Source: an uncultured Methylococcaceae bacterium (lineage in GTDB: Bacteria > Pseudomonadota > Gammaproteobacteria > Methylococcales > Methylomonadaceae). From it: a DNA stretch of 55,984 nt. The translations under genes and the position numbers were made by a program. Location of the stretch: positions 1 through 55,984 of the forward strand of contig CAIVQX010000014.1 of NCBI GenBank assembly GCA_903908165.1, in the 5' to 3' direction. The notes beneath the pieces are model-generated. The model worked only from the letters and a program-made list of their open reading frames with translations. It did not search any database and was not told the DNA's origin. The first letter of the stretch is position 1. Each line of letters opens with the position of its first letter. Of the stretch, positions 1-55,984 are shown piece by piece.

Positions 1-60
1 AAAGGTGAATCCATGCGAAAAATGCAATCAGAATTGACGGATGGTGAACACTTAGCGTAA
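1..60 (+). CDS. C-terminal tail of a transposase helper, possibly IstB (partial)
   Basis: Only the last 19 codons are visible, reading KGESMRKMQSELTDGEHLA then TAA. A G-[ED]-S-x-R-[KL] motif close to the C-terminus is typical of IstB, the AAA+ ATPase that assists IS21-family transposition. The fragment is too short for a firm family call; the assignment rests mainly on the IS-like end immediately downstream. If the IS reading is wrong, this is simply the tail of an unidentified gene. Confidence 0.35.
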   Translation, partial: KGESMRKMQSELTDGEHLA

Positions 61-140
61 AAATACACCCAACCCAATGCGTGAATAAAGTAGGTGTTCA
101 CGATGATAAGAATGGGGGTTCATGATCGTAAGAATACGCA
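1..140 (+). mobile_element. Right end of a probable IS21-family insertion sequence (partial)
   Basis: Seen: an open frame running in from the window edge ends with a stop at 58-60. After it come two direct repeats, at 96-113 and 118-135, identical at 15 of 18 bases and 22 bp apart (two helical turns). The block ends in CA at 139-140, exactly where the integrase homology starts. Known: IS21-family elements end in 5'-TG...CA-3' and carry several repeated transposase-binding sites near each end. Inference: this is the istB-side end of such an element, inserted into the integrase gene. The rest of the element and the target duplication lie left of the window. Confidence 0.55.
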
Positions 141-929
141 CTGATTGAATGTAATCCTATGGCTACCGTTAAATTCTGATATCTCTGCCCATTCCAGCTT
201 GTTGATATCGCTCCAGCGTAAGCCTGTAAGGCATGAGAATAGAAACGCCTCTTTCAATATGTCATAACGGCAATCGGTTTTAACCAATGCTCTGACTTCT
301 TCAAGGCTTAAATAAACGCGCTCGCTAGTCTCTGGCTTAATGCCCGCAACATTGCTTAATGGATTAGTAACCAATATCTTCTGCGCCACTGCCTCGTTGA
401 TAACGGCTCTGACTTTATTAAAGTAGGTGCTAGCTGTGCCACTACTGATAGGGTTGCCCGACTTTGTTTTGGCTTTTGTATCAAAGTAAGTCCTAATGCC
501 CTTTAGCCAATCCTCGTCTATTCTTTCGAATGTAATGGAGTCATCAGGACAATACCTCTTTAGGTGTACCAACACCGCTTGCCATACGTCCCATGTTTTC
601 GGCATTGACGTTTTGGTTGCCATGATCTCGCCATAGAATGTATAGAAGTTTGTCTTAGACTTAATGGTACTGGCAAAACCGTGTTGCCCTGTCGCTTCTT
701 CGGCAATACGTTTTGATTTGATCTGGTCAACTAGCTTTAGCGTTTCTTTGTTGTGTTGTTTCTCAAACTTGCTGACTGGTTTTGGGAATAAATATAAATC
801 TAGTTGCTCCAATTTTCTGTCGTGCTTAATCTTTCCGTCCGCATCGACATGGCTGCCATACCAATACACTAAACGAATAGTTTGCTTATCCCCTTTAGCG
901 TTAAGTCTTTTCTCTGTTGTAATCTTCAT
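120..929 (-). pseudogene. Tyrosine recombinase/integrase, truncated by an insertion sequence
   Basis: Site-specific recombinase of an integrative element, starting with MKITTEKRLNAKGDKQTIRL. Residues 1-85 look like the arm-DNA-binding region and 90-190 like the SAM-like core-binding domain. The catalytic domain begins with the first active-site Arg in TGLRWSDI, but homology stops at FNQ (codon 141-143); the next six codons and the stop are IS sequence. The H-x-x-R box and catalytic Tyr are therefore missing and the protein should be inactive. The phrase K-x-x-H-N-K-E-T-L plus L-x-x-x-I-x-x-K-R before the SAM domain resembles integrases of Bacteroidota conjugative elements more than lambda-type enzymes, which suggests a distant origin. 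It is transcribed in the same direction as mnmE and lies just beyond its 3' end. Confidence 0.85.
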
Positions 930-932
930 ATT

Positions 933-982
933 TTTACACCTATTTACACCTTATTTGAGTGTGAGTGTAAATAAGGTGTAAA
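933..982. promoter_or_regulatory. TTTACACC repeats and 14-bp inverted repeat upstream of the integrase
   Basis: TTTACACC occurs at 933-940 and 943-950, one helical turn apart, and inverted at 975-982. The last two copies belong to a perfect 14-bp inverted repeat, TTTACACCTTATTT at 943-956 and its complement at 969-982. The 12-bp spacer (957-968) is itself a GAGTGT direct repeat. The position, immediately before the integrase start and between it and the presumed attachment site, suits arm-type integrase sites or an autoregulatory operator. Function is inferred. Confidence 0.5.
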
Positions 983-1090
983 TAATAAGCAACTAAAGAC
1001 TAAAAAAAGACAATAAAAAAAGGCGTGTATCGCTACAAACCCTTATTTAATTGATTTTATTTAGTTGTTGTTTTCTGTTGTTTTACCTAG

Positions 1091-1108
1091 TTACTTTCCA
1101 ATACAAAA
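1091..1108 (-). other. Putative attachment-site core at the mnmE 3' end
   Basis: The last 18 bases of mnmE read TTTTGTATTGGAAAGTAA. Known: the SGI1 family of genomic islands integrates at an 18-bp site formed by the same codons (F-C-I-G-K-stop) of trmE/mnmE. Here an integrase gene begins 160 bp away in the same orientation, as in SGI1, although this integrase does not look like the SGI1 one. Similarity of the bases partly follows from the conserved C-terminal CIGK. No second copy is visible, so the other junction would lie left of the window. Confidence 0.45.
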
Positions 1109-2434
1109 ACTAGAAAAAATTTTTCCTAATAGATCATCTGATGTAAAAGTACCTGTTATTTCAGCAAAACTTATTTGTGCCTGCCTTAAATCTTCAGCAA
1201 CCAATTCCCCTGCTTGATTTATTTTTAATTGATTTAAAGCGCTTTCTATAAAACCATAACCTTTCTTCATTGCTTCTATATGCCGTCTTCTGGCAATAAA
1301 AACGTTATCTGTCGCTTCATTAAAACCAACACTTTCTTTAAGGTGTCGTTTTAATAAATTCATACCCTCTCCTGTTTTTATTGACAAATAACAACTGCAT
1401 TCATTGCCTGTTTTTTTAATTTCAGGGTTCATTCCTAATAAATCAATTTTATTATAAACTTTTATAACATCTATATTTGTTGGCAGATTTTTTACTATAT
1501 CTTCTGTCTCATTCTCTCTAACATCGATAATTAATAATACTTTATCAGCTTTTTTTATTTCTTCATGCGCCCTACGTATGCCTTCCTTTTCTATTGAATT
1601 ATCACTTTCTCTCAATCCTGCCGTATCAATAATATGTAAAGGCATGCCATCAAGTTGTATACGCTCTCTTAGAACATCTCTGGTAGTCCCTGCAATATCA
1701 GTAACTATAGCTGCTTCATGGCCAGTTAACGCATTAAGTAAGCTGGATTTACCAGCGTTTGGTTTCCCAATTAATACAACTGTCATACCCTCACGCAATA
1801 AACGACCTTGCTGAGCTATACTTTGTATATTTTTAACGGTTTCCAAAATTCGAGATATACGTTTTTCAATAACACCATCTGTCAAAAAATTAATTTCTTC
1901 ATCAACAAAATCAATAGCAGCCTCAACATAAATTCGAAGCTCTATCAACTCATTTACTACTTCATTAATTTTTTCTGAAAAAACACCTTGCATCGATTTT
2001 TGTGCTGATCTCACTGATTGTTCTGTGCTACTTTCAATCAAATCAGCTACAGCTTCTGCTTGCGCTAAATCCATTTTATTATTCAAAAAAGCTCGTTCAG
2101 TAAATTCACCAGGATTGGCCAATCTAGCGCCTAATGATAATATTCGTCGCAATAGCATATCTAATACAACAGAGCCACCATGTCCCTGTAACTCAAGAAT
2201 ATCTTCACCTGTATAGGAAGCGGGACCTGGAAAATAAAGACTAATACCGGAATCAATTATGCAACCATCTGCATCAATAAATGATGAAAATAGTGCATAT
2301 CTAGGAACGGGGGGTTTATTAAGTATTTTTTTTGCTATTTCAGTAACTAAAGTTCCTGAAATTCGGATGATACCAACGCCACCATTTCCAGGCGGCGTTG
2401 CGATAGCTGCAATAGTATCGTAATTTAAAGACAA
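1091..2434 (-). CDS. mnmE: tRNA uridine-5-carboxymethylaminomethyl(34) synthesis GTPase MnmE
   Basis: With MnmG it forms the (carboxymethyl)aminomethyl modification at wobble U34 of certain tRNAs; acts in the cytoplasm. The N-terminal tetrahydrofolate-binding domain shows IAAIATPPGNGGVGIIRISG. The central G domain has P-loop GKPNAGKSS near residue 223, DTAG near 270 and NKID near 330. The chain ends with CIGK, whose Cys (444) is the conserved C-terminal cysteine. 447 residues is the usual length. The start is TTG at 2432-2434, two bases after the yidC stop, so it is probably cotranscribed with yidC. In many gammaproteobacteria mnmG, rsmG and parAB follow; here a mobile element follows instead. 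Confidence 0.97.
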   Translation of the reverse strand: MSLNYDTIAAIATPPGNGGVGIIRISGTLVTEIAKKILNKPPVPRYALFSSFIDADGCIIDSGISLYFPGPASYTGEDILELQGHGGSVVLDMLLRRILSLGARLANPGEFTERAFLNNKMDLAQAEAVADLIESSTEQSVRSAQKSMQGVFSEKINEVVNELIELRIYVEAAIDFVDEEINFLTDGVIEKRISRILETVKNIQSIAQQGRLLREGMTVVLIGKPNAGKSSLLNALTGHEAAIVTDIAGTTRDVLRERIQLDGMPLHIIDTAGLRESDNSIEKEGIRRAHEEIKKADKVLLIIDVRENETEDIVKNLPTNIDVIKVYNKIDLLGMNPEIKKTGNECSCYLSIKTGEGMNLLKRHLKESVGFNEATDNVFIARRRHIEAMKKGYGFIESALNQLKINQAGELVAEDLRQAQISFAEITGTFTSDDLLGKIFSSFCIGK

Positions 2435-2435
2435 A

Positions 2436-4148
2436 CTACCCTGCTTTTTCTATTTGCTTTGTTATATAGGTCTGTTGAATGATAGATAAAGTATTATTAA
2501 TTACCCAATATAAAACTAAACCCGCGGGGAAAAATAAAAAGAAAACCGTGAAGACTATTGGAAACATTTTCATAACCTTTGCTTGAATTGGATCAATCGG
2601 AGCAGGGTTAAGACTTTGCTGAATTTTCATGGAAATACCCATAATTATCGGCAAGATATAAAAAGGATCTTGGATTGATAAATCCTGTATCCATAACATA
2701 AAAGGTGCTTGACGAAATTCAATCGTCTCACTTAAAACCCAATACAGCGCCATAAATACGGGTATCTGTATTAAAATTGGTAAACACCCTCCTAGTGGAT
2801 TGACTTTTTCTTTTTTATACAACGCCATCATTTCATTATTAAAACGTGGCCTATCATCTGCATAACGCTCTTGTAATTCTTTGAGACGTGGTTGCACTTT
2901 TCGCATTTTAGCCATCGATTTAAAACTGGCTTGTGATAATGGAAAAAACAACAATTTAATACAAAATGTTACTCCTATTATCGCAACGCCCCAGTTACCA
3001 ATAAAACTATGAATTTTATTTAAAAGCCAATAAATAGGTTTACCAATAAATGTTAAAACACTGTAATCAACTGTTAGCTCTAAACCTGTAGCTACTTTTT
3101 CCATCATAGGTTGAATTTTAGGGCCAGCAAATAACTGCGAAGAAAAATTTGCAGTTGAATTTGCTTCTACGCTTACTGAGGGAGAGTAAGTGCCAATTAC
3201 ATAGCGACCATCTTTTAACTCTTTAGTATAAAAATGGTTTTCCTGATCAACTGGTGGAATCCACGCTGAAGCAAAATAATGCTGAATCATTGCAGTCCAT
3301 CCCCCTTTAGAAACAACATCTAAAGTTTCATCTGCCATGTCATCAAAACTGACTTTTTGATATTTATTTTTTTCTGTATAAATAACACCACCATTATATG
3401 CTCTCATACCACCAGTAAGCATATTACCTTTACTCGTAGTATCAGGTGTTCTTAATAGTTGACTATATTGCCTTCCAGCCCAAACCTTACCTGTGTTATT
3501 TTTTACATTTTGCTCTAATACTATTTCATAATTACCGCGTTTAAATGTGAATAATTTAGTAATTACAAGGCCGTTGTTATCAGTCCATGTTAATGGAACT
3601 TGCATACTATCTTGACCCGGTTGCAAAGCATAACTATCTTGCTCACTTTTAAAAACCGTATAGTGATCGGATGCATTTGCAGATCCACTATCTGCAATAA
3701 GACCACTTTGTGCTATAAATATATTTTCTGGATTATTATTAAACAGCCTTACAGGAACAGAACTAGCTTTAAGCACTTCCATACCAATCATTTTTCTTAA
3801 ACTATCTACTACAGTATTCGATTTTTCTATTGGGTAATTTAATAAATCAAGATTGGTAACGGTACCACCTTGCATATCAATTTCTAAAGCAATTACATCT
3901 GTTTTTACTTTTACAGTTTTAGCAACGGCGGCCAGTGTCGTGTTAGTTATTAAAACTGGCTCTTGTGAAGCTGATAGTGCTTGTACAGGCGTTGCTGAAA
4001 TTGGTAAATCTTCTTTTGATTTAGCACTTTCAGGGTTCACAATTGCGGCAACTTCAGGTTTTGGGCCATAATCTTGTTCCCAAGCCTGCCACAACATGAA
4101 TATAAGCATTGAAAATGTAACAACGAGTATAAATCTTATATTATCCAT
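2436..4148 (-). CDS. yidC: Membrane protein insertase YidC
   Basis: Inserts and folds inner-membrane proteins alone or with SecYEG. The N-terminus [26 protein letters not shown] matches the first transmembrane segment and WQAWEQD signature of gammaproteobacterial YidC. A periplasmic beta domain follows (about residues 50-340). The conserved insertase core with five membrane segments starts near [18 protein letters not shown]. In the hydrophilic groove the usual Arg is a Lys ([13 protein letters not shown]), a conservative change. I chose the ATG at 4146-4148; an in-frame start four codons upstream (4160) is less like the family. The start overlaps the yidD stop, indicating translational coupling. 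Confidence 0.97.
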
Positions 4149-4395
4149 TCTTATTACCAAATTTTTCTGGAACGGGGTCTATACCCCCTTGATGAAAAGG
4201 GTGGCATTTTAATAATCTTTTGAAAGTGAGATAGCAGCCAGTGATGATGCCATGACGATCAAGTGCTTCTAAGCAATAACTTGAACAACTTGGGTAAAAA
4301 CGACAGTTAGTTCCTAGCAAAGGGCTAATAAAGTATTTATAAAACTTGATTATTGCTATAAGCAAGAAGCGCATCGGGATACCAATCTCAGCCAA
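4141..4395 (-). CDS. yidD: Membrane protein insertion efficiency factor YidD
   Basis: Small membrane-associated protein encoded between rnpA and yidC in most bacteria; it assists membrane protein insertion. Family marks are [23 protein letters not shown], with the three conserved cysteines, and the ending [17 protein letters not shown]. The 84-residue frame begins at a TTG; an internal ATG at residue 8 (position 4374), giving [18 protein letters not shown], is an equally likely start. Either choice overlaps the end of rnpA, and the stop overlaps the yidC start, so rnpA-yidD-yidC are tightly coupled. Confidence 0.93.
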
Positions 4396-4724
4396 TGTTT
4401 TTCCAATGATCTACTTAATAAATCCTGTGGAACATTAACTGCTTCTTTTCGCGCTAATACAACAACATCTATATTACCTAAATTTTGTTGCTGTATTCTA
4501 AAATTTTCCCGCACAGCTCGTTTAATAACGTTTCTGTGCACTGCCTTCTTTACATTTTTTTTTGCAATTGCCAACCCTAACCTAGGATGATCAAAATCAT
4601 TTTTTATTGCTAAAAGTGTAAAATACATATCGCTTGACTTTATTGGCTTAGCAAAAACGTTTTTATATTCTGCTGGTTTCTTTAATCGCAAATTGGGTGG
4701 GAAATTAAAATTATGCTCTGTCAC
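4356..4724 (-). CDS. rnpA: Ribonuclease P protein component
   Basis: Protein subunit of RNase P, which with the catalytic RNA trims the 5' leader of pre-tRNAs. The RNR signature is seen as [14 protein letters not shown], preceded by the FT-x-LA-type strand ([27 protein letters not shown]). Length, 122 residues, is normal. The start is GTG at 4722-4724, 10 bp after the rpmH stop. The 3' end overlaps yidD by about 40 bp. Confidence 0.95.
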
Positions 4725-4734
4725 TCAAAGCCAA

Positions 4735-4869
4735 CTAAACAGTTAACTTTGCACGACCTTTTGCTCTACGAGCATTTAAAACTTTACGACCACCTACTGT
4801 CGCCATTCTTGCACGAAAACCATGCGTTCTAGCGCGTTTAATTTTACTGGGTTGGTATGTTCTTTTCAT
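4735..4869 (-). CDS. rpmH: 50S ribosomal protein L34
   Basis: A 44-residue basic protein, too short for a routine ORF filter, read directly from the minus strand: it starts [20 protein letters not shown] and ends KGRAKLTV. The MKRT(Y/F)QPS start and the RxHGFRxRM and GRxVLxxRRxKGR blocks are diagnostic of L34. It is the first gene of the rpmH-rnpA-yidD-yidC-mnmE unit and diverges from dnaA. Confidence 0.97.
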
Positions 4870-5040
4870 AATTACTTAAAGCCTAATCAAATGAGTGTTA
4901 ACAAAAACAGATAAAAAAGACTATGGATGATAAAATAATATCCATAGCATGTCAATTCTGTAGTGCAATGTTTTAATGCTGTATAGTGATTATAAACTAA
5001 TTCCTCTTCACCAAATTATTATCAATACCTTTTTACTTAA
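4870..5040. promoter_or_regulatory. Divergent rpmH/dnaA intergenic region with a stem-loop
   Basis: 171 bp separating rpmH from dnaA, so it must hold promoters for both. An 8-bp inverted repeat CTATGGAT (4921-4928) / ATCCATAG (4940-4947) encloses an AT-rich 11-base loop. I see no perfect DnaA box here; the boxes are on the other side of dnaA. No strong Shine-Dalgarno precedes the dnaA ATG. Confidence 0.55.
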
Positions 5041-6357
5041 ATGAACTCAATTTGGGATAACTGTTTAACAAAACTTGAAAATGAAATTGCTAGTTCTGAT
5101 TTCAGTACATGGATAAGACCCTTACAAGTCATAGAAAATAATGGCATCCTTACATTATTAGCGCCTAATCGATTTGTTCTGGATTGGGTTAAGCAACATT
5201 ATTTTATTAAAATAAAACAATCTGTTAACGACTTATCTAATGGTTCCTTACAACTATCTATTGAAATAGGTTCAAAAAAAACTGTCGCTCCTTCAATTAC
5301 AAATAATACAAAACCAATTGAAGTTAAAAACTCCAAACCTAATTTTCTTAACAAGACATTTACATTTGATAATTTTGTAATTGGTAAGTCTAATCAATTA
5401 GCAAGAGCTGCTTCAATTCAAGTTGCTGAAAATATTGGTAAATCCTACAACCCTTTACTTATATACGGTAGTTCTGGTTTAGGAAAAACACATCTTATGC
5501 ATGCTATCGGCAATGCTGTTTTTGAAATAAATCCAAACTTAACCATTGTTTATCTTCATTCTGAAAAGTTTGTTCAAGACATGGTTAGAGCATTACAACA
5601 AAATTCAATAAACTCATTCAAAGAATTTTATCGTGGCATTGACGTACTTCTAATAGATGATATTCAATTTTTTGCTGGTAAAGAAAGATCCCAAGAAGAA
5701 TTTTTTCATACTTTTAATACGTTACTAGATAAAAAAAATCAGATAGTGTTAACTTGTGACAAATACCCTAAAGAAATAGTTGGACTTGAAGAACGATTAA
5801 AATCAAGATTTGGTTGTGGTCTTCCCGTTTCGATTGAGCCACCTGATATGGAAACACGAGCAGCTATTTTAATAAAAAAAGCATTACAAGTTAATATTAC
5901 ACTTCCACAAGATGTTGCCTTTTTTATAGCTAAAAAAATTCCCTTTAATGTACGAGATCTTGAAGGTGCTTTGAGAAGAGTTATTGCTAATTCTCAATTT
6001 ACAGGACGTGAAATTACTGTTGAATTTACTAAAGAAGCTTTACATGATCTTATTACTTTAAAAGACAAACTTGTAAGTATTGAAAATATCCAAAAAATTG
6101 TTGCTGAATATTTCAAAATTCGTATTTCAGATTTATCTTCGAAGAGTAAAAAACAAAATATTACCCGTCCAAGACAAATCGCTATGTGCCTAGCTAGAGA
6201 ATTAACATCTCAGAGCTTGCCTGAAATTGGTAATGCGTTTGGTGGTCGTGATCACACTACTGTTATAAATGCCTGTAAAAAAATTAGTGGATTAAAAGAA
6301 ATAGATCATAAAATTGAAGAAGATTATTCCATTCTTTTACGTTCTCTTTCTCAATAA
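5041..6357 (+). CDS. dnaA: Chromosomal replication initiator protein DnaA
   Basis: AAA+ protein that binds DnaA boxes and melts oriC. Domain I (residues 1-80) starts MNSIWDNCLTKLENEIASSDFSTWI; domain II is short. The AAA+ core has Walker A GSSGLGKTH at about 143-151 and Walker B LLIDDIQFF near 202-210. Domain IV carries the DnaA signature GGRDHTTVINACKKI from about residue 400, the DNA-binding helix-turn-helix. At 438 residues it is a little shorter than E. coli DnaA (467) because of the short linker. It is followed by the box-rich origin candidate and dnaN. Confidence 0.98.
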   Translation: MNSIWDNCLTKLENEIASSDFSTWIRPLQVIENNGILTLLAPNRFVLDWVKQHYFIKIKQSVNDLSNGSLQLSIEIGSKKTVAPSITNNTKPIEVKNSKPNFLNKTFTFDNFVIGKSNQLARAASIQVAENIGKSYNPLLIYGSSGLGKTHLMHAIGNAVFEINPNLTIVYLHSEKFVQDMVRALQQNSINSFKEFYRGIDVLLIDDIQFFAGKERSQEEFFHTFNTLLDKKNQIVLTCDKYPKEIVGLEERLKSRFGCGLPVSIEPPDMETRAAILIKKALQVNITLPQDVAFFIAKKIPFNVRDLEGALRRVIANSQFTGREITVEFTKEALHDLITLKDKLVSIENIQKIVAEYFKIRISDLSSKSKKQNITRPRQIAMCLARELTSQSLPEIGNAFGGRDHTTVINACKKISGLKEIDHKIEEDYSILLRSLSQ

Positions 6358-6636
6358 AATATCTGAATTTTTAATTAAAAAACATGTGGATAAAATTGTG
6401 TATAAATCAATCATTATTGGGGACAAAGTTGTGATTATAACTTATTGTATTCAATTCAGTATTTTTAAAAAGTTGTTATCCACAACTTAATAACAAGATA
6501 CAAAAAATTATAAGATTTTGATAATTCAGTAATTAATTGACTTATCCACAGAATTTATCTTATCTAATAGTAATAAAATAAGTTTTAAAAAATTATATTA
6601 TTAAATTTAACTTGTGATACTCATTATTAAAAATAT
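6358..6636. other. oriC: Candidate chromosomal replication origin (oriC) with DnaA boxes
   Basis: This 279-bp AT-rich region between dnaA and dnaN contains perfect DnaA boxes: TGTGGATAA at 6385-6393 (reverse), TTATCCACA at 6476-6484 and TTATCCACA at 6542-6550, plus a one-mismatch box TGTGTATAA at 6397-6405. After the last box comes a run of nearly pure A/T (6555-6635) that could serve as the DNA unwinding element. It should also hold the dnaN promoter. Placement between dnaA and dnaN is common for bacterial origins. Confidence 0.75.
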
Positions 6637-7737
6637 ATGAAATTTATTATTAATAGAGAAACCTTATTAACACCTTTACAACAAATAGTTAGTGTCATTG
6701 AAAAAAGGCAAACTATGCCCATACTATCTAATGTTTTAATGACTGTAGAGGAAAATTCACTTCATCTAACAGGTACTGATCTTGAAATTCAAATTATTGC
6801 CAAAATTGTTTTAATATCATCAACGCCTGGTTCTATAACTGTCCCCGCAAGAAAACTTTTAGATATTTGTCGATTTCTCCCTAATGGAGCTGAAATTAAA
6901 TTTGAATTAACGGATGAAAAAATAAAAATTACCTCTTATAAAAGTCGTTTTTCTTTAAGTTGTTTACCAGCTAATAATTATCCTGAATTTTCTGAATATG
7001 GTTTTGAAAATAATTTTTCCATTAATGCTGATAAATTTAAGAAAGCTTTGGATAAAACTATTTTTTGCATGGCAAATCAAGATATTAGGTATTATCTGAA
7101 TGGTTTATTAATTAATATTTCTAACAATAAAATTAAACTTGTTGCCTCAGATGGCCATCGCTTATCAATTTATGAAGATTCTTTAGAACAAGTTACTGGT
7201 TATGAATCTAGAATTATTTTTCCTAGAAAAGGGATTATTGAACTTAATAAATTACTTGATGATCACGATATAGAATTAAAAATTGAGTTTTCCAACACTA
7301 ATATTAGAATCTTTATAAAAAATTTAATTTTTTCAGCAAAATTAGTCGATTCTAAATATCCCGATTTTAGTAAAGTTTTTCAAAAAGAATTTTTTAATTC
7401 AATTACTATAAAAAAACAAATAATTAAAGATGCGTTAACTAGAGTTGCAATTTTATCAAATGAAAAAATTAAAGGAGTTACATTAGATATAAACTCTGAG
7501 GCTTTAAAAATTAGCACACATAACCCTGAGCATGATGAAGCTGAAGAAGAAATTGCTATTGAATATAATGGGGATCCATTATCTATTGCTTTTAATGTCC
7601 AATATTTGTTAGATGCAATTTCTAATTTAGATTCTGATGTTACTGTATTAACTATTGCTACTGATACCAGCAGTTGTTTTATAAGCGAACCATCTGATTC
7701 AGTTTATAAATTTATTGTAATGCCAATGAGACTCTAA
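6637..7737 (+). CDS. dnaN: DNA polymerase III subunit beta (sliding clamp)
   Basis: Ring-shaped processivity clamp for DNA polymerase III. The 366-residue length equals that of E. coli DnaN. The start MKFIINRETLLTPLQQIVSVIEKRQTMPILSNV is the typical first clamp domain, with the conserved R-x-T-x-PIL. Three repeated clamp folds fill the chain and it ends with the conserved FIVMPMRL, which forms part of the partner-binding pocket. It lies between the origin and recF, 13 bp before the latter. Confidence 0.98.
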   Translation: MKFIINRETLLTPLQQIVSVIEKRQTMPILSNVLMTVEENSLHLTGTDLEIQIIAKIVLISSTPGSITVPARKLLDICRFLPNGAEIKFELTDEKIKITSYKSRFSLSCLPANNYPEFSEYGFENNFSINADKFKKALDKTIFCMANQDIRYYLNGLLINISNNKIKLVASDGHRLSIYEDSLEQVTGYESRIIFPRKGIIELNKLLDDHDIELKIEFSNTNIRIFIKNLIFSAKLVDSKYPDFSKVFQKEFFNSITIKKQIIKDALTRVAILSNEKIKGVTLDINSEALKISTHNPEHDEAEEEIAIEYNGDPLSIAFNVQYLLDAISNLDSDVTVLTIATDTSSCFISEPSDSVYKFIVMPMRL

Positions 7738-7750
7738 CTTTTTTACAATA

Positions 7751-11288
<3,538 letters not shown>

Positions 11289-11290
11289 TT

Positions 11291-12073
11291 ATGTTGACAT
11301 TTCCTCAAATTAATCCAGTTGCTTTAAGTTTGGGACCAATAAAAATACATTGGTATGGACTTATGTATGTAATTGGTTTTGCCGCCGTTTGGTTTATAGG
11401 TCAAAAACGGGCAGAACAACCTTGGTCGCCTATTAAACCAGAAGCTATAGAAGATTTAGTTACTTATGGTGCGATGGGTGTAATTTTGGGTGGCAGAATA
11501 GGTTATATTTTATTTTATAATTTCGGTGAATTTTTAACTAATCCGATTATTCTTTTTAAAATATGGCAAGGTGGCATGTCTTTTCATGGCGGTATGTTAG
11601 GTGTTTTTATTGCCATGTGGTTTTTTGGAAAAAAACAGGGTTGCACTCTTCTGCAATTAACAGATGTTATAGCACCTTTGGCACCTATAGGATTAGGGGC
11701 GGGGCGTATAGGTAATTTTATTAATTCAGAGCTTTGGGGTAGAGTGTCAGACGTTCCATGGGCGATGATATTCCCTAATGGCGGTCTTATTGCTCGCCAC
11801 CCTTCGCAACTATATGAAGCCTTTTTAGAAGGATTTATACTGTTTATTATTTTATGGGTTTACTCCGGTAAATCAAGACCTGTGGGAGCAATTACTGGAT
11901 TAGCTTTATTTTTCTACGGTTGTTTTCGATTTTTTGTTGAATTTTTTAGAATGCCGGATGCGCATCTTGGTTTTTTAGCTTTAAATTGGGTGACGATGGG
12001 ACAAATATTATCATTGCCAATGATTATTATAGGTTATTTACTTTTTCATTATGCTTATAAAAAAACGGTATGA
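11291..12073 (+). CDS. lgt: Prolipoprotein diacylglyceryl transferase
   Basis: Inner-membrane enzyme that attaches diacylglycerol to the lipobox Cys of prolipoproteins. It is hydrophobic with about seven membrane segments. Family marks are the N-terminal [14 protein letters not shown], the [12 protein letters not shown] block and the Lgt signature [17 protein letters not shown] (about residues 138-154). 260 residues is normal. It follows gyrB by 2 bp and its stop overlaps the thyA start (ATGA), so the genes are translationally coupled. Confidence 0.97.
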
Positions 12074-12903
12074 AGGCCTATTTAGAATTACTTGATAAAA
12101 TACTGAATGAAGGTACTTTGAAAGGCGATAGAACGGGTAGTGGTACATTATCTATTTTTGGTCATCAAATGCGCTTCAATTTAGCACAGGGATTTCCTTT
12201 AGTAACAACAAAAAAAATACATTTAAAATCAATAATTTATGAGCTTTTATGGTTTTTAAAAGGTGAGACTAATTTGCATTTTTTGCATAAACATCAGGTT
12301 AATATCTGGAATGAGTGGGCTGATGAAAAAGGTGATTTAGGACCTGTTTACGGATTTCAATGGCGTTCATGGCCTACTCCGGATGGTCGGCACATTGACC
12401 AAATTCAACAAGTGATTGAACAATTAAAAAAAACGCCTAACAGCAGAAGAATTATCGTATCAGCATGGAATGTCGGCGATTTGCCCGATGAAACTATCAG
12501 CCCGCAAAAAAATGTAGCACAAGGTAAAATGGCTTTAGCCCCTTGCCATGCTTTTTTTCAGTTTTATGTCGCAGATGGTAAATTGTCATGTCAGCTATAT
12601 CAGCGCAGTTGCGATACTTTTTTAGGTTTGCCTTTCAATATTGCCAGTTATGCTTTATTAACACATATGGTGGCTCAGCAGGCCGATTTGGAAGTGGGTG
12701 ATTTTATCTGGACTGGAGGTGATGTGCATTTATATTTAAATCATCAAGACCAAGCTAAATTGCAATTAAAACGTACACCTTACGAACTCTGTCATTTAAA
12801 GATTAAAAATAAACCACAATCAATATTTGATTATCAGTATGAAGATTTTTACTGTGCTGATTATCAGGCGCATGAACATATTAAGGCAGCTATTTCTGTT
12901 TAA
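12070..12903 (+). CDS. thyA: Thymidylate synthase
   Basis: Converts dUMP to dTMP using methylene-tetrahydrofolate. The start [15 protein letters not shown], the phosphate-binding GDRTGSGT, the catalytic-Cys block [13 protein letters not shown] and the [17 protein letters not shown] motif are all present. At 277 residues it is 13 longer than E. coli ThyA (264); the extra residues lie in a short insertion before the catalytic Cys (around [12 protein letters not shown]). Its ATG overlaps the lgt stop, the same lgt-thyA arrangement as in E. coli. Confidence 0.97.
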
Positions 12904-12941
12904 TAAAATACCTTTTTTAGTTTAAAAATTGTCATTAGCAA

Positions 12942-13553
12942 ATGAATATACAACACAAAGCTCATCCCTGGCATGGCATAAAACCAGGTGATAACGCACC
13001 TACCATTGTTACAGCTTTTATCGAAATCGTTCCCTCTGATACGGTTAAATATGAGATTGATAAAGAGAGTGGCTATCTTAAAATCGATAGGCCACAAAAG
13101 TTTTCCAATATGATTCCTACGCTTTATGGTTTTATTCCACAAACCTATTGTGCTGAGAAAATTGCCGAATATGCATCGCTAAAATCGGGAAGAGAAGTAG
13201 CTAAAGGTGATGGTGATCCTTTGGATATTTGCGTTTTAAGTGAACGTAGCGTTACTCATGGTGATATTTTATTACAAGCCATTCCAATTGGTGGTTTTCG
13301 TTTGTTGGATGGAGGTGAAGCAGATGACAAAATTATTGCAGTGATGAGAGGTGACGAATTTTATCGGCAATGGAATGACGTTTCAGACTGCCCAGAGTCT
13401 TATATTAACCGTCTCAAACATTATTTTTTGACGTATAAGCATTTACCGAGTGAAAAAAGTATTTGTGAAATTACAAATGTCTATGGTCGGGATGAAGCAC
13501 ATGAAGTAATTAAACGATCTATGGAGGATTATAAAAGTCATTTTGGGAGTTGA
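12942..13553 (+). CDS. ppa: Inorganic pyrophosphatase, family I
   Basis: Hydrolyses pyrophosphate to phosphate in the cytoplasm. Seen: N-terminal EIVPSDTVKYEIDKESGYLKIDR with the Lys and Glu active-site residues, YGFIPQTYC, and the metal-binding DGDPLDICVL followed by D-D-K-I-I-AV. 203 residues fits the family but the chain has more than one insertion relative to E. coli Ppa (176). It faces the convergent bat operon, 15 bp away. Confidence 0.9.
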   Translation: MNIQHKAHPWHGIKPGDNAPTIVTAFIEIVPSDTVKYEIDKESGYLKIDRPQKFSNMIPTLYGFIPQTYCAEKIAEYASLKSGREVAKGDGDPLDICVLSERSVTHGDILLQAIPIGGFRLLDGGEADDKIIAVMRGDEFYRQWNDVSDCPESYINRLKHYFLTYKHLPSEKSICEITNVYGRDEAHEVIKRSMEDYKSHFGS

Positions 13554-13568
13554 AAACGGTTTAATTTT

Positions 13569-15308
13569 TCACTGTTGCTTACGTTGGCCGTATTGATATT
13601 TAAACTTACGTTTCAACAAGCCGGCAGGATCATCCGGGATACGTTTAAGCCATTGTTCGTTGGCTTGTTGGTCTTCAGTTGAAAGTTGATCTTGGTCGGA
13701 GAGAGCTTTTTTTTCTTCCTTATCATTTTTAGCTTCATCAGGCTTTTTTTGTTTGGCTTGTTGTGCTTTAGTTTCTTCAGCTTGTTTTTCGTCTTTTTTA
13801 TCTTGTTGTTCTTTGTTTACAGCAGATTTTTGTTCATCTGCTTGTTCCTGTTGGGTTTTTTTCTCTTCTGATTGTTGAGGTTTTTGTTCGGCTTTTTGTT
13901 CGTCTGATTTTTCAGCATCATTTTGCTGTTGTTGGTCTAGTTGTTGTTTTTTTAGTTCATTTTCCACCAGTTCTTTATTATATTGGGCATCAGCATCATC
14001 AGGTTTAAGTTGCAGAGCTTTTTCATACGCTTTGATGGCTTGTTCCAATTGTCCTGATTGCGCCAGTACATTGCCTTGATTATAAGCACTTTGTTCAGTT
14101 TGAGAGCTCTTTAAGTTTTCCAAGGCTTTATCATAAGCACCGGCTTTGTAATTAGCTGCAGCTTTCCAATCAGGATTTTTAAATAGATTAGCGGCTTGTT
14201 CAAATTGGTTATTTTTGTAGGCTTGCTGTGCTTGTTGATCTTGGTTTTGCCATAAATCTTGCCATTCGAAGGCGTAACTATTTTTAGGCAATGGCAATAA
14301 AAGTAGTAAACCAAAACACAATAGACCTCTTCTAAAGCTGAGCGCTGCCAGTGGTAAAGTTAGTAATAATAGCCAAGGCCCTTTATCTTCCCATATATCT
14401 ATTAGCAAGTTTTTATTCTCCTTACCTTCTTGTTGTACAGGCTTATCAATTTCGGACAGTAATGTTTTTATATCCGTGTCATCTGCAGTTAATGATTGAT
14501 AAATGCCTTGTCCTGCTTCGGCCAGCTTTGCCAAATCACGGCTATTTAATTTAGGAAGTACAATATTGCCTTGGTCGTCTTTTAAAAAACCACCTTCAGG
14601 GAGTGTTATGGGTGCACCATCAGTTGTTCCTAAACCTAATATGGATAAATGGTAGTTATCAAGGGAAGATGCAACATTTTTTGAATTATCTAAATCAACA
14701 TTATCAGTAACTAAGAGTATTTGGCCTTTTTGAAGTCCCGATTGATTAAATAAGGCAACAGCTTTTTCAAGTACCAATTTTGTATTATTACCCTCAATGG
14801 GCATAATATCGGTAGTGAGTGCCGGTAACTGGTTAATTATGGTTTCCGTATCATCAGTTAGGGGCGTTACGGTGAAGGCATCGCCAGCGTAAACCAATAA
14901 TGCAGTTTGACCATCAGTTCGTTGCTGGAGTATATCGGCTATTTTATAGCGGGCTCTAATTAGACGACTGGGCTTAATATCTTCTGCGTCCATTGATTTA
15001 GATAAATTCAGTGCAATGACTAATGCGGAGTCATTTCTAAATACCGGCGAAGGTATGCGCTGCCAGGTAGGGCCTGCTAATGCAGAGATTGCTAATAAGA
15101 CAGCGATCGCAGTTGTAGTTATAGGCCAGCGGCTTTGATTTACAGCTTTTTCTTGTAATAAATACGGTAATAAATCTGCATCACATACTGAAGACCAATT
15201 GCTACTACCAAGTTTGTTTTTTATCAATAAAATAACAATAACAACAAAAGGAACAAGAGCTAGTAACCAGTAAGGTCTGATAAAGTGGAAGTCAGCTAGG
15301 CTGCTCAT
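13569..15308 (-). CDS. BatB/BatC-type protein: von Willebrand A domain plus TPR and Lys/Glu/Gln-rich tail
   Basis: Inner-membrane protein of the Bat (Bacteroides aerotolerance) type. Two membrane segments (residues 13-30 and 45-65) precede a VWA domain, then two more hydrophobic segments near 300-340, then a periplasmic region with TPR repeats (YNQGNVLAQSGQLEQAIKAYEKAL) and a 120-residue K/E/Q-rich tail. The MIDAS metal site is altered: the first residue of D-x-S-x-S is Asn (ALNLSKSMDAEDI). The start MSSLADFHFIRPYW overlaps the batA stop (ATGA); an upstream in-frame start at 15371 lies within batA. This matches a fusion of BatB and BatC, common in Proteobacteria. The physiological role remains poorly known. 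Confidence 0.88.
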   Translation of the reverse strand: MSSLADFHFIRPYWLLALVPFVVIVILLIKNKLGSSNWSSVCDADLLPYLLQEKAVNQSRWPITTTAIAVLLAISALAGPTWQRIPSPVFRNDSALVIALNLSKSMDAEDIKPSRLIRARYKIADILQQRTDGQTALLVYAGDAFTVTPLTDDTETIINQLPALTTDIMPIEGNNTKLVLEKAVALFNQSGLQKGQILLVTDNVDLDNSKNVASSLDNYHLSILGLGTTDGAPITLPEGGFLKDDQGNIVLPKLNSRDLAKLAEAGQGIYQSLTADDTDIKTLLSEIDKPVQQEGKENKNLLIDIWEDKGPWLLLLTLPLAALSFRRGLLCFGLLLLLPLPKNSYAFEWQDLWQNQDQQAQQAYKNNQFEQAANLFKNPDWKAAANYKAGAYDKALENLKSSQTEQSAYNQGNVLAQSGQLEQAIKAYEKALQLKPDDADAQYNKELVENELKKQQLDQQQQNDAEKSDEQKAEQKPQQSEEKKTQQEQADEQKSAVNKEQQDKKDEKQAEETKAQQAKQKKPDEAKNDKEEKKALSDQDQLSTEDQQANEQWLKRIPDDPAGLLKRKFKYQYGQRKQQ

Positions 15309-16285
15309 GATGGCCTCAGGCGAGATAAGGAAATAAGGGTTGTTAAACCAAGTGCTAGTGATAATGGCCAAAAATATAATTCACTTCGTGGTCTGAAGTA
15401 TTGTTTGTCTTTCTCAACAGGTTCAAGTTTATCGAGTAACATATAGATATTATTTAATTCTTCAGAATTTCTTGCGCGAAAATAGCGACCACCGGTGCTT
15501 TCAGCAACCTTAACTAAGGTGTTTTCGTCCAAGTCACGGGAGGGATTAACTTTACGATTACCAAAAAAACTTCGAACTATCATTTCATCTGCACCGACAC
15601 CGATAGTGTATATTTTTAATTGATTTGCAGCAGCCAGTTCAGCGGCTTTTAAGGGTGAGACTTCACCGGCAGTGTTGGCACCATCGGTTAATAGTATTAA
15701 GACTCGGCTATTGGCAGGTTGATTTTTAAGACGTTTAACCGCCAAACCAATTGCATCCCCAATTGCTGTGTTTTCGCCAGCAAGACCTATAGCAGATTCA
15801 TTCAATAAAGTTAGCACGGTTTTTCTATCAAACGTTAAGGGAGTTTGTAAATAGGCCTGTGTACCAAAAAGAATTAATCCGATCCGGTCTCCGATACGTT
15901 TGTTAATAAAATCACTGGCTACCCATTTGATTGCAGTAAGTCTATCGACAGGATTTTTGTTAATTAGAAAATCTTGTTCTTCCATGCTGCCTGATAAGTC
16001 AACGGCTAACATTAAATCACGGCCACTTACAGCTTGTTCAATTGGCTCTCCAAGCCACTGTGGACGGGTACAGGCTATTACCAATAAAAACCAGGCGATT
16101 GTGGCCAACAATAAAGGCCATTGTTGGTGTTTGGAAATTAATGGTGTTTTACCGTCAGAAAAATCATCCAGAAATGGAACTTTTAAGGCAGATTGTTTTA
16201 ATGGGGTATTCGCAGGTATCAACCAACGGACTAATAAAGGTAAAGGTAAGGCAGTTAAGAGCCAAGGCCACTCAAAATGAATCAT
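15305..16285 (-). CDS. BatA-type von Willebrand factor A domain membrane protein
   Basis: 326 residues: an N-terminal membrane segment (about 8-24), a second at 57-75, a VWA domain and a C-terminal membrane segment (near 305-322). The MIDAS motif is intact: LAVDLSGSMEEQD, then the Thr loop, then ILLTDGANTAGE. Paralogue of the downstream BatB-like protein. It overlaps the genes on both sides by 4 bp. Known of the family: works with MoxR ATPases, probably in folding, metal-centre insertion or envelope stress tolerance. Confidence 0.9.
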   Translation of the reverse strand: MIHFEWPWLLTALPLPLLVRWLIPANTPLKQSALKVPFLDDFSDGKTPLISKHQQWPLLLATIAWFLLVIACTRPQWLGEPIEQAVSGRDLMLAVDLSGSMEEQDFLINKNPVDRLTAIKWVASDFINKRIGDRIGLILFGTQAYLQTPLTFDRKTVLTLLNESAIGLAGENTAIGDAIGLAVKRLKNQPANSRVLILLTDGANTAGEVSPLKAAELAAANQLKIYTIGVGADEMIVRSFFGNRKVNPSRDLDENTLVKVAESTGGRYFRARNSEELNNIYMLLDKLEPVEKDKQYFRPRSELYFWPLSLALGLTTLISLSRLRPS

Positions 16286-16773
16286 GATTTTAGTTTTCTT
16301 TTGGTGAATTTTGTTTGTACTTTAAGCCAGTCTTCACACAAACTAATTAGTTGGGTAATTTCAAGATTTGTCGGTTGCGTATTTTTATAGGGCGCATCGG
16401 CCAGTAGTTGACCACAACCTGAACTAAAGGGCTCACCTGTTAATGAACTATCAAGAAAAGCCAACCATTGTCGACCCGTTAAACTAGCCACTTCTTCCCG
16501 CTGTATAAGGCTAATAGCAACACGGCGAATAAGCATGGAAAGTTGGCGTAGTTTCATTTCGTTATCAAGAGACGAACATTCTTTAATAACAGTCAACTGT
16601 TTTATCGCTGTATCGATAGTGGTTTTACGTGTCAGACGTTTGTAAAACCAATAAAAAAATACAATAAGCAATGGCATCAAAATTATTATCAGCCACCAGC
16701 CGATAGCAGGTGGCCACCAACTGATTGCGTCAGGAAGATGAATGTCTTTAAGCGGTAGTTGAGTTGTTGGCAT
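16282..16773 (-). CDS. DUF4381 membrane protein of the bat operon
   Basis: 163 residues with one strong membrane segment (WWPPAIGWWLIIILMPLLIVFFYWFY, about 20-45) preceded by the typical LPLKDIHLPDAISWWPPAIGWW, the mark of DUF4381 proteins. The rest is a soluble helical domain (REEVASLTGRQWLAFLDSSL). It is always found between DUF58 and BatA genes in such operons; no biochemical function is established. Its stop overlaps the batA start. Confidence 0.85.
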   Translation of the reverse strand: MPTTQLPLKDIHLPDAISWWPPAIGWWLIIILMPLLIVFFYWFYKRLTRKTTIDTAIKQLTVIKECSSLDNEMKLRQLSMLIRRVAISLIQREEVASLTGRQWLAFLDSSLTGEPFSSGCGQLLADAPYKNTQPTNLEITQLISLCEDWLKVQTKFTKRKLKS

Positions 16774-16847
16774 TAGTTTTAATCAAAATAACGATTGCAG
16801 ATGTGAAGCAAGTTAAAGACTCCCAGATACCTTTTAGTTCATAGTTA

Positions 16848-17792
16848 TCATTTTAAACATTGAAATGGATCTTCTGAAGTGCTGCATTTAAGGAATATTA
16901 ACCCCCTTTTTTTAGCTAATGATTCGATTCGTTGTAGGCGTAGAGTAAAAAGATTTTGAAAGTTTTTTAGCCGTTGTTCGTCACTAGTGTCAATAACAAC
17001 ATCACGTTCATTGTTAGTAAAACGATAACGTCCTTTAGTAGGTAAACTTTTTTCCAGAGGGTCGTAGATAAATATTAATACTACTTCGCAATGCTGAGCC
17101 AATTTGGCAAGACATGTTTCTGTTTGTTCATTGATGCCTCGAAAATCACTGATAACATAAACCAGACTGCCAGGACGCGTGTGTTGGGTTAATCTTGCCA
17201 ATACCTGTTCCAACGTAATTTTTGGTAGTGCTGTAGTGCCTAATTCATTTGCTGAAGAAGTTATATTAGTTTTACCAACAATAGCACTTAAAAAGCGTAA
17301 TACAGCATGTCTACCATTTTGCGGCTTTAATTCAAGACACTCTAGTTCAGAAAATATTTGTCCGCCTATTCGATCGCCATGATATTCGGCTGCCCAAGCC
17401 AATAAACCGGCTAATTTTGCTGCCAACACAGATTTAAAGACGCCACGTGTAGCAAACTGCATGGTAAGACGGTCATCCACAGAAATAAATACCGGTCTTT
17501 CTCGTTCTTCTCTGAATACTTTAGTATGGGTTTTTCCAGTACGTGCAGTAACGCGCCAGTCAATACTACGAATATCATCGCCCGGTTGATATAAACGGGC
17601 TTCATCGAACTCCATACCACGACCTTTAAAGCGTGATACGTAACTCCCACTTTGCTGAGAACGATTTTGGGTATGATGTAAATTTATACGAGTTGCCTGT
17701 TTTGCTAAATTAATGAGTGTTTTTAATGAAACAGAAACCAATTCATTTCTTAATTGGTTGGTGGTTTCAGCTTTTTTATTAAATAGCATCAA
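16848..17792 (-). CDS. DUF58 domain-containing protein
   Basis: 314-residue soluble protein with the diagnostic DUF58 block GRGMEFDEARLYQPGDDIRSIDWRVTART followed by TKVFREERERPVFISVD. The C-terminal half resembles a degenerate VWA fold (SLVYVISDFRGI). It overlaps the moxR stop by 4 bp and precedes the DUF4381 gene. Such proteins are thought to be adaptors between MoxR and the VWA proteins; this is inference from conserved gene order. Confidence 0.9.
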   Translation of the reverse strand: MMLFNKKAETTNQLRNELVSVSLKTLINLAKQATRINLHHTQNRSQQSGSYVSRFKGRGMEFDEARLYQPGDDIRSIDWRVTARTGKTHTKVFREERERPVFISVDDRLTMQFATRGVFKSVLAAKLAGLLAWAAEYHGDRIGGQIFSELECLELKPQNGRHAVLRFLSAIVGKTNITSSANELGTTALPKITLEQVLARLTQHTRPGSLVYVISDFRGINEQTETCLAKLAQHCEVVLIFIYDPLEKSLPTKGRYRFTNNERDVVIDTSDEQRLKNFQNLFTLRLQRIESLAKKRGLIFLKCSTSEDPFQCLK

Positions 17793-18793
17793 GGTACAGC
17801 AATCCTGGAGATAAGTTCTTTGATAAAATGATCGGTAGTAATACCTTCTGCTTCAGCTTCATAAGATAAAATCAGGCGGTGTCGCAATACATCAAAAGCC
17901 ATTTCCTGAATATCTTCGGGGCCGACAAAGTCCCGTTGTGATAACCACGCTTTAGCTCTGGAACAGCGATCCAGAGCAATACTGGCTCTTGGACTTGCTC
18001 CATATTGCAGCCATGAACCAAGATCTTGACCATAAGCGGATGGATTACGGGTCGCAAGTATAATTTGCAGTAAATAATCTTCAAGGCTTTCTGCCATATA
18101 AATATCCAACACTTCGTTACGAGCATCGAATAGGGTACTTTGAGTAATGGGCTCAAATGAATCATTAGGGTTTAATGATACTGAACGTGCCTCTGATCTG
18201 GCTAAGTGCAGAATGCTTTTTTCATGTTCGGCTTTAGGGTAATCCACTTTAACATGCAGTAAAAAACGATCCAGTTGGGCTTCAGGTAAAGGATAGGTAC
18301 CTTCTTGTTCAATAGGATTTTGTGTCGCCATTACCATAAACAATTTTGGCAAAGGATAGGTGGCTTGGCCTACGGTTATTTGTCGCTCCGCCATCGCTTC
18401 CAATAAAGCGGCCTGAACTTTAGCTGGAGAGCGGTTAATTTCATCAGCTAATATTAGATTGTGAAATAAAGGACCTTTTTGAAATTCAAATGTGCCAGCC
18501 TGAGGGCGATAAATCTCGGTTCCTGTTAAATCTGCAGGTAATAAGTCAGGCGTGAACTGTACGCGATGAAAATCTCCGTGGATACCCTTACTTAACACAT
18601 TAATTGCTCTGGTTTTGGCCAGTCCGGGAGCACCTTCAACCAAAATATGCCCATCGGCCAACAAACCGATTAGCATTCTTTCAACAAGGATATCCTGTCC
18701 GATAATTTCCTTATTTATGTAATTTTTTAAACCAATTAACAAAGTTTGAGTAGAAGCTTTTGAGAGGTTTTGTTTGCTGTTAGGTTCTGACAT
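17789..18793 (-). CDS. MoxR-family AAA+ ATPase
   Basis: 334 residues. Walker A is EGAPGLAKTR near 55-64, Walker B is LADEINRSPAKVQAALLEAM near 115, sensor 1 is ATQNPIEQEGTYPLPEAQLDRF, and the C-terminal lid shows GASPRASIALDRCSRAKAW. MoxR enzymes act as chaperone-like ATPases for metal-dependent or VWA-containing partners. It is first in a five-gene minus-strand operon (13569-18793) with overlapping genes. Confidence 0.93.
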   Translation of the reverse strand: MSEPNSKQNLSKASTQTLLIGLKNYINKEIIGQDILVERMLIGLLADGHILVEGAPGLAKTRAINVLSKGIHGDFHRVQFTPDLLPADLTGTEIYRPQAGTFEFQKGPLFHNLILADEINRSPAKVQAALLEAMAERQITVGQATYPLPKLFMVMATQNPIEQEGTYPLPEAQLDRFLLHVKVDYPKAEHEKSILHLARSEARSVSLNPNDSFEPITQSTLFDARNEVLDIYMAESLEDYLLQIILATRNPSAYGQDLGSWLQYGASPRASIALDRCSRAKAWLSQRDFVGPEDIQEMAFDVLRHRLILSYEAEAEGITTDHFIKELISRIAVP

Positions 18794-18975
18794 GATAGGT
18801 GTTATATTTAATCCATAGTATAAAAGCGATACATCTGAAATAGTCGACGTATATTATTTTGATAAGCAATAGTTGATAAGTGTAAATTTTTGCTTAGTCA
18901 TCGCGCAATGTTATAAACAATTTTTTAACTAAAAAGTTCCTTATTCTAACCGGATATCAGTTTAGACAACATAAC
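18794..18975. promoter_or_regulatory. Divergent promoter region between moxR and the POT transporter
   Basis: 182 bp, AT-rich, between oppositely oriented genes. It must contain promoters for both, but I see no distinct operator or strong inverted repeat. Confidence 0.4.
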
Positions 18976-20310
18976 ATGATTAACTATAAAAGTAGGCCGG
19001 ATTCTACAAAAACTTTGCCAGACGGGATATCTTATATTGTCGGTAATGAAGTTGCTGAGCGTTTTAGCTATTATGGCATGCGGGCGATATTAGTGACTTT
19101 TATGACACAGTACTTGTTGAATTCTTCTGGTCAATCAGATGTTATGTCAGCAAATGAAGCACAGGGTTATTTTCATTTGTTCGTTTCTATTGTTTATTTT
19201 ATGCCTTTTTTTGGCGCTTTATTGGCAGATGGACTGCTAGGTAAATATAGAACAATTATCTTTTTATCGCTAGTTTATTGTCTGGGACATTTCGTGCTTG
19301 CGATTGATAATACCAGAATGGGGTTGGTGATGGGGCAAGGACTTATTGCCGCTGGAGCCGGTGGAATAAAACCTTGCGTTTCTGCACATATAGGCGATCA
19401 GTTTGGTATTGCAAACCAGCATCTCATGTCTACAGTATTTGGTTGGTTTTATTTCGCTATAAATTTTGGTGCATTTACGGCCATGCTTATTATTCCTTGG
19501 TTACTTGAATATTATGGAGCCACTGTTGCATTTGCTGTACCAGGGTTTTTAATGCTATTGGCAACGATAACTTTCTGGTTAGGTCGATATCGATTTGTCC
19601 ATATTCAGCCTGCTGGTATTAATTTTATTAAAGAAATGTGTAGTCAAGTGGGCATAAGAAGTTTGTGTAAGCTATCAACTATTTATGCTTTTATTGCTGT
19701 ATTTTGGGCCTTGTTTGATCAAACTGGGTCCTCTTGGATAGTTCAAGCTCAAAAAATGGATCGCATGGTTTTTGGTTTTGAATTATTACCTTCGCAAATT
19801 CAAGCGGCTAATCCTCTGTTTATTATGTTGTTGGTGCCTTTTTTTTCATACTTTGTTTATCCGCTGCTAAGTCGTTTTTTTGTATTAACGGCCTTACGAA
19901 AAATGATTATCGGTTTATTTTTAATGGTTATTGCTTTTGCTATACCAAGTGTCATACAAATGCAGTTAGACAAGGGCCTAATGCCGCACATAACTTTGCA
20001 GTTATTGGCTTACGTCTTGTTAACTTCAGCCGAAGTTATGGTTTCGATAACCTGCCTAGAGTTTTCTTACACGCAAGCCCCAAAAACTATGAAATCTTTT
20101 GTGATGGCATTTTATTTTTTGTCAGTTGCAATAGGAAATCTTTTTACCAGTGCCGTAAATTTCTTTATTCAAAACGAAGATGGAACGACCAAGCTTGCTG
20201 GCGCAAGTTACTACTGGTTTTTTACCGGATTAATGTTGTTAACAGCATTGCTGTTTATGTTTGTGAGTAAGCAATACCAAGAAGACCGAATAACAGCAAC
20301 TGACATATGA
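18976..20310 (+). CDS. POT/PTR2-family proton-coupled peptide transporter
   Basis: 444 residues with about 12 membrane segments. Helix 1 carries the family motif E-x-x-E-R-F-x-Y-Y (GNEVAERFSYYGMRAIL), and the PTR2 signature GAGGIKPCVSAHIGDQF follows near residue 135. POT proteins import di- and tripeptides with protons; substrate range cannot be read from the sequence. It stands alone, with a 69-bp gap to the SDR gene. Confidence 0.88.
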   Translation: MINYKSRPDSTKTLPDGISYIVGNEVAERFSYYGMRAILVTFMTQYLLNSSGQSDVMSANEAQGYFHLFVSIVYFMPFFGALLADGLLGKYRTIIFLSLVYCLGHFVLAIDNTRMGLVMGQGLIAAGAGGIKPCVSAHIGDQFGIANQHLMSTVFGWFYFAINFGAFTAMLIIPWLLEYYGATVAFAVPGFLMLLATITFWLGRYRFVHIQPAGINFIKEMCSQVGIRSLCKLSTIYAFIAVFWALFDQTGSSWIVQAQKMDRMVFGFELLPSQIQAANPLFIMLLVPFFSYFVYPLLSRFFVLTALRKMIIGLFLMVIAFAIPSVIQMQLDKGLMPHITLQLLAYVLLTSAEVMVSITCLEFSYTQAPKTMKSFVMAFYFLSVAIGNLFTSAVNFFIQNEDGTTKLAGASYYWFFTGLMLLTALLFMFVSKQYQEDRITATDI

Positions 20311-20379
20311 AAGCGTTGCGATTACAATGACAAGTAACTTAATTTTTTTAACGAACAAGTATATAAAATAGTAGTCTGT

Positions 20380-21210
20380 ATGAAATCATCAAAAACAATT
20401 CTAATTACTGGTTGTTCTTCAGGCATTGGTTATAGCACTGCTGTAGAGTTAAAAAAAAGAGGCCATTATGTTATTGCTACGGCCAGAAAAGTAGAAGATG
20501 TTAATCGTTTAAAAAATGAAGGTTTTACAGTTATTCATTTAGATTTGGCGGACAGTCAAAGTATTCATAAAGCGGTAAGTGATACACTTGAATTAACAGG
20601 CGGGTATTGTGATGCATTGTTTAATAATGGTGCTTTTGGTCAGCCGGGAGCGGTTGAAGATCTAAGTCGAGATGTGCTTAGGTATCAGTTTGAAAGTAAT
20701 CTTTTTGGCACACACGAATTGACTAATCTGCTTATTCCGGTGATGCGCAAACAGGGGCATGGACGTATTATTTATAATAGTTCTATATTAGGGTTGGTTG
20801 CCATGCGATATCGTGGTGCTTATAACGCCAGCAAGTTTGCTCTGGAAGGCTTGGCGGATACTTTACGCTTGGAACTTCACGGTACTAATATCCATATTTC
20901 GTTAATAGAGCCGGGGCCAATCTTAAGCAACTTTAGAACAAATTCATACGCGTTGTATAAAAAAAATATAGATCATGTAAATAGTTTTCATAAAGATGCT
21001 TATGAAGCCATTGAAGCTCGATTGCAAAAAGAAGGTGCTGCTGTTGTATTTACTTTGCCGGCAAAGGCAGTTGTTGAAAAAGTCATACATGCACTGGAAG
21101 CAAAGCAGCCTAGAATACGTTATTACGTGACTTTTCCAACGTATTTATTTGCAATTCTTAAACGAATTTTACCGATTTTCTGCTTGGATTATTTATTAAG
21201 AAAGGTTTAA
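20380..21210 (+). CDS. Short-chain dehydrogenase/reductase
   Basis: 276 residues. The Rossmann nucleotide-binding motif is TGCSSGIG near residues 11-18. The usual NNAG appears as NNGAFG. The catalytic Ser lies in YNSSILG and the Y-x-x-x-K pair in YNASK, followed by IEPGPI. It resembles the SDR group that acts on lipophilic alcohols and ketones (YbbO/retinol-dehydrogenase-like), and the C-terminus is hydrophobic, but the substrate is unknown. A TTG-started CPXCG gene follows 2 bp later. Confidence 0.88.
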   Translation: MKSSKTILITGCSSGIGYSTAVELKKRGHYVIATARKVEDVNRLKNEGFTVIHLDLADSQSIHKAVSDTLELTGGYCDALFNNGAFGQPGAVEDLSRDVLRYQFESNLFGTHELTNLLIPVMRKQGHGRIIYNSSILGLVAMRYRGAYNASKFALEGLADTLRLELHGTNIHISLIEPGPILSNFRTNSYALYKKNIDHVNSFHKDAYEAIEARLQKEGAAVVFTLPAKAVVEKVIHALEAKQPRIRYYVTFPTYLFAILKRILPIFCLDYLLRKV

Positions 21211-21212
21211 TT

Positions 21213-21404
21213 TTGAATCAGTTAGATGAAATTATTATTTATTGCCCCTATTGTGGCGAAGCCCTCGATGTATTAGTCGACACATCATCCGGATCGCAAC
21301 AGTACTATGAGGATTGTACGGTTTGTTGTGCACCAATTCTATTTTCACTACGCGAAGATGAAAATGGTGAACTGACAATTGACGTAAAAAGAGATGATGA
21401 ATAA
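21213..21404 (+). CDS. CPXCG-motif cysteine-rich protein
   Basis: 63 residues, probably a small zinc-ribbon protein: IYCPYCGEALDVLVD then YYEDCTVCCAPILFSL gives two C-x-x-C knuckles. The family is recognised by the CPxCG motif and the Y-x-E-D-C-x-V-C block; no function is established. It starts at TTG (21213-21215) 2 bp after the SDR stop, so it is likely cotranscribed. Confidence 0.85.
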   Translation: MNQLDEIIIYCPYCGEALDVLVDTSSGSQQYYEDCTVCCAPILFSLREDENGELTIDVKRDDE

Positions 21405-21533
21405 TTTTTTTGTGCTAAAATCCCACTTTGTAGCTGGGTAATTGACTTGAAAGCATTGCAACTGCATAAACCTCATTTTTATTTCCTGACTCTAAATAAT
21501 TATTTAAATATCAACTTTGAGGTTTAATCAGCA

Positions 21534-21917
21534 ATGATCGTATTAAAAAAAGGCTTAGTTTCTCTTGTCATGGCAGCTTCTTTAGCCGCTGTTTCTTCAT
21601 CTGCCTTTGCTGCACCAGAAGGCGAAGCTAAAGTAAAAGAAGCTATTGAAAATACCCTTTCAGGAATAGCAACATCACAAGCAGATGTTAAAGCTGGCGA
21701 CTTGGAAGCGGCCTCTAAAGATATTCTTTTAGCAGCTCAAGCATCAAAAGAATTCCGTTTTGAGGTAACAGAACGTCAACGTGAAAAAGCAACGAATTTG
21801 TTAAAAGGTGCTCGTAAATCAGCGCAAGAAGGTAATGCGGCTGCTGCTGCTGAAGGCCTAGAGAAAGCTTTGGCTTCATTTACAGAAATGAAAGCTAAAT
21901 ACGACCTAACTCATTAA
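21534..21917 (+). CDS. Small exported helical protein (paralogue 1)
   Basis: 127 residues with a clear signal peptide, cleaved after ...SSAFA near residue 26. The mature part is charged and Ala-rich, predicted mostly helical (KVKEAIENTLSGIA, LEAASKDILLAAQASKEF, RQREKATNLLKGARKSA, ALASFTEMKAKY). It has no Cys and no recognised domain. It is clearly related to the next gene: same length, same signal-peptide style and the same pattern A-x-x-A-S-K-[ED]-[IF] ... A-x-x-x-L-K. Inference: periplasmic, perhaps a small chaperone-like or metal-buffering protein, but nothing proves this. Confidence 0.8.
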   Translation: MIVLKKGLVSLVMAASLAAVSSSAFAAPEGEAKVKEAIENTLSGIATSQADVKAGDLEAASKDILLAAQASKEFRFEVTERQREKATNLLKGARKSAQEGNAAAAAEGLEKALASFTEMKAKYDLTH

Positions 21918-21936
21918 TTAGTAACTGGGCTGTAAA

Positions 21937-21970
21937 ATCAGATTCGATTGTAATTTTATAATTGAATCTG
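21937..21970. terminator. Stem-loop after paralogue 1
   Basis: TCAGATTC (21937-21944) pairs perfectly with GAATCTGA (21963-21970), and inner bases add further pairs. There is no T-run directly after it, so it may slow transcription or protect the mRNA 3' end rather than act as a full terminator. Confidence 0.4.
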
Positions 21971-22127
21971 ACTGGCTTAATAAAAACAGCTTAATACCAT
22001 TTTTAATTATGGTTAATTTAAGATAACTACATGTTAATTGTGGTAGAATTATTTTTGGCAAAAGCTATTAAGTTAGCTAAATTGTCAATATCATTATAAA
22101 TAACAACAAGTTGAGGGTTAGTAAAGC

Positions 22128-22514
22128 ATGAAATCTTTGAAAAAAATTTTGCTATCTTTGTTTATTGCGGCATCAGTTGGATCTGTTTCAACGTCAGTTT
22201 TAGCTGAATCTGATCCAGGTAGAATTTCTTATACACCTGTTGAAGCAATTGATTTAGTAGTAAGTAAAATAAAAGCTGCTATTGAAGGAATTGATAAGGG
22301 TGCAAATTCTGAGGATGCTGCTGCACTTATCAAACAAGCAACAGACGCTAGTAAAGAAATCAACGCAAATGATAAAGTTGATATGGCTCGTACAAAAGCG
22401 AACAGAAAATTGAAATCTGCTATAGCTCATGCTAAAGAATCAGCATTGCCAAAAGCTGAAGAAGAATTGAAAGAAGCTGAAAAAGATTTTGAAGCTCTTA
22501 AAGGTTTGATTTAA
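22128..22514 (+). CDS. Small exported helical protein (paralogue 2)
   Basis: 128 residues, paralogue of the protein at 21534-21917. Signal peptide MKSLKKILLSLFIAASVGSVSTSVLA is followed by a charged, helical mature domain (AIDLVVSKIKAAIEGI, AALIKQATDASKEI, ARTKANRKLKSAIAHAKESALPKAEEELKEAEKDF). The 210-bp gap and separate stem-loops suggest that the two copies are transcribed independently. A strong terminator follows. No function is recognised. Confidence 0.8.
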   Translation: MKSLKKILLSLFIAASVGSVSTSVLAESDPGRISYTPVEAIDLVVSKIKAAIEGIDKGANSEDAAALIKQATDASKEINANDKVDMARTKANRKLKSAIAHAKESALPKAEEELKEAEKDFEALKGLI

Positions 22515-22526
22515 GACCATATCGAG

Positions 22527-22564
22527 CCCTATCAAGACTCCAATGGAACTTGATAGGGTTTTTT
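22527..22564 (+). terminator. Rho-independent terminator
   Basis: CCCTATCAAG (22527-22536) pairs perfectly with CTTGATAGGG (22549-22558), loop of 12, followed by TTTTTT. It closes the small exported protein gene and faces the convergent 1112-residue gene. Confidence 0.9.
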
Positions 22565-22646
22565 ATCGGCATTATTAGCCGGTATCAATTCGTTAGTACC
22601 TACTTTTACAAAAAGTGCTTTATAGGCACTTCATTGTGATAAGTCA

Positions 22647-25600
22647 TTAAAAATCTCCATTTCCCCAAACTCCAGCTAAATATTGCAGCACAACCGCTAA
22701 TGTACCTAATCCCCCAAAGGATTGTAATAGAGGCCATTTATACCAAGGATTAAATGCACCGTCATTTAAGTTTCTAATACACTCAATTTGATTTTCTATT
22801 CGTTTAATAACAAAATCACTGGGAATTTTCTGATTACGTTGTTCGCTTATTTTTAGAGTTAACTGCACTATTGCTTTTTCTCGAGCCATTTTGGCGCCAT
22901 GTTGTAAAGACAATTCAGCGGAAATCGAATAAACTAGCATGGTAAAAAACACTATCTTTAGTCCCCACGGTAAGTCCCAATCGTCTATTAAAGGACTACG
23001 TGCTATTAACAATAAAGCTATGCAAATTACCGGACCAAAGATAAGTGGCTGAATAGTTGCTGTCAAACGTCTTACCATTTGAATGTCGAGCCAATCATTT
23101 ATGCATTCTGGATCGACTTTTTTTTCGATGTAAGCCCAATTTTTAGCCATTTGATGCCAACGGCTTGGTTTTTCCGATAAGTGTGTAATTAGTTTTTCAC
23201 ATAAGCGTGCATTTTCAACCACCCATGTGAGCAATAGGATAGTTAAAAAAACAGCAAAGAAAATTATGATTTTATTCACGCTCAATGCAAAATCACCCCT
23301 TGCAGGAATATTTGGTAACCCACTTTGCAAAATAAAAATAACCGTTACAATTGTGAATACAAAAGCATGAGCTCCTGTTCTGTAGTCGTAAAAATATAAA
23401 TTAAATTTTTTGTGTTGCCAGTAATCGGGATGTTTCATGAATCTACATAAGCTTTCAGGGAGTCCGATTTTTATATTAAAACTAAAGTAACCAAGATATT
23501 TCTTCCATAAAAATTTAGGAAAAACAGATGGCTTATTATTTACCTTACGATTCCAACTGCCAATAAAAAGTTCTTTCGAGAATCCAAGTGCTATTGCTTG
23601 ATTTGGTAATGCGAAAGTCGAAGGTATTTTGTCACCTGGTTGTGCTTGAAATTCATTTAGCATTCTATTGATTCGTTTTTTCCCCCAATAGAAAAAAAAT
23701 GAAGCAAATAGAATAATTGATAGTCTGAATATTTGACTAGGCCAGATGCTTATACCTTCTCGCCAGTAAAAAGGCTCTGCTTCAGGTTGAATAATATAAG
23801 CATTCCACATAGGTGGTGTAATAAGTAATAACACACCCATAAGCAAGCCTAAATATATAGTGGGATTAATTTGTATTCTTTTTGGAAACCAGTTAAAAAC
23901 AAAAAGAATAGGAAACGCTAATATTGTAAATGCCCATAGTCTGGGTAACCAATTACTGGAGTTTATTGTCGCTAAAAATAATGGTGGGAGTAGTCCAATA
24001 CTAAAACCTATCATAAATGGCAGTACTTTTTTTCGAAACCAGGAACTAACAAAAGAAAATAGCAATGTCACCATCAAAAAAGTTATTACGTTATTCCATG
24101 TCCAGATAAATGTAGAGGCAGCAGTAGAGTTCGGTTGAACGGTGTAATCGCATCCACTTACTAAATTTGTCCAAGAGCATTGTACTTTGTCTTTATTGGT
24201 ATGAATCGATAACTCATTAATTTTGTTTGTAAAAGGAAATCTATTATTCAACCAGTTATCATTTGCCGAATCATAAAAATTCAGTGGATCGACCATACCA
24301 TTTTCAGGTAGTAGAATCGGATGAGTACGGCCTATTTCGAACAAGAGTGGAGGTATTTTAATTTTATCTGGAGTTGCGTTGTCATAGTTAAGTATCAACT
24401 GCATTGCAAGAAAAAATGCTGTTTGATAACTGTCACGAAAAGGGGGGATATGAGCCTGTAATTCCGGACGTAACTTTAGGTCAAAAGCTGAGGCTACCAA
24501 TAAGTTATGAGTTTGTTGTAGTTTAGTTGGATGAAAGTAAGCAGCATCAAGATCAGTGGTAAAAAAAAGTTTATGTGGAAACTCATGGCGTAGTGCTTCC
24601 AGAAGCAACAGTTTGTCATGTACATCTGAACCCAACACTCCAATGGCAGCGATCCCTAGTTGATTACCATTTAATTTCAGATTCTGATCCAACGTAAGAA
24701 TTTGATCTGCCAGTCGTCGTAAGTAGTCTTTTTGATGTTGACCTTCTGGAAATTCAATTAATGAATTAGCTTTGGAATGGTTTTCATTATCTTTATTCCC
24801 GGAGAATTTTTCCATGACAGTGGGAACATTATTAACCTTGTCTGGTAATTTGCCGTCCAATCCACGCATATAGCCGAATCTTATAATTGGGGCATTATCC
24901 TTGTTAAGAGCTTTATTTTTCTTCCAAGCATCTTCGAAGGCTTTAGGTATCGTTCGTCCATAGTAGGTGTCCCATTCAGACAAAATGACAATATGATCTA
25001 ATATTTTGGGAAGACGTAACTTAAGCTCATTTATTAATATTGCCATCATATTTGAATCTGTAGCGGTAGTACGGTATAGATTTATCCCCTTGGTGAATAG
25101 GTAACAAGAAACAGTACCGTATTTGTCAACAGATACATCTGCATCCAAAAGTAAATGTAGCTCTGATGCAGTTGCACCAGCCGAAAAATATCTAATGGGT
25201 TGGCCTTCAATATTCACTAAGGGATTAGGAATAGAATTCGTACTTTGTCTTTTAGAGCAATTAGAAACATTAGCTTTATTCATGTAGACTTCAGCCTCTT
25301 TCATCATATCCAATAACAATGATGAGGAGTTTGGACCAATTACAGCATATGTGATTTGTTTTTTTGATAGATATTTATAATTACTGGTTTGTATTAACAA
25401 ATCTTTTATTTGACTCGCAGGTGTTTTTAAAAGGCTTATTTCATCAATCCACAATAGTAAGAATTTCTCTTTCTTATTATCTGACAGCCACCATTCGAAA
25501 GGGATTTTGCTCTGCAACACCGTATTGGATTTAGGATAGAAGTAACCGATATGCTGCTCATCCTGAGGAATTACTTTTTGGTTAGCCAGAGCTGAAAGAA

Positions 25601-25985
25601 CAGCATAGCGGCGTCGCATTCGTATTTCTGACGCTTCTTGGTATGGGCCGCCAGATAAAGTGATAGCTATAATGTTAATACGTTCATTTTTGGTAGGCTG
25701 ATAGCCATCAAATATTTTACTTGGAGAGTGTAGCGATGGTTTGTTGTTTTCTTTATTTTGAGATTCTTCACTGAGGCTATTTATTGCAGCAAAGGGATCT
25801 TGCCATAAACGTGCATCCAAATCTTGGGCTGCAGAATATGAGTATTTAACAGGCTTATTTGAAGGCCGCTCATCCCGATAGGGCTGATCGGGTTTAAAAA
25901 TCAAGCCGGCTAATAGAGCTAGGACTAACGTTATAGGTAAGGCGCCTGTCAGCGGACTATTTCCTTGTTTTTTTTCTTCAGTCAT
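22647..25985 (-). CDS. Large polytopic membrane protein of unknown function
   Basis: 1112 residues, not recognised. Topology seen: a short cytoplasmic start, one membrane segment (about 13-27), a soluble, probably periplasmic domain of about 590 residues, then roughly ten membrane segments from about residue 628 to the C-terminus. The soluble part has alternating beta/alpha patterns (HIVILSEWDTYYGRTIPKAFEDAW; IAAIGVLGSDVHDKLLLLEALRHEFP; LFFTTDLDAAYFHP; NLLVASAFDL) that recall type-1 periplasmic-binding or receptor-ligand folds; this is inference from pattern only. A conserved-looking segment, IPPFRDSYQTAFFLA, sits near residue 515. The FNR-type regulator ends 57 bp upstream in the same direction, so the two may form an operon. 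Confidence 0.85.
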   Translation of the reverse strand: MTEEKKQGNSPLTGALPITLVLALLAGLIFKPDQPYRDERPSNKPVKYSYSAAQDLDARLWQDPFAAINSLSEESQNKENNKPSLHSPSKIFDGYQPTKNERINIIAITLSGGPYQEASEIRMRRRYAVLSALANQKVIPQDEQHIGYFYPKSNTVLQSKIPFEWWLSDNKKEKFLLLWIDEISLLKTPASQIKDLLIQTSNYKYLSKKQITYAVIGPNSSSLLLDMMKEAEVYMNKANVSNCSKRQSTNSIPNPLVNIEGQPIRYFSAGATASELHLLLDADVSVDKYGTVSCYLFTKGINLYRTTATDSNMMAILINELKLRLPKILDHIVILSEWDTYYGRTIPKAFEDAWKKNKALNKDNAPIIRFGYMRGLDGKLPDKVNNVPTVMEKFSGNKDNENHSKANSLIEFPEGQHQKDYLRRLADQILTLDQNLKLNGNQLGIAAIGVLGSDVHDKLLLLEALRHEFPHKLFFTTDLDAAYFHPTKLQQTHNLLVASAFDLKLRPELQAHIPPFRDSYQTAFFLAMQLILNYDNATPDKIKIPPLLFEIGRTHPILLPENGMVDPLNFYDSANDNWLNNRFPFTNKINELSIHTNKDKVQCSWTNLVSGCDYTVQPNSTAASTFIWTWNNVITFLMVTLLFSFVSSWFRKKVLPFMIGFSIGLLPPLFLATINSSNWLPRLWAFTILAFPILFVFNWFPKRIQINPTIYLGLLMGVLLLITPPMWNAYIIQPEAEPFYWREGISIWPSQIFRLSIILFASFFFYWGKKRINRMLNEFQAQPGDKIPSTFALPNQAIALGFSKELFIGSWNRKVNNKPSVFPKFLWKKYLGYFSFNIKIGLPESLCRFMKHPDYWQHKKFNLYFYDYRTGAHAFVFTIVTVIFILQSGLPNIPARGDFALSVNKIIIFFAVFLTILLLTWVVENARLCEKLITHLSEKPSRWHQMAKNWAYIEKKVDPECINDWLDIQMVRRLTATIQPLIFGPVICIALLLIARSPLIDDWDLPWGLKIVFFTMLVYSISAELSLQHGAKMAREKAIVQLTLKISEQRNQKIPSDFVIKRIENQIECIRNLNDGAFNPWYKWPLLQSFGGLGTLAVVLQYLAGVWGNGDF

Positions 25986-26042
25986 TATTTGTCCTTTATT
26001 GTTTGTTCTTGTTTAACCTCTCAAAAAAAATTTAATGCAGAA

Positions 26043-26777
26043 TTATAGAGGGGGAAAAATTTTAAAATCAGTGCCTGCTAAAGAGGATATAGCGGTATAG
26101 TTCAGGATGAATAATTCACGCTTATTTATTTGTAGCAAGCCTTCCTCTTTAAAAGCTTGTAGACTCCGATTTATATGAACAACGGTCAGACCAAGAGTAT
26201 CTGCTATGTCCTCTTGGTTTAGCGGAAATTTAAATGAATATCCGTTGTTTAAACCGCGTAAGCTAAGTCGATGATGAAGCTCTAAAAGCATGAATGCGAG
26301 CCTTTCTTGTGCACTACGATGTGCAATATTGTAAAGATACATTTCTGTTAATTTCATGTCACAAGCTAAGGCTGATGCAAGACAGAGACCTAGTTCCGGT
26401 CGAATGGAAAATAAATCGACTATATTTGAAATCCTGCAAACAATACTGTTTATAAGGGCGATGGCAGAATAAGTGGTCGGGCCTCGTAATTGATTTTGAA
26501 AGCCAATTAGTTCACCTGGCAATATTGAACGAAAAACATGACGTTTTCCGTCTTCTGAATGCCTAGTTAACATAATCCATCCCTCTCTTAAAATAAATAA
26601 TGCTTCATTCATATCACCTTGACGATACAAATATTGCTTGGCTAAAAGAGCCACGTTTTTTATGGGAGAGGATTCAATTTCTGTTGAAGACCTATTTAAC
26701 AGGTTTTTGCAAAAGCAGTGCTGTTTATAAGGACACGTTAAACAAAGTCCAATAAGACCAAATAAATGACTAGGCAT
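26043..26777 (-). CDS. FNR-type Crp/Fnr-family transcriptional regulator
   Basis: 244 residues. N-terminal cysteines 12, 15 and 21 form C-x2-C-x5-C (CLTCPYKQHC), and Cys114 sits in NSIVCRI, the position of the fourth FNR ligand (Cys122 in E. coli). Together they can hold an oxygen-labile 4Fe-4S cluster. The cyclic-nucleotide-binding beta-roll spans about 45-130, the dimer helix 130-165, and the winged helix-turn-helix 185-230 (NQEDIADTLGLTVVHINRSL). The recognition helix lacks the Glu of E. coli FNR (T-V-V-H-I-N-R against T-R-E-T-I-S-R), so its DNA site is probably not TTGAT-N4-ATCAA. A palindromic operator lies 70 bp upstream, between it and the divergent peptidase gene. Confidence 0.9.
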   Translation of the reverse strand: MPSHLFGLIGLCLTCPYKQHCFCKNLLNRSSTEIESSPIKNVALLAKQYLYRQGDMNEALFILREGWIMLTRHSEDGKRHVFRSILPGELIGFQNQLRGPTTYSAIALINSIVCRISNIVDLFSIRPELGLCLASALACDMKLTEMYLYNIAHRSAQERLAFMLLELHHRLSLRGLNNGYSFKFPLNQEDIADTLGLTVVHINRSLQAFKEEGLLQINKRELFILNYTAISSLAGTDFKIFPPL

Positions 26778-27160
26778 CTAAATAAAATTCCAAAGCCGAT
26801 AGTAATAACCTTAAAGATCAGTCTAGCATGCATGAGTGTTTAATATAATAGGTATAACTACCTATTCAACCAGTAACATTGCCATTAAAAAGCTGAAAAA
26901 TGCTGTTAGCCGGATTATTTATTTTTAAAAAATTAACTTAGATTAATTTTTTAAAATGGATAGCGAATAAAATGAACTGACCTTACATGTTAGATTAAAT
27001 GTTCAAATCATTATCTAGTGATACTTGATTTCTAATAATTTAGGGGATCAATAGATAACTTTTCTAGACGAAAACACAAAAAATGGGCTTATAACATTCT
27101 GAATGTTATGTGTATTAATTCTAAGCTGATCTTTCTGTACTTAAATTTGGAGATGAAACG
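26778..27160. promoter_or_regulatory. Divergent promoter region between the FNR-type regulator and the papain-like peptidase
   Basis: 383 bp without a gene. It contains the palindrome described separately at 26847-26866 and is otherwise very AT-rich. I find no canonical FNR box (TTGAT-N4-ATCAA). GGAGATGAAACG precedes the peptidase ATG. Confidence 0.55.
26847..26866. promoter_or_regulatory. Perfect palindromic operator AATAGGTA-N4-TACCTATT
   Basis: AATAGGTA (26847-26854), spacer TAAC, TACCTATT (26859-26866). The core 13 bases GTATAACTACCTA (26852-26864) recur, on the other strand, three times in the 139-bp repeats at 45961, 46100 and 46239. TACCTAT also fits the loose heptamer bound by NarL-type LuxR-family regulators, but no such regulator is in the window; self-regulation by the adjacent FNR-type protein is the alternative. 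Confidence 0.6.
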
Positions 27161-28039
27161 ATGAATGAAATAGAAGAAAATAATGGTTTCGGTTGGGTGC
27201 GAGATTTACCAGACTTTAGAGACTACTCACCTGAACATGAAAAAATTAAACCGTTACTTCAGAAGCTTAATGTACTGTCTAACCCAGTAGCTTTGCCTGT
27301 TAAAATAGATCTCAAAGCTTGGTGTGCGCCTATAGAAGATCAAGCTGCGTTGGGTTCATGCACGGCTAACGCGGCTGTAGGAATGATTGAGTTTTACGAA
27401 AAGAAAGCCTATGGTGTATGGCTGGATGCATCAAGATTGTTTCTTTATAAAGCCACGCGTAATCTTTTGGGTTGGACAGGGGATACCGGCGCTTATTTAC
27501 GGACTACGATGGGTGCAATGGCCTTATTCGGTGTTCCGCCAGAAAAATATTGGCCTTATAAAATCGCTAGTTTTGATGTAGAGCCTACTGCCTTTTTATA
27601 TGCCTTTGCACAATCGTTTCAGGCGATTAATTATTATCGCTTAGATCCTTTGGGTACCACACCAGCTAACCTGCTCAATCAAATTAAGACTAATTTGGCA
27701 GGAAATTTGCCTTCTATGTTTGGCTTTACGGTGTATGATTCTATCAGTCAAGCAAATGGTGTAGGTAAAGGTAAAATTCCATTTCCTTGCCCGACAGATA
27801 AGGTGGCAGGTGGTCATGCAATTATGGCGATTGGATATGATGATACTATGGTTATTAAGAATGCTAATTGTGGAAAAACAACTACCGGTGCTTTATTAAT
27901 TAGAAACTCTTGGGGAACTAGTTGGGGTGAGGGAGGTTATGGCTGGCTACCTTATGAATATGTTCTTAAAGGACTGGCTGTAGATTGGTGGACGTTGATC
28001 AGTGAAAAATATGTCGAAACAACAAAATTCGGGATTTAG
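27161..28039 (+). CDS. Papain-like (C1 family) cysteine peptidase
   Basis: 292 residues without a signal peptide, so probably cytoplasmic. The active site is complete: oxyanion Gln61 and nucleophile Cys67 in EDQAALGSCTANA, His219 in AGGHAIMAIGYDD, Asn249 in IRNSWGTSWGEGGYGW. The start GFGWVRDLPDFRDYS is typical of bacterial C1 peptidases without a long propeptide. It is divergent from the FNR-type regulator and shares its control region, so its expression may follow the same signal. Substrate unknown. Confidence 0.92.
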   Translation: MNEIEENNGFGWVRDLPDFRDYSPEHEKIKPLLQKLNVLSNPVALPVKIDLKAWCAPIEDQAALGSCTANAAVGMIEFYEKKAYGVWLDASRLFLYKATRNLLGWTGDTGAYLRTTMGAMALFGVPPEKYWPYKIASFDVEPTAFLYAFAQSFQAINYYRLDPLGTTPANLLNQIKTNLAGNLPSMFGFTVYDSISQANGVGKGKIPFPCPTDKVAGGHAIMAIGYDDTMVIKNANCGKTTTGALLIRNSWGTSWGEGGYGWLPYEYVLKGLAVDWWTLISEKYVETTKFGI

Positions 28040-28413
28040 ATTTAAAACCTAAAAAAGTTCAACAAATTGCCTTTTCGTAGCCAAAATGACAGAGCATGAA
28101 AACGACTGGTCATCGAGAAGGCATACAAATTTATGTTGTGTGACGTTGAGTTCATCTTATTAAATGCACACTTATTCATATCCTAGATGTTATTAGATTT
28201 GAATTGCTCTAATGGTTTTCAGCACTTTAATTATGGCTATTAACAAATAGTGAATTAAATTCACTATCAATGTAATAGGGTTATAATTTGTAAAGTAGCT
28301 GGCGCATGGTGTTCAAAAAAATTATTGGAGTTGTCTTTTTAAAAAGAATTAAGGCAATTGTAATAACATTATTTAAATTACCAGCAATGAAAGCTATTTA
28401 GTAATTAAACGAT
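28040..28413. other. Intergenic region without a recognisable gene
   Basis: 374 bp between the peptidase and cmoA. TGCCTTTTCG (28067-28076) and CGAGAAGGCA (28113-28122) form a 9-of-10 inverted repeat with a 36-base loop and no T-run. The remainder is AT-rich with no convincing ORF; the cmoA promoter presumably lies near its right end. Confidence 0.4.
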
Positions 28414-29160
28414 ATGAATATGACAGAACAAGATAGAGTATTTCAACAGACATCTCAAGTAGAAGATTTCACTTTTGACGAACGTGTTGCCAAGGTTTTT
28501 GATGATATGGTGTCGAGAAGTGTGCCTTTTTATAATGAAGTTCAGCGCATTCAGTCTGATCTCATTATAGATTTTTTACCTGAGAATGGCGGTATAGTTT
28601 GCGATTTGGGTTGTTCGACCGGGACTACTCTCGAATACTTAACCAATCATCCGAAGTGTCCTGAAAATACTCAATTTATAGGCTATGATAATTCTGAGTT
28701 TATGCTGGATAAAGCTCGAGATAAATTACTCACTCAAATAAATGCCGGTAAAGTATCGTTAATTACCGCTGATCTTAGTGAACTACCCCAATTACCCGCT
28801 TGTAATATAGTCATTCTTAACTGGACATTACAATTTGTAAGGCCCATGGGTAGAGAGCAATTGTTAAAAACCGTTTTTCAAGCACTTAAGCCGGGTGGAA
28901 TTATTTTGTTATCAGAGAAAATTCTGGCAAATGATCCCGTATTAAACCGTTTATATATTGATCACTATTTGCAATTTAAAGTTTCCCAAAGTAGTTATAC
29001 AGACCTTGAAAATCAGCGTAAACGTGAAGCGCTGGAAAATGTGTTAATTCCATATCGACTGGATGAAAATTATGCTCTATTGCAAAAAGCGGGTTTTGAA
29101 CGTATTGGCACTTATTTTCAATGGTTTAATTTCGCTTGTATGATTGCTGTTAAGATTTAA
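28414..29160 (+). CDS. cmoA: Carboxy-S-adenosyl-L-methionine synthase CmoA
   Basis: Makes carboxy-SAM from SAM and prephenate for the cmo5U modification of tRNA wobble U34. 248 residues, like E. coli CmoA (247). Marks: DRVFQQTSQVEDFTFDERVAKVFDDMVSRSVPFY, the SAM-binding CDLGCSTGTTLEYL, and NWTLQFV with LKPGGIILLSEK. The usual partner cmoB is not adjacent; it must lie elsewhere or be absent. A generic class I methyltransferase is the less likely alternative. Confidence 0.88.
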   Translation: MNMTEQDRVFQQTSQVEDFTFDERVAKVFDDMVSRSVPFYNEVQRIQSDLIIDFLPENGGIVCDLGCSTGTTLEYLTNHPKCPENTQFIGYDNSEFMLDKARDKLLTQINAGKVSLITADLSELPQLPACNIVILNWTLQFVRPMGREQLLKTVFQALKPGGIILLSEKILANDPVLNRLYIDHYLQFKVSQSSYTDLENQRKREALENVLIPYRLDENYALLQKAGFERIGTYFQWFNFACMIAVKI

Positions 29161-29194
29161 ATGGCTCTTGTCAACATGATTAAAGAGTAAAAAC

Positions 29195-31108
29195 TCACTC
29201 TGTGTTGTATAGAAATTGATGGTAGGATAAATACTTGTAACTACCTTTACGCATATTAAAAAAGAGTAGTTCTGGTAAACTCATTAAAATGCCTTTAGCA
29301 CCGGATTTGAGATTTTTTCCGGCGTCAAACGGCCAACTGAAAAAACCCAATAGACTTTGCCCAAGCCCGGCTGCGGTATTAAATACTCCAAAAAAGGGTC
29401 TTAACGTAAGGCTATCATCAGTAAAGAAAATAAAAAAAGCATCATCTGGATTATAGGTGTAGATAGAGCTGGTAAAGGTGTTTACTTCACGAAGATTAAC
29501 CATAAATTTGTTATTTTTGGCATAAAGCTTGGTTAATTGTTGATCACGATAAGAACTTAAAAGTTCGTTATTCTTTACGTTAAAATTTTCTTGTACAGAT
29601 TGGAATGAAATGAAAGGAATAAAATTATATTCTGCAGAAATAGTCCCTCCTAATTCATTTTCTGATTTCTTCATTAATAATAAGTCTTGATTGCTCTCAG
29701 TTTTCGCTTTTTTTAATAAGGCGTTATCAATTGTTCTAAATAGTTCGGTAACACAATTTCGGGTAATCAGATCATAGCTATAATGAGTTGTCAGTTCTGA
29801 AATAAGATTATTTTGATAAGCATCCAATTCATTTAATGCGGATATTAATTGTTGTTGAGATAGCTCCGATACAACCCAATCAGGTAGAGGTGCACTTTTT
29901 GTTGGTAGTGCTTTTTCACCGATATAACGAATACTTTTATGCTCGCCGACTTTAAGCAATTCAAAATATCGGTTGGCTGCCATTTCTAAATTACTGTAGC
30001 TTGCCTCGGTAAGATCATCCAGATTTAGCAATTCATGACGAGTTTGTGTCAGATTGTTTTTTGCATCATTAATCTGTACTAGCATTTGAGTTGTGTAATG
30101 GGCATATTGATCAGTAGTGATCCATTCACTATCCCGTGCAAAATCATCAAGAAAAACCCATTTGCCTAACTTTAATGAGCGGTCGATCACAATAGTTCTA
30201 GCTAGGTTAATCAATGTCGCATAACCCCAATCTGGCCGCTGTGAATTAACAGACGTCACTAAAATTAGGGTCAATTGATCTTTTAATTTTTCCAATGCCA
30301 ACCTTTCTTTTTCAGTGATTAATTCAGTGCTTACAAAGAAAGCATCAGACCTTAGGGGGTGTCCATCCATCAGAACTCGTAAAGCGATTAATCCGGTAAG
30401 ATAATCGGTATAAATGTCTGAAAATGAATTAATCATGGAAGGGAAATTATCTTTTGATAAGATCGGTTTCTCAATTGGCCAATGTGTTGGTGTCAATGCT
30501 TTAATACTGCCGCTAATATTTTGGCTTCGAGAACTGAGATAATCTTGACCATAGCGCTGTTCAATTTTGTTGCGCAGCACTTCAATAACGGGCGACGATT
30601 GAGATGATGGGGTCTTGGCTTGATTGCTTAATTGTTGTTGGCTGTAAAAAAGCCCGACACCCTTAAGTTGAATGTCTATAGCAGTTCTGGTGTCTAAAAG
30701 GGTCTCATCTTGGCTAGCTTTGTACAATAGGCGTTGCAAGAGAAAACGATCTTTATCGATTTGATTAATTTGATTAAACTGTTGTTTCTGTGCCAAATAC
30801 TGCAATTTAAAATAATCTCTAAGTCGAGTAAATGTTTCATTAGAAACATCGATATGACTTGAATGAATGCGGCGATTTTGCAAAAAACGATATTGGAAAT
30901 GAAATTCTTGTTTATCTTGTTTCAGCAAACGAATTAAACCCGAATCATGATGCTGAAAATGATAGACTTCATCATCAAATTCTATGGCACTATGCCCGCC
31001 ACTGGAGTTGCCCTCACTGGCTTCTATATAAAGATATTCAAAAGAGGCTGCCAAAACGGTACATGGGCATAGTGCTATCCAGAGTAGTCCAATGAAAAAA
31101 GGCTGCAT
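29195..31108 (-). CDS. Exported protein with a papain-like (LRAT/NlpC-type, DUF4105-like) catalytic pattern
   Basis: About 637 residues from the chosen ATG at 31106-31108, which gives a clean signal peptide MQPFFIGLLWIALCPCTVLA; an in-frame start 17 codons upstream (31159) only adds basic residues. Near the mature N-terminus EASEGNSSGGHSAIEFDDEVYHFQHH places a His in a G-G-H-S motif, and a Cys appears much later in YDLITRNCVTELFRTID. The His-first, Cys-later order fits permuted NlpC/P60 or LRAT-like folds, as in DUF4105. The middle 350 residues are helical. The C-terminal part (GQSLLGFFSWPFDAGKNLKSG) looks membrane-proximal. Enzyme activity is inferred. Confidence 0.75.
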   Translation of the reverse strand: MQPFFIGLLWIALCPCTVLAASFEYLYIEASEGNSSGGHSAIEFDDEVYHFQHHDSGLIRLLKQDKQEFHFQYRFLQNRRIHSSHIDVSNETFTRLRDYFKLQYLAQKQQFNQINQIDKDRFLLQRLLYKASQDETLLDTRTAIDIQLKGVGLFYSQQQLSNQAKTPSSQSSPVIEVLRNKIEQRYGQDYLSSRSQNISGSIKALTPTHWPIEKPILSKDNFPSMINSFSDIYTDYLTGLIALRVLMDGHPLRSDAFFVSTELITEKERLALEKLKDQLTLILVTSVNSQRPDWGYATLINLARTIVIDRSLKLGKWVFLDDFARDSEWITTDQYAHYTTQMLVQINDAKNNLTQTRHELLNLDDLTEASYSNLEMAANRYFELLKVGEHKSIRYIGEKALPTKSAPLPDWVVSELSQQQLISALNELDAYQNNLISELTTHYSYDLITRNCVTELFRTIDNALLKKAKTESNQDLLLMKKSENELGGTISAEYNFIPFISFQSVQENFNVKNNELLSSYRDQQLTKLYAKNNKFMVNLREVNTFTSSIYTYNPDDAFFIFFTDDSLTLRPFFGVFNTAAGLGQSLLGFFSWPFDAGKNLKSGAKGILMSLPELLFFNMRKGSYKYLSYHQFLYNTE

Positions 31109-31183
31109 AGTTAAGCGCCTAATTAAATACGCTAATGTTCTGCAGCCTTTTAAAAACAATTGATAACCTAGTAGGGTAAAATA

Positions 31184-31627
31184 TTATTCTTCAGAATCAT
31201 ACCCATCTTGAATAGACTCCATTTTTTTAGCATCATTCCCTGCAAAATTCTTCTTATAAGTATCATAAGCGACACCTTCAACATCGGCTTTTTTTAAACC
31301 TTTTCCGATGCCTTTGAGTGTCAGGGGGTCTTGACAACAATCAGTTATTCCAGCATCTGCAGCAATATCGCTTAGTCCTTTTTGAAAAGAATCGTAATTT
31401 GCTGAAGATGGCGAAGACTTGACATAAGCCATCGTATAATCAGCGATATCATTTTGGTATTTTTTGTCTTTACCTGAAAGTGATGAGGGGCTGCTAAAAA
31501 TCGAACTTGTTGAGTCAGAAATACTCTCTGAACTCTCTGAAAAAGAACAACCGCTGATGTTTATAGCTGCAATTAAAAAAGCGCAAAAAAGATTAAACGG
31601 TTTTGAATAGTCTATATGTAAACGCAT
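31184..31627 (-). CDS. Putative small lipoprotein
   Basis: 147 residues. The N-terminus has a hydrophobic stretch (NLFCAFLIAAINISGC) ending in a lipobox I-S-G-C at about residue 27, so it should be lipid-anchored. A Ser-rich linker follows (SSESISDSTSSIFSSPSS), then a short helical domain with a vicinal Cys pair (ITDCCQDP) and a repeated K-G-[IL]-x-K-[AG] element. No family recognised. It lies between the ecotin gene and the papain-like-fold gene in the same direction. Confidence 0.75.
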   Translation of the reverse strand: MRLHIDYSKPFNLFCAFLIAAINISGCSFSESSESISDSTSSIFSSPSSLSGKDKKYQNDIADYTMAYVKSSPSSANYDSFQKGLSDIAADAGITDCCQDPLTLKGIGKGLKKADVEGVAYDTYKKNFAGNDAKKMESIQDGYDSEE

Positions 31628-31671
31628 AAATATTTCCTATGGAATGTGAAGAATGAAATTGGATATTTGGG

Positions 31672-32151
31672 TTACTGTTCCTTTGCAGAGCCTGTTTCAT
31701 TAGTGGTGGTCCAAATTCGATAAAGCACTTCAAAATCAATTGGTACATACACTACAACAGGTAGTTTACTATTGTAACGATATAAATGGTTATCTCCGTG
31801 TATTTGTACAAATGTATTCTGATCTTTTTTTTCAGGTGGGCAGGCCATAAGTGTTGATGCAGGAGCTTTTACCGAGGTAAGAATATAGTAAGAAAACCCC
31901 CAGCCTGGAACAGTTTTCTCATCCAATTGTCCTCCAAACCAATGATGATTACAGTCTGCTTTAATCGTTTTACCTATAATGATTTCCAGTTTCTTGTCAT
32001 TTTCATCAGCAACGGCTTTTAGGTTGATAACCATTCTTTTATAACCTTTTTCTGCCGGAGGATAGGGTTTAATTACATCAGTATCAGATAAAGCCACAGT
32101 ATTGAATAATAAAAAACCGCTGACAACAAGCCATCTGTTAAAGCATCTCAT
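31672..32151 (-). CDS. eco: Ecotin, serine protease inhibitor
   Basis: Periplasmic dimeric inhibitor of trypsin-fold serine proteases such as elastase. 159 residues with signal peptide MRCFNRWLVVSGFLLFNTVALS. Mature hallmarks are YPPAEKGYKRMVINL, GKTIKADCNHHWFGGQLDEKTVPGWGFSYY, the reactive loop APASTLMACP and RYNSKLPVVVYVP. The disulfide cysteines (ADC and MAC) are both present. The P1 residue is Leu where E. coli ecotin has Met84, a modest change that still favours elastase- or chymotrypsin-like targets. An exported papain-like-fold protein and a lipoprotein lie downstream. Confidence 0.95.
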   Translation of the reverse strand: MRCFNRWLVVSGFLLFNTVALSDTDVIKPYPPAEKGYKRMVINLKAVADENDKKLEIIIGKTIKADCNHHWFGGQLDEKTVPGWGFSYYILTSVKAPASTLMACPPEKKDQNTFVQIHGDNHLYRYNSKLPVVVYVPIDFEVLYRIWTTTNETGSAKEQ

Positions 32152-32327
32152 TTTATATTCTCTTAGAGTGTAAGGACTTTGATTAACATTAAAGTATTCA
32201 GATAGCTAACACAACAATAATTACAGTCACATTCTTTTTCCTGCGGGTCATGATGAAAAATAAAGTAAAATGATGAAACTTACAAAGTTTCAGTTCATTA
32301 GTCCCAAACAGACCTAAATAGGTAAAT

Positions 32328-33434
32328 ATGAAAAATTATAAAATCGCTATACTGGCCGGTGACGGCATCGGTCCTGAAATCACCAAAGAAGCCATCAAGG
32401 TGCTTAAAGTTATAGAGGAGCGTAATGATGTCACATTTGAATTGATGCCAGCTGCATTTGGTGCTTGCGCTTATTTTGAATTTGGAGATGCATTTCCGCA
32501 AGCGACAATCGATATTTGTGATCAGGCAGATGCCATTTTAAAAGGCACGATAGGCCTTAGTCATGAAGAATCCAAAAAAATCCCTATTGATAAACAACCT
32601 GAACGTGGTGCTTTGTTGCCGCTACGCCGTCGTTATAATACCTATGCGAATTTCCGTCCGGTTTTTTTACCCAAAGCTTTAGGTCATTTTTCTCCTTTAA
32701 AGCCAGAAATAATCGGTGAGGGGATTGATATTATTATGGTTCGTGAACTGGTCGGTGGCCTCTATTTTGGTCATAAAGAAGCGGGTATTAATGAACAGGG
32801 CTTACGCTATGTTAAAGAAACCTTAGAATATGATGAGTTGCAAATTCGTCGTATTTTGCACCAAGCATTTAAGCTAGCCAGCAAGCGTAAAAAAATATTG
32901 CATAATATCCATAAAAGTAATGTTTTAAAATCCAGTGTGCTCTGGAATGAAATACTGGATGAGGTCGCTGTTGAGTATCCAGACGTTCAAGTTATGCATC
33001 AACTGGTCGACTCTGCTGCAACAAATCTTTGCTTGAGACCAACCCAATTTGATGTCATGGTTATGGAAAATATGTTTGGTGATATTCTTAGTGATCAGGG
33101 TGGTGGTATTTTAGGCTCTTTGGGACTTATGCCTTCGGCTTGCCTGGGGGATGATAAAGCCTACTATGAACCTTCACATGGATCTGCACCGGATATTGCC
33201 GGAAAAAATATCGCCAATCCTTACTCCATGATAGGTTCGGTTGCCATGATGCTGGAAAACAGCTTTGATATGGGCGATGAAGCCAAAAATGTTTGGGCGG
33301 CCATGCAGGGCGTTTTTGCAGATGGTTTTTCAACAGCTGATCTTTCCAAACCAGGAACGGGTGTTGTGATGATTAGTACAGTTGAGTTTGGCGATAAGGT
33401 TGTAGAAAAACTAAGGAACATGCCTAAAGTTTAA
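32328..33434 (+). CDS. 3-isopropylmalate dehydrogenase-like enzyme
   Basis: 368 residues of the isocitrate/isopropylmalate dehydrogenase family. NAD-linked decarboxylation of a 2-hydroxy acid with an adjacent carboxylate is the family reaction. Marks: ILAGDGIGPE, substrate segment PERGALLPLR as in LeuB, the signature NMFGDILSDQGGGILGSLGL and the cofactor site EPSHGSAPDIAGKNIANP. Some positions differ from classical LeuB (IHKSNVL for I-D-K-A-N-V-L; VDSAATNL), and no leuA, leuC or leuD is nearby. It could be the true LeuB, or a paralogue with another substrate. A good terminator follows. Confidence 0.8.
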   Translation: MKNYKIAILAGDGIGPEITKEAIKVLKVIEERNDVTFELMPAAFGACAYFEFGDAFPQATIDICDQADAILKGTIGLSHEESKKIPIDKQPERGALLPLRRRYNTYANFRPVFLPKALGHFSPLKPEIIGEGIDIIMVRELVGGLYFGHKEAGINEQGLRYVKETLEYDELQIRRILHQAFKLASKRKKILHNIHKSNVLKSSVLWNEILDEVAVEYPDVQVMHQLVDSAATNLCLRPTQFDVMVMENMFGDILSDQGGGILGSLGLMPSACLGDDKAYYEPSHGSAPDIAGKNIANPYSMIGSVAMMLENSFDMGDEAKNVWAAMQGVFADGFSTADLSKPGTGVVMISTVEFGDKVVEKLRNMPKV

Positions 33435-33466
33435 GGGGTTATTTTTTTATAAGGATTTGAAATAAT

Positions 33467-33498
33467 GAAGGGCAAAGTGAATAACTTCGCCCTTTTTT
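33467..33498 (+). terminator. Rho-independent terminator
   Basis: AAGGGC (33468-33473) pairs with GCCCTT (33489-33494), with extra A-A-G/C-T-T pairs inside, and a T-run continues to 33498. It ends the dehydrogenase transcript. Confidence 0.8.
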
Positions 33499-33642
33499 GG
33501 TATTTTTCGAAGTTAACTATAGTTTTAGCTCATAATAACTATGCTTTAGCAGTTAATTAAGCTTTATAAGTCACTCTTGTATTAAACATTTTTAATCTTA
33601 TATTGTCTGTTGTTCATGTTTAACAATCTATGAGAAATTCTG

Positions 33643-35007
33643 ATGAGTAAATCTTTAATAAGAGATTTGTTATTGATAGGCATTTTTTCTACTAGCTTAT
33701 CTGGCCCCATTTCATTGTCAGCAGCTGGATTGCCTCCTTACGTTGATGGGCAGCCTTTACCATCTTTGGCTCCCATGTTGGAGCATAGTATGCCGGCAGT
33801 GGTTAATATTTCAACTTCAACCAATATTCAAGTTAACGAAAATCCACTAATGCAGGATCCTTATTTTCGTCAATTTTTTAATGTGCCTCATCAATCGCGT
33901 CAGCAACAAAAAAACAGTTTGGGTTCAGGTGTGATTATTGACAGTATCCAAGGTTTGGTGCTCACTAATAATCATGTAATCGATAAAGCAGATAAGATTT
34001 TGGTTACCCTAAATGATGGTCGCCAACTTAATGCTGAATTAATTGGTACGGATCCGGAAGCAGATATTGCCATAATTAAGGTACCGGCTAAAAATTTAAC
34101 CCAACTTCCCATGGCTGATTCTAGTCAACTGAAAGTTGGTGATTTTGTAGTTGCTATTGGTAATCCATTTGGTTTAGGTCAAACCGTAACCTCTGGTATT
34201 GTTAGTGCTTTGGGTCGATCTGGTCTAGGTATTGAAGGTTATGAGGATTTTATACAAACTGATGCTTCTATAAATCCCGGTAACTCAGGTGGAGCTTTGG
34301 TTAATCTTCGCGGAGAATTAGTGGGTATGAATACCGCAATTTTGGCACCAACTGGTGGTAATGTTGGGATAGGTTTTGCGATTCCCAGCAATATGATAAT
34401 GCCTATTAAGGACTTATTGGTTAAACATGGCGAAGTAAAACGCGGTTTGTTGGGGGTAACTACTCAAGATTTAACACCAGAACTGGTTAATGCTTTCAAC
34501 CTTGAAAATAAACATGGCGCAGCTATTAGTCGAATTGAAGCTTATTCACCTGCTGAAGAAGCAGGACTGGAACCGGGCGATGTTATTGTCTTAGCGAATG
34601 GACGGGTTGTTAAAAGTAGTCAGGATATACGCAATATCGTTGGTTTATTGCAAATTGGCGATAAAGTAAATTTGGAATATTTTCGCGGCAATGAAAAAAA
34701 GGAAGCGGTTGCCATTATCGGTAAACAAGAACAGCCGCAATTGTCCGGTGAAAAGTTGCACCGTTTATTAAAAGGAACCGTGTTAAGTGTAATGGAAAAA
34801 AATAAGGGTGAAGGCGTTTTATTTGAAAAAATCCATAGTACTTCGTATGCCTGGCGGGTAGGTTTGAGACCAGGTGATATTATTTTATCGGCGAATCAAT
34901 ATCGCGTGCATAATCTTGAAGAATTAAAGAAGATTGTGAATCCTAACGATGCTTTATTGATTAATATTCAGCGTGGGCAGGAAGCTTTTTTTGTTGTATT
35001 AAGATGA
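33643..35007 (+). CDS. Periplasmic Do/DegQ-type serine endoprotease
   Basis: 454 residues: signal peptide (about 1-28, SGPISLSAA), trypsin-like domain, two PDZ domains. The catalytic triad is His in LTNNHVIDKA, Asp in DPEADIAIIKV and Ser in NPGNSGGALVN. PDZ1 starts near GLLGVTTQDLTPELV and PDZ2 near residue 370 (VLFEKIHSTSYAWRVGLRPGD). Length and a short LA-loop (NPLMQDPYFRQFF) fit DegQ/MucD better than DegP. It degrades or refolds misfolded envelope proteins. It stands before moaB with a 34-bp gap. Confidence 0.92.
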   Translation: MSKSLIRDLLLIGIFSTSLSGPISLSAAGLPPYVDGQPLPSLAPMLEHSMPAVVNISTSTNIQVNENPLMQDPYFRQFFNVPHQSRQQQKNSLGSGVIIDSIQGLVLTNNHVIDKADKILVTLNDGRQLNAELIGTDPEADIAIIKVPAKNLTQLPMADSSQLKVGDFVVAIGNPFGLGQTVTSGIVSALGRSGLGIEGYEDFIQTDASINPGNSGGALVNLRGELVGMNTAILAPTGGNVGIGFAIPSNMIMPIKDLLVKHGEVKRGLLGVTTQDLTPELVNAFNLENKHGAAISRIEAYSPAEEAGLEPGDVIVLANGRVVKSSQDIRNIVGLLQIGDKVNLEYFRGNEKKEAVAIIGKQEQPQLSGEKLHRLLKGTVLSVMEKNKGEGVLFEKIHSTSYAWRVGLRPGDIILSANQYRVHNLEELKKIVNPNDALLINIQRGQEAFFVVLR

Positions 35008-35041
35008 GTTCGCAAGAATTTCAAATCATGAGTATTAAATA

Positions 35042-35563
35042 ATGGGCATGGAAAAACAATTTATACCTTTAAATATAGCTATATTAGTTGTTTCTGACAC
35101 GCGTACCGAAGCTGATGATACATCAGGACAAACATTGGTTGATCGCGCAATAATATCTGGACACAATGTTACGGGAAAAAAAATAGTGCCTGATGATATT
35201 TATCAAATTAGGGCTGTAGTTTCGAACTGGATTGCCGCTGATAATATTAATGTGGTCATTTGCACGGGCGGTACCGGTGTTACAGGTCGAGATGGAACGC
35301 CCGAGGCAGTAATGCCTTTATTGGATAAAGTACTGGATGGATTTGGTGAGACATTCAGAATGTTGTCCTATCAAGATATTAAAACCTCAACCATACAGTC
35401 TAGAGCGATTGCCGGAGTAGCAAACGCAACTTACGTTTTTTGTTTGCCCGGTTCATCTGGTGCCTGTCGAACTGCTTGGGATGACATCATTAAGGAACAA
35501 TTAGACTACCGAACAAGGCCTTGTAATCTGGTTCAGTTAATGCCTCGATTAATGGAGAAATGA
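35042..35563 (+). CDS. moaB: Molybdenum cofactor biosynthesis protein B
   Basis: 173 residues of the MoaB/MogA fold. ILVVSDTRTEADDTSGQ starts the domain and VICTGGTGVTGRDGTPEAV is the molybdopterin-binding motif. MoaB/MogA enzymes adenylylate molybdopterin; the exact role of MoaB in gammaproteobacteria is debated. The start could be M1 or M3 (MEKQFIPLNI). It is followed 1 bp later by the DUF423 gene, indicating cotranscription. Confidence 0.92.
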   Translation: MGMEKQFIPLNIAILVVSDTRTEADDTSGQTLVDRAIISGHNVTGKKIVPDDIYQIRAVVSNWIAADNINVVICTGGTGVTGRDGTPEAVMPLLDKVLDGFGETFRMLSYQDIKTSTIQSRAIAGVANATYVFCLPGSSGACRTAWDDIIKEQLDYRTRPCNLVQLMPRLMEK

Positions 35564-35564
35564 T

Positions 35565-35969
35565 ATGAGGTCATGTTTTTTATTTCTGGGTGCGATAAGT
35601 GCATTGATCGGCGTTGGTATGGGCGCATTTGGTGCACATGGTTTAAAGACTGTTTTAAGTGTTGAGCAGTTGACAATCTTTCAAACCGCGGTAACTTATC
35701 AAATGTGGCATGCGCTTGGATTGGTAGGGATTGGTATTATTTACCAGCAACTTACAACGTCCAAATTGCTTGTTTGGGCTGGTTGGTTGATGTTCATTGG
35801 CATACTTGTATTTTCTGGCAGCTTATATCTGCTGGTATTGCTGGATTTAAAGTGGTTAGGCATGATAACACCAATAGGTGGAGTAAATTTTATAGTAGCT
35901 TGGATTTTGATCGCTATTTTTGCAGGACAGAAGCAACATCACAGTAGGTACACTCATGAGCGACGTTAA
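35565..35969 (+). CDS. DUF423 family inner-membrane protein
   Basis: 134 residues with four membrane segments. The start FLFLGAISALIGVGMGAFGAHGLK is the DUF423 (YgdD-like) signature, followed by FQTAVTYQMWHALGLVGIG and GWLMFIGILVFSGSLYLL. No function is known for the family. It overlaps the pepN start by 14 bp. Confidence 0.9.
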   Translation: MRSCFLFLGAISALIGVGMGAFGAHGLKTVLSVEQLTIFQTAVTYQMWHALGLVGIGIIYQQLTTSKLLVWAGWLMFIGILVFSGSLYLLVLLDLKWLGMITPIGGVNFIVAWILIAIFAGQKQHHSRYTHERR

Positions 35970-38610
35970 TCCCCAAACTATTTATTTAAAAGATTACACG
36001 GTTCCAGATTTTTTGATTCGCTGTGTTGATTTGAGCTTTAGCTTGGCTGAAGAAAATACACGGGTAATTTCAAGGTTAACATTAAAACGAAATCCTGATA
36101 GCCAAACAGGTGACGCGCCACTAATTTTGGCGGGTGAGAATTTGACACTAATAAGTGTCATTTTGAATGATGATAATGAATTAACGGAAAAAAATTATCA
36201 GCAAACACCTGATTCATTGATTATAAAAGATGTTCCTCAACATCGTGAATTTGTGCTGACTATCGAAAATATTATTAATCCAAAAGCAAATACGGCATTG
36301 GAAGGCTTGTATCTTTCAAACGGAATGCTTTGTACACAATGTGAAGCGGAAGGTTTTAGGAAAATTACTTATTTTCTTGATAGACCTGATGTAATGTCAA
36401 AATTCACCACAACGTTGGTTGCTGACAAAGACCGTTATCCTATTTTATTATCAAACGGAAATAAAGTGGCTCAAGGTGAGTTAGCTGATAATCGCCACTG
36501 GGTAACCTGGGAAGATCCCTTTAATAAACCTTGTTATTTATTTGCATTGGTTGCCGGGCAACTTGAGTGCATAGAAGACAGTTTTACAACTCAATCAGGT
36601 CGAAATATCAGTTTGCAGATTTTTGTCGAAAAGCATGACTTGGACAAATGCGCGCACGCTATGCAGTCACTCAAAAATGCCATGCACTGGGATGAGCAGG
36701 TTTATGGCCTTGAGTATGATTTGGATTTATATATGATTGTTGCGGTTGGACATTTCAATATGGGTGCCATGGAGAATAAAGGTCTTAATGTGTTCAACAC
36801 CAAATTTGTTTTGGCGCGGCCTGATACAGCAACTGATTTTGATTATGAACATATTGAGGGAGTTATTGGTCATGAATATTTCCATAACTGGACAGGTAAT
36901 CGAATTACCTGTCGAGACTGGTTTCAACTTAGCTTGAAAGAGGGCTTTACGGTATTTCGCGACCAAGAGTTTACTGGCGATCGAACGTCTAAAGCGGTTA
37001 AGCGTATAGAAGATGTTATTAATCTTCGTACCCGTCAGTTTGCCGAAGATGCAGGCCCCATGGCGCATCCAATCCGCCCTGATGCCTACATAGAAATTAA
37101 TAATTTTTATACTTTAACAGTTTATGAAAAAGGCGCTGAAGTAGTACGGATGATTCATACTTTAGTTGGTGCCGAAGGCTTTCGTAAGGGTAGCGATTTA
37201 TATTTTGAACGTCATGATGGCCAAGCAGTCACCTGCGATGATTTCATTAAAGCGATGGAAGCCGCTAATGCTGTTGATTTGAGCCAATTTCGTCGTTGGT
37301 ATGAACAAGCAGGCACGCCAGTACTAAGTGTTAAGCAATATTACGATGCGGCTGCAAATACGCTAACGTTAACTATCAATCAACATTGCCCAGAAACACC
37401 TGGGCAAACAGTTAAAGAGCCATTACATATTCCTGTCACTGTCGGCTTAATTAATAAAGATGGCTCCATTGCGCCTTGTAAATTAAAATCTAATGTTGTT
37501 GATAGAACAGATCATGCTATTTTGCAACTGACTCAAGCTGAGCAAAGTTTTGTCTTTGAAGATTTAAAAGAAAAGCCTGTTGTTTCTATTTTAAGAGGGT
37601 TTTCAGCTCCTGTTAAGTTGATGATGGAGCGTAATCTTGAAGAGTTAGCTTTTTTATTAAGTCATGATTGCGATACATTTAATCGCTGGGAAGCCGGTCA
37701 ACAACTTGCCGGACAGATAATAGCCGATCTGATTGTTGACATACAAAATGGGCGTGATTTACAACTTAACCCGATTATTATCAATGCGGTAAAGCAGGTA
37801 ATGGAGCAGTCATGGGATGACTTGTCTTATTTCTCACTATTACTAAGTTTACCCTCAGAAAACTATTTGGCTGAGCAAATGCAGGTTATTGATGTCGAAG
37901 CCATTCATGCTGCTCGTGAATTTGTTCTGCTAACACTGGCGGAGCAGTTACAAATACAATTTAAAAACTTGTATCGGGACTGTCATCGTGAAGAATCCGG
38001 TTCGTTTGATGCCGGTGCAATTGGTCGTAGACGTATTAAAAATACTTGTTTAGCTTATTTGGGAAGATTAGAACAGCAAGAAGTGCGGCAATTGTCACAG
38101 CAGCAATTTGATACGGCTAAAAACATGACCGATCAAATAGCGGCCTTGGCAGTTATAGTTAATAGTTCACATTCTGGTAAACAAAAGTGTCTCGACAGCT
38201 TTTATGAACAATGGAGAGATGAAGCTTTGGTGATTGATAAATGGTTTGCACTACAAGCTTCTAGTCATAACTTGGATACATTTGATACTGTACAAAAGTT
38301 AATGCAACACCCTGCTTTTGATCTAAGAAATCCGAATCGAGTTAGATCGTTAATTGGTGCATTTAGTCAAGCCAATCCACTGCATTTTCATGAGGCCAAC
38401 GGACAGGGTTATCAATTTTTAGGGGATCAAATAATTGTCCTGAATACTTTAAACCCACAAGTTGCCTCACGCATGTTAAGTGCTTTAACGTCTTGGCGAA
38501 GATATGATAAAAACAGGCAAGCTCTAATGAAAATACAGTTGGAAAGAATTATGAACACCGAGTCAATATCTAAAGATGTTTATGAGGTTGCCAGTAAAAG
38601 TCTGGTCTAA
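35956..38610 (+). CDS. pepN: Aminopeptidase N (M1 zinc metallopeptidase)
   Basis: Cytoplasmic aminopeptidase removing N-terminal residues from peptides. 884 residues from the chosen ATG (MSDVNPQTIYLKDYTVPDF), which matches other PepN N-termini; a TTG 12 codons upstream (35920) is also in frame. Hallmarks are GAMENKGLN, the zinc motif HEYFHNWTGNR with the third ligand Glu in LKEGFTVFRDQEF, and the C-terminal FDLRNPNRVRSLIGAFSQANPLHFH. Similarity to E. coli PepN runs the whole length. Confidence 0.97.
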   Translation: MSDVNPQTIYLKDYTVPDFLIRCVDLSFSLAEENTRVISRLTLKRNPDSQTGDAPLILAGENLTLISVILNDDNELTEKNYQQTPDSLIIKDVPQHREFVLTIENIINPKANTALEGLYLSNGMLCTQCEAEGFRKITYFLDRPDVMSKFTTTLVADKDRYPILLSNGNKVAQGELADNRHWVTWEDPFNKPCYLFALVAGQLECIEDSFTTQSGRNISLQIFVEKHDLDKCAHAMQSLKNAMHWDEQVYGLEYDLDLYMIVAVGHFNMGAMENKGLNVFNTKFVLARPDTATDFDYEHIEGVIGHEYFHNWTGNRITCRDWFQLSLKEGFTVFRDQEFTGDRTSKAVKRIEDVINLRTRQFAEDAGPMAHPIRPDAYIEINNFYTLTVYEKGAEVVRMIHTLVGAEGFRKGSDLYFERHDGQAVTCDDFIKAMEAANAVDLSQFRRWYEQAGTPVLSVKQYYDAAANTLTLTINQHCPETPGQTVKEPLHIPVTVGLINKDGSIAPCKLKSNVVDRTDHAILQLTQAEQSFVFEDLKEKPVVSILRGFSAPVKLMMERNLEELAFLLSHDCDTFNRWEAGQQLAGQIIADLIVDIQNGRDLQLNPIIINAVKQVMEQSWDDLSYFSLLLSLPSENYLAEQMQVIDVEAIHAAREFVLLTLAEQLQIQFKNLYRDCHREESGSFDAGAIGRRRIKNTCLAYLGRLEQQEVRQLSQQQFDTAKNMTDQIAALAVIVNSSHSGKQKCLDSFYEQWRDEALVIDKWFALQASSHNLDTFDTVQKLMQHPAFDLRNPNRVRSLIGAFSQANPLHFHEANGQGYQFLGDQIIVLNTLNPQVASRMLSALTSWRRYDKNRQALMKIQLERIMNTESISKDVYEVASKSLV

Positions 38611-38942
38611 TCGGTCACATTTTTTGTCAGCATGAATTTTGCTTAGCAGTAATAAAACTATCATCGAGTCATTTAATAAAGAATCGTTGGTATCTTATAA
38701 ACTAACGATAAGAGTTAGATGTTTCTAGCGTTTAAGGGATTGTCGACGATCAGTCCTGCCCTATGATAGAATCCCTACATTTATAATTAATATTTATCCC
38801 GATTAGCTGGTCAGTAGTTGGTTCCATTGAGTACTGGCTGGGATTTCATATTGACGAACCAACTAAAGTTTTTAATAAAAACGCCTAGCGCCGCTGATCA
38901 TCAGGGTCAACCTAATAACTCCCTACTATAAATTAAAATATA
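38611..38942. other. Intergenic region with nested inverted repeats; possible structured leader
   Basis: 332 bp before the glycosyltransferase, less AT-rich than other gaps. TAGTTGGTTC (38815-38824) and GAACCAACTA (38856-38865) are perfect 10-bp inverted repeats. Alternative pairing within the same stretch joins TCCC...CAGTA with TACTG...GGGA (38797-38840), so two exclusive folds are possible. An upstream GGGATT...AATCCC pair (about 38736-38776) is also seen. No known riboswitch class was recognised. It could be a leader RNA, a small RNA gene or a chance palindrome cluster. Confidence 0.45.
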
Positions 38943-40712
38943 ATGACTTTCCCTATTTTTCAATCAAGTCCTTCTAGCAATGATGATAGTAACTCTTCTA
39001 TGAAATCTAATCGCTGGATGTTGATTTTTACCTTTATCATCAGTGCCTATATGCTTTTTGGACATTTAGGTGGGATGGCACTAATTTCGCCAGATGAAGG
39101 TCGTAACGCAGAAGTTGCAAGGGAAATGAGTCAATCGCATTCCTGGTTAGTGCCAACTTACGACGGACTCACTTATCTTGATAAGCCGGCATTCTATTTT
39201 AAGACAGTGGCACTGTCTTTTTCATTATTTGGTGAATCAGAGGCTGTCGCTCGATTGTCATCAGCTATGTTTGGATTTGCTTTGGTGATTATGGCGTTTT
39301 TCTTTTGTCGAAAAATGTACGATCAACGTACTGCAATTTTAGCCACGTTAATCATATCAACGACGCCTCTTTATATGGCATTTGCAAGAATAGTGATTTT
39401 TGATATGACATTGGCTTTTTTTGTATCAGCCACCATTTTTTCCTGTTTTCTAGCTGAAGAAAATACAGATAAACAGCGTATGCGTTGGTACTTAATAGGA
39501 GCAGTGATGGCAGGCTGTGCAACTTTGGTTAAAGGCCCTGTGGGCTTCATCATTCCTTCTTTAGTGATAGCTATTTTTAATGGTTTTGAAGGTAGACTTG
39601 GAGCTATCAAGCGGGTTTTTGCTTTACGAAATTGGTTGGTATTTTTCGCTATTGTGTTGCCATGGTTTATAGGATTATCGTTGCTTTGCCCCGATTTTCC
39701 TTATTATGGAATTATGAGGGAATCAATTGCTCGCTTTACGACGACTGAATTTCATCGTACAGCCCCTTTCTATTATTATGCTCCCATTATTCTTGGAACT
39801 TTTTTTGCTTGGAGCTTATTATTACCCGAAGCTGTTGTTGTAGCATGGCGTAATAGAAAAGATTGGTCACGTGCAGATCGCCTATTTATTATTTGGGTCA
39901 TTGTTGTTGTCTTGTTTTTCTCGGTATCACAATCGAAATTACCTGGCTACATTCTGTCTGCTGTAATGGTTCTTGGTATATTGACGGCACGTATTTTTGC
40001 TATGGCGTTTAATAATAGTAACGGACGAACTGCAGGCATTATATGGCACGGGACAATACCATTATTATTATTAAGTATTTTGGCGTTTGTTTTGTTAGCT
40101 AATGTTGCTATTAATCCAGAACTACTTAAAAGCAGATTAACATTAAGGCCCGAGCTATTTGATCTCTTTATGCCTACAGTTGTGCCCATGGCGGTATCAT
40201 TTGGTATTGTTGCAGTACTTTCTATTTGTGCATTATGGAGTCGAAACACGAAATTTATTTTCTTTGCCTTCATAAGTTTTCCACTGTTATTAATGACTGT
40301 TAACTTTGATGTTTTGTCAATTTATGCAGAATCACGTTCTGCTCGAAGTCTTGCAAAAACTATTCCTTCAACATTATCTCAAGATACTGAACTGGCTTGT
40401 ATGGAATGTATGCCTAATGGCCTGCCTTTTTATCTCAAACGATTTGTAACGGTTTTAAGTGATACGGGTAAAGAATTAACCAGCAATTATGTCATTTTTA
40501 CGCTGAACTCGGGAAAACCTTGGCCGGAAGGAATTGCACCAATGGCAAAGTGGCATGATTGGTTGACTACCCGTAATCATCCAATTTATTTGATGGGTGA
40601 TCAGGCTCATTTACCCTTGCTAAATTCAGTTGCGCTCGAGTATGGTGTTGAAGTAAATAAACTGGATTCTAAATATTCTGCCGTTTTACTTCCCACTCCA
40701 GCAAGGAAATAA
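38943..40712 (+). CDS. ArnT/PMT-like membrane glycosyltransferase
   Basis: 589 residues with about 12 membrane segments. The first periplasmic loop has SPDEGRNAEVAREM, with the conserved acidic pair of the ArnT/PMT (GT83/GT39) fold, followed by YDGLTYLDKPAFYF. Such enzymes transfer a sugar from a polyprenyl-phosphate donor to lipid A, proteins or glycans on the periplasmic side. It is followed 1 bp later by an asparagine synthase, a pairing that suggests a surface-glycan role; the acceptor cannot be told from sequence. Confidence 0.88.
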   Translation: MTFPIFQSSPSSNDDSNSSMKSNRWMLIFTFIISAYMLFGHLGGMALISPDEGRNAEVAREMSQSHSWLVPTYDGLTYLDKPAFYFKTVALSFSLFGESEAVARLSSAMFGFALVIMAFFFCRKMYDQRTAILATLIISTTPLYMAFARIVIFDMTLAFFVSATIFSCFLAEENTDKQRMRWYLIGAVMAGCATLVKGPVGFIIPSLVIAIFNGFEGRLGAIKRVFALRNWLVFFAIVLPWFIGLSLLCPDFPYYGIMRESIARFTTTEFHRTAPFYYYAPIILGTFFAWSLLLPEAVVVAWRNRKDWSRADRLFIIWVIVVVLFFSVSQSKLPGYILSAVMVLGILTARIFAMAFNNSNGRTAGIIWHGTIPLLLLSILAFVLLANVAINPELLKSRLTLRPELFDLFMPTVVPMAVSFGIVAVLSICALWSRNTKFIFFAFISFPLLLMTVNFDVLSIYAESRSARSLAKTIPSTLSQDTELACMECMPNGLPFYLKRFVTVLSDTGKELTSNYVIFTLNSGKPWPEGIAPMAKWHDWLTTRNHPIYLMGDQAHLPLLNSVALEYGVEVNKLDSKYSAVLLPTPARK

Positions 40713-40713
40713 T

Positions 40714-42585
40714 ATGTGTGGTATTTGTGGGTTAGTCATTCCAAACGGGATAGAAGATAGTAGTTTGATACGGCACCAAGTTAATCAGATGATTGATGCA
40801 CTGATGCATAGAGGCCCTGATGATACCGGTATTGACGGGGATCATTCAGCTGTCTTTGGGATGACTCGATTAGCTATTCGAGGATTAAGCGATGGCAAGC
40901 AACCCATCGTAGATGCTGATAGTGGCGTTATGATGGCCTGTAATGGTGAGATAGATAACCATCTTGAATTACGAGAGTGGTTGCTTAGTCGTGGGCGAAC
41001 TGTTGATCAGAGCACTGATGTTGCAGTGATTCCAGGGCTATATTTAGAGTTAGGTGATGCTTTTGTCGAAAAACTTAAAGGGGCTTTTGCTATTGCAATT
41101 TGGGATCCTCGTGATAAAAAAATATTGCTGATTCGAGATAGAGCGGGTGAACGGCCACTATTTTTTACAATTAATGAAGGTGTTGTTTCTTTTGCATCAT
41201 TAATAGCCGCATTGGTAACATCTAGTAGTGGGGCTTTTAATATCGGTGTTAATGCAGTTCACAATTATTTGCAAGCGGGCTTTTTCATCGCTCCGGAGAC
41301 ACCGTTTGCTACTATTCAAAAAGTGTCCCCTGGTGAGGTGGTAACCATAACTACCGAGGGTATTCAACGCAAGCATTATTGGCGTTGGAATCCAGTACAA
41401 ACTTCTAAGCGGCAAAATTCGTTAGATGTGTTTGATGAGATTTTTAGAGCTTCAGTAAGTAAACAAAGTGAAGTAGATGTTGATTTTGGTTTGTTTTTAA
41501 GTGGTGGGTTAGATTCTTCTCTCATTACAGCCGTTACTCGATCCATCCGTCCAGAAAAAACATTGAAAGCCTATAGCCTTCGTTTTACTGAAGAATCGTA
41601 TGACGAGGGACATTATGCCGAGCAAGTAGCAAATACGTTGGGTGTTGATTTTGTGCCTGTTTGGGTGCGTCCTGAGGATTTTCCACCTACTATTGCTAAA
41701 TTGGTACGGCAAGTTGGTGAACCACTAGCTGATCCTGCGTGGGTACCTAGTGCTCTTTTGGCTAGGCGTGCGGCTCAAGATGTGCGTGTAGCATTGGTCG
41801 GGGAGGGTGCGGATGAACTTTTTGGAGGTTATCCGACTTATTTTGGTGCAGGATTGGCAGGCTACTATGCCCAGATACCTGATTCAATTAGAGGACTTAT
41901 TCGACGTCTAGTAGAGAATTGGCCTACCAGCGATAAAAAAGTGACAATTCCTTTTTTACTTAAACGTTTTATTCAAGGCGATGAGCTAGATTATCTTGGT
42001 CGACATATATTGTGGACATCGTCTATTTCACCAGCAATTTTAATTCGACTTGGAGTGACACCATTAATCATTAGTAGACCCAGTTACTTGCCTGCAGAAA
42101 TGTTGGATCGTCTTCAACAATATGATCTGGAAAATTCTCTGGCAGAAGGTTTATTAACCAAGGCCGATAGAGCCAGTATGAAATCTGCATTAGAGTTACG
42201 AGCACCTTTTCTTGATCAAGATGTTATGGAGTTTGCTGCTACGCTTCCAGAAAATGAACGTATTTATCGCTTACAAACTAAAGTTTTTTTAAAGAAGTAT
42301 GCCTTGCGCTACTTGCCTCACGATATAGTTCATCGTAAAAAACGTGGACTTTCTGTGCCTTTGAGTAGTTGGTTGCGAGAGCCGCTATATGATTGGGCAA
42401 AAGCAAGATTGTCATCGCCATTGTTGGCAAGTGTAGGGGTAAATCGATTAGTGGCAGTGGATTTATTACAAGAACATATGCAACGAAAAGCCGATCATGC
42501 CCGTGCAATCTGGACGTTATGTGTGCTCTGCGAGTGGTTGGAATGGGTGTCAGAAGCTAATGGTGAGTCCGCGCAAACTTTATAA
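40714..42585 (+). CDS. Asparagine synthase (glutamine-hydrolysing), AsnB-like
   Basis: 623 residues. Nucleophile Cys2 is in MCGICGLV, and the N-terminal glutaminase domain shows HRGPDDTG and CNGEIDNHLELR. The PP-loop of the synthetase domain is LFLSGGLDSSL near residue 265, and GEGADELFGGYPTYF follows. These enzymes amidate Asp, or other carboxylates in exopolysaccharide clusters. Its coupling to a PMT-like glycosyltransferase suggests the latter, but free asparagine synthesis cannot be excluded. Confidence 0.93.
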   Translation: MCGICGLVIPNGIEDSSLIRHQVNQMIDALMHRGPDDTGIDGDHSAVFGMTRLAIRGLSDGKQPIVDADSGVMMACNGEIDNHLELREWLLSRGRTVDQSTDVAVIPGLYLELGDAFVEKLKGAFAIAIWDPRDKKILLIRDRAGERPLFFTINEGVVSFASLIAALVTSSSGAFNIGVNAVHNYLQAGFFIAPETPFATIQKVSPGEVVTITTEGIQRKHYWRWNPVQTSKRQNSLDVFDEIFRASVSKQSEVDVDFGLFLSGGLDSSLITAVTRSIRPEKTLKAYSLRFTEESYDEGHYAEQVANTLGVDFVPVWVRPEDFPPTIAKLVRQVGEPLADPAWVPSALLARRAAQDVRVALVGEGADELFGGYPTYFGAGLAGYYAQIPDSIRGLIRRLVENWPTSDKKVTIPFLLKRFIQGDELDYLGRHILWTSSISPAILIRLGVTPLIISRPSYLPAEMLDRLQQYDLENSLAEGLLTKADRASMKSALELRAPFLDQDVMEFAATLPENERIYRLQTKVFLKKYALRYLPHDIVHRKKRGLSVPLSSWLREPLYDWAKARLSSPLLASVGVNRLVAVDLLQEHMQRKADHARAIWTLCVLCEWLEWVSEANGESAQTL

Positions 42586-42599
42586 CTTATAAGCTTAGT

Positions 42600-43280
42600 T
42601 TAAGACGGGGTTTTTCCACTACGTCGTTGAGCTAAAATCCATTTTAATGAAAGGGGCAATAGAAAGAAAGCGCAGGCTGCTATAGCAAGATACTGTGCTA
42701 GATGAGATACATCTGCTTGTATTGCTCCTGCACCGACAAGTGTTGCTGTTACGCCAAGAGGAAGAAAGCCTAATACCGTACCAATCCAAAAGTCACAATG
42801 GCTAACAGAACTCATGCCTAATAAAATATCATTATATAAACCACTAATGGGTAACTGTCGCATAAATAAGACGGATCGCCATCCTCGTGCATGTGTAGAT
42901 TGAGATAAGGCGATAATTTTTGGAAATTTTTTCTGGACAAATTCACGACCACTCCAGCGCGCAAAAATAAAAGCACCATAAGCACCAACAACAGTCCCGA
43001 AGTGGCTTAAAACAAAACCCCAAGTAAAGCCAAATATCACTCCCGCCAAAGTGCATAAAAGCAGTCGAGGCATACCTATTGCTGTTAGTAAGGCAGAAAC
43101 AAGCATAAATATGGCCGGTGCTGCATAACCAGTTCCAGCCAGCCACAATTTAATTTGATGGCTTTGATTGAGCACTTCTTTTAATGGCACTGAGTAGATT
43201 AAAAAACTACAACCCACCACGATTATAAGAAGTAAAACCATAGCGATTTTTTTTGACAATTTATTTTTTGATTCAGCCAC
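42600..43280 (-). CDS. TVP38/TMEM64 (DedA-like, VTT domain) membrane protein
   Basis: 226 residues with about five membrane segments. The VTT core is present: AGVIFGFTWGFVLSHFGTVVGAYGAFIFAR, FMRQLPISGLYNDILLGMSSV and FWIGTVLGFLPLGV. These proteins are implicated in lipid scrambling and membrane homeostasis. It is convergent with the asparagine synthase, 14 bp apart. Confidence 0.88.
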   Translation of the reverse strand: MAESKNKLSKKIAMVLLLIIVVGCSFLIYSVPLKEVLNQSHQIKLWLAGTGYAAPAIFMLVSALLTAIGMPRLLLCTLAGVIFGFTWGFVLSHFGTVVGAYGAFIFARWSGREFVQKKFPKIIALSQSTHARGWRSVLFMRQLPISGLYNDILLGMSSVSHCDFWIGTVLGFLPLGVTATLVGAGAIQADVSHLAQYLAIAACAFFLLPLSLKWILAQRRSGKTPS

Positions 43281-43914
43281 TATTCACCTGAAAAATTTAA
43301 CGGGAGTTATCTTACATTCGGCCAGCTACATAAAAGCTATTGAAAAAAGATCCTTAAGTGAGACAAAATCAGTCGACATTGAGTGCATGCCGACCAGATC
43401 TTAGTTGGATAAGCCATGTCATTTGTAACATCATCAGCAGGGCTTTTATAATGCCTGTAAAAACTTATTTCCCATTTTTTTAGTACCTTTAGTCTGAAAA
43501 ACTCGGAAATATGGGTATCGAAATGGGGTAATTAAGTCAAACTCTTTAAATATCATGGTTATATCTTAACACATAAGCAACAGGGGTATTACTCATAACT
43601 GTAAAAAGCAACGTAATCTTTTTGTCGTTTTTTATAGCGTTCGACTTTAATAATTGATGAAAAGGATGCCGCTAAGATGCCCGATTATAGTATGAGAATG
43701 ATAATTCCAGTCATAAAGAGATAACAACTTATCTCAATATCGACAATAAAATATTTTTGTCACAATACCTTAAAGAAACCTTCATTAGTTCGTCACAAAA
43801 GAGTTTTACTCTTTGTTCTGAAAATAGAATAAAGAAATTGAAGATCAATGATTTTCTGCTCTCGTAATCGCTCGTGGTCGACTTTTACAGACTTATTCTC
43901 TTAAGGAGATAAAA
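43281..43914. other. Intergenic region without a recognisable gene
   Basis: 634 bp. No credible ORF on either strand and no RNA gene recognised. A near-perfect stem ACAAAAGAG/CTCTTTGT (43795-43816) with loop TTTTA is present, without a T-run after it. The last bases hold a strong Shine-Dalgarno, AAGGAG, for the PAP2 gene. Confidence 0.4.
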
Positions 43915-44430
43915 ATGAAGCTACTTTACTCGATCCATAAATACGATGTATCCCTTTTTATCTGGCTAATTAATACCAGAATTCATGGCAGTCTAACTCA
44001 GTGCGGTAGATACTTATCAAAAACAGGTGACGGTCCTTTATATGGACTAATCATAGCTGGTTTATATGGTAATCAGGGCTTCAGTCCTTATTTACAAGCT
44101 ATTCTTCTAGCATTTTTAATAGAACGAATTATATATTTTGTACTTAAAAACAGCTTGAAACGAAACCGACCCGAGGCAGCTCTAAAAAACTTCCACAGCA
44201 TTATTACTCCGTCAGATCAATTTAGCTTTCCATCAGGGCATACTTCAGCAGCCTTCATGATGGCCACTTTACTCAGCTTTTACTTTCCTTCTTTATTCAT
44301 CCCCCTTTATTGTTGGGCAACATTGGTAGGTTGTTCTCGCGTCGTTCTTGGGGTTCATTTTCCTACTGATATTTTAGTAGGTAGTATTTTGGGTATAGGT
44401 ACTGCAATTTTTAGCTTAGGACAACTATGA
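43915..44430 (+). CDS. PAP2-family membrane phosphatase
   Basis: 171 residues with five or six membrane segments. The three-part phosphatase signature is complete: K-x6-R-P as KNSLKRNRPE, P-S-G-H as SFPSGHTSAAF and S-R-x5-H-x3-D as SRVVLGVHFPTD. It removes phosphate from a lipid phosphate such as undecaprenyl pyrophosphate or phosphatidic acid. Its stop overlaps the ATG of the next glycosyltransferase (ATGA), so the two are coupled. Confidence 0.92.
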   Translation: MKLLYSIHKYDVSLFIWLINTRIHGSLTQCGRYLSKTGDGPLYGLIIAGLYGNQGFSPYLQAILLAFLIERIIYFVLKNSLKRNRPEAALKNFHSIITPSDQFSFPSGHTSAAFMMATLLSFYFPSLFIPLYCWATLVGCSRVVLGVHFPTDILVGSILGIGTAIFSLGQL

Positions 44431-45467
44431 AGATTTTTTATGGTGTACAAGGGACCGGAAACGGCCATATAACACGTGCTAGAGTAATGGCAAAAGAACT
44501 CTATGCAGCAGGACTGGATGTCACCTTTCAATTTACCGGCCGACCAGCCGATAAGTATTTTGAGATGGAGGTGTTTAACGGTTACCAATTAAGAACAGGA
44601 TTAACCTTTAACACTGAAAAAGGACAAGTAAGTTATTTAAAAACAGCGCTTGATGCCAAGCCTATTACCTTCATTAGAGATATAAAAACACTGGATTTGA
44701 CTGCTTATGATTTAGTGATCACTGATTTTGAACCTGTAACAGCTTGGGCTGCAAAAAATCAAAAAATACCCGTTTTAGGCATAGGCCATCAATATGCTTT
44801 TAATCATGATATTCCTAGAGCCGGTTCCGATCCGATTGCTAATCAAGTCATGAAATATTTTGCCCCCGCTGATATAGGCGTGGGCTTACATTGGCATCAT
44901 TTTGGGCAACCTATTTTACCACCTATTATTGATACACCTGAAACACCCAAAAGTATTGTTAAAAATAAAATTATTGTTTATTTACCTTTTGAAGATCAAC
45001 AAGAAGTGATTGATTTATTGAAGCCATTTAAAAATTTTGATTTTCATATTTATGCACCTGATGCCATTCAGTCACCAGTTGATCATATTTTCTGTAAACC
45101 ACTTTCACGGCTTGGCTTTCAGAAAGATTTATATGATTGTGCAGGAATTATCAGTAATGCCGGTTTTGAACTGGCCAGTGAGTCGCTACAATTAGGTAAA
45201 AAAATTCTCGCCAAACCCTTGCATGCACAAATGGAGCAAATATCCAATGCAGCAGCCTTAAAACAATTGGGATATGGTCAAACTATGCATGATATGGATA
45301 GTGCAATTATTGAGCAATGGTTACATGATGATAATACCATTCTTATTACCTACCCCAATATAGCTAAAGTGCTGGTTAAATGGATACAAGAAGGTATGCC
45401 TGAAATGCAACCTGATTTTATTAAAGCAATCTGGAGCAGAGTCGAAGTTCAACATAGCAAACATTAA
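44427..45467 (+). CDS. MJ1255/VC2487-type glycosyltransferase-like protein
   Basis: 346 residues of the GT-B type related to MurG and UDP-glycosyltransferases. It starts MKIFYGVQGTGNGHITRARV, the glycine-rich loop of this family. The second Rossmann half carries the donor-site region GIISNAGFELASESLQLGKKILAKPL. Coupling to a PAP2 phosphatase suggests a glycolipid pathway at the inner membrane. Donor and acceptor are unknown. Confidence 0.85.
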   Translation: MKIFYGVQGTGNGHITRARVMAKELYAAGLDVTFQFTGRPADKYFEMEVFNGYQLRTGLTFNTEKGQVSYLKTALDAKPITFIRDIKTLDLTAYDLVITDFEPVTAWAAKNQKIPVLGIGHQYAFNHDIPRAGSDPIANQVMKYFAPADIGVGLHWHHFGQPILPPIIDTPETPKSIVKNKIIVYLPFEDQQEVIDLLKPFKNFDFHIYAPDAIQSPVDHIFCKPLSRLGFQKDLYDCAGIISNAGFELASESLQLGKKILAKPLHAQMEQISNAAALKQLGYGQTMHDMDSAIIEQWLHDDNTILITYPNIAKVLVKWIQEGMPEMQPDFIKAIWSRVEVQHSKH

Positions 45468-45503
45468 TTTTTTTCTATGCATTAAGCTCTTGTCAATATT
45501 AGG

Positions 45504-45539
45504 CACCCTCTAAAAATGAGTTTTGGAGGGTGAGTTTTT
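45504..45539 (+). terminator. Rho-independent terminator
   Basis: CACCCTC (45504-45510) pairs with GAGGGTG (45526-45532), and a T-run follows. It ends the PAP2-glycosyltransferase unit. Confidence 0.85.
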
Positions 45540-46380
45540 ACTAAGCTTCCGTTTATCTATCATTAGGTTAGTTTTACTCTTGTTGTTTATTTGAAGATTG
45601 CTAGGTAAGTGGTCAAAAATGCGGTTTTAAATAGATTATGCCTAATTGGATTCAGCGAAATATAAATTTTTATGAGCTTAATTGAAATAGATCAGAACGG
45701 ACTTATTTAGTTTATTGTTAGCTCTTCTGCGGTATTTGCAGTGGAATTTAGAAACTCCGGATGGATTAAATGGTCATAGAGATTTTTTAAATTTTATGCC
45801 ATACAGGCTATTGAAAATCGACGGTGAATTTTTAACTCTGTATATTGAATTCCCAAAAGTGGTTATTTTTGATTTGCCTATACACCCCGTTAACAATGAT
45901 TTTATTCATCCAATAACTGACTTATTTTACAAATCCAAATTTTTAATAAATAACTGGCTATAGGTAGTTATACGAATAGTTTTTTAGATGATAATTGATT
46001 ACAGTATTAACCATATACTTTCTCCGGAAACTTTAGGTAACCGGAATCTCTTATGGTTTAAAAATAAGATGAGTTAATTTGTTAGATACCGAGAGGCTAT
46101 AGGTAGTTATACGAATAGTTTTTTAGAGGGTAATTGATTACAGTATTAACAATATACTTTCTCTGGAAACTCTAGGCGACCTAAAGCGTTAATCATTTGA
46201 AAGTAAGATGAGTTAATTTGTTAGATACTGTGAGGCCATAGGTAGTTATACGAATAGTTTTTGTTGATAACAAAGATTATTATTTAAACCATGAATAGTG
46301 TGGTTGATGTTGGGTTTCGATACAGAAACTAATAACGTGTCGGAATAAATTTGATTAATCAAAAAAACGAGGCAAATCTT
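45540..46380. other. Long gene-poor region with a doubtful short ORF
   Basis: About 840 bp between the glycosyltransferase terminator and the first exported small protein. An 82-codon frame with a TTG start (45715-45963) has no recognised family, no clear ribosome binding site and a stop inside the first tandem repeat; I do not call it a gene. The right half holds the 139-bp repeats. A short inverted repeat TTTGTT-GAT-AACAAA at 46260-46274 follows the last repeat and could be part of the promoter region for the gene at 46381. Confidence 0.5.
45956..46265. repeat. 139-bp tandem repeat, two full copies and a partial third
   Basis: Copy 1 is 45956-46094, copy 2 is 46095-46233 and copy 3 covers 46234 to about 46262 before diverging. 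The best conserved parts are the first 30 bases (GGCTATAGGTAGTTATACGA...), then TAATTGATTACAGTATTAAC, and the end AAGATGAGTTAATTTGTTAG; the middle has diverged. Each copy carries TAGGTAGTTATAC (45961, 46100, 46239), shared with the palindrome at 26847-26866. It directly precedes the exported-precursor cluster, so it probably acts as an upstream control region. Confidence 0.9.
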
Positions 46381-46827
46381 GTGAAAAAAATTACATATTT
46401 ATTACTACCTGTGTGTATGGGTTTGTCAGTTGTCACGACAGATTCTTTTGCTTCTGATTCTATATTACTTTCGTCCGATCAAATGGATCAGGTGACTGCC
46501 GGATTGGGCGCGTTCGTAAATGTCAGTGCTATTGGTATTAGCCCATTTTATGCTAACACTCGTACTCAATCTGTGGCTCTTACTGCCGTTAGTGGCAATA
46601 ACAGTTCCGCATTGGGTGGTTATGTTGAAGTAGCAGGAGGCGGTGCTACTGCCGTCGCTGCTGGACAAGGTGCTTCGACAAGCACGACTGTTACACCCGC
46701 AACAAGTACAAATGGTTGGACGGGGACGACTACTTATGTAGCTGAAGGTCATTTTAAAAGCTCGCTCGTAGAGATCAACGCAAACGTAACGTATACGTCT
46801 GGTAATCTGTTTGTCAATCCTTTGTGA
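46381..46827 (+). CDS. Small exported protein with Q-M-D-x-V-T-A-G motif (precursor A)
   Basis: 148 residues from GTG at 46381, preceded by GAGG at 46369-46372; a TTG ten codons upstream is also in frame. A signal peptide (ends near TDSFA, residue 24) is followed by LLSSDQMDQVTAGLG at 29-43, the motif shared with the next two genes. The remainder is rich in Gly, Ala, Ser, Thr and Val (GGYVEVAGGGATAVAAGQGAS) with almost no charge, and has predicted beta character. First of a run that leads to a FapD-like peptidase and FapF-like porin. Inference: a secreted substrate of that system. Confidence 0.8.
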   Translation: MKKITYLLLPVCMGLSVVTTDSFASDSILLSSDQMDQVTAGLGAFVNVSAIGISPFYANTRTQSVALTAVSGNNSSALGGYVEVAGGGATAVAAGQGASTSTTVTPATSTNGWTGTTTYVAEGHFKSSLVEINANVTYTSGNLFVNPL

Positions 46828-46863
46828 AAAGCAATATTTACATTGAACAGTAACACTTGGTTA

Positions 46864-46881
46864 TTACGAAAGCACTCGTAA
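46864..46881. other. Stem-loop between precursors A and B
   Basis: TTACGA (46864-46869) pairs perfectly with TCGTAA (46876-46881) around a 6-base loop, with some weak A/T pairs beyond. There is no T-run directly after it. It may mark a processing or attenuation point in the 170-bp gap between precursors A and B. Confidence 0.4.
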
Positions 46882-46998
46882 ATAATCAAAATCAAGAATT
46901 TAGCTCGCAGGCCCTATACATTTTATAGCGTGGCGGCTGGATGGTTCCTGAGGACAATAAAGTCTGAAGGTTTTTTAAATAAAGTTAGGAGATTTCCT

Positions 46999-47277
46999 AT
47001 GAAAAAATTAATTGCTATTATTGCCCTTGCATCTAGCATGGGTGTTGCTTATGCAGATGAACCAGTTGCATTAAGTGATGTTCAGATGGATAACGTCAGT
47101 GCAGGAGGTTTTGCATTCTCCTTTGGTGAAGCAAACGCATTTGGCGCTATTTCAGCTGCAACTCAAACTATTCTAAAAACCAATGTAACAGTATTGGGTA
47201 TAATTCCAACACAAGCTGGACAAATTACTATAGATCAAGCGCAAGCGTGGTCTTCTAGTTCAGCTTCTGCTCTGTAA
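46999..47277 (+). CDS. Small exported protein with Q-M-D-x-V-S-A-G-G motif (precursor B)
   Basis: 92 residues. I chose the ATG at 46999 because AGGAG lies 8 bp upstream and the frame then opens with a clean signal peptide MKKLIAIIALASSMGVAYA; the same frame extends upstream to 46930. Residues 25-37 are LSDVQMDNVSAGG. This resembles the E/D-x-x-V-x-G-G end of double-glycine leaders, the usual substrate of C39 peptidases. The mature part is small, polar and Ser/Ala-rich and ends SSSSASAL, close to the ASALY end of precursor C. Confidence 0.82.
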   Translation: MKKLIAIIALASSMGVAYADEPVALSDVQMDNVSAGGFAFSFGEANAFGAISAATQTILKTNVTVLGIIPTQAGQITIDQAQAWSSSSASAL

Positions 47278-47316
47278 CAAACTCACAACATATCCAAATT
47301 TTTGGAGGAGATTATT

Positions 47317-47691
47317 ATGAAAAAATTTACTATATTAGCAAGTGCTTCATTGTTGGCTATCGCTGGCAGTGCAGTTGCTGAGCAGTCGTTAACTGATGCA
47401 CAGATGGATGGTGTAAGTGCAGGTGCGGTGGTGTTTTTGCAAGGCACTGCAGGTGGTAATGCATATGGCAATATAATTGCCAATTTGCTTGGCAACACCA
47501 GCTCTAAGACTAGCGCACTAGCTGATCCAACTGGTGTTATATCTGGTTTTCTACAGGCTCATGCAACTGCTGAAAATACAAGTGTTGGCACTTCTGTATT
47601 TGGTGTAACCGCAGATGCAAACGGCAATCCAGTTACCATCGGTGGCGTATTGGCGCAAAGCTCAACTACTGCTGCTTCTGCTCTTTATTAA
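47317..47691 (+). CDS. Small exported protein with Q-M-D-x-V-S-A-G motif (precursor C)
   Basis: 124 residues from the ATG at 47317, which has the strong Shine-Dalgarno GGAGGAG at 47304-47310. Signal peptide MKKFTILASASLLAIAGSAVA, then LTDAQMDGVSAGA at 25-37, the same residue positions as in precursor B. The mature region is Gly/Ala/Ser/Thr/Asn-rich and uncharged (GTAGGNAYGNIIANLLGNTSS) and ends TTAASALY. Lies 39 bp after precursor B and is probably cotranscribed with it; a strong terminator follows. Confidence 0.82.
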   Translation: MKKFTILASASLLAIAGSAVAEQSLTDAQMDGVSAGAVVFLQGTAGGNAYGNIIANLLGNTSSKTSALADPTGVISGFLQAHATAENTSVGTSVFGVTADANGNPVTIGGVLAQSSTTAASALY

Positions 47692-47770
47692 GGGTAAGAA
47701 AAAGCAGGAAATGCCCCTTTCCGTTAAGAATGAAGGGCAAGTCCGGCTTAGTAGAGCTCGCTGTTAAGGG

Positions 47771-47808
47771 ACGCCCTGCACTCATCATAGTGTAGGGCGT
47801 TTTCTTTT
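47771..47808 (+). terminator. Rho-independent terminator after the precursor genes
   Basis: ACGCCCTGCACT (47771-47782) pairs with AGTGTAGGGCGT (47789-47800), with one G-T wobble, around a 6-base loop, followed by TTTTCTTTT. A weaker stem, TGCCCCTT/AAGGGCA at about 47714-47741, precedes it. The precursors are thus separated from the peptidase-porin pair, which needs its own promoter in 47809-47996. Confidence 0.92.
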
Positions 47809-47996
47809 ACAACCAAAAAACTTCTTGCAAAAATAAATTGTGAGTACATAAGCTTCATTAAGAGCTTGTTTTGACATAATTTATGCGCTAATCAAATGAA
47901 TTTCTACGAACATTACCAATCATTTTTCATTGTTTGGCTATACTTGAATCGTACCTGTTTATTCATAAAAATATCTTGTTAATCTAAAAGGACTTA

Positions 47997-48626
47997 TTGC
48001 CTAACCCCTTTATTTCATCTATGAAAACACTGCTTGTAGTTATAGGTCTGATAGTAAATTTTTCTGGATTGGCGGAAGCTCGCTCTGTTACATCGCTTCT
48101 AGAAATACGTAGAGAAAATGTAGTGATTCAAAAGTGGGATTTAAGCTGCGGAGCGGCCGCATTAGCAACCTTATTGAATTATCAGCAAGGCGATTTTGTA
48201 ACAGAAAAAGAAATTGCTAAATCATTGATGAGTCGACCCGAATACATTAAATATCCTGGTTTGGTAACTGCCAGACAGGGATTTTCTTTGTTGGATCTTA
48301 AACGTTATGTCGATGGTCGGGGTTACAAAGGTAATGGATATGGCAAGTTAACATTTGAAGATCTCCTTAAAAAGGCGCCAATAATTGTCCCAGTCAGTAT
48401 TTTTGGTTACAACCATTTTGTTATTTTTCGAGGTATGCAAGGAAATCGCGTACTTCTGGCTGATCCGGCTTGGGGAAATCGAACCATGCTGGTTGAGGCA
48501 TTTGAAAACATTCGAATTGATTTTCCGCAAATAGGTAAAGTCGGTTTTATGATTGCTCGCCTGGATGGTGCTGAGCCCCTTAATAACTTAGCTCCAAAGG
48601 CTAAAGAATTTGTTATGACACGATAA
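47997..48626 (+). CDS. fapD: FapD-like C39-family cysteine peptidase
   Basis: 209 residues from TTG at 47997 (AAAAGGA at 47986-47992); ATG at residue 9 is the alternative. A signal peptide (ends near GLAEA) makes it periplasmic, unlike C39 domains of ABC transporters. The triad is complete: Cys51 in KWDLSCGAAALATLLNYQ, His140 in GYNHFVIFRG, Asp156 in LLADPAWGNR. The segment ARQGFSLLDLKRYVDGRGY also matches what I recall of FapD of Pseudomonas functional-amyloid operons. It processes or chaperones exported substrates. The porin gene follows 7 bp later. Confidence 0.88.
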   Translation: MPNPFISSMKTLLVVIGLIVNFSGLAEARSVTSLLEIRRENVVIQKWDLSCGAAALATLLNYQQGDFVTEKEIAKSLMSRPEYIKYPGLVTARQGFSLLDLKRYVDGRGYKGNGYGKLTFEDLLKKAPIIVPVSIFGYNHFVIFRGMQGNRVLLADPAWGNRTMLVEAFENIRIDFPQIGKVGFMIARLDGAEPLNNLAPKAKEFVMTR

Positions 48627-48633
48627 GAGTAAG

Positions 48634-49935
48634 ATGAAAAAAACGAGTAACAAAAAAATACAGCAAAAAATAGCTACTGAGTCTGGTGCATTTTCATCAA
48701 AGTTTACCTTGTTGGTCGGTGCTGGGTTAATTGTTACAGGTTGCGCCTCGGTTCAGCCGCATGATAATGTAACCGATACAGCGTTAAGCGATCATCTGAT
48801 ACAAAAAATTGATGAGCGTGATCGAAAAATTGCAGAACGTGATCAGGTTATCGATGATCTTCAGCGCAGAGTAAAGCAATTGGAGCAAAATAAATTAGTT
48901 TACTTACCGGTTGAAAAAGGATCCAACACAGTTGCTACTGCCGAGATTAAAACAACACTACCGGATAAAACCGCCGGAGTTTCGTCTCCTCCCCTAAGTC
49001 AAACACTTGCCCAGAAAAAAACAGTCATGCCTTCCCAGGCTAAAGGGGGCGCAGGTAGCTTTGAGGTTGATGAAGATTCAGCCCAACGTGCATTAGAACG
49101 TACTTTAATTGTAACAGGCGCGCTGTTATTACCCTATGGGTTAGCTGAAGTACAGCCTTTTAGTACTTATACAAGGCGAGCTTACGACGTAACAACGGTA
49201 TTTCAAAGTTCCCCGGGCATACTTGCAAATGCATCTATTCGTCAAAATAAGTTTGATATAGGTTCAAATTTATTGGTTGGATTGCCTTTTGAGTCCCAGT
49301 TTGAGTTAAGAGTCCCTTATGACGTTACCAATCAATCAGTTGTGACACCTAATGGCTCTAACAACCAAGAAAATAGTAATACTGGCAACTCACTCGGTGA
49401 TGTGAATATTGGGTTAGCAAAGACCTTACTTCGTGAAAGCGAATGGATTCCTGATTTAATTGCTCGGCAGTCTTGGACTGCCGGAACGGGTAGTCTCGAA
49501 AATAATAATGTGTATATGGGCGGCGGTTTTAATAGTTTTACTACCTCTTTGGTAGCACTAAAACGGCAGGATCCTTTAGCATTTTCAGTTAGAGGAGGCT
49601 ATCAAACCTTTTTAGAGAATAATAATATTCAATTGGGCGATCAATATAGCGTATCCCTCAGCACTACCTTGGCGGCCAGTCCGCAGACTTCTTTAACATT
49701 TGGCTTACAGCAAACTTTTGCACAACAACAAAAAATCAATAATATTGCGCTGAATGGCAGCGACGTTGTCTCAAGTGCTTTTACCTTAGGCGCTGCATCG
49801 ACGATAGGGAAAAGGTTGTTTTTCTCGGTGACCGGTGGTGTTGGTTTGACAAATTCATCACCGGATTATTTTCTTAATATTATTGTACCGTATCGGTTTG
49901 ATATGCCTTTTACAACAACAAAAACCGGGTCATAA
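48634..49935 (+). CDS. fapF: FapF-like outer-membrane export porin with N-terminal coiled coil
   Basis: 433 residues. Residues 51-88 form a heptad-rich coiled coil (LIQKIDERDRKIAERDQV), followed by a disordered linker (about 90-150) and a beta-barrel with alternating strands; NSLGDVNIGLAKTLL and the end SSPDYFLNIIVPYRF resemble FapF, a trimeric barrel gated by its coiled coil. Two oddities: the N-terminal segment is preceded by 20 polar residues, and it ends in V-T-G-C at Cys37, a lipobox-like site not known in FapF. The barrel ends in PYRF but nine more residues follow. Works with the FapD-like peptidase just upstream. Confidence 0.82.
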   Translation: MKKTSNKKIQQKIATESGAFSSKFTLLVGAGLIVTGCASVQPHDNVTDTALSDHLIQKIDERDRKIAERDQVIDDLQRRVKQLEQNKLVYLPVEKGSNTVATAEIKTTLPDKTAGVSSPPLSQTLAQKKTVMPSQAKGGAGSFEVDEDSAQRALERTLIVTGALLLPYGLAEVQPFSTYTRRAYDVTTVFQSSPGILANASIRQNKFDIGSNLLVGLPFESQFELRVPYDVTNQSVVTPNGSNNQENSNTGNSLGDVNIGLAKTLLRESEWIPDLIARQSWTAGTGSLENNNVYMGGGFNSFTTSLVALKRQDPLAFSVRGGYQTFLENNNIQLGDQYSVSLSTTLAASPQTSLTFGLQQTFAQQQKINNIALNGSDVVSSAFTLGAASTIGKRLFFSVTGGVGLTNSSPDYFLNIIVPYRFDMPFTTTKTGS

Positions 49936-49977
49936 ATTCTAAGTCTTTTTTCGAAACCAGAGCGAACCATTTGTGCT

Positions 49978-51411
49978 TTAGCTACTTATTTTTAAAGCCT
50001 TAGGTTGATAGTGCCGGCCAGAAACTATTATCAATAAGCTTAAAATTAATAAAATAACTTTACTGGGTTCAGCAACAGTGGCTGAAGTTTTTAGGGGTAC
50101 GCCACTGAAAGACAACAACGATGTAACTGGCGTATCAAAATTTTGCTGCCAAAGTTCGCCATTCACGTTCAATAGATTAAATCCAATAAATAGCTCAGGT
50201 AGTAAAAGAGAGTCTATAGTAATATTGGATAGGTAATCTTGTAACCAAGGCGATGTAGACGAGTTGGCATCTAAAATGTTAAGAATCGGTGCAAATAAAT
50301 TAAAGCCTTGTTTGGTAAATAAGGCATCATCAAAAACAACGCCTGGTAGACTGGCGGTAAAAAGCACATCCCTAGACTTATCAAGTAAGCTGACGGTATC
50401 TCCTGAAAAATAGCTTTGTCCAGAGGCATCAGTCATTCTTTGTAAGGGATCAATTTTTAGATAACCACCATTTAGCGGATCATTGATGTACGACTGTCCA
50501 AGATTGTTAGCGAGCAAATTGATCGGTAACAGATCAAAAGATAGTATCCCCGCACCTGCATCCCAATGCATTTGATTACTTATATTGTTGTTATCTAATG
50601 CCGAAAGATGTCCTATTTGATCGCCCGTTTGATTGGTAGCTACTGCCGGCGCCTCGTAGGATAATTCGTTGTGAGTATTGATGACGGTTAGGAAAAATGG
50701 CTCTTGCTGTGGTGCCAAAGCAATAGCTAACGCCAAAGGGCTAGAGGCTTCATTCAATGTTATTTCATTTCCAATTTGGTTCATGTTGCTGTCAAACCAA
50801 TTTTTTATGATTTCTACTGTGGAGGCATCTCCCCAAAATCCTGTGGTTGACTTACCATTTTCCAAATAAGTAAAAAAGCCGGCAACTGTTTCTTGTACGC
50901 CGGATGCAAATGTCTGTATAACTTGAATAGTGTCGCTAATATAAGCAAATGTAGATGTTGGTGTAGCTTGCAAACCGAACGTTTTGAATGTCCAATCTAA
51001 ATTTAAGTAACTGGCTGAAGAAGGAGCTACTAATGCATAAGCAGTACTTTGACTCGAGGCCGCCGCTCTTGAAAAAAGAGGCTCACTGGTAAAGGATTTG
51101 GCTAGGGTGATATAGCTGGAATCGAAAGTTGCAATTGCTGTTTCGTTAACAGGTGCTTGAACACTCGCCGAGGCTAGACTTGCATGTATCGCTGGGTAAT
51201 TGAGTATTCCCGGATTGGTGCTCACTGCAATAGCATAAGCATTAGTCTCAATGGTAGATAAACCATAAATAAGTCCGCTTCCATCAATGGTAGCAGTTAT
51301 TGATTGATTACTAGATGTTGTTGCCATTGGTATTAAGGCAACAGCAGATAATGGGGTGGTGGTTAAAGCTACAAAAATAATCAGAGCTTTAATAGTGTTG
51401 TAAGTAATCAT
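49978..51411 (-). CDS. Exported protein with a PEP-CTERM-like sorting tail
   Basis: 477 residues from the ATG at 51409-51411 (AAGGA 8 bp upstream; signal peptide MITYNTIKALIIFVALTTTPLSAVA); the frame extends further up to 51459. The C-terminus VAEPSKVILLILSLLIIVSGRHYQ has the layout of PEP-CTERM: a short motif, a hydrophobic helix and a basic end, but the motif is E-P-S rather than P-E-P. The body has no recognised domain; it is rich in Ser, Thr, Ala and Asn with repeated beta-type segments. Known: such tails are cut by exosortase; no exosortase is visible here. Confidence 0.78.
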   Translation of the reverse strand: MITYNTIKALIIFVALTTTPLSAVALIPMATTSSNQSITATIDGSGLIYGLSTIETNAYAIAVSTNPGILNYPAIHASLASASVQAPVNETAIATFDSSYITLAKSFTSEPLFSRAAASSQSTAYALVAPSSASYLNLDWTFKTFGLQATPTSTFAYISDTIQVIQTFASGVQETVAGFFTYLENGKSTTGFWGDASTVEIIKNWFDSNMNQIGNEITLNEASSPLALAIALAPQQEPFFLTVINTHNELSYEAPAVATNQTGDQIGHLSALDNNNISNQMHWDAGAGILSFDLLPINLLANNLGQSYINDPLNGGYLKIDPLQRMTDASGQSYFSGDTVSLLDKSRDVLFTASLPGVVFDDALFTKQGFNLFAPILNILDANSSTSPWLQDYLSNITIDSLLLPELFIGFNLLNVNGELWQQNFDTPVTSLLSFSGVPLKTSATVAEPSKVILLILSLLIIVSGRHYQPKALKISS

Positions 51412-51809
51412 TAAACATCCTTTTGTTTTATTTAATAGAGGTTCAAATTTTTTGATCACTTTGGCTTTTGTTTAATGATCTAACTTAAATCTCTGATAAG
51501 TTGAAAAGTATAGTATTAAAAACAGGAAGAAAAGTTTTAAAAACCAGATGAATAATATGCCTAGATGTCTAATCAATGATGCGAACGAAACTAACAGTTT
51601 TGACTTAGATAAAGACAATTTAAAGTCTTTTTTCTTTAAAGACTTCTAGTTTATTCATGCCCATAAGTAGCAAATGTCAACAATATGAACTATTTTTAAA
51701 GAGCAGAACAAGCAACGTACTACAACTCGAATAATAAAAAACGAATGTGTTGGTATGTTGTTTTAATTGAATTCGACTAACTTAATTATTCAATGAATAG
51801 GGCAATTTG
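51412..51809. other. Divergent intergenic region
   Basis: 398 bp between two divergent exported-protein genes. AAGTCTTT (51623-51630) and AAAGACTT (51638-51645) form a perfect 8-bp stem with a T-rich 7-base loop. I see no ORF; promoters for both genes are expected here. Confidence 0.4.
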
Positions 51810-52661
51810 ATGATGAAATATATTATTTTTACGAGTGCACTGTTGTTGGGAAGTGTAATCGCTGGCGAAGCGTTGGCGGTGGATTGTCCAATTTCTGGAC
51901 AAGTTATGGATATATCGACTCAAGCGGAGGTAACAGGTGTACCAGAAGTTCTAGCTAAAACAGAAAATTATACATTTGCTTTTCCGAATGTTGCCGAAGA
52001 GTGCTCTATAACAGTGGGAAATAAAACTTTTAATGCTGGTGATGATTCTAGGCGTAGTGATGATGTTGTCAAATACTTTTCTGAAAATGCGCCAACCGGT
52101 TGGAAATTTTCAAAGGGAGTATTTACAAGCAAAACAGCTGGTGCAGATGTTGCAGATTTGACTTATTCAAGTTCAAATAGCAAGAAAGGGAAAGGGAACT
52201 GTGCAACGAAGCCCATTATAATTCAAACTTCTTCGAATCAAGGTGTAGCTGCTGTTGCAGCAGTTGCCGAAGTCAAAGAAGTTACTGCTGATCCTCAATT
52301 AACAACTTTATTAACAGGTAATACTGTTTGTGATTCGAATGCGACGTACGATAGTTGTGCAAAACATCCTGAAAGGAATCCTTGTATTATAAAAATGGGT
52401 ATACAAGAGCAACATCGTAATGGAGGTGAGTTATGGGATTATAAGCTGGGTCCTTCTAATGTTGTAGATCCAACAGTTCGTGTAGGTGATTGGTCGATAA
52501 CTGGTAGTGATGAAAATACGGTAGTAAATTACGCTTATCCGCCCGGAGGCACTCCCGCGTCTTATAAAGTCTTTGATGCAGGTGCTGGTAATTATTATTT
52601 TTGTTCGGGGACATCGATTGTTGCTACTGCCAAGATTACCAACGCACCGAATTGTAGTTAA
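51810..52661 (+). CDS. Cysteine-rich exported protein of unknown function
   Basis: 283 residues from ATG at 51810 (AGGGCA 7 bp upstream; a TTG one codon before also fits). Signal peptide MMKYIIFTSALLLGSVIAGEALA. The mature part holds eight cysteines (DCPISG, EECSI, GNCATK, TVCDSN, DSCAKH, NPCIIK, YFCSG, PNCS), enough for four disulfides. An Ala/Val-rich linker (VAAVAAVAEVKEV) divides it into two halves, so it may be a two-domain surface or periplasmic protein. No family recognised. Confidence 0.75.
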   Translation: MMKYIIFTSALLLGSVIAGEALAVDCPISGQVMDISTQAEVTGVPEVLAKTENYTFAFPNVAEECSITVGNKTFNAGDDSRRSDDVVKYFSENAPTGWKFSKGVFTSKTAGADVADLTYSSSNSKKGKGNCATKPIIIQTSSNQGVAAVAAVAEVKEVTADPQLTTLLTGNTVCDSNATYDSCAKHPERNPCIIKMGIQEQHRNGGELWDYKLGPSNVVDPTVRVGDWSITGSDENTVVNYAYPPGGTPASYKVFDAGAGNYYFCSGTSIVATAKITNAPNCS

Positions 52662-52794
52662 TGGATTTACTAGATGATATAAATCTCTTCCTATTACTTA
52701 TGTTCCGGTATCGATTTGCTTTGGCTTATATCGATAACTGACTTTTAATTAGAACAAATATCTGCTTTCAACTTAACAATGAATGTGTATTACT

Positions 52795-53463
52795 ATGAAA
52801 ACTACTTTTAAAATGGCCGTTATTGTTTTTTTGTTCATTAGCACTTTTCAAATTGAAGCTGCAATTATTTATGATCAACCCTATGATGGTAGTATCAATG
52901 CTGATGCGTATGCTTCTCAGAATGACAGCACAATTGGTGGCTTCGGCGACTTTGCTAAAGCCTATGATGACTTTACTTTAGATTCGGTAACTTCGATTGT
53001 TAAGGTGAAATGGTACGGAGAATTTTTTAGTGGAGAGCCAGCACCAATTTCTAACTTTTTAATTCAATTCTGGTCAGATAAATCTGGACCTAATGCCGAA
53101 CTATTTAGTGAAACTATAGTCGGAAACGCTCATGAAACCTTGGTAGAAAAAATAGGTAATTTTAATCTTTACCAATATGGAATGGATCTAAGCTTACCAT
53201 TCCAAGCCCTAGCAGGTACGACCTATTGGTTATCGATTCAAGTAACACTAGACTACCACCCTCAATGGGGTTGGTATCAAGGCAAAGGAGGAGAAGGGGT
53301 TGCCTATCAAGATTATTCTTTTGGCGAGAACGGAGTCATACCAACGGACTTAGCCTTTAGCTTAGCATCTGTTCCTGAGCCTATTACAATATTACTGCTA
53401 AGTTTCGGGCTTATTGGACTTATGCTCACCAAGCAATACAGACAAAAATTATATATCAGGTAG
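52795..53463 (+). CDS. PEP-CTERM sorting domain protein
   Basis: 222 residues from the ATG at 52795; an ATG four codons upstream is also in frame. Signal peptide (ends near FQIEA), then a beta-rich domain common in PEP-CTERM proteins (DDFTLDSVTSIVKVKWYGEFF; QFWSDKSGPNAELF; GTTYWLSIQV). The C-terminus VPEPITILLLSFGLIGLMLTKQYRQK is a canonical PEP-CTERM: V-P-E-P, hydrophobic helix, basic tail. It should be sorted to the surface by an exosortase encoded outside this window. Confidence 0.9.
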   Translation: MKTTFKMAVIVFLFISTFQIEAAIIYDQPYDGSINADAYASQNDSTIGGFGDFAKAYDDFTLDSVTSIVKVKWYGEFFSGEPAPISNFLIQFWSDKSGPNAELFSETIVGNAHETLVEKIGNFNLYQYGMDLSLPFQALAGTTYWLSIQVTLDYHPQWGWYQGKGGEGVAYQDYSFGENGVIPTDLAFSLASVPEPITILLLSFGLIGLMLTKQYRQKLYIR

Positions 53464-53491
53464 TAAGAATAAGAATATTTGAGATGCCTCA

Positions 53492-53526
53492 TCCTTGCGC
53501 CACTCTTGTGTGCAAGGGATTTTAGC
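53492..53526 (+). terminator. Probable terminator after the PEP-CTERM gene
   Basis: CCTTGC (53493-53498) pairs with GCAAGG (53512-53517), with additional imperfect pairs inside, and GATTTTA follows. The T-run is short, so efficiency is uncertain. Confidence 0.55.
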
Positions 53527-53570
53527 CGTAAACAGCTTTCCTGCATGATAATAATACTCAGCTAGTCTTT

Positions 53571-55984
53571 ATGAACCGTACTTTTTTGTTGGCAACGGCT
53601 TTATACATGATCTTTGTAATTTACGGCAGTTTAGTGCCGCTTGAACTCAAGGATTTGCCGATGGATACGGCAATAAGCCAATTTAAGGGGATACGATATC
53701 TGCAATTAGGTCCGGACTCGAGAGCAGATTGGGTTGCCAATATTGTATTGTATATACCGCTGGCTTTTTTTGCGTCAGCTACATTTGGTGGTGAGCGTTA
53801 TCCGTTGCTGCGTGCATTATTAGCCGTTGTTGTACTAATTTTTTGTATCGCTTTAGCTGTTGCCGTTGAATTTACTCAGTTGTTTTATCCACCGCGAACG
53901 GTGTCTTTAAATGATTTAATTGCTGAGTCTTTGGGGACAGTTATCGGGATTTTGGGTTGGCAATTTTTTGGCGCCTATTTTTCCAGACTTTATCATCAGT
54001 TGCTTCGCGGCAGTTTTCTATCAGCACAGGCTGCGATTTTTTTTTATTTGCTAATTTACATTGCGCTCAGTTTATTTCCCTATGATTTAGTGACCTCTGT
54101 TGCTGAATTAAAAACAAAAATAGCCAATGGAAATGATGCGGTTGTTATGTCTTTTGGGGTATGTGGCGAAGCGCCGGTGCGTTGTGGTATCAAGTTAATT
54201 TCAGAAGTTGTAGTGTTAATGCCCTTAGGCTTGTTATTTTGTTATGTGCCTAATCTACAGCATCGCAAAACCATGGCGGTGTTGGTGGGATTTTTATTGG
54301 GTCTGGTGATTGAAGGCGTGCAGGTTTTTTTGTTATCCGGCGCAGGACAAGGTATTTCAGTTGTAATGCGCATGGTTGGCATGGGAGCTGGTGTAAGTTT
54401 ATTTAGCTGGTCTGAACAATTTGATACTGAAAGCAAAAAACGCATATTACGATGTTTTGCGGGTTTTGCGGTTTTACCCTACATTATTTTGGTTTTGGCT
54501 ATTAACGGTTGGTTTTCAGCTGGTTGGGAAACTTCAGAACAAGCTTTGGAAAAGCTAGCCGAAACTCGTTTTTTACCGCTGTATTATTATTATTACACCA
54601 GCGAAGCGGTAGCCTTGGTTAGCCTGTTAAGTAATATAGGCATGTATTTTCCAGTCGGATTTTTATGGTGGGCCAGTGTTTTTAGTGGTGCATCTCAAAA
54701 GCAGTCTCAGCCTGCACCACATTGGATTTATGTCGGGCTGTTGGCGGCTTTATTTGCCTTGGTAGTTGAGACAGGTAAATTATTTTTAGTAAATAAACAT
54801 GCTGATCCCAGTGATGTTTGGTTGGCTTTTATTGCGGCGGCTACTTGTTATGTATTGATGAGTAGGTTTGTTAAGTGGTTAAGACGAGATAAAACTGAAG
54901 AAAAGCCTATAGTCGTTGAGCACGTTGTTAATGTGCCGAATCGAGCAAACGAAAAACCGCTTGAAACAAATTTGCCGACTTATAAAATTGATAAGCGTTG
55001 GCGAATTGTTTCAGTATTTTTAGCAATGATTATTACGGCCGCACTGTTTGATTACCCGTTATCACCAGTTTTGCTAGGCATATTATTAATTACTTACACG
55101 GCATTATTGGCTTATTTCCCTTATGCTTGGCTTTTGGTTGTTCCGGCTTTACTGCCGATTATGGATTTTACTCCGTGGACGGGGCGTTTTTTCTTTGATG
55201 AATTTGATTTGTTGGTATTAACTACCTTGGCCTATTTTTATTGGCAAAAACCGTATGAGTCGATACGTTCACTATTATCCATAACAAGCCTTTTTTTATT
55301 GATTGTATTTACAATCAGTTATGGAATAAGCTTGTTGATAGGATTGATGCCCTTGTCTGAATTAAATGCTAATGCCTTTAGCAATTATTACAGTCACTAT
55401 AATAGCTTGCGAGTTGGTAAAGGTTATATATGGGCATTATTACTCTTGCCCTTATTACAGCTCACAGTAAGACGCTACCGTTATGCACTATATTATTTTG
55501 CTTCTGGGATATTACTAGGTTTAGCAGGCGTTGCTATGTTTGCTGTGATCGAACGGATAGTCTTTGTTAGTTTGTTTGATTTTGCCAGTGACTATCGTAT
55601 CAATGCCTTATTTTCAACCATGCATGCTGGGGGTGGGCACATTGAATCCTATTTAATGCTTAGTTTGCCGTTTATCACGTTGCTGTTTGTTAATTCAGCG
55701 CATGCCAGAGTTAAAAGTTTACTGGGCGTTGTCTTATTTATTATTGGGTTGTATGCGTTGTTGGTTACCTTTTCTCGTGGTGGCTATTTTGGCTTTATCA
55801 GTGAGTTTATGGTGTTAGTAATTGCTTTGTTGGTAGCATATAGAAAGCAATGGTTGGCTTCGAAAAAGCCATTGTTAATATTACTTTTGTTGGTAATCAG
55901 TGTTGTTATGGTTTTGCCGGTATTAAACGGTAATATGATCCAGCAACGGTTTAAGATGCTTGAGCAAGATCATGAGAGCCGTTC
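53571..55984 (+). CDS. VanZ-like and O-antigen ligase/polymerase fusion membrane protein (partial)
   Basis: The frame starts at ATG 53571 and is open to the window end (804 codons seen), so the C-terminus is missing. The first 130 residues resemble VanZ (VIYGSLVPLEL; ADWVANIVLYIPLAFF; EFTQLFYPPRTVSLNDLIAESLGT), and two further VanZ-like blocks follow near 210-280 and 360-430. From about residue 470 it becomes a Wzy/WaaL-type membrane domain with the telling VTFSRGGYFGF near residue 733. Such proteins polymerise or attach surface polysaccharides. The PEP-CTERM neighbours fit an exopolysaccharide-linked locus. Confidence 0.85.
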   Translation, partial: MNRTFLLATALYMIFVIYGSLVPLELKDLPMDTAISQFKGIRYLQLGPDSRADWVANIVLYIPLAFFASATFGGERYPLLRALLAVVVLIFCIALAVAVEFTQLFYPPRTVSLNDLIAESLGTVIGILGWQFFGAYFSRLYHQLLRGSFLSAQAAIFFYLLIYIALSLFPYDLVTSVAELKTKIANGNDAVVMSFGVCGEAPVRCGIKLISEVVVLMPLGLLFCYVPNLQHRKTMAVLVGFLLGLVIEGVQVFLLSGAGQGISVVMRMVGMGAGVSLFSWSEQFDTESKKRILRCFAGFAVLPYIILVLAINGWFSAGWETSEQALEKLAETRFLPLYYYYYTSEAVALVSLLSNIGMYFPVGFLWWASVFSGASQKQSQPAPHWIYVGLLAALFALVVETGKLFLVNKHADPSDVWLAFIAAATCYVLMSRFVKWLRRDKTEEKPIVVEHVVNVPNRANEKPLETNLPTYKIDKRWRIVSVFLAMIITAALFDYPLSPVLLGILLITYTALLAYFPYAWLLVVPALLPIMDFTPWTGRFFFDEFDLLVLTTLAYFYWQKPYESIRSLLSITSLFLLIVFTISYGISLLIGLMPLSELNANAFSNYYSHYNSLRVGKGYIWALLLLPLLQLTVRRYRYALYYFASGILLGLAGVAMFAVIERIVFVSLFDFASDYRINALFSTMHAGGGHIESYLMLSLPFITLLFVNSAHARVKSLLGVVLFIIGLYALLVTFSRGGYFGFISEFMVLVIALLVAYRKQWLASKKPLLILLLLVISVVMVLPVLNGNMIQQRFKMLEQDHESR

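Follow-up and report, generated by a model that had tools for sequence, protein, structure and literature searches.

In a 55,984-nucleotide stretch of DNA from an uncultured Methylococcaceae bacterium (contig CAIVQX010000014.1; hereinafter, the window), three genes for exported proteins, denoted A, B and C, precede genes for a periplasmic C39 cysteine protease and a FapF-like outer-membrane barrel protein. Judged by sequence, the motif that A–C share behind the signal peptide fits the published rule for C39 leaders apart from Ala at position −2. The co-occurrence of such leaders with the protease, the location of some leader genes apart from it, the constraint on the leader and the agreement between C39 clades and leader endings suggest that the motif is a second leader matched to the C39 protease. 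Thus, A–C probably follow a two-leader export route, in which Sec translocation would be followed by a C39 cut and then by passage through the FapF-like barrel.

The locus and the leader motif

Substrate A (46381–46827, plus strand) starts with GTG at 46381 and consists of a signal peptide, a C39-type leader (motif LSSDQMDQVTAG, 46468–46503, plus strand, residues L30 to G41) and a low-charge mature part of 107 aa. Substrates B (46999–47277, ATG at 46999, leader motif LSDVQMDNVSAG at 47071–47106) and C (47317–47691, ATG at 47317, leader motif LTDAQMDGVSAG at 47389–47424), all on the plus strand, have the same layout, with the motif spanning L25 to G36 and mature parts of 56 and 88 aa, respectively. 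Directly 5′ of A lie two full copies and the start of a third of a 139-nt tandem repeat (45956–46262, no strand assigned), possibly with a regulatory role; an Rfam scan of 43000–52000, including the repeat region, gave no match, ruling out an RNA element 5′ of A. Folding of 47690–47830 (z = −3.97) revealed a hairpin 3′ of C (47771–47800, plus strand; 12-bp GC-rich stem, 6-nt loop, then a T-rich run), missed by a simple terminator scan, which is a possible intrinsic terminator separating the substrate genes from the C39 and barrel genes. A scan for sigma-70 promoters was uninformative (6 found vs. 11.4 expected).

The common motif reads L(−12)xxx[QE](−8)[ML](−7)DxV(−4)[ST]AG, with Ala-Gly, not Gly-Gly, at −2/−1. 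A search of the 2.78-Mb genome with a degenerate DNA pattern for the motif gives three matches, those at A, B and C, and the reversed control gives none. Among 29 substrates, collected with a pattern that constrained some of the positions −8 to −1 and left −12 free, L at −12, M/L at −7, D at −6, V/I at −4, A/G at −2 (Ala in 28/29, Gly in 1/29) and G/A at −1 were present in 29/29, and Q/E at −8 in 26/29 (Q in 22/29, E in 4/29). In the excerpted text of PMC6363468, the ComA leader rule is L−12, E−8 and L−7, and LahT has pockets for V−4, L−7 and L−12. The double-glycine leader positions L(−12), E(−8), L(−7) and hydrophobic(−4) are thus occupied by L, Q/E, M/L and V/I, respectively, in the A–C type, whereas Gly at −2 is replaced by Ala; given that GG, GA and GS are the typical endings according to the same excerpt, this Ala in 28/29 counts against the route. 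The leader is the most constrained stretch of the substrates, and the motif outlives the variable mature parts.

The mature parts of A–C contain 52–53% G+A+S+T, 1–2 K/R, 2–3 D/E and no Cys; for comparison with the N/Q-bearing repeats of the amyloid subunits FapB and FapC, A–C contain 10–12% N+Q, and an NCBIfam scan of the three proteins gave no Fap match. The initial annotation had described three exported proteins sharing a motif, at identical residues in B and C, with low-charge Gly/Ser/Ala-rich mature parts, and had seen no FapA, FapB, FapC or FapE; the description of the three proteins holds, and none of them matches a Fap model. Its statement that two of the proteins end in ASAL is correct for B but not for C, which ends in ASALY; the dipeptide behind its term 'double-glycine-like' is Ala-Gly.

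The protease and the barrel

The C39 gene (47997–48626, plus strand) is numbered here from TTG 47997, but the more probable start is ATG 48021, from which a clean signal peptide results (as read by eye). The protein matches Pfam PF03412, peptidase family C39, with 45 bits (cut-off 22), and Cys51, His140 and Asp156 (numbered from TTG 47997), the triad named at the outset, are invariant in 10/10 aligned proteins, the window included. Of the solved structures, the one closest in sequence is that of LahT with bound leader (6mpz, E = 1.2 × 10−6). Among the NCBIfam models, FilB (NF050078) scores best, with 104.6 bits (cut-off 475), and the FapD equivalog NF058616 gives 85.5 bits (cut-off 330).

In a tree of C39 proteins, the window clade falls on the Fil-like side with support of 94/81, slightly below what the tool counts as strong, and the leader ending follows the C39 clade, with 5 changes for 6 groups, the fewest possible, the endings having been assigned by eye wherever a partner was readable, and L040 and L041 labelled from leaders elsewhere in their genomes. 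The tree comprises 18 loci of one 40-locus set, a hand-picked 17 of the 79 fap loci (7 dropped as no C39 ORF was called), L046–L054, nine window-type loci and the window. By the protease tree and the NCBIfam score, the window type is nearer to Fil (FilB) than to Fap (FapD).

The barrel protein (48634–49935, plus strand) carries a lipobox (VTGC, Cys37). In its predicted structure, a coiled coil (residues 49–87), a low-confidence linker, a plug helix (147–160) and barrel strands (171–417) follow each other, which is the architecture of FapF, although the alignment behind the model consisted of FapF relatives. Compared with solved structures, the barrel profile matches FapF (5o67) at about E = 7 × 10−14 and the next match is at 0.13, which rules out an unrelated porin. 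The FapF equivalog NF058560 gives 40 bits (E = 2.1 × 10−10; cut-off 700 bits). The FapF PTG motif reads GTG in the window, which is the sole exception among 36 aligned proteins (P in 35/36).

The assignment of the second protein to a coiled-coil barrel of FapF type, without affinity to unrelated porins, is therefore upheld. The proposal of a second leader for a FapD-like protease stands in part: comparison matches the leader to the periplasmic C39, but this protease is nearer to FilB, and leader variants are found also in FapE and FapA. Closer to Fil than to FapD and below the cut-offs for FapD, FapF and FilB, the window type is, by these comparisons, a distinct subtype, as had been surmised.

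Recurrence of leader and protease across genomes

An orthologue of the C39 protease was found in 13/237 family genomes, and leader proteins (E up to 0.001) in 13/13 of these, compared to 2/224 family genomes without the orthologue (p = 1.2 × 10−19; excluding the 9 genomes used to build the profile, 4/4 vs. 2/224, p = 1.4 × 10−7); these p values count related genomes, which are not independent data, and the absences are not exhaustive, since in many genomes a share of the first-look candidates was never scored against the profile. In a class-wide search of 369 genomes, 6/6 out-of-family matches at E up to 10−5, in three genomes, lie just 5′ of a C39/barrel pair, confirmed by profiles (221–316 bits for C39, 252–402 bits for the barrel). 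Proteins with the motif are accordingly, in these searches, not common in the absence of such a pair. Homologues of A are located 5′ of C39 in six relatives (L035–L039 and L042). The recurrence of the gene set in other genera and families places it beyond chance. The leader genes of G029 and G053 are found at a distance from the protease gene and thus suggest that the protease acts in trans. In G016 and G212, leader genes are present and no C39 was found, an observation that counts against the route.

Related leaders accompany other periplasmic C39 proteases, in FapE-, FapA- and amidase-like neighbours. At 77/79 fap loci, the FapE-position protein, assigned by position after fapD and not by model, has a leader ending in RG[RK]; the pattern imposes −7, −4, −3, −2 and −1, so that only −12, −10 and −8 are independent there. 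Leader variants are present also in FapA and in RGG-type and Fil-like partners; the Fil-like leader ends in GQ, and one Fil-like partner has a weak FilA match (E = 0.0018) near its N-terminus. The FapE model NF058559 matched nothing in the window's genome or in 14 control genomes, though it recognises the FapE-position protein of L137 with 113.9 bits; no match was given either by the FilA model NF050077 in the window's genome or in the control genomes.

At non-window-type loci, exported ORFs with a leader numbered 50/320 near the protease (within 3 genes, same strand), 9/57 in between and 2/107 far from it, 37/128 loci having been dropped as no C39 ORF was called. A recount, with 'near' widened to 5 genes and close opposite-strand genes separated after FapA was seen among the in-between matches, pointed in the same direction (near 59/376, far 0/78, opposite strand 2/28). 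Taken together, the DNA-pattern count with its reversed control, the co-occurrence across genomes and these neighbourhood counts rule out a chance motif. Counting against the route, the strict pattern is missing from the neighbours at 42/90 loci, although the calling of ORFs and signal peptides was crude. In a separate reading by eye, L170–L172, L174 and L175 have no clear leader protein on the strand of the C39 gene.

The proposed export route and its alternatives

In the two-leader route, Sec would take A, B and C to the periplasm, where signal peptidase would strip the first leader. The next ~15–18 residues, ending in L-x3-Q/E-M/L-D-x-V-S/T-A-G, would be bound as a leader of C39 type in the hydrophobic groove of the protease, and this, to judge from the agreement with the LahT/ComA rule and from the comparison, would cut after Ala-Gly. 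Cleavage would be coupled to transfer onto the coiled-coil/plug/barrel protein. FapF homology and composition suggest the least certain step, in which the barrel would pass the low-charge chains outside and these would probably form a surface layer, fibre or matrix. The protease and barrel may serve several substrates in trans.

It is unlikely that the motif is only a docking tag that binds a non-cutting, chaperone-like C39 or the barrel coiled coil and remains part of the protein after secretion, with C39 cutting something else, for example, the barrel linker. The linker in the window contains KGGAG, but its Gly-Gly is not conserved; the excerpted text of PMC5557850 considers FapF linker cleavage and tests a chaperone role, but also reports that FapD C38A abolished FapC secretion. 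In the same excerpt, FapA peptides cover the whole sequence, i.e. FapA is unprocessed despite the leader-like motif that we found in it, which favours a docking tag and counts against the route. The invariant catalytic triad and the ending of the motif in small residues, as in C39 leaders, argue for cleavage.

The bacteriocin-type leader, the small and variable mature parts and the scattered copies might also indicate bacteriocin- or microcin-like peptides that use Sec in place of an ABC transporter and ripen in the periplasm. We consider this very improbable: no immunity, modification or ABC gene was detected among the nine neighbouring proteins scanned, the mature parts, of 56–107 aa, are rich in Gly/Ala/Ser/Thr and free of Cys, and the barrel belongs with FapF. 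Scarcely credible, finally, is the motif as a mere paralogue signature unconnected to the protease; the N-termini of A, B and C are alike and could stem from duplication, but the motif persists where mature parts diverge, accompanies other periplasmic C39s in the FapE-, FapA- and amidase-like proteins and is rare in family genomes lacking the window-type C39.

The two-leader route is best compared with three known systems. Fap (fapABCDEF, in Pseudomonas and others) shares with the window the periplasmic C39, the coiled-coil/plug/barrel outer-membrane protein, Sec-exported low-charge substrates and the leader layout in the FapE- and FapA-position proteins. The window differs in that no Fap model matches A–C, the leader ends in [ST]AG rather than RG[RK] and is carried by all three substrates, substrate genes of its type can lie elsewhere in the genome, the barrel has GTG for PTG and a lipobox, and C39 and barrel score far below the FapD and FapF cut-offs. 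Fil, an NCBIfam name for a putative pilus system with FilA and the C39 peptidase FilB, resembles the window in the best C39 model, the place in the tree and the leader on its partners, whereas the FilB cut-off is missed and leader ending and substrates differ; literature searches on Fil turned up nothing about a leader. The C39 domains of bacteriocin ABC exporters (LahT, PCAT1 and ComA) have the same fold, triad and leader rule, but the window protease is free, predicted to be periplasmic, post-Sec and without an ABC transporter.

Fap (with FapE and FapA), the RGG-type Fap-like group and Fil-like systems probably work in the same way, with other leader endings. We lean towards a general Gram-negative Sec-then-C39 route, in which loss of the signal peptide would expose a second leader of C39 type that commits proteins to a FapF-like barrel, with a Fap branch, where FapE (and FapA) would be FapD clients, and a window branch, with the leader on all substrates seen and one protease/barrel pair for scattered genes. 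If so, the leader is a sequence handle for clients with dissimilar mature parts, and other proteins might be delivered through FapF-like barrels by using it as a portable tag.

FapD is needed for amyloid export in Pseudomonas. Its substrate was described as undetermined in 2018 (PMC6173800) and as no more than presumed in 2025 (PMC12822426); a literature search for FapE with a leader gave none on Fap among the 15 matches listed of 1,236. In the excerpted part of PMC10638192, FapC is drawn as the FapD substrate, which counts against the route. The related leader in Pseudomonas-type systems hints at the target of their protease: with its conserved leader of C39 type, FapE would be the likely FapD substrate, and the leader would give the region of the cut site.

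Gene set and homologies

In the window, five plus-strand genes follow one another, encoding three small exported proteins, A (148 aa, 46381-46827), B (92 aa, 46999-47277) and C (124 aa, 47317-47691), a C39 protease (47997-48626) and a barrel protein with a FapF-like profile match (48634-49935). Behind the signal peptide, each of A, B and C carries the motif L-S/T-x-x-Q-M-D-x-V-S/T-A-G, as the initial annotation had described, and a degenerate DNA pattern of this motif occurs three times genome-wide, always at this locus. Between C and the protease, a hairpin of 12 bp is accompanied by a T-rich stretch (47771-47800; z of the fold -3.97), so that the substrate genes may form a transcript separate from, and more abundant than, that of the protease and barrel. 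Directly 5' of gene A (45956-46262), a 139-nt unit without an Rfam match occurs twice in full, the two copies being 86% alike, and a third copy is represented by its start. Adjoining the barrel gene on the minus strand (49978-51459) is an exported protein, PEP-CTERM-like by eye, with no match in Pfam or NCBIfam models; a related locus has a homologue of 46% identity close to its barrel gene (L039, 3014-4456).

The protease belongs to Pfam C39 (45 bits, above the cut-off of 22), and a profile of ten orthologues found leader-bound LahT as the best solved relative (6mpz, E 1.2e-6). The structure predicted for it (overall pLDDT 73, with block means of 78-93 for residues 41-170) resembles, by structure comparison, the peptidase domains of PCAT1, LahT and ComA. 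The NCBIfam scores are far below cut-off for both FilB (104.6 bits vs. 475) and FapD (85.5 vs. 330), and in a tree of 47 proteases the window group (support 91/65) sides with Fil-like proteins (94/81), not FapD; by both measures the proposed FapD-like protease sits nearer FilB than FapD. By curated cut-offs, the system is a member of neither Fap nor Fil; judged by its sequences, it is the distinct subtype that had been suspected, a Fap/Fil-related export system with leader-bearing substrates, and very probably works like Fap and Fil.

Searched against solved structures, the barrel profile matched FapF (5o65, 5o67, 5o68) with E of about 7e-14 and, apart from FapF, nothing below E 0.13, which favors the proposed FapF-like barrel over an unrelated porin. 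In the reverse check, a window-type barrel profile gave 72 matches to FapF-position proteins among the 79 fap loci listed. In the model (pLDDT 70), a linker of low confidence joins the coiled coil to the plug helix and barrel, and target-normalised TM to FapF chains is 0.73-0.82; the alignment behind it consists of FapF relatives, and the independent evidence for the likeness is the sequence match. Unlike FapF, the window barrel has a lipobox (VTGC), and Gly replaces the Pro of the PTG motif (Pro in 35/36 aligned rows). The lipobox Cys recurs in three related loci (L035, L037, L042) and no Cys occupies the site in L038-L041 and L044; N-terminal anchoring seems to vary among relatives.

Leader constraint and co-occurrence with the protease

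In the accessible text of PMC6363468, the C39 leader rule for ComA is L-12, E-8 and L-7, and the hydrophobic pockets of LahT take V-4, L-7 and L-12. Counting back from the predicted cut after Ala-Gly, the 29 window-type substrates have L(-12) in 29/29, Q/E(-8) in 26/29, M/L(-7) and V/I(-4) in 29/29 each, A(-2) in 28/29 and G(-1) in 27/29, parts of positions -8 to -1 being imposed by the search pattern. Between orthologues (7 A, 6 B and 6 C proteins), pN/pS of the 13-residue leader is 0.25, 0.21 and 0.28 in A, B and C, compared with 0.52, 0.38 and 0.46 for signal peptides and 0.69, 0.65 and 0.79 for mature parts; with pS of 0.4-0.8, these ratios are rough. By plain identity, however, the leader of C is no better conserved than the signal peptide (0.64 vs. 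0.66). The last residue is L, F, Y or W in 22/29 substrates, reminiscent of a signal for barrel assembly or docking.

In the 237 genomes of the family searched with the protease and a profile of 28 leaders, the protease was present at ≥55% identity in 13 (as two fragments in G036). Leader matches (E up to 0.001) were found in 13/13 of these genomes vs. 2/224 others (Fisher p = 1.2e-19), and, without the nine profile-building genomes, in 4/4 vs. 2/224 (p = 1.4e-7); the genomes are related, so both p-values are only a guide. The motif proteins are rare in family genomes without this protease; in many genomes the profile scored only part of the first-look candidates. One exception, G016, has B- and C-like genes (L085, 6665-8369) and no protease orthologue found; these are possibly a decayed copy, and the gene after C is one we take to be transposase-like. 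The other, G212, is 70% complete, and only 2187 bases of its leader locus were retrieved, so that the contig probably stops a short way past the match. At a looser cut-off (0.01, 151 genomes), five further genomes had one match each, three of which cover only the first 22-29 of 38 profile positions, the signal-peptide part.

Two protease-bearing genomes, G029 and G053, have no leader gene seen in the 15-kb neighborhood of the protease/barrel pair and six leader matches each elsewhere, in G053 on the large contig that also carries the pair, at a distance of 340 kb or more, and in the more fragmented G029 on other contigs, some cut by contig ends, so that there may be fewer than six genes. This arrangement suggests that leader recognition would work in trans.

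When 369 class genomes were searched with the same profile, six out-of-family matches (E up to 1e-5) appeared in three genomes that took no part in building it (G372, G408, G483). Each of the six has a periplasmic C39 immediately downstream; the three loci, L173, L167 and L176, score 316, 221 and 246 bits with the C39 profile and 402, 252 and 293 bits with the barrel profile. They contain two more matches (E 2e-5 and 3e-4), and G372 has one away from its C39/barrel locus (E 0.002). Nine other genomes have weaker matches (8e-4 to 0.01), most of which cover the signal-peptide part.

Related leaders in Fap, Fil and other C39 loci

A FapD-profile search of the 369 class genomes matched 53, none above the FapD cut-off, and 40 loci were examined; a scan for fap genes gave at least 79 named fap loci. 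With FapE assigned by position, as the protein after fapD, a leader L/V/I(-12)xD(-10)xE/D(-8)L/M(-7)xxL/M(-4)RG[RK] or a close variant was found in 77 of the 79 fap loci listed (74 of 77 script-picked ORFs and three by hand), and not in L202 or the short contig L228. At positions free of the search pattern (n = 74), L/V/I(-12) is present in 74, D(-10) in 69 and E/D(-8) in 66. Leader-like motifs also occur in some FapA-position proteins (L184 3797-4240, L204 3181-3471, L229 3725-4195), in Pseudomonas in a looser, degenerate form, e.g. ELSDGDFASVASG in L229. Some FapB-position proteins (L211 3884-4519, L208 3992-4621) have a leader-like segment ending in VRGRF, e.g. IDSNVLSHVRGRF, immediately ahead of the first stretch that resembles a repeat. 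Partner leaders end in RGG in a second Fap-like group and in GQ at Fil-like loci.

Outside window-type loci, exported ORFs matched a strict leader pattern in 59/376 cases near C39 ('near' was widened after the first count), 0/78 distant from it and 2/28 close by on the opposite strand; shuffled controls averaged 5.9 (maximum 15, 200 runs) and the reversed pattern gave 4/376. At least one such ORF was present in 48/90 loci. On the protease tree, the six leader endings, labelled by eye, need no more than the minimum of five changes, a value reached in 0/200 shuffles.

Of wider value is the motif in FapE that FapD is predicted to recognize. As far as the available text of each source goes, FapD is a periplasmic C39 whose active-site Cys is required for FapC secretion, its target is called unclear, Fap proteins are said to be without canonical C39 sequences, FapE gave no peptides from its first ~70 residues and FapA-D are apparently unprocessed (PMC5557850); the FapD substrate is called undetermined, and fapD and fapF are co-located in five further phyla (PMC6173800). 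FapD is thought to process the N-terminus of FapE and the periplasmic region of FapF (PMC12822426), whereas FapC is drawn as its substrate elsewhere (PMC10638192). The parts covered of PMC11787515, PMC9268375, PMC12392863 and PMC3684753 describe no leader, and a literature search, with thin coverage of subscription papers and bioRxiv preprints, found no paper on a FapE leader or a window-type system.

Proposed route of export

Gene content, homologies, leader conservation, co-occurrence and clade-matched endings are computational observations; building on them, we propose that the leader would dock in, and be cut by, the periplasmic C39, that the cut substrate would be handed over to the barrel, and that the exported chains would serve a surface function. 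Against docking and cutting speak the unusual Ala at -2, the report that FapA is unprocessed though it bears the motif, and periplasmic C39 loci where no clear leader partner was seen on the strand of the protease (L170, L171, L172, L174, L175).

On the strand opposite the L172 protease, a 96-aa exported protein (5535-5825) has the leader-like segment LSTAEMGEIKG; the partner of this C39 may be divergently coded. At L050, where no barrel was seen near the periplasmic C39, an adjoining minus-strand gene (7269-7787) encodes a leader-like HELASVEAK followed by a domain matching peptidoglycan-hydrolase/amidase models, possibly an enzyme cargo under the same logic.
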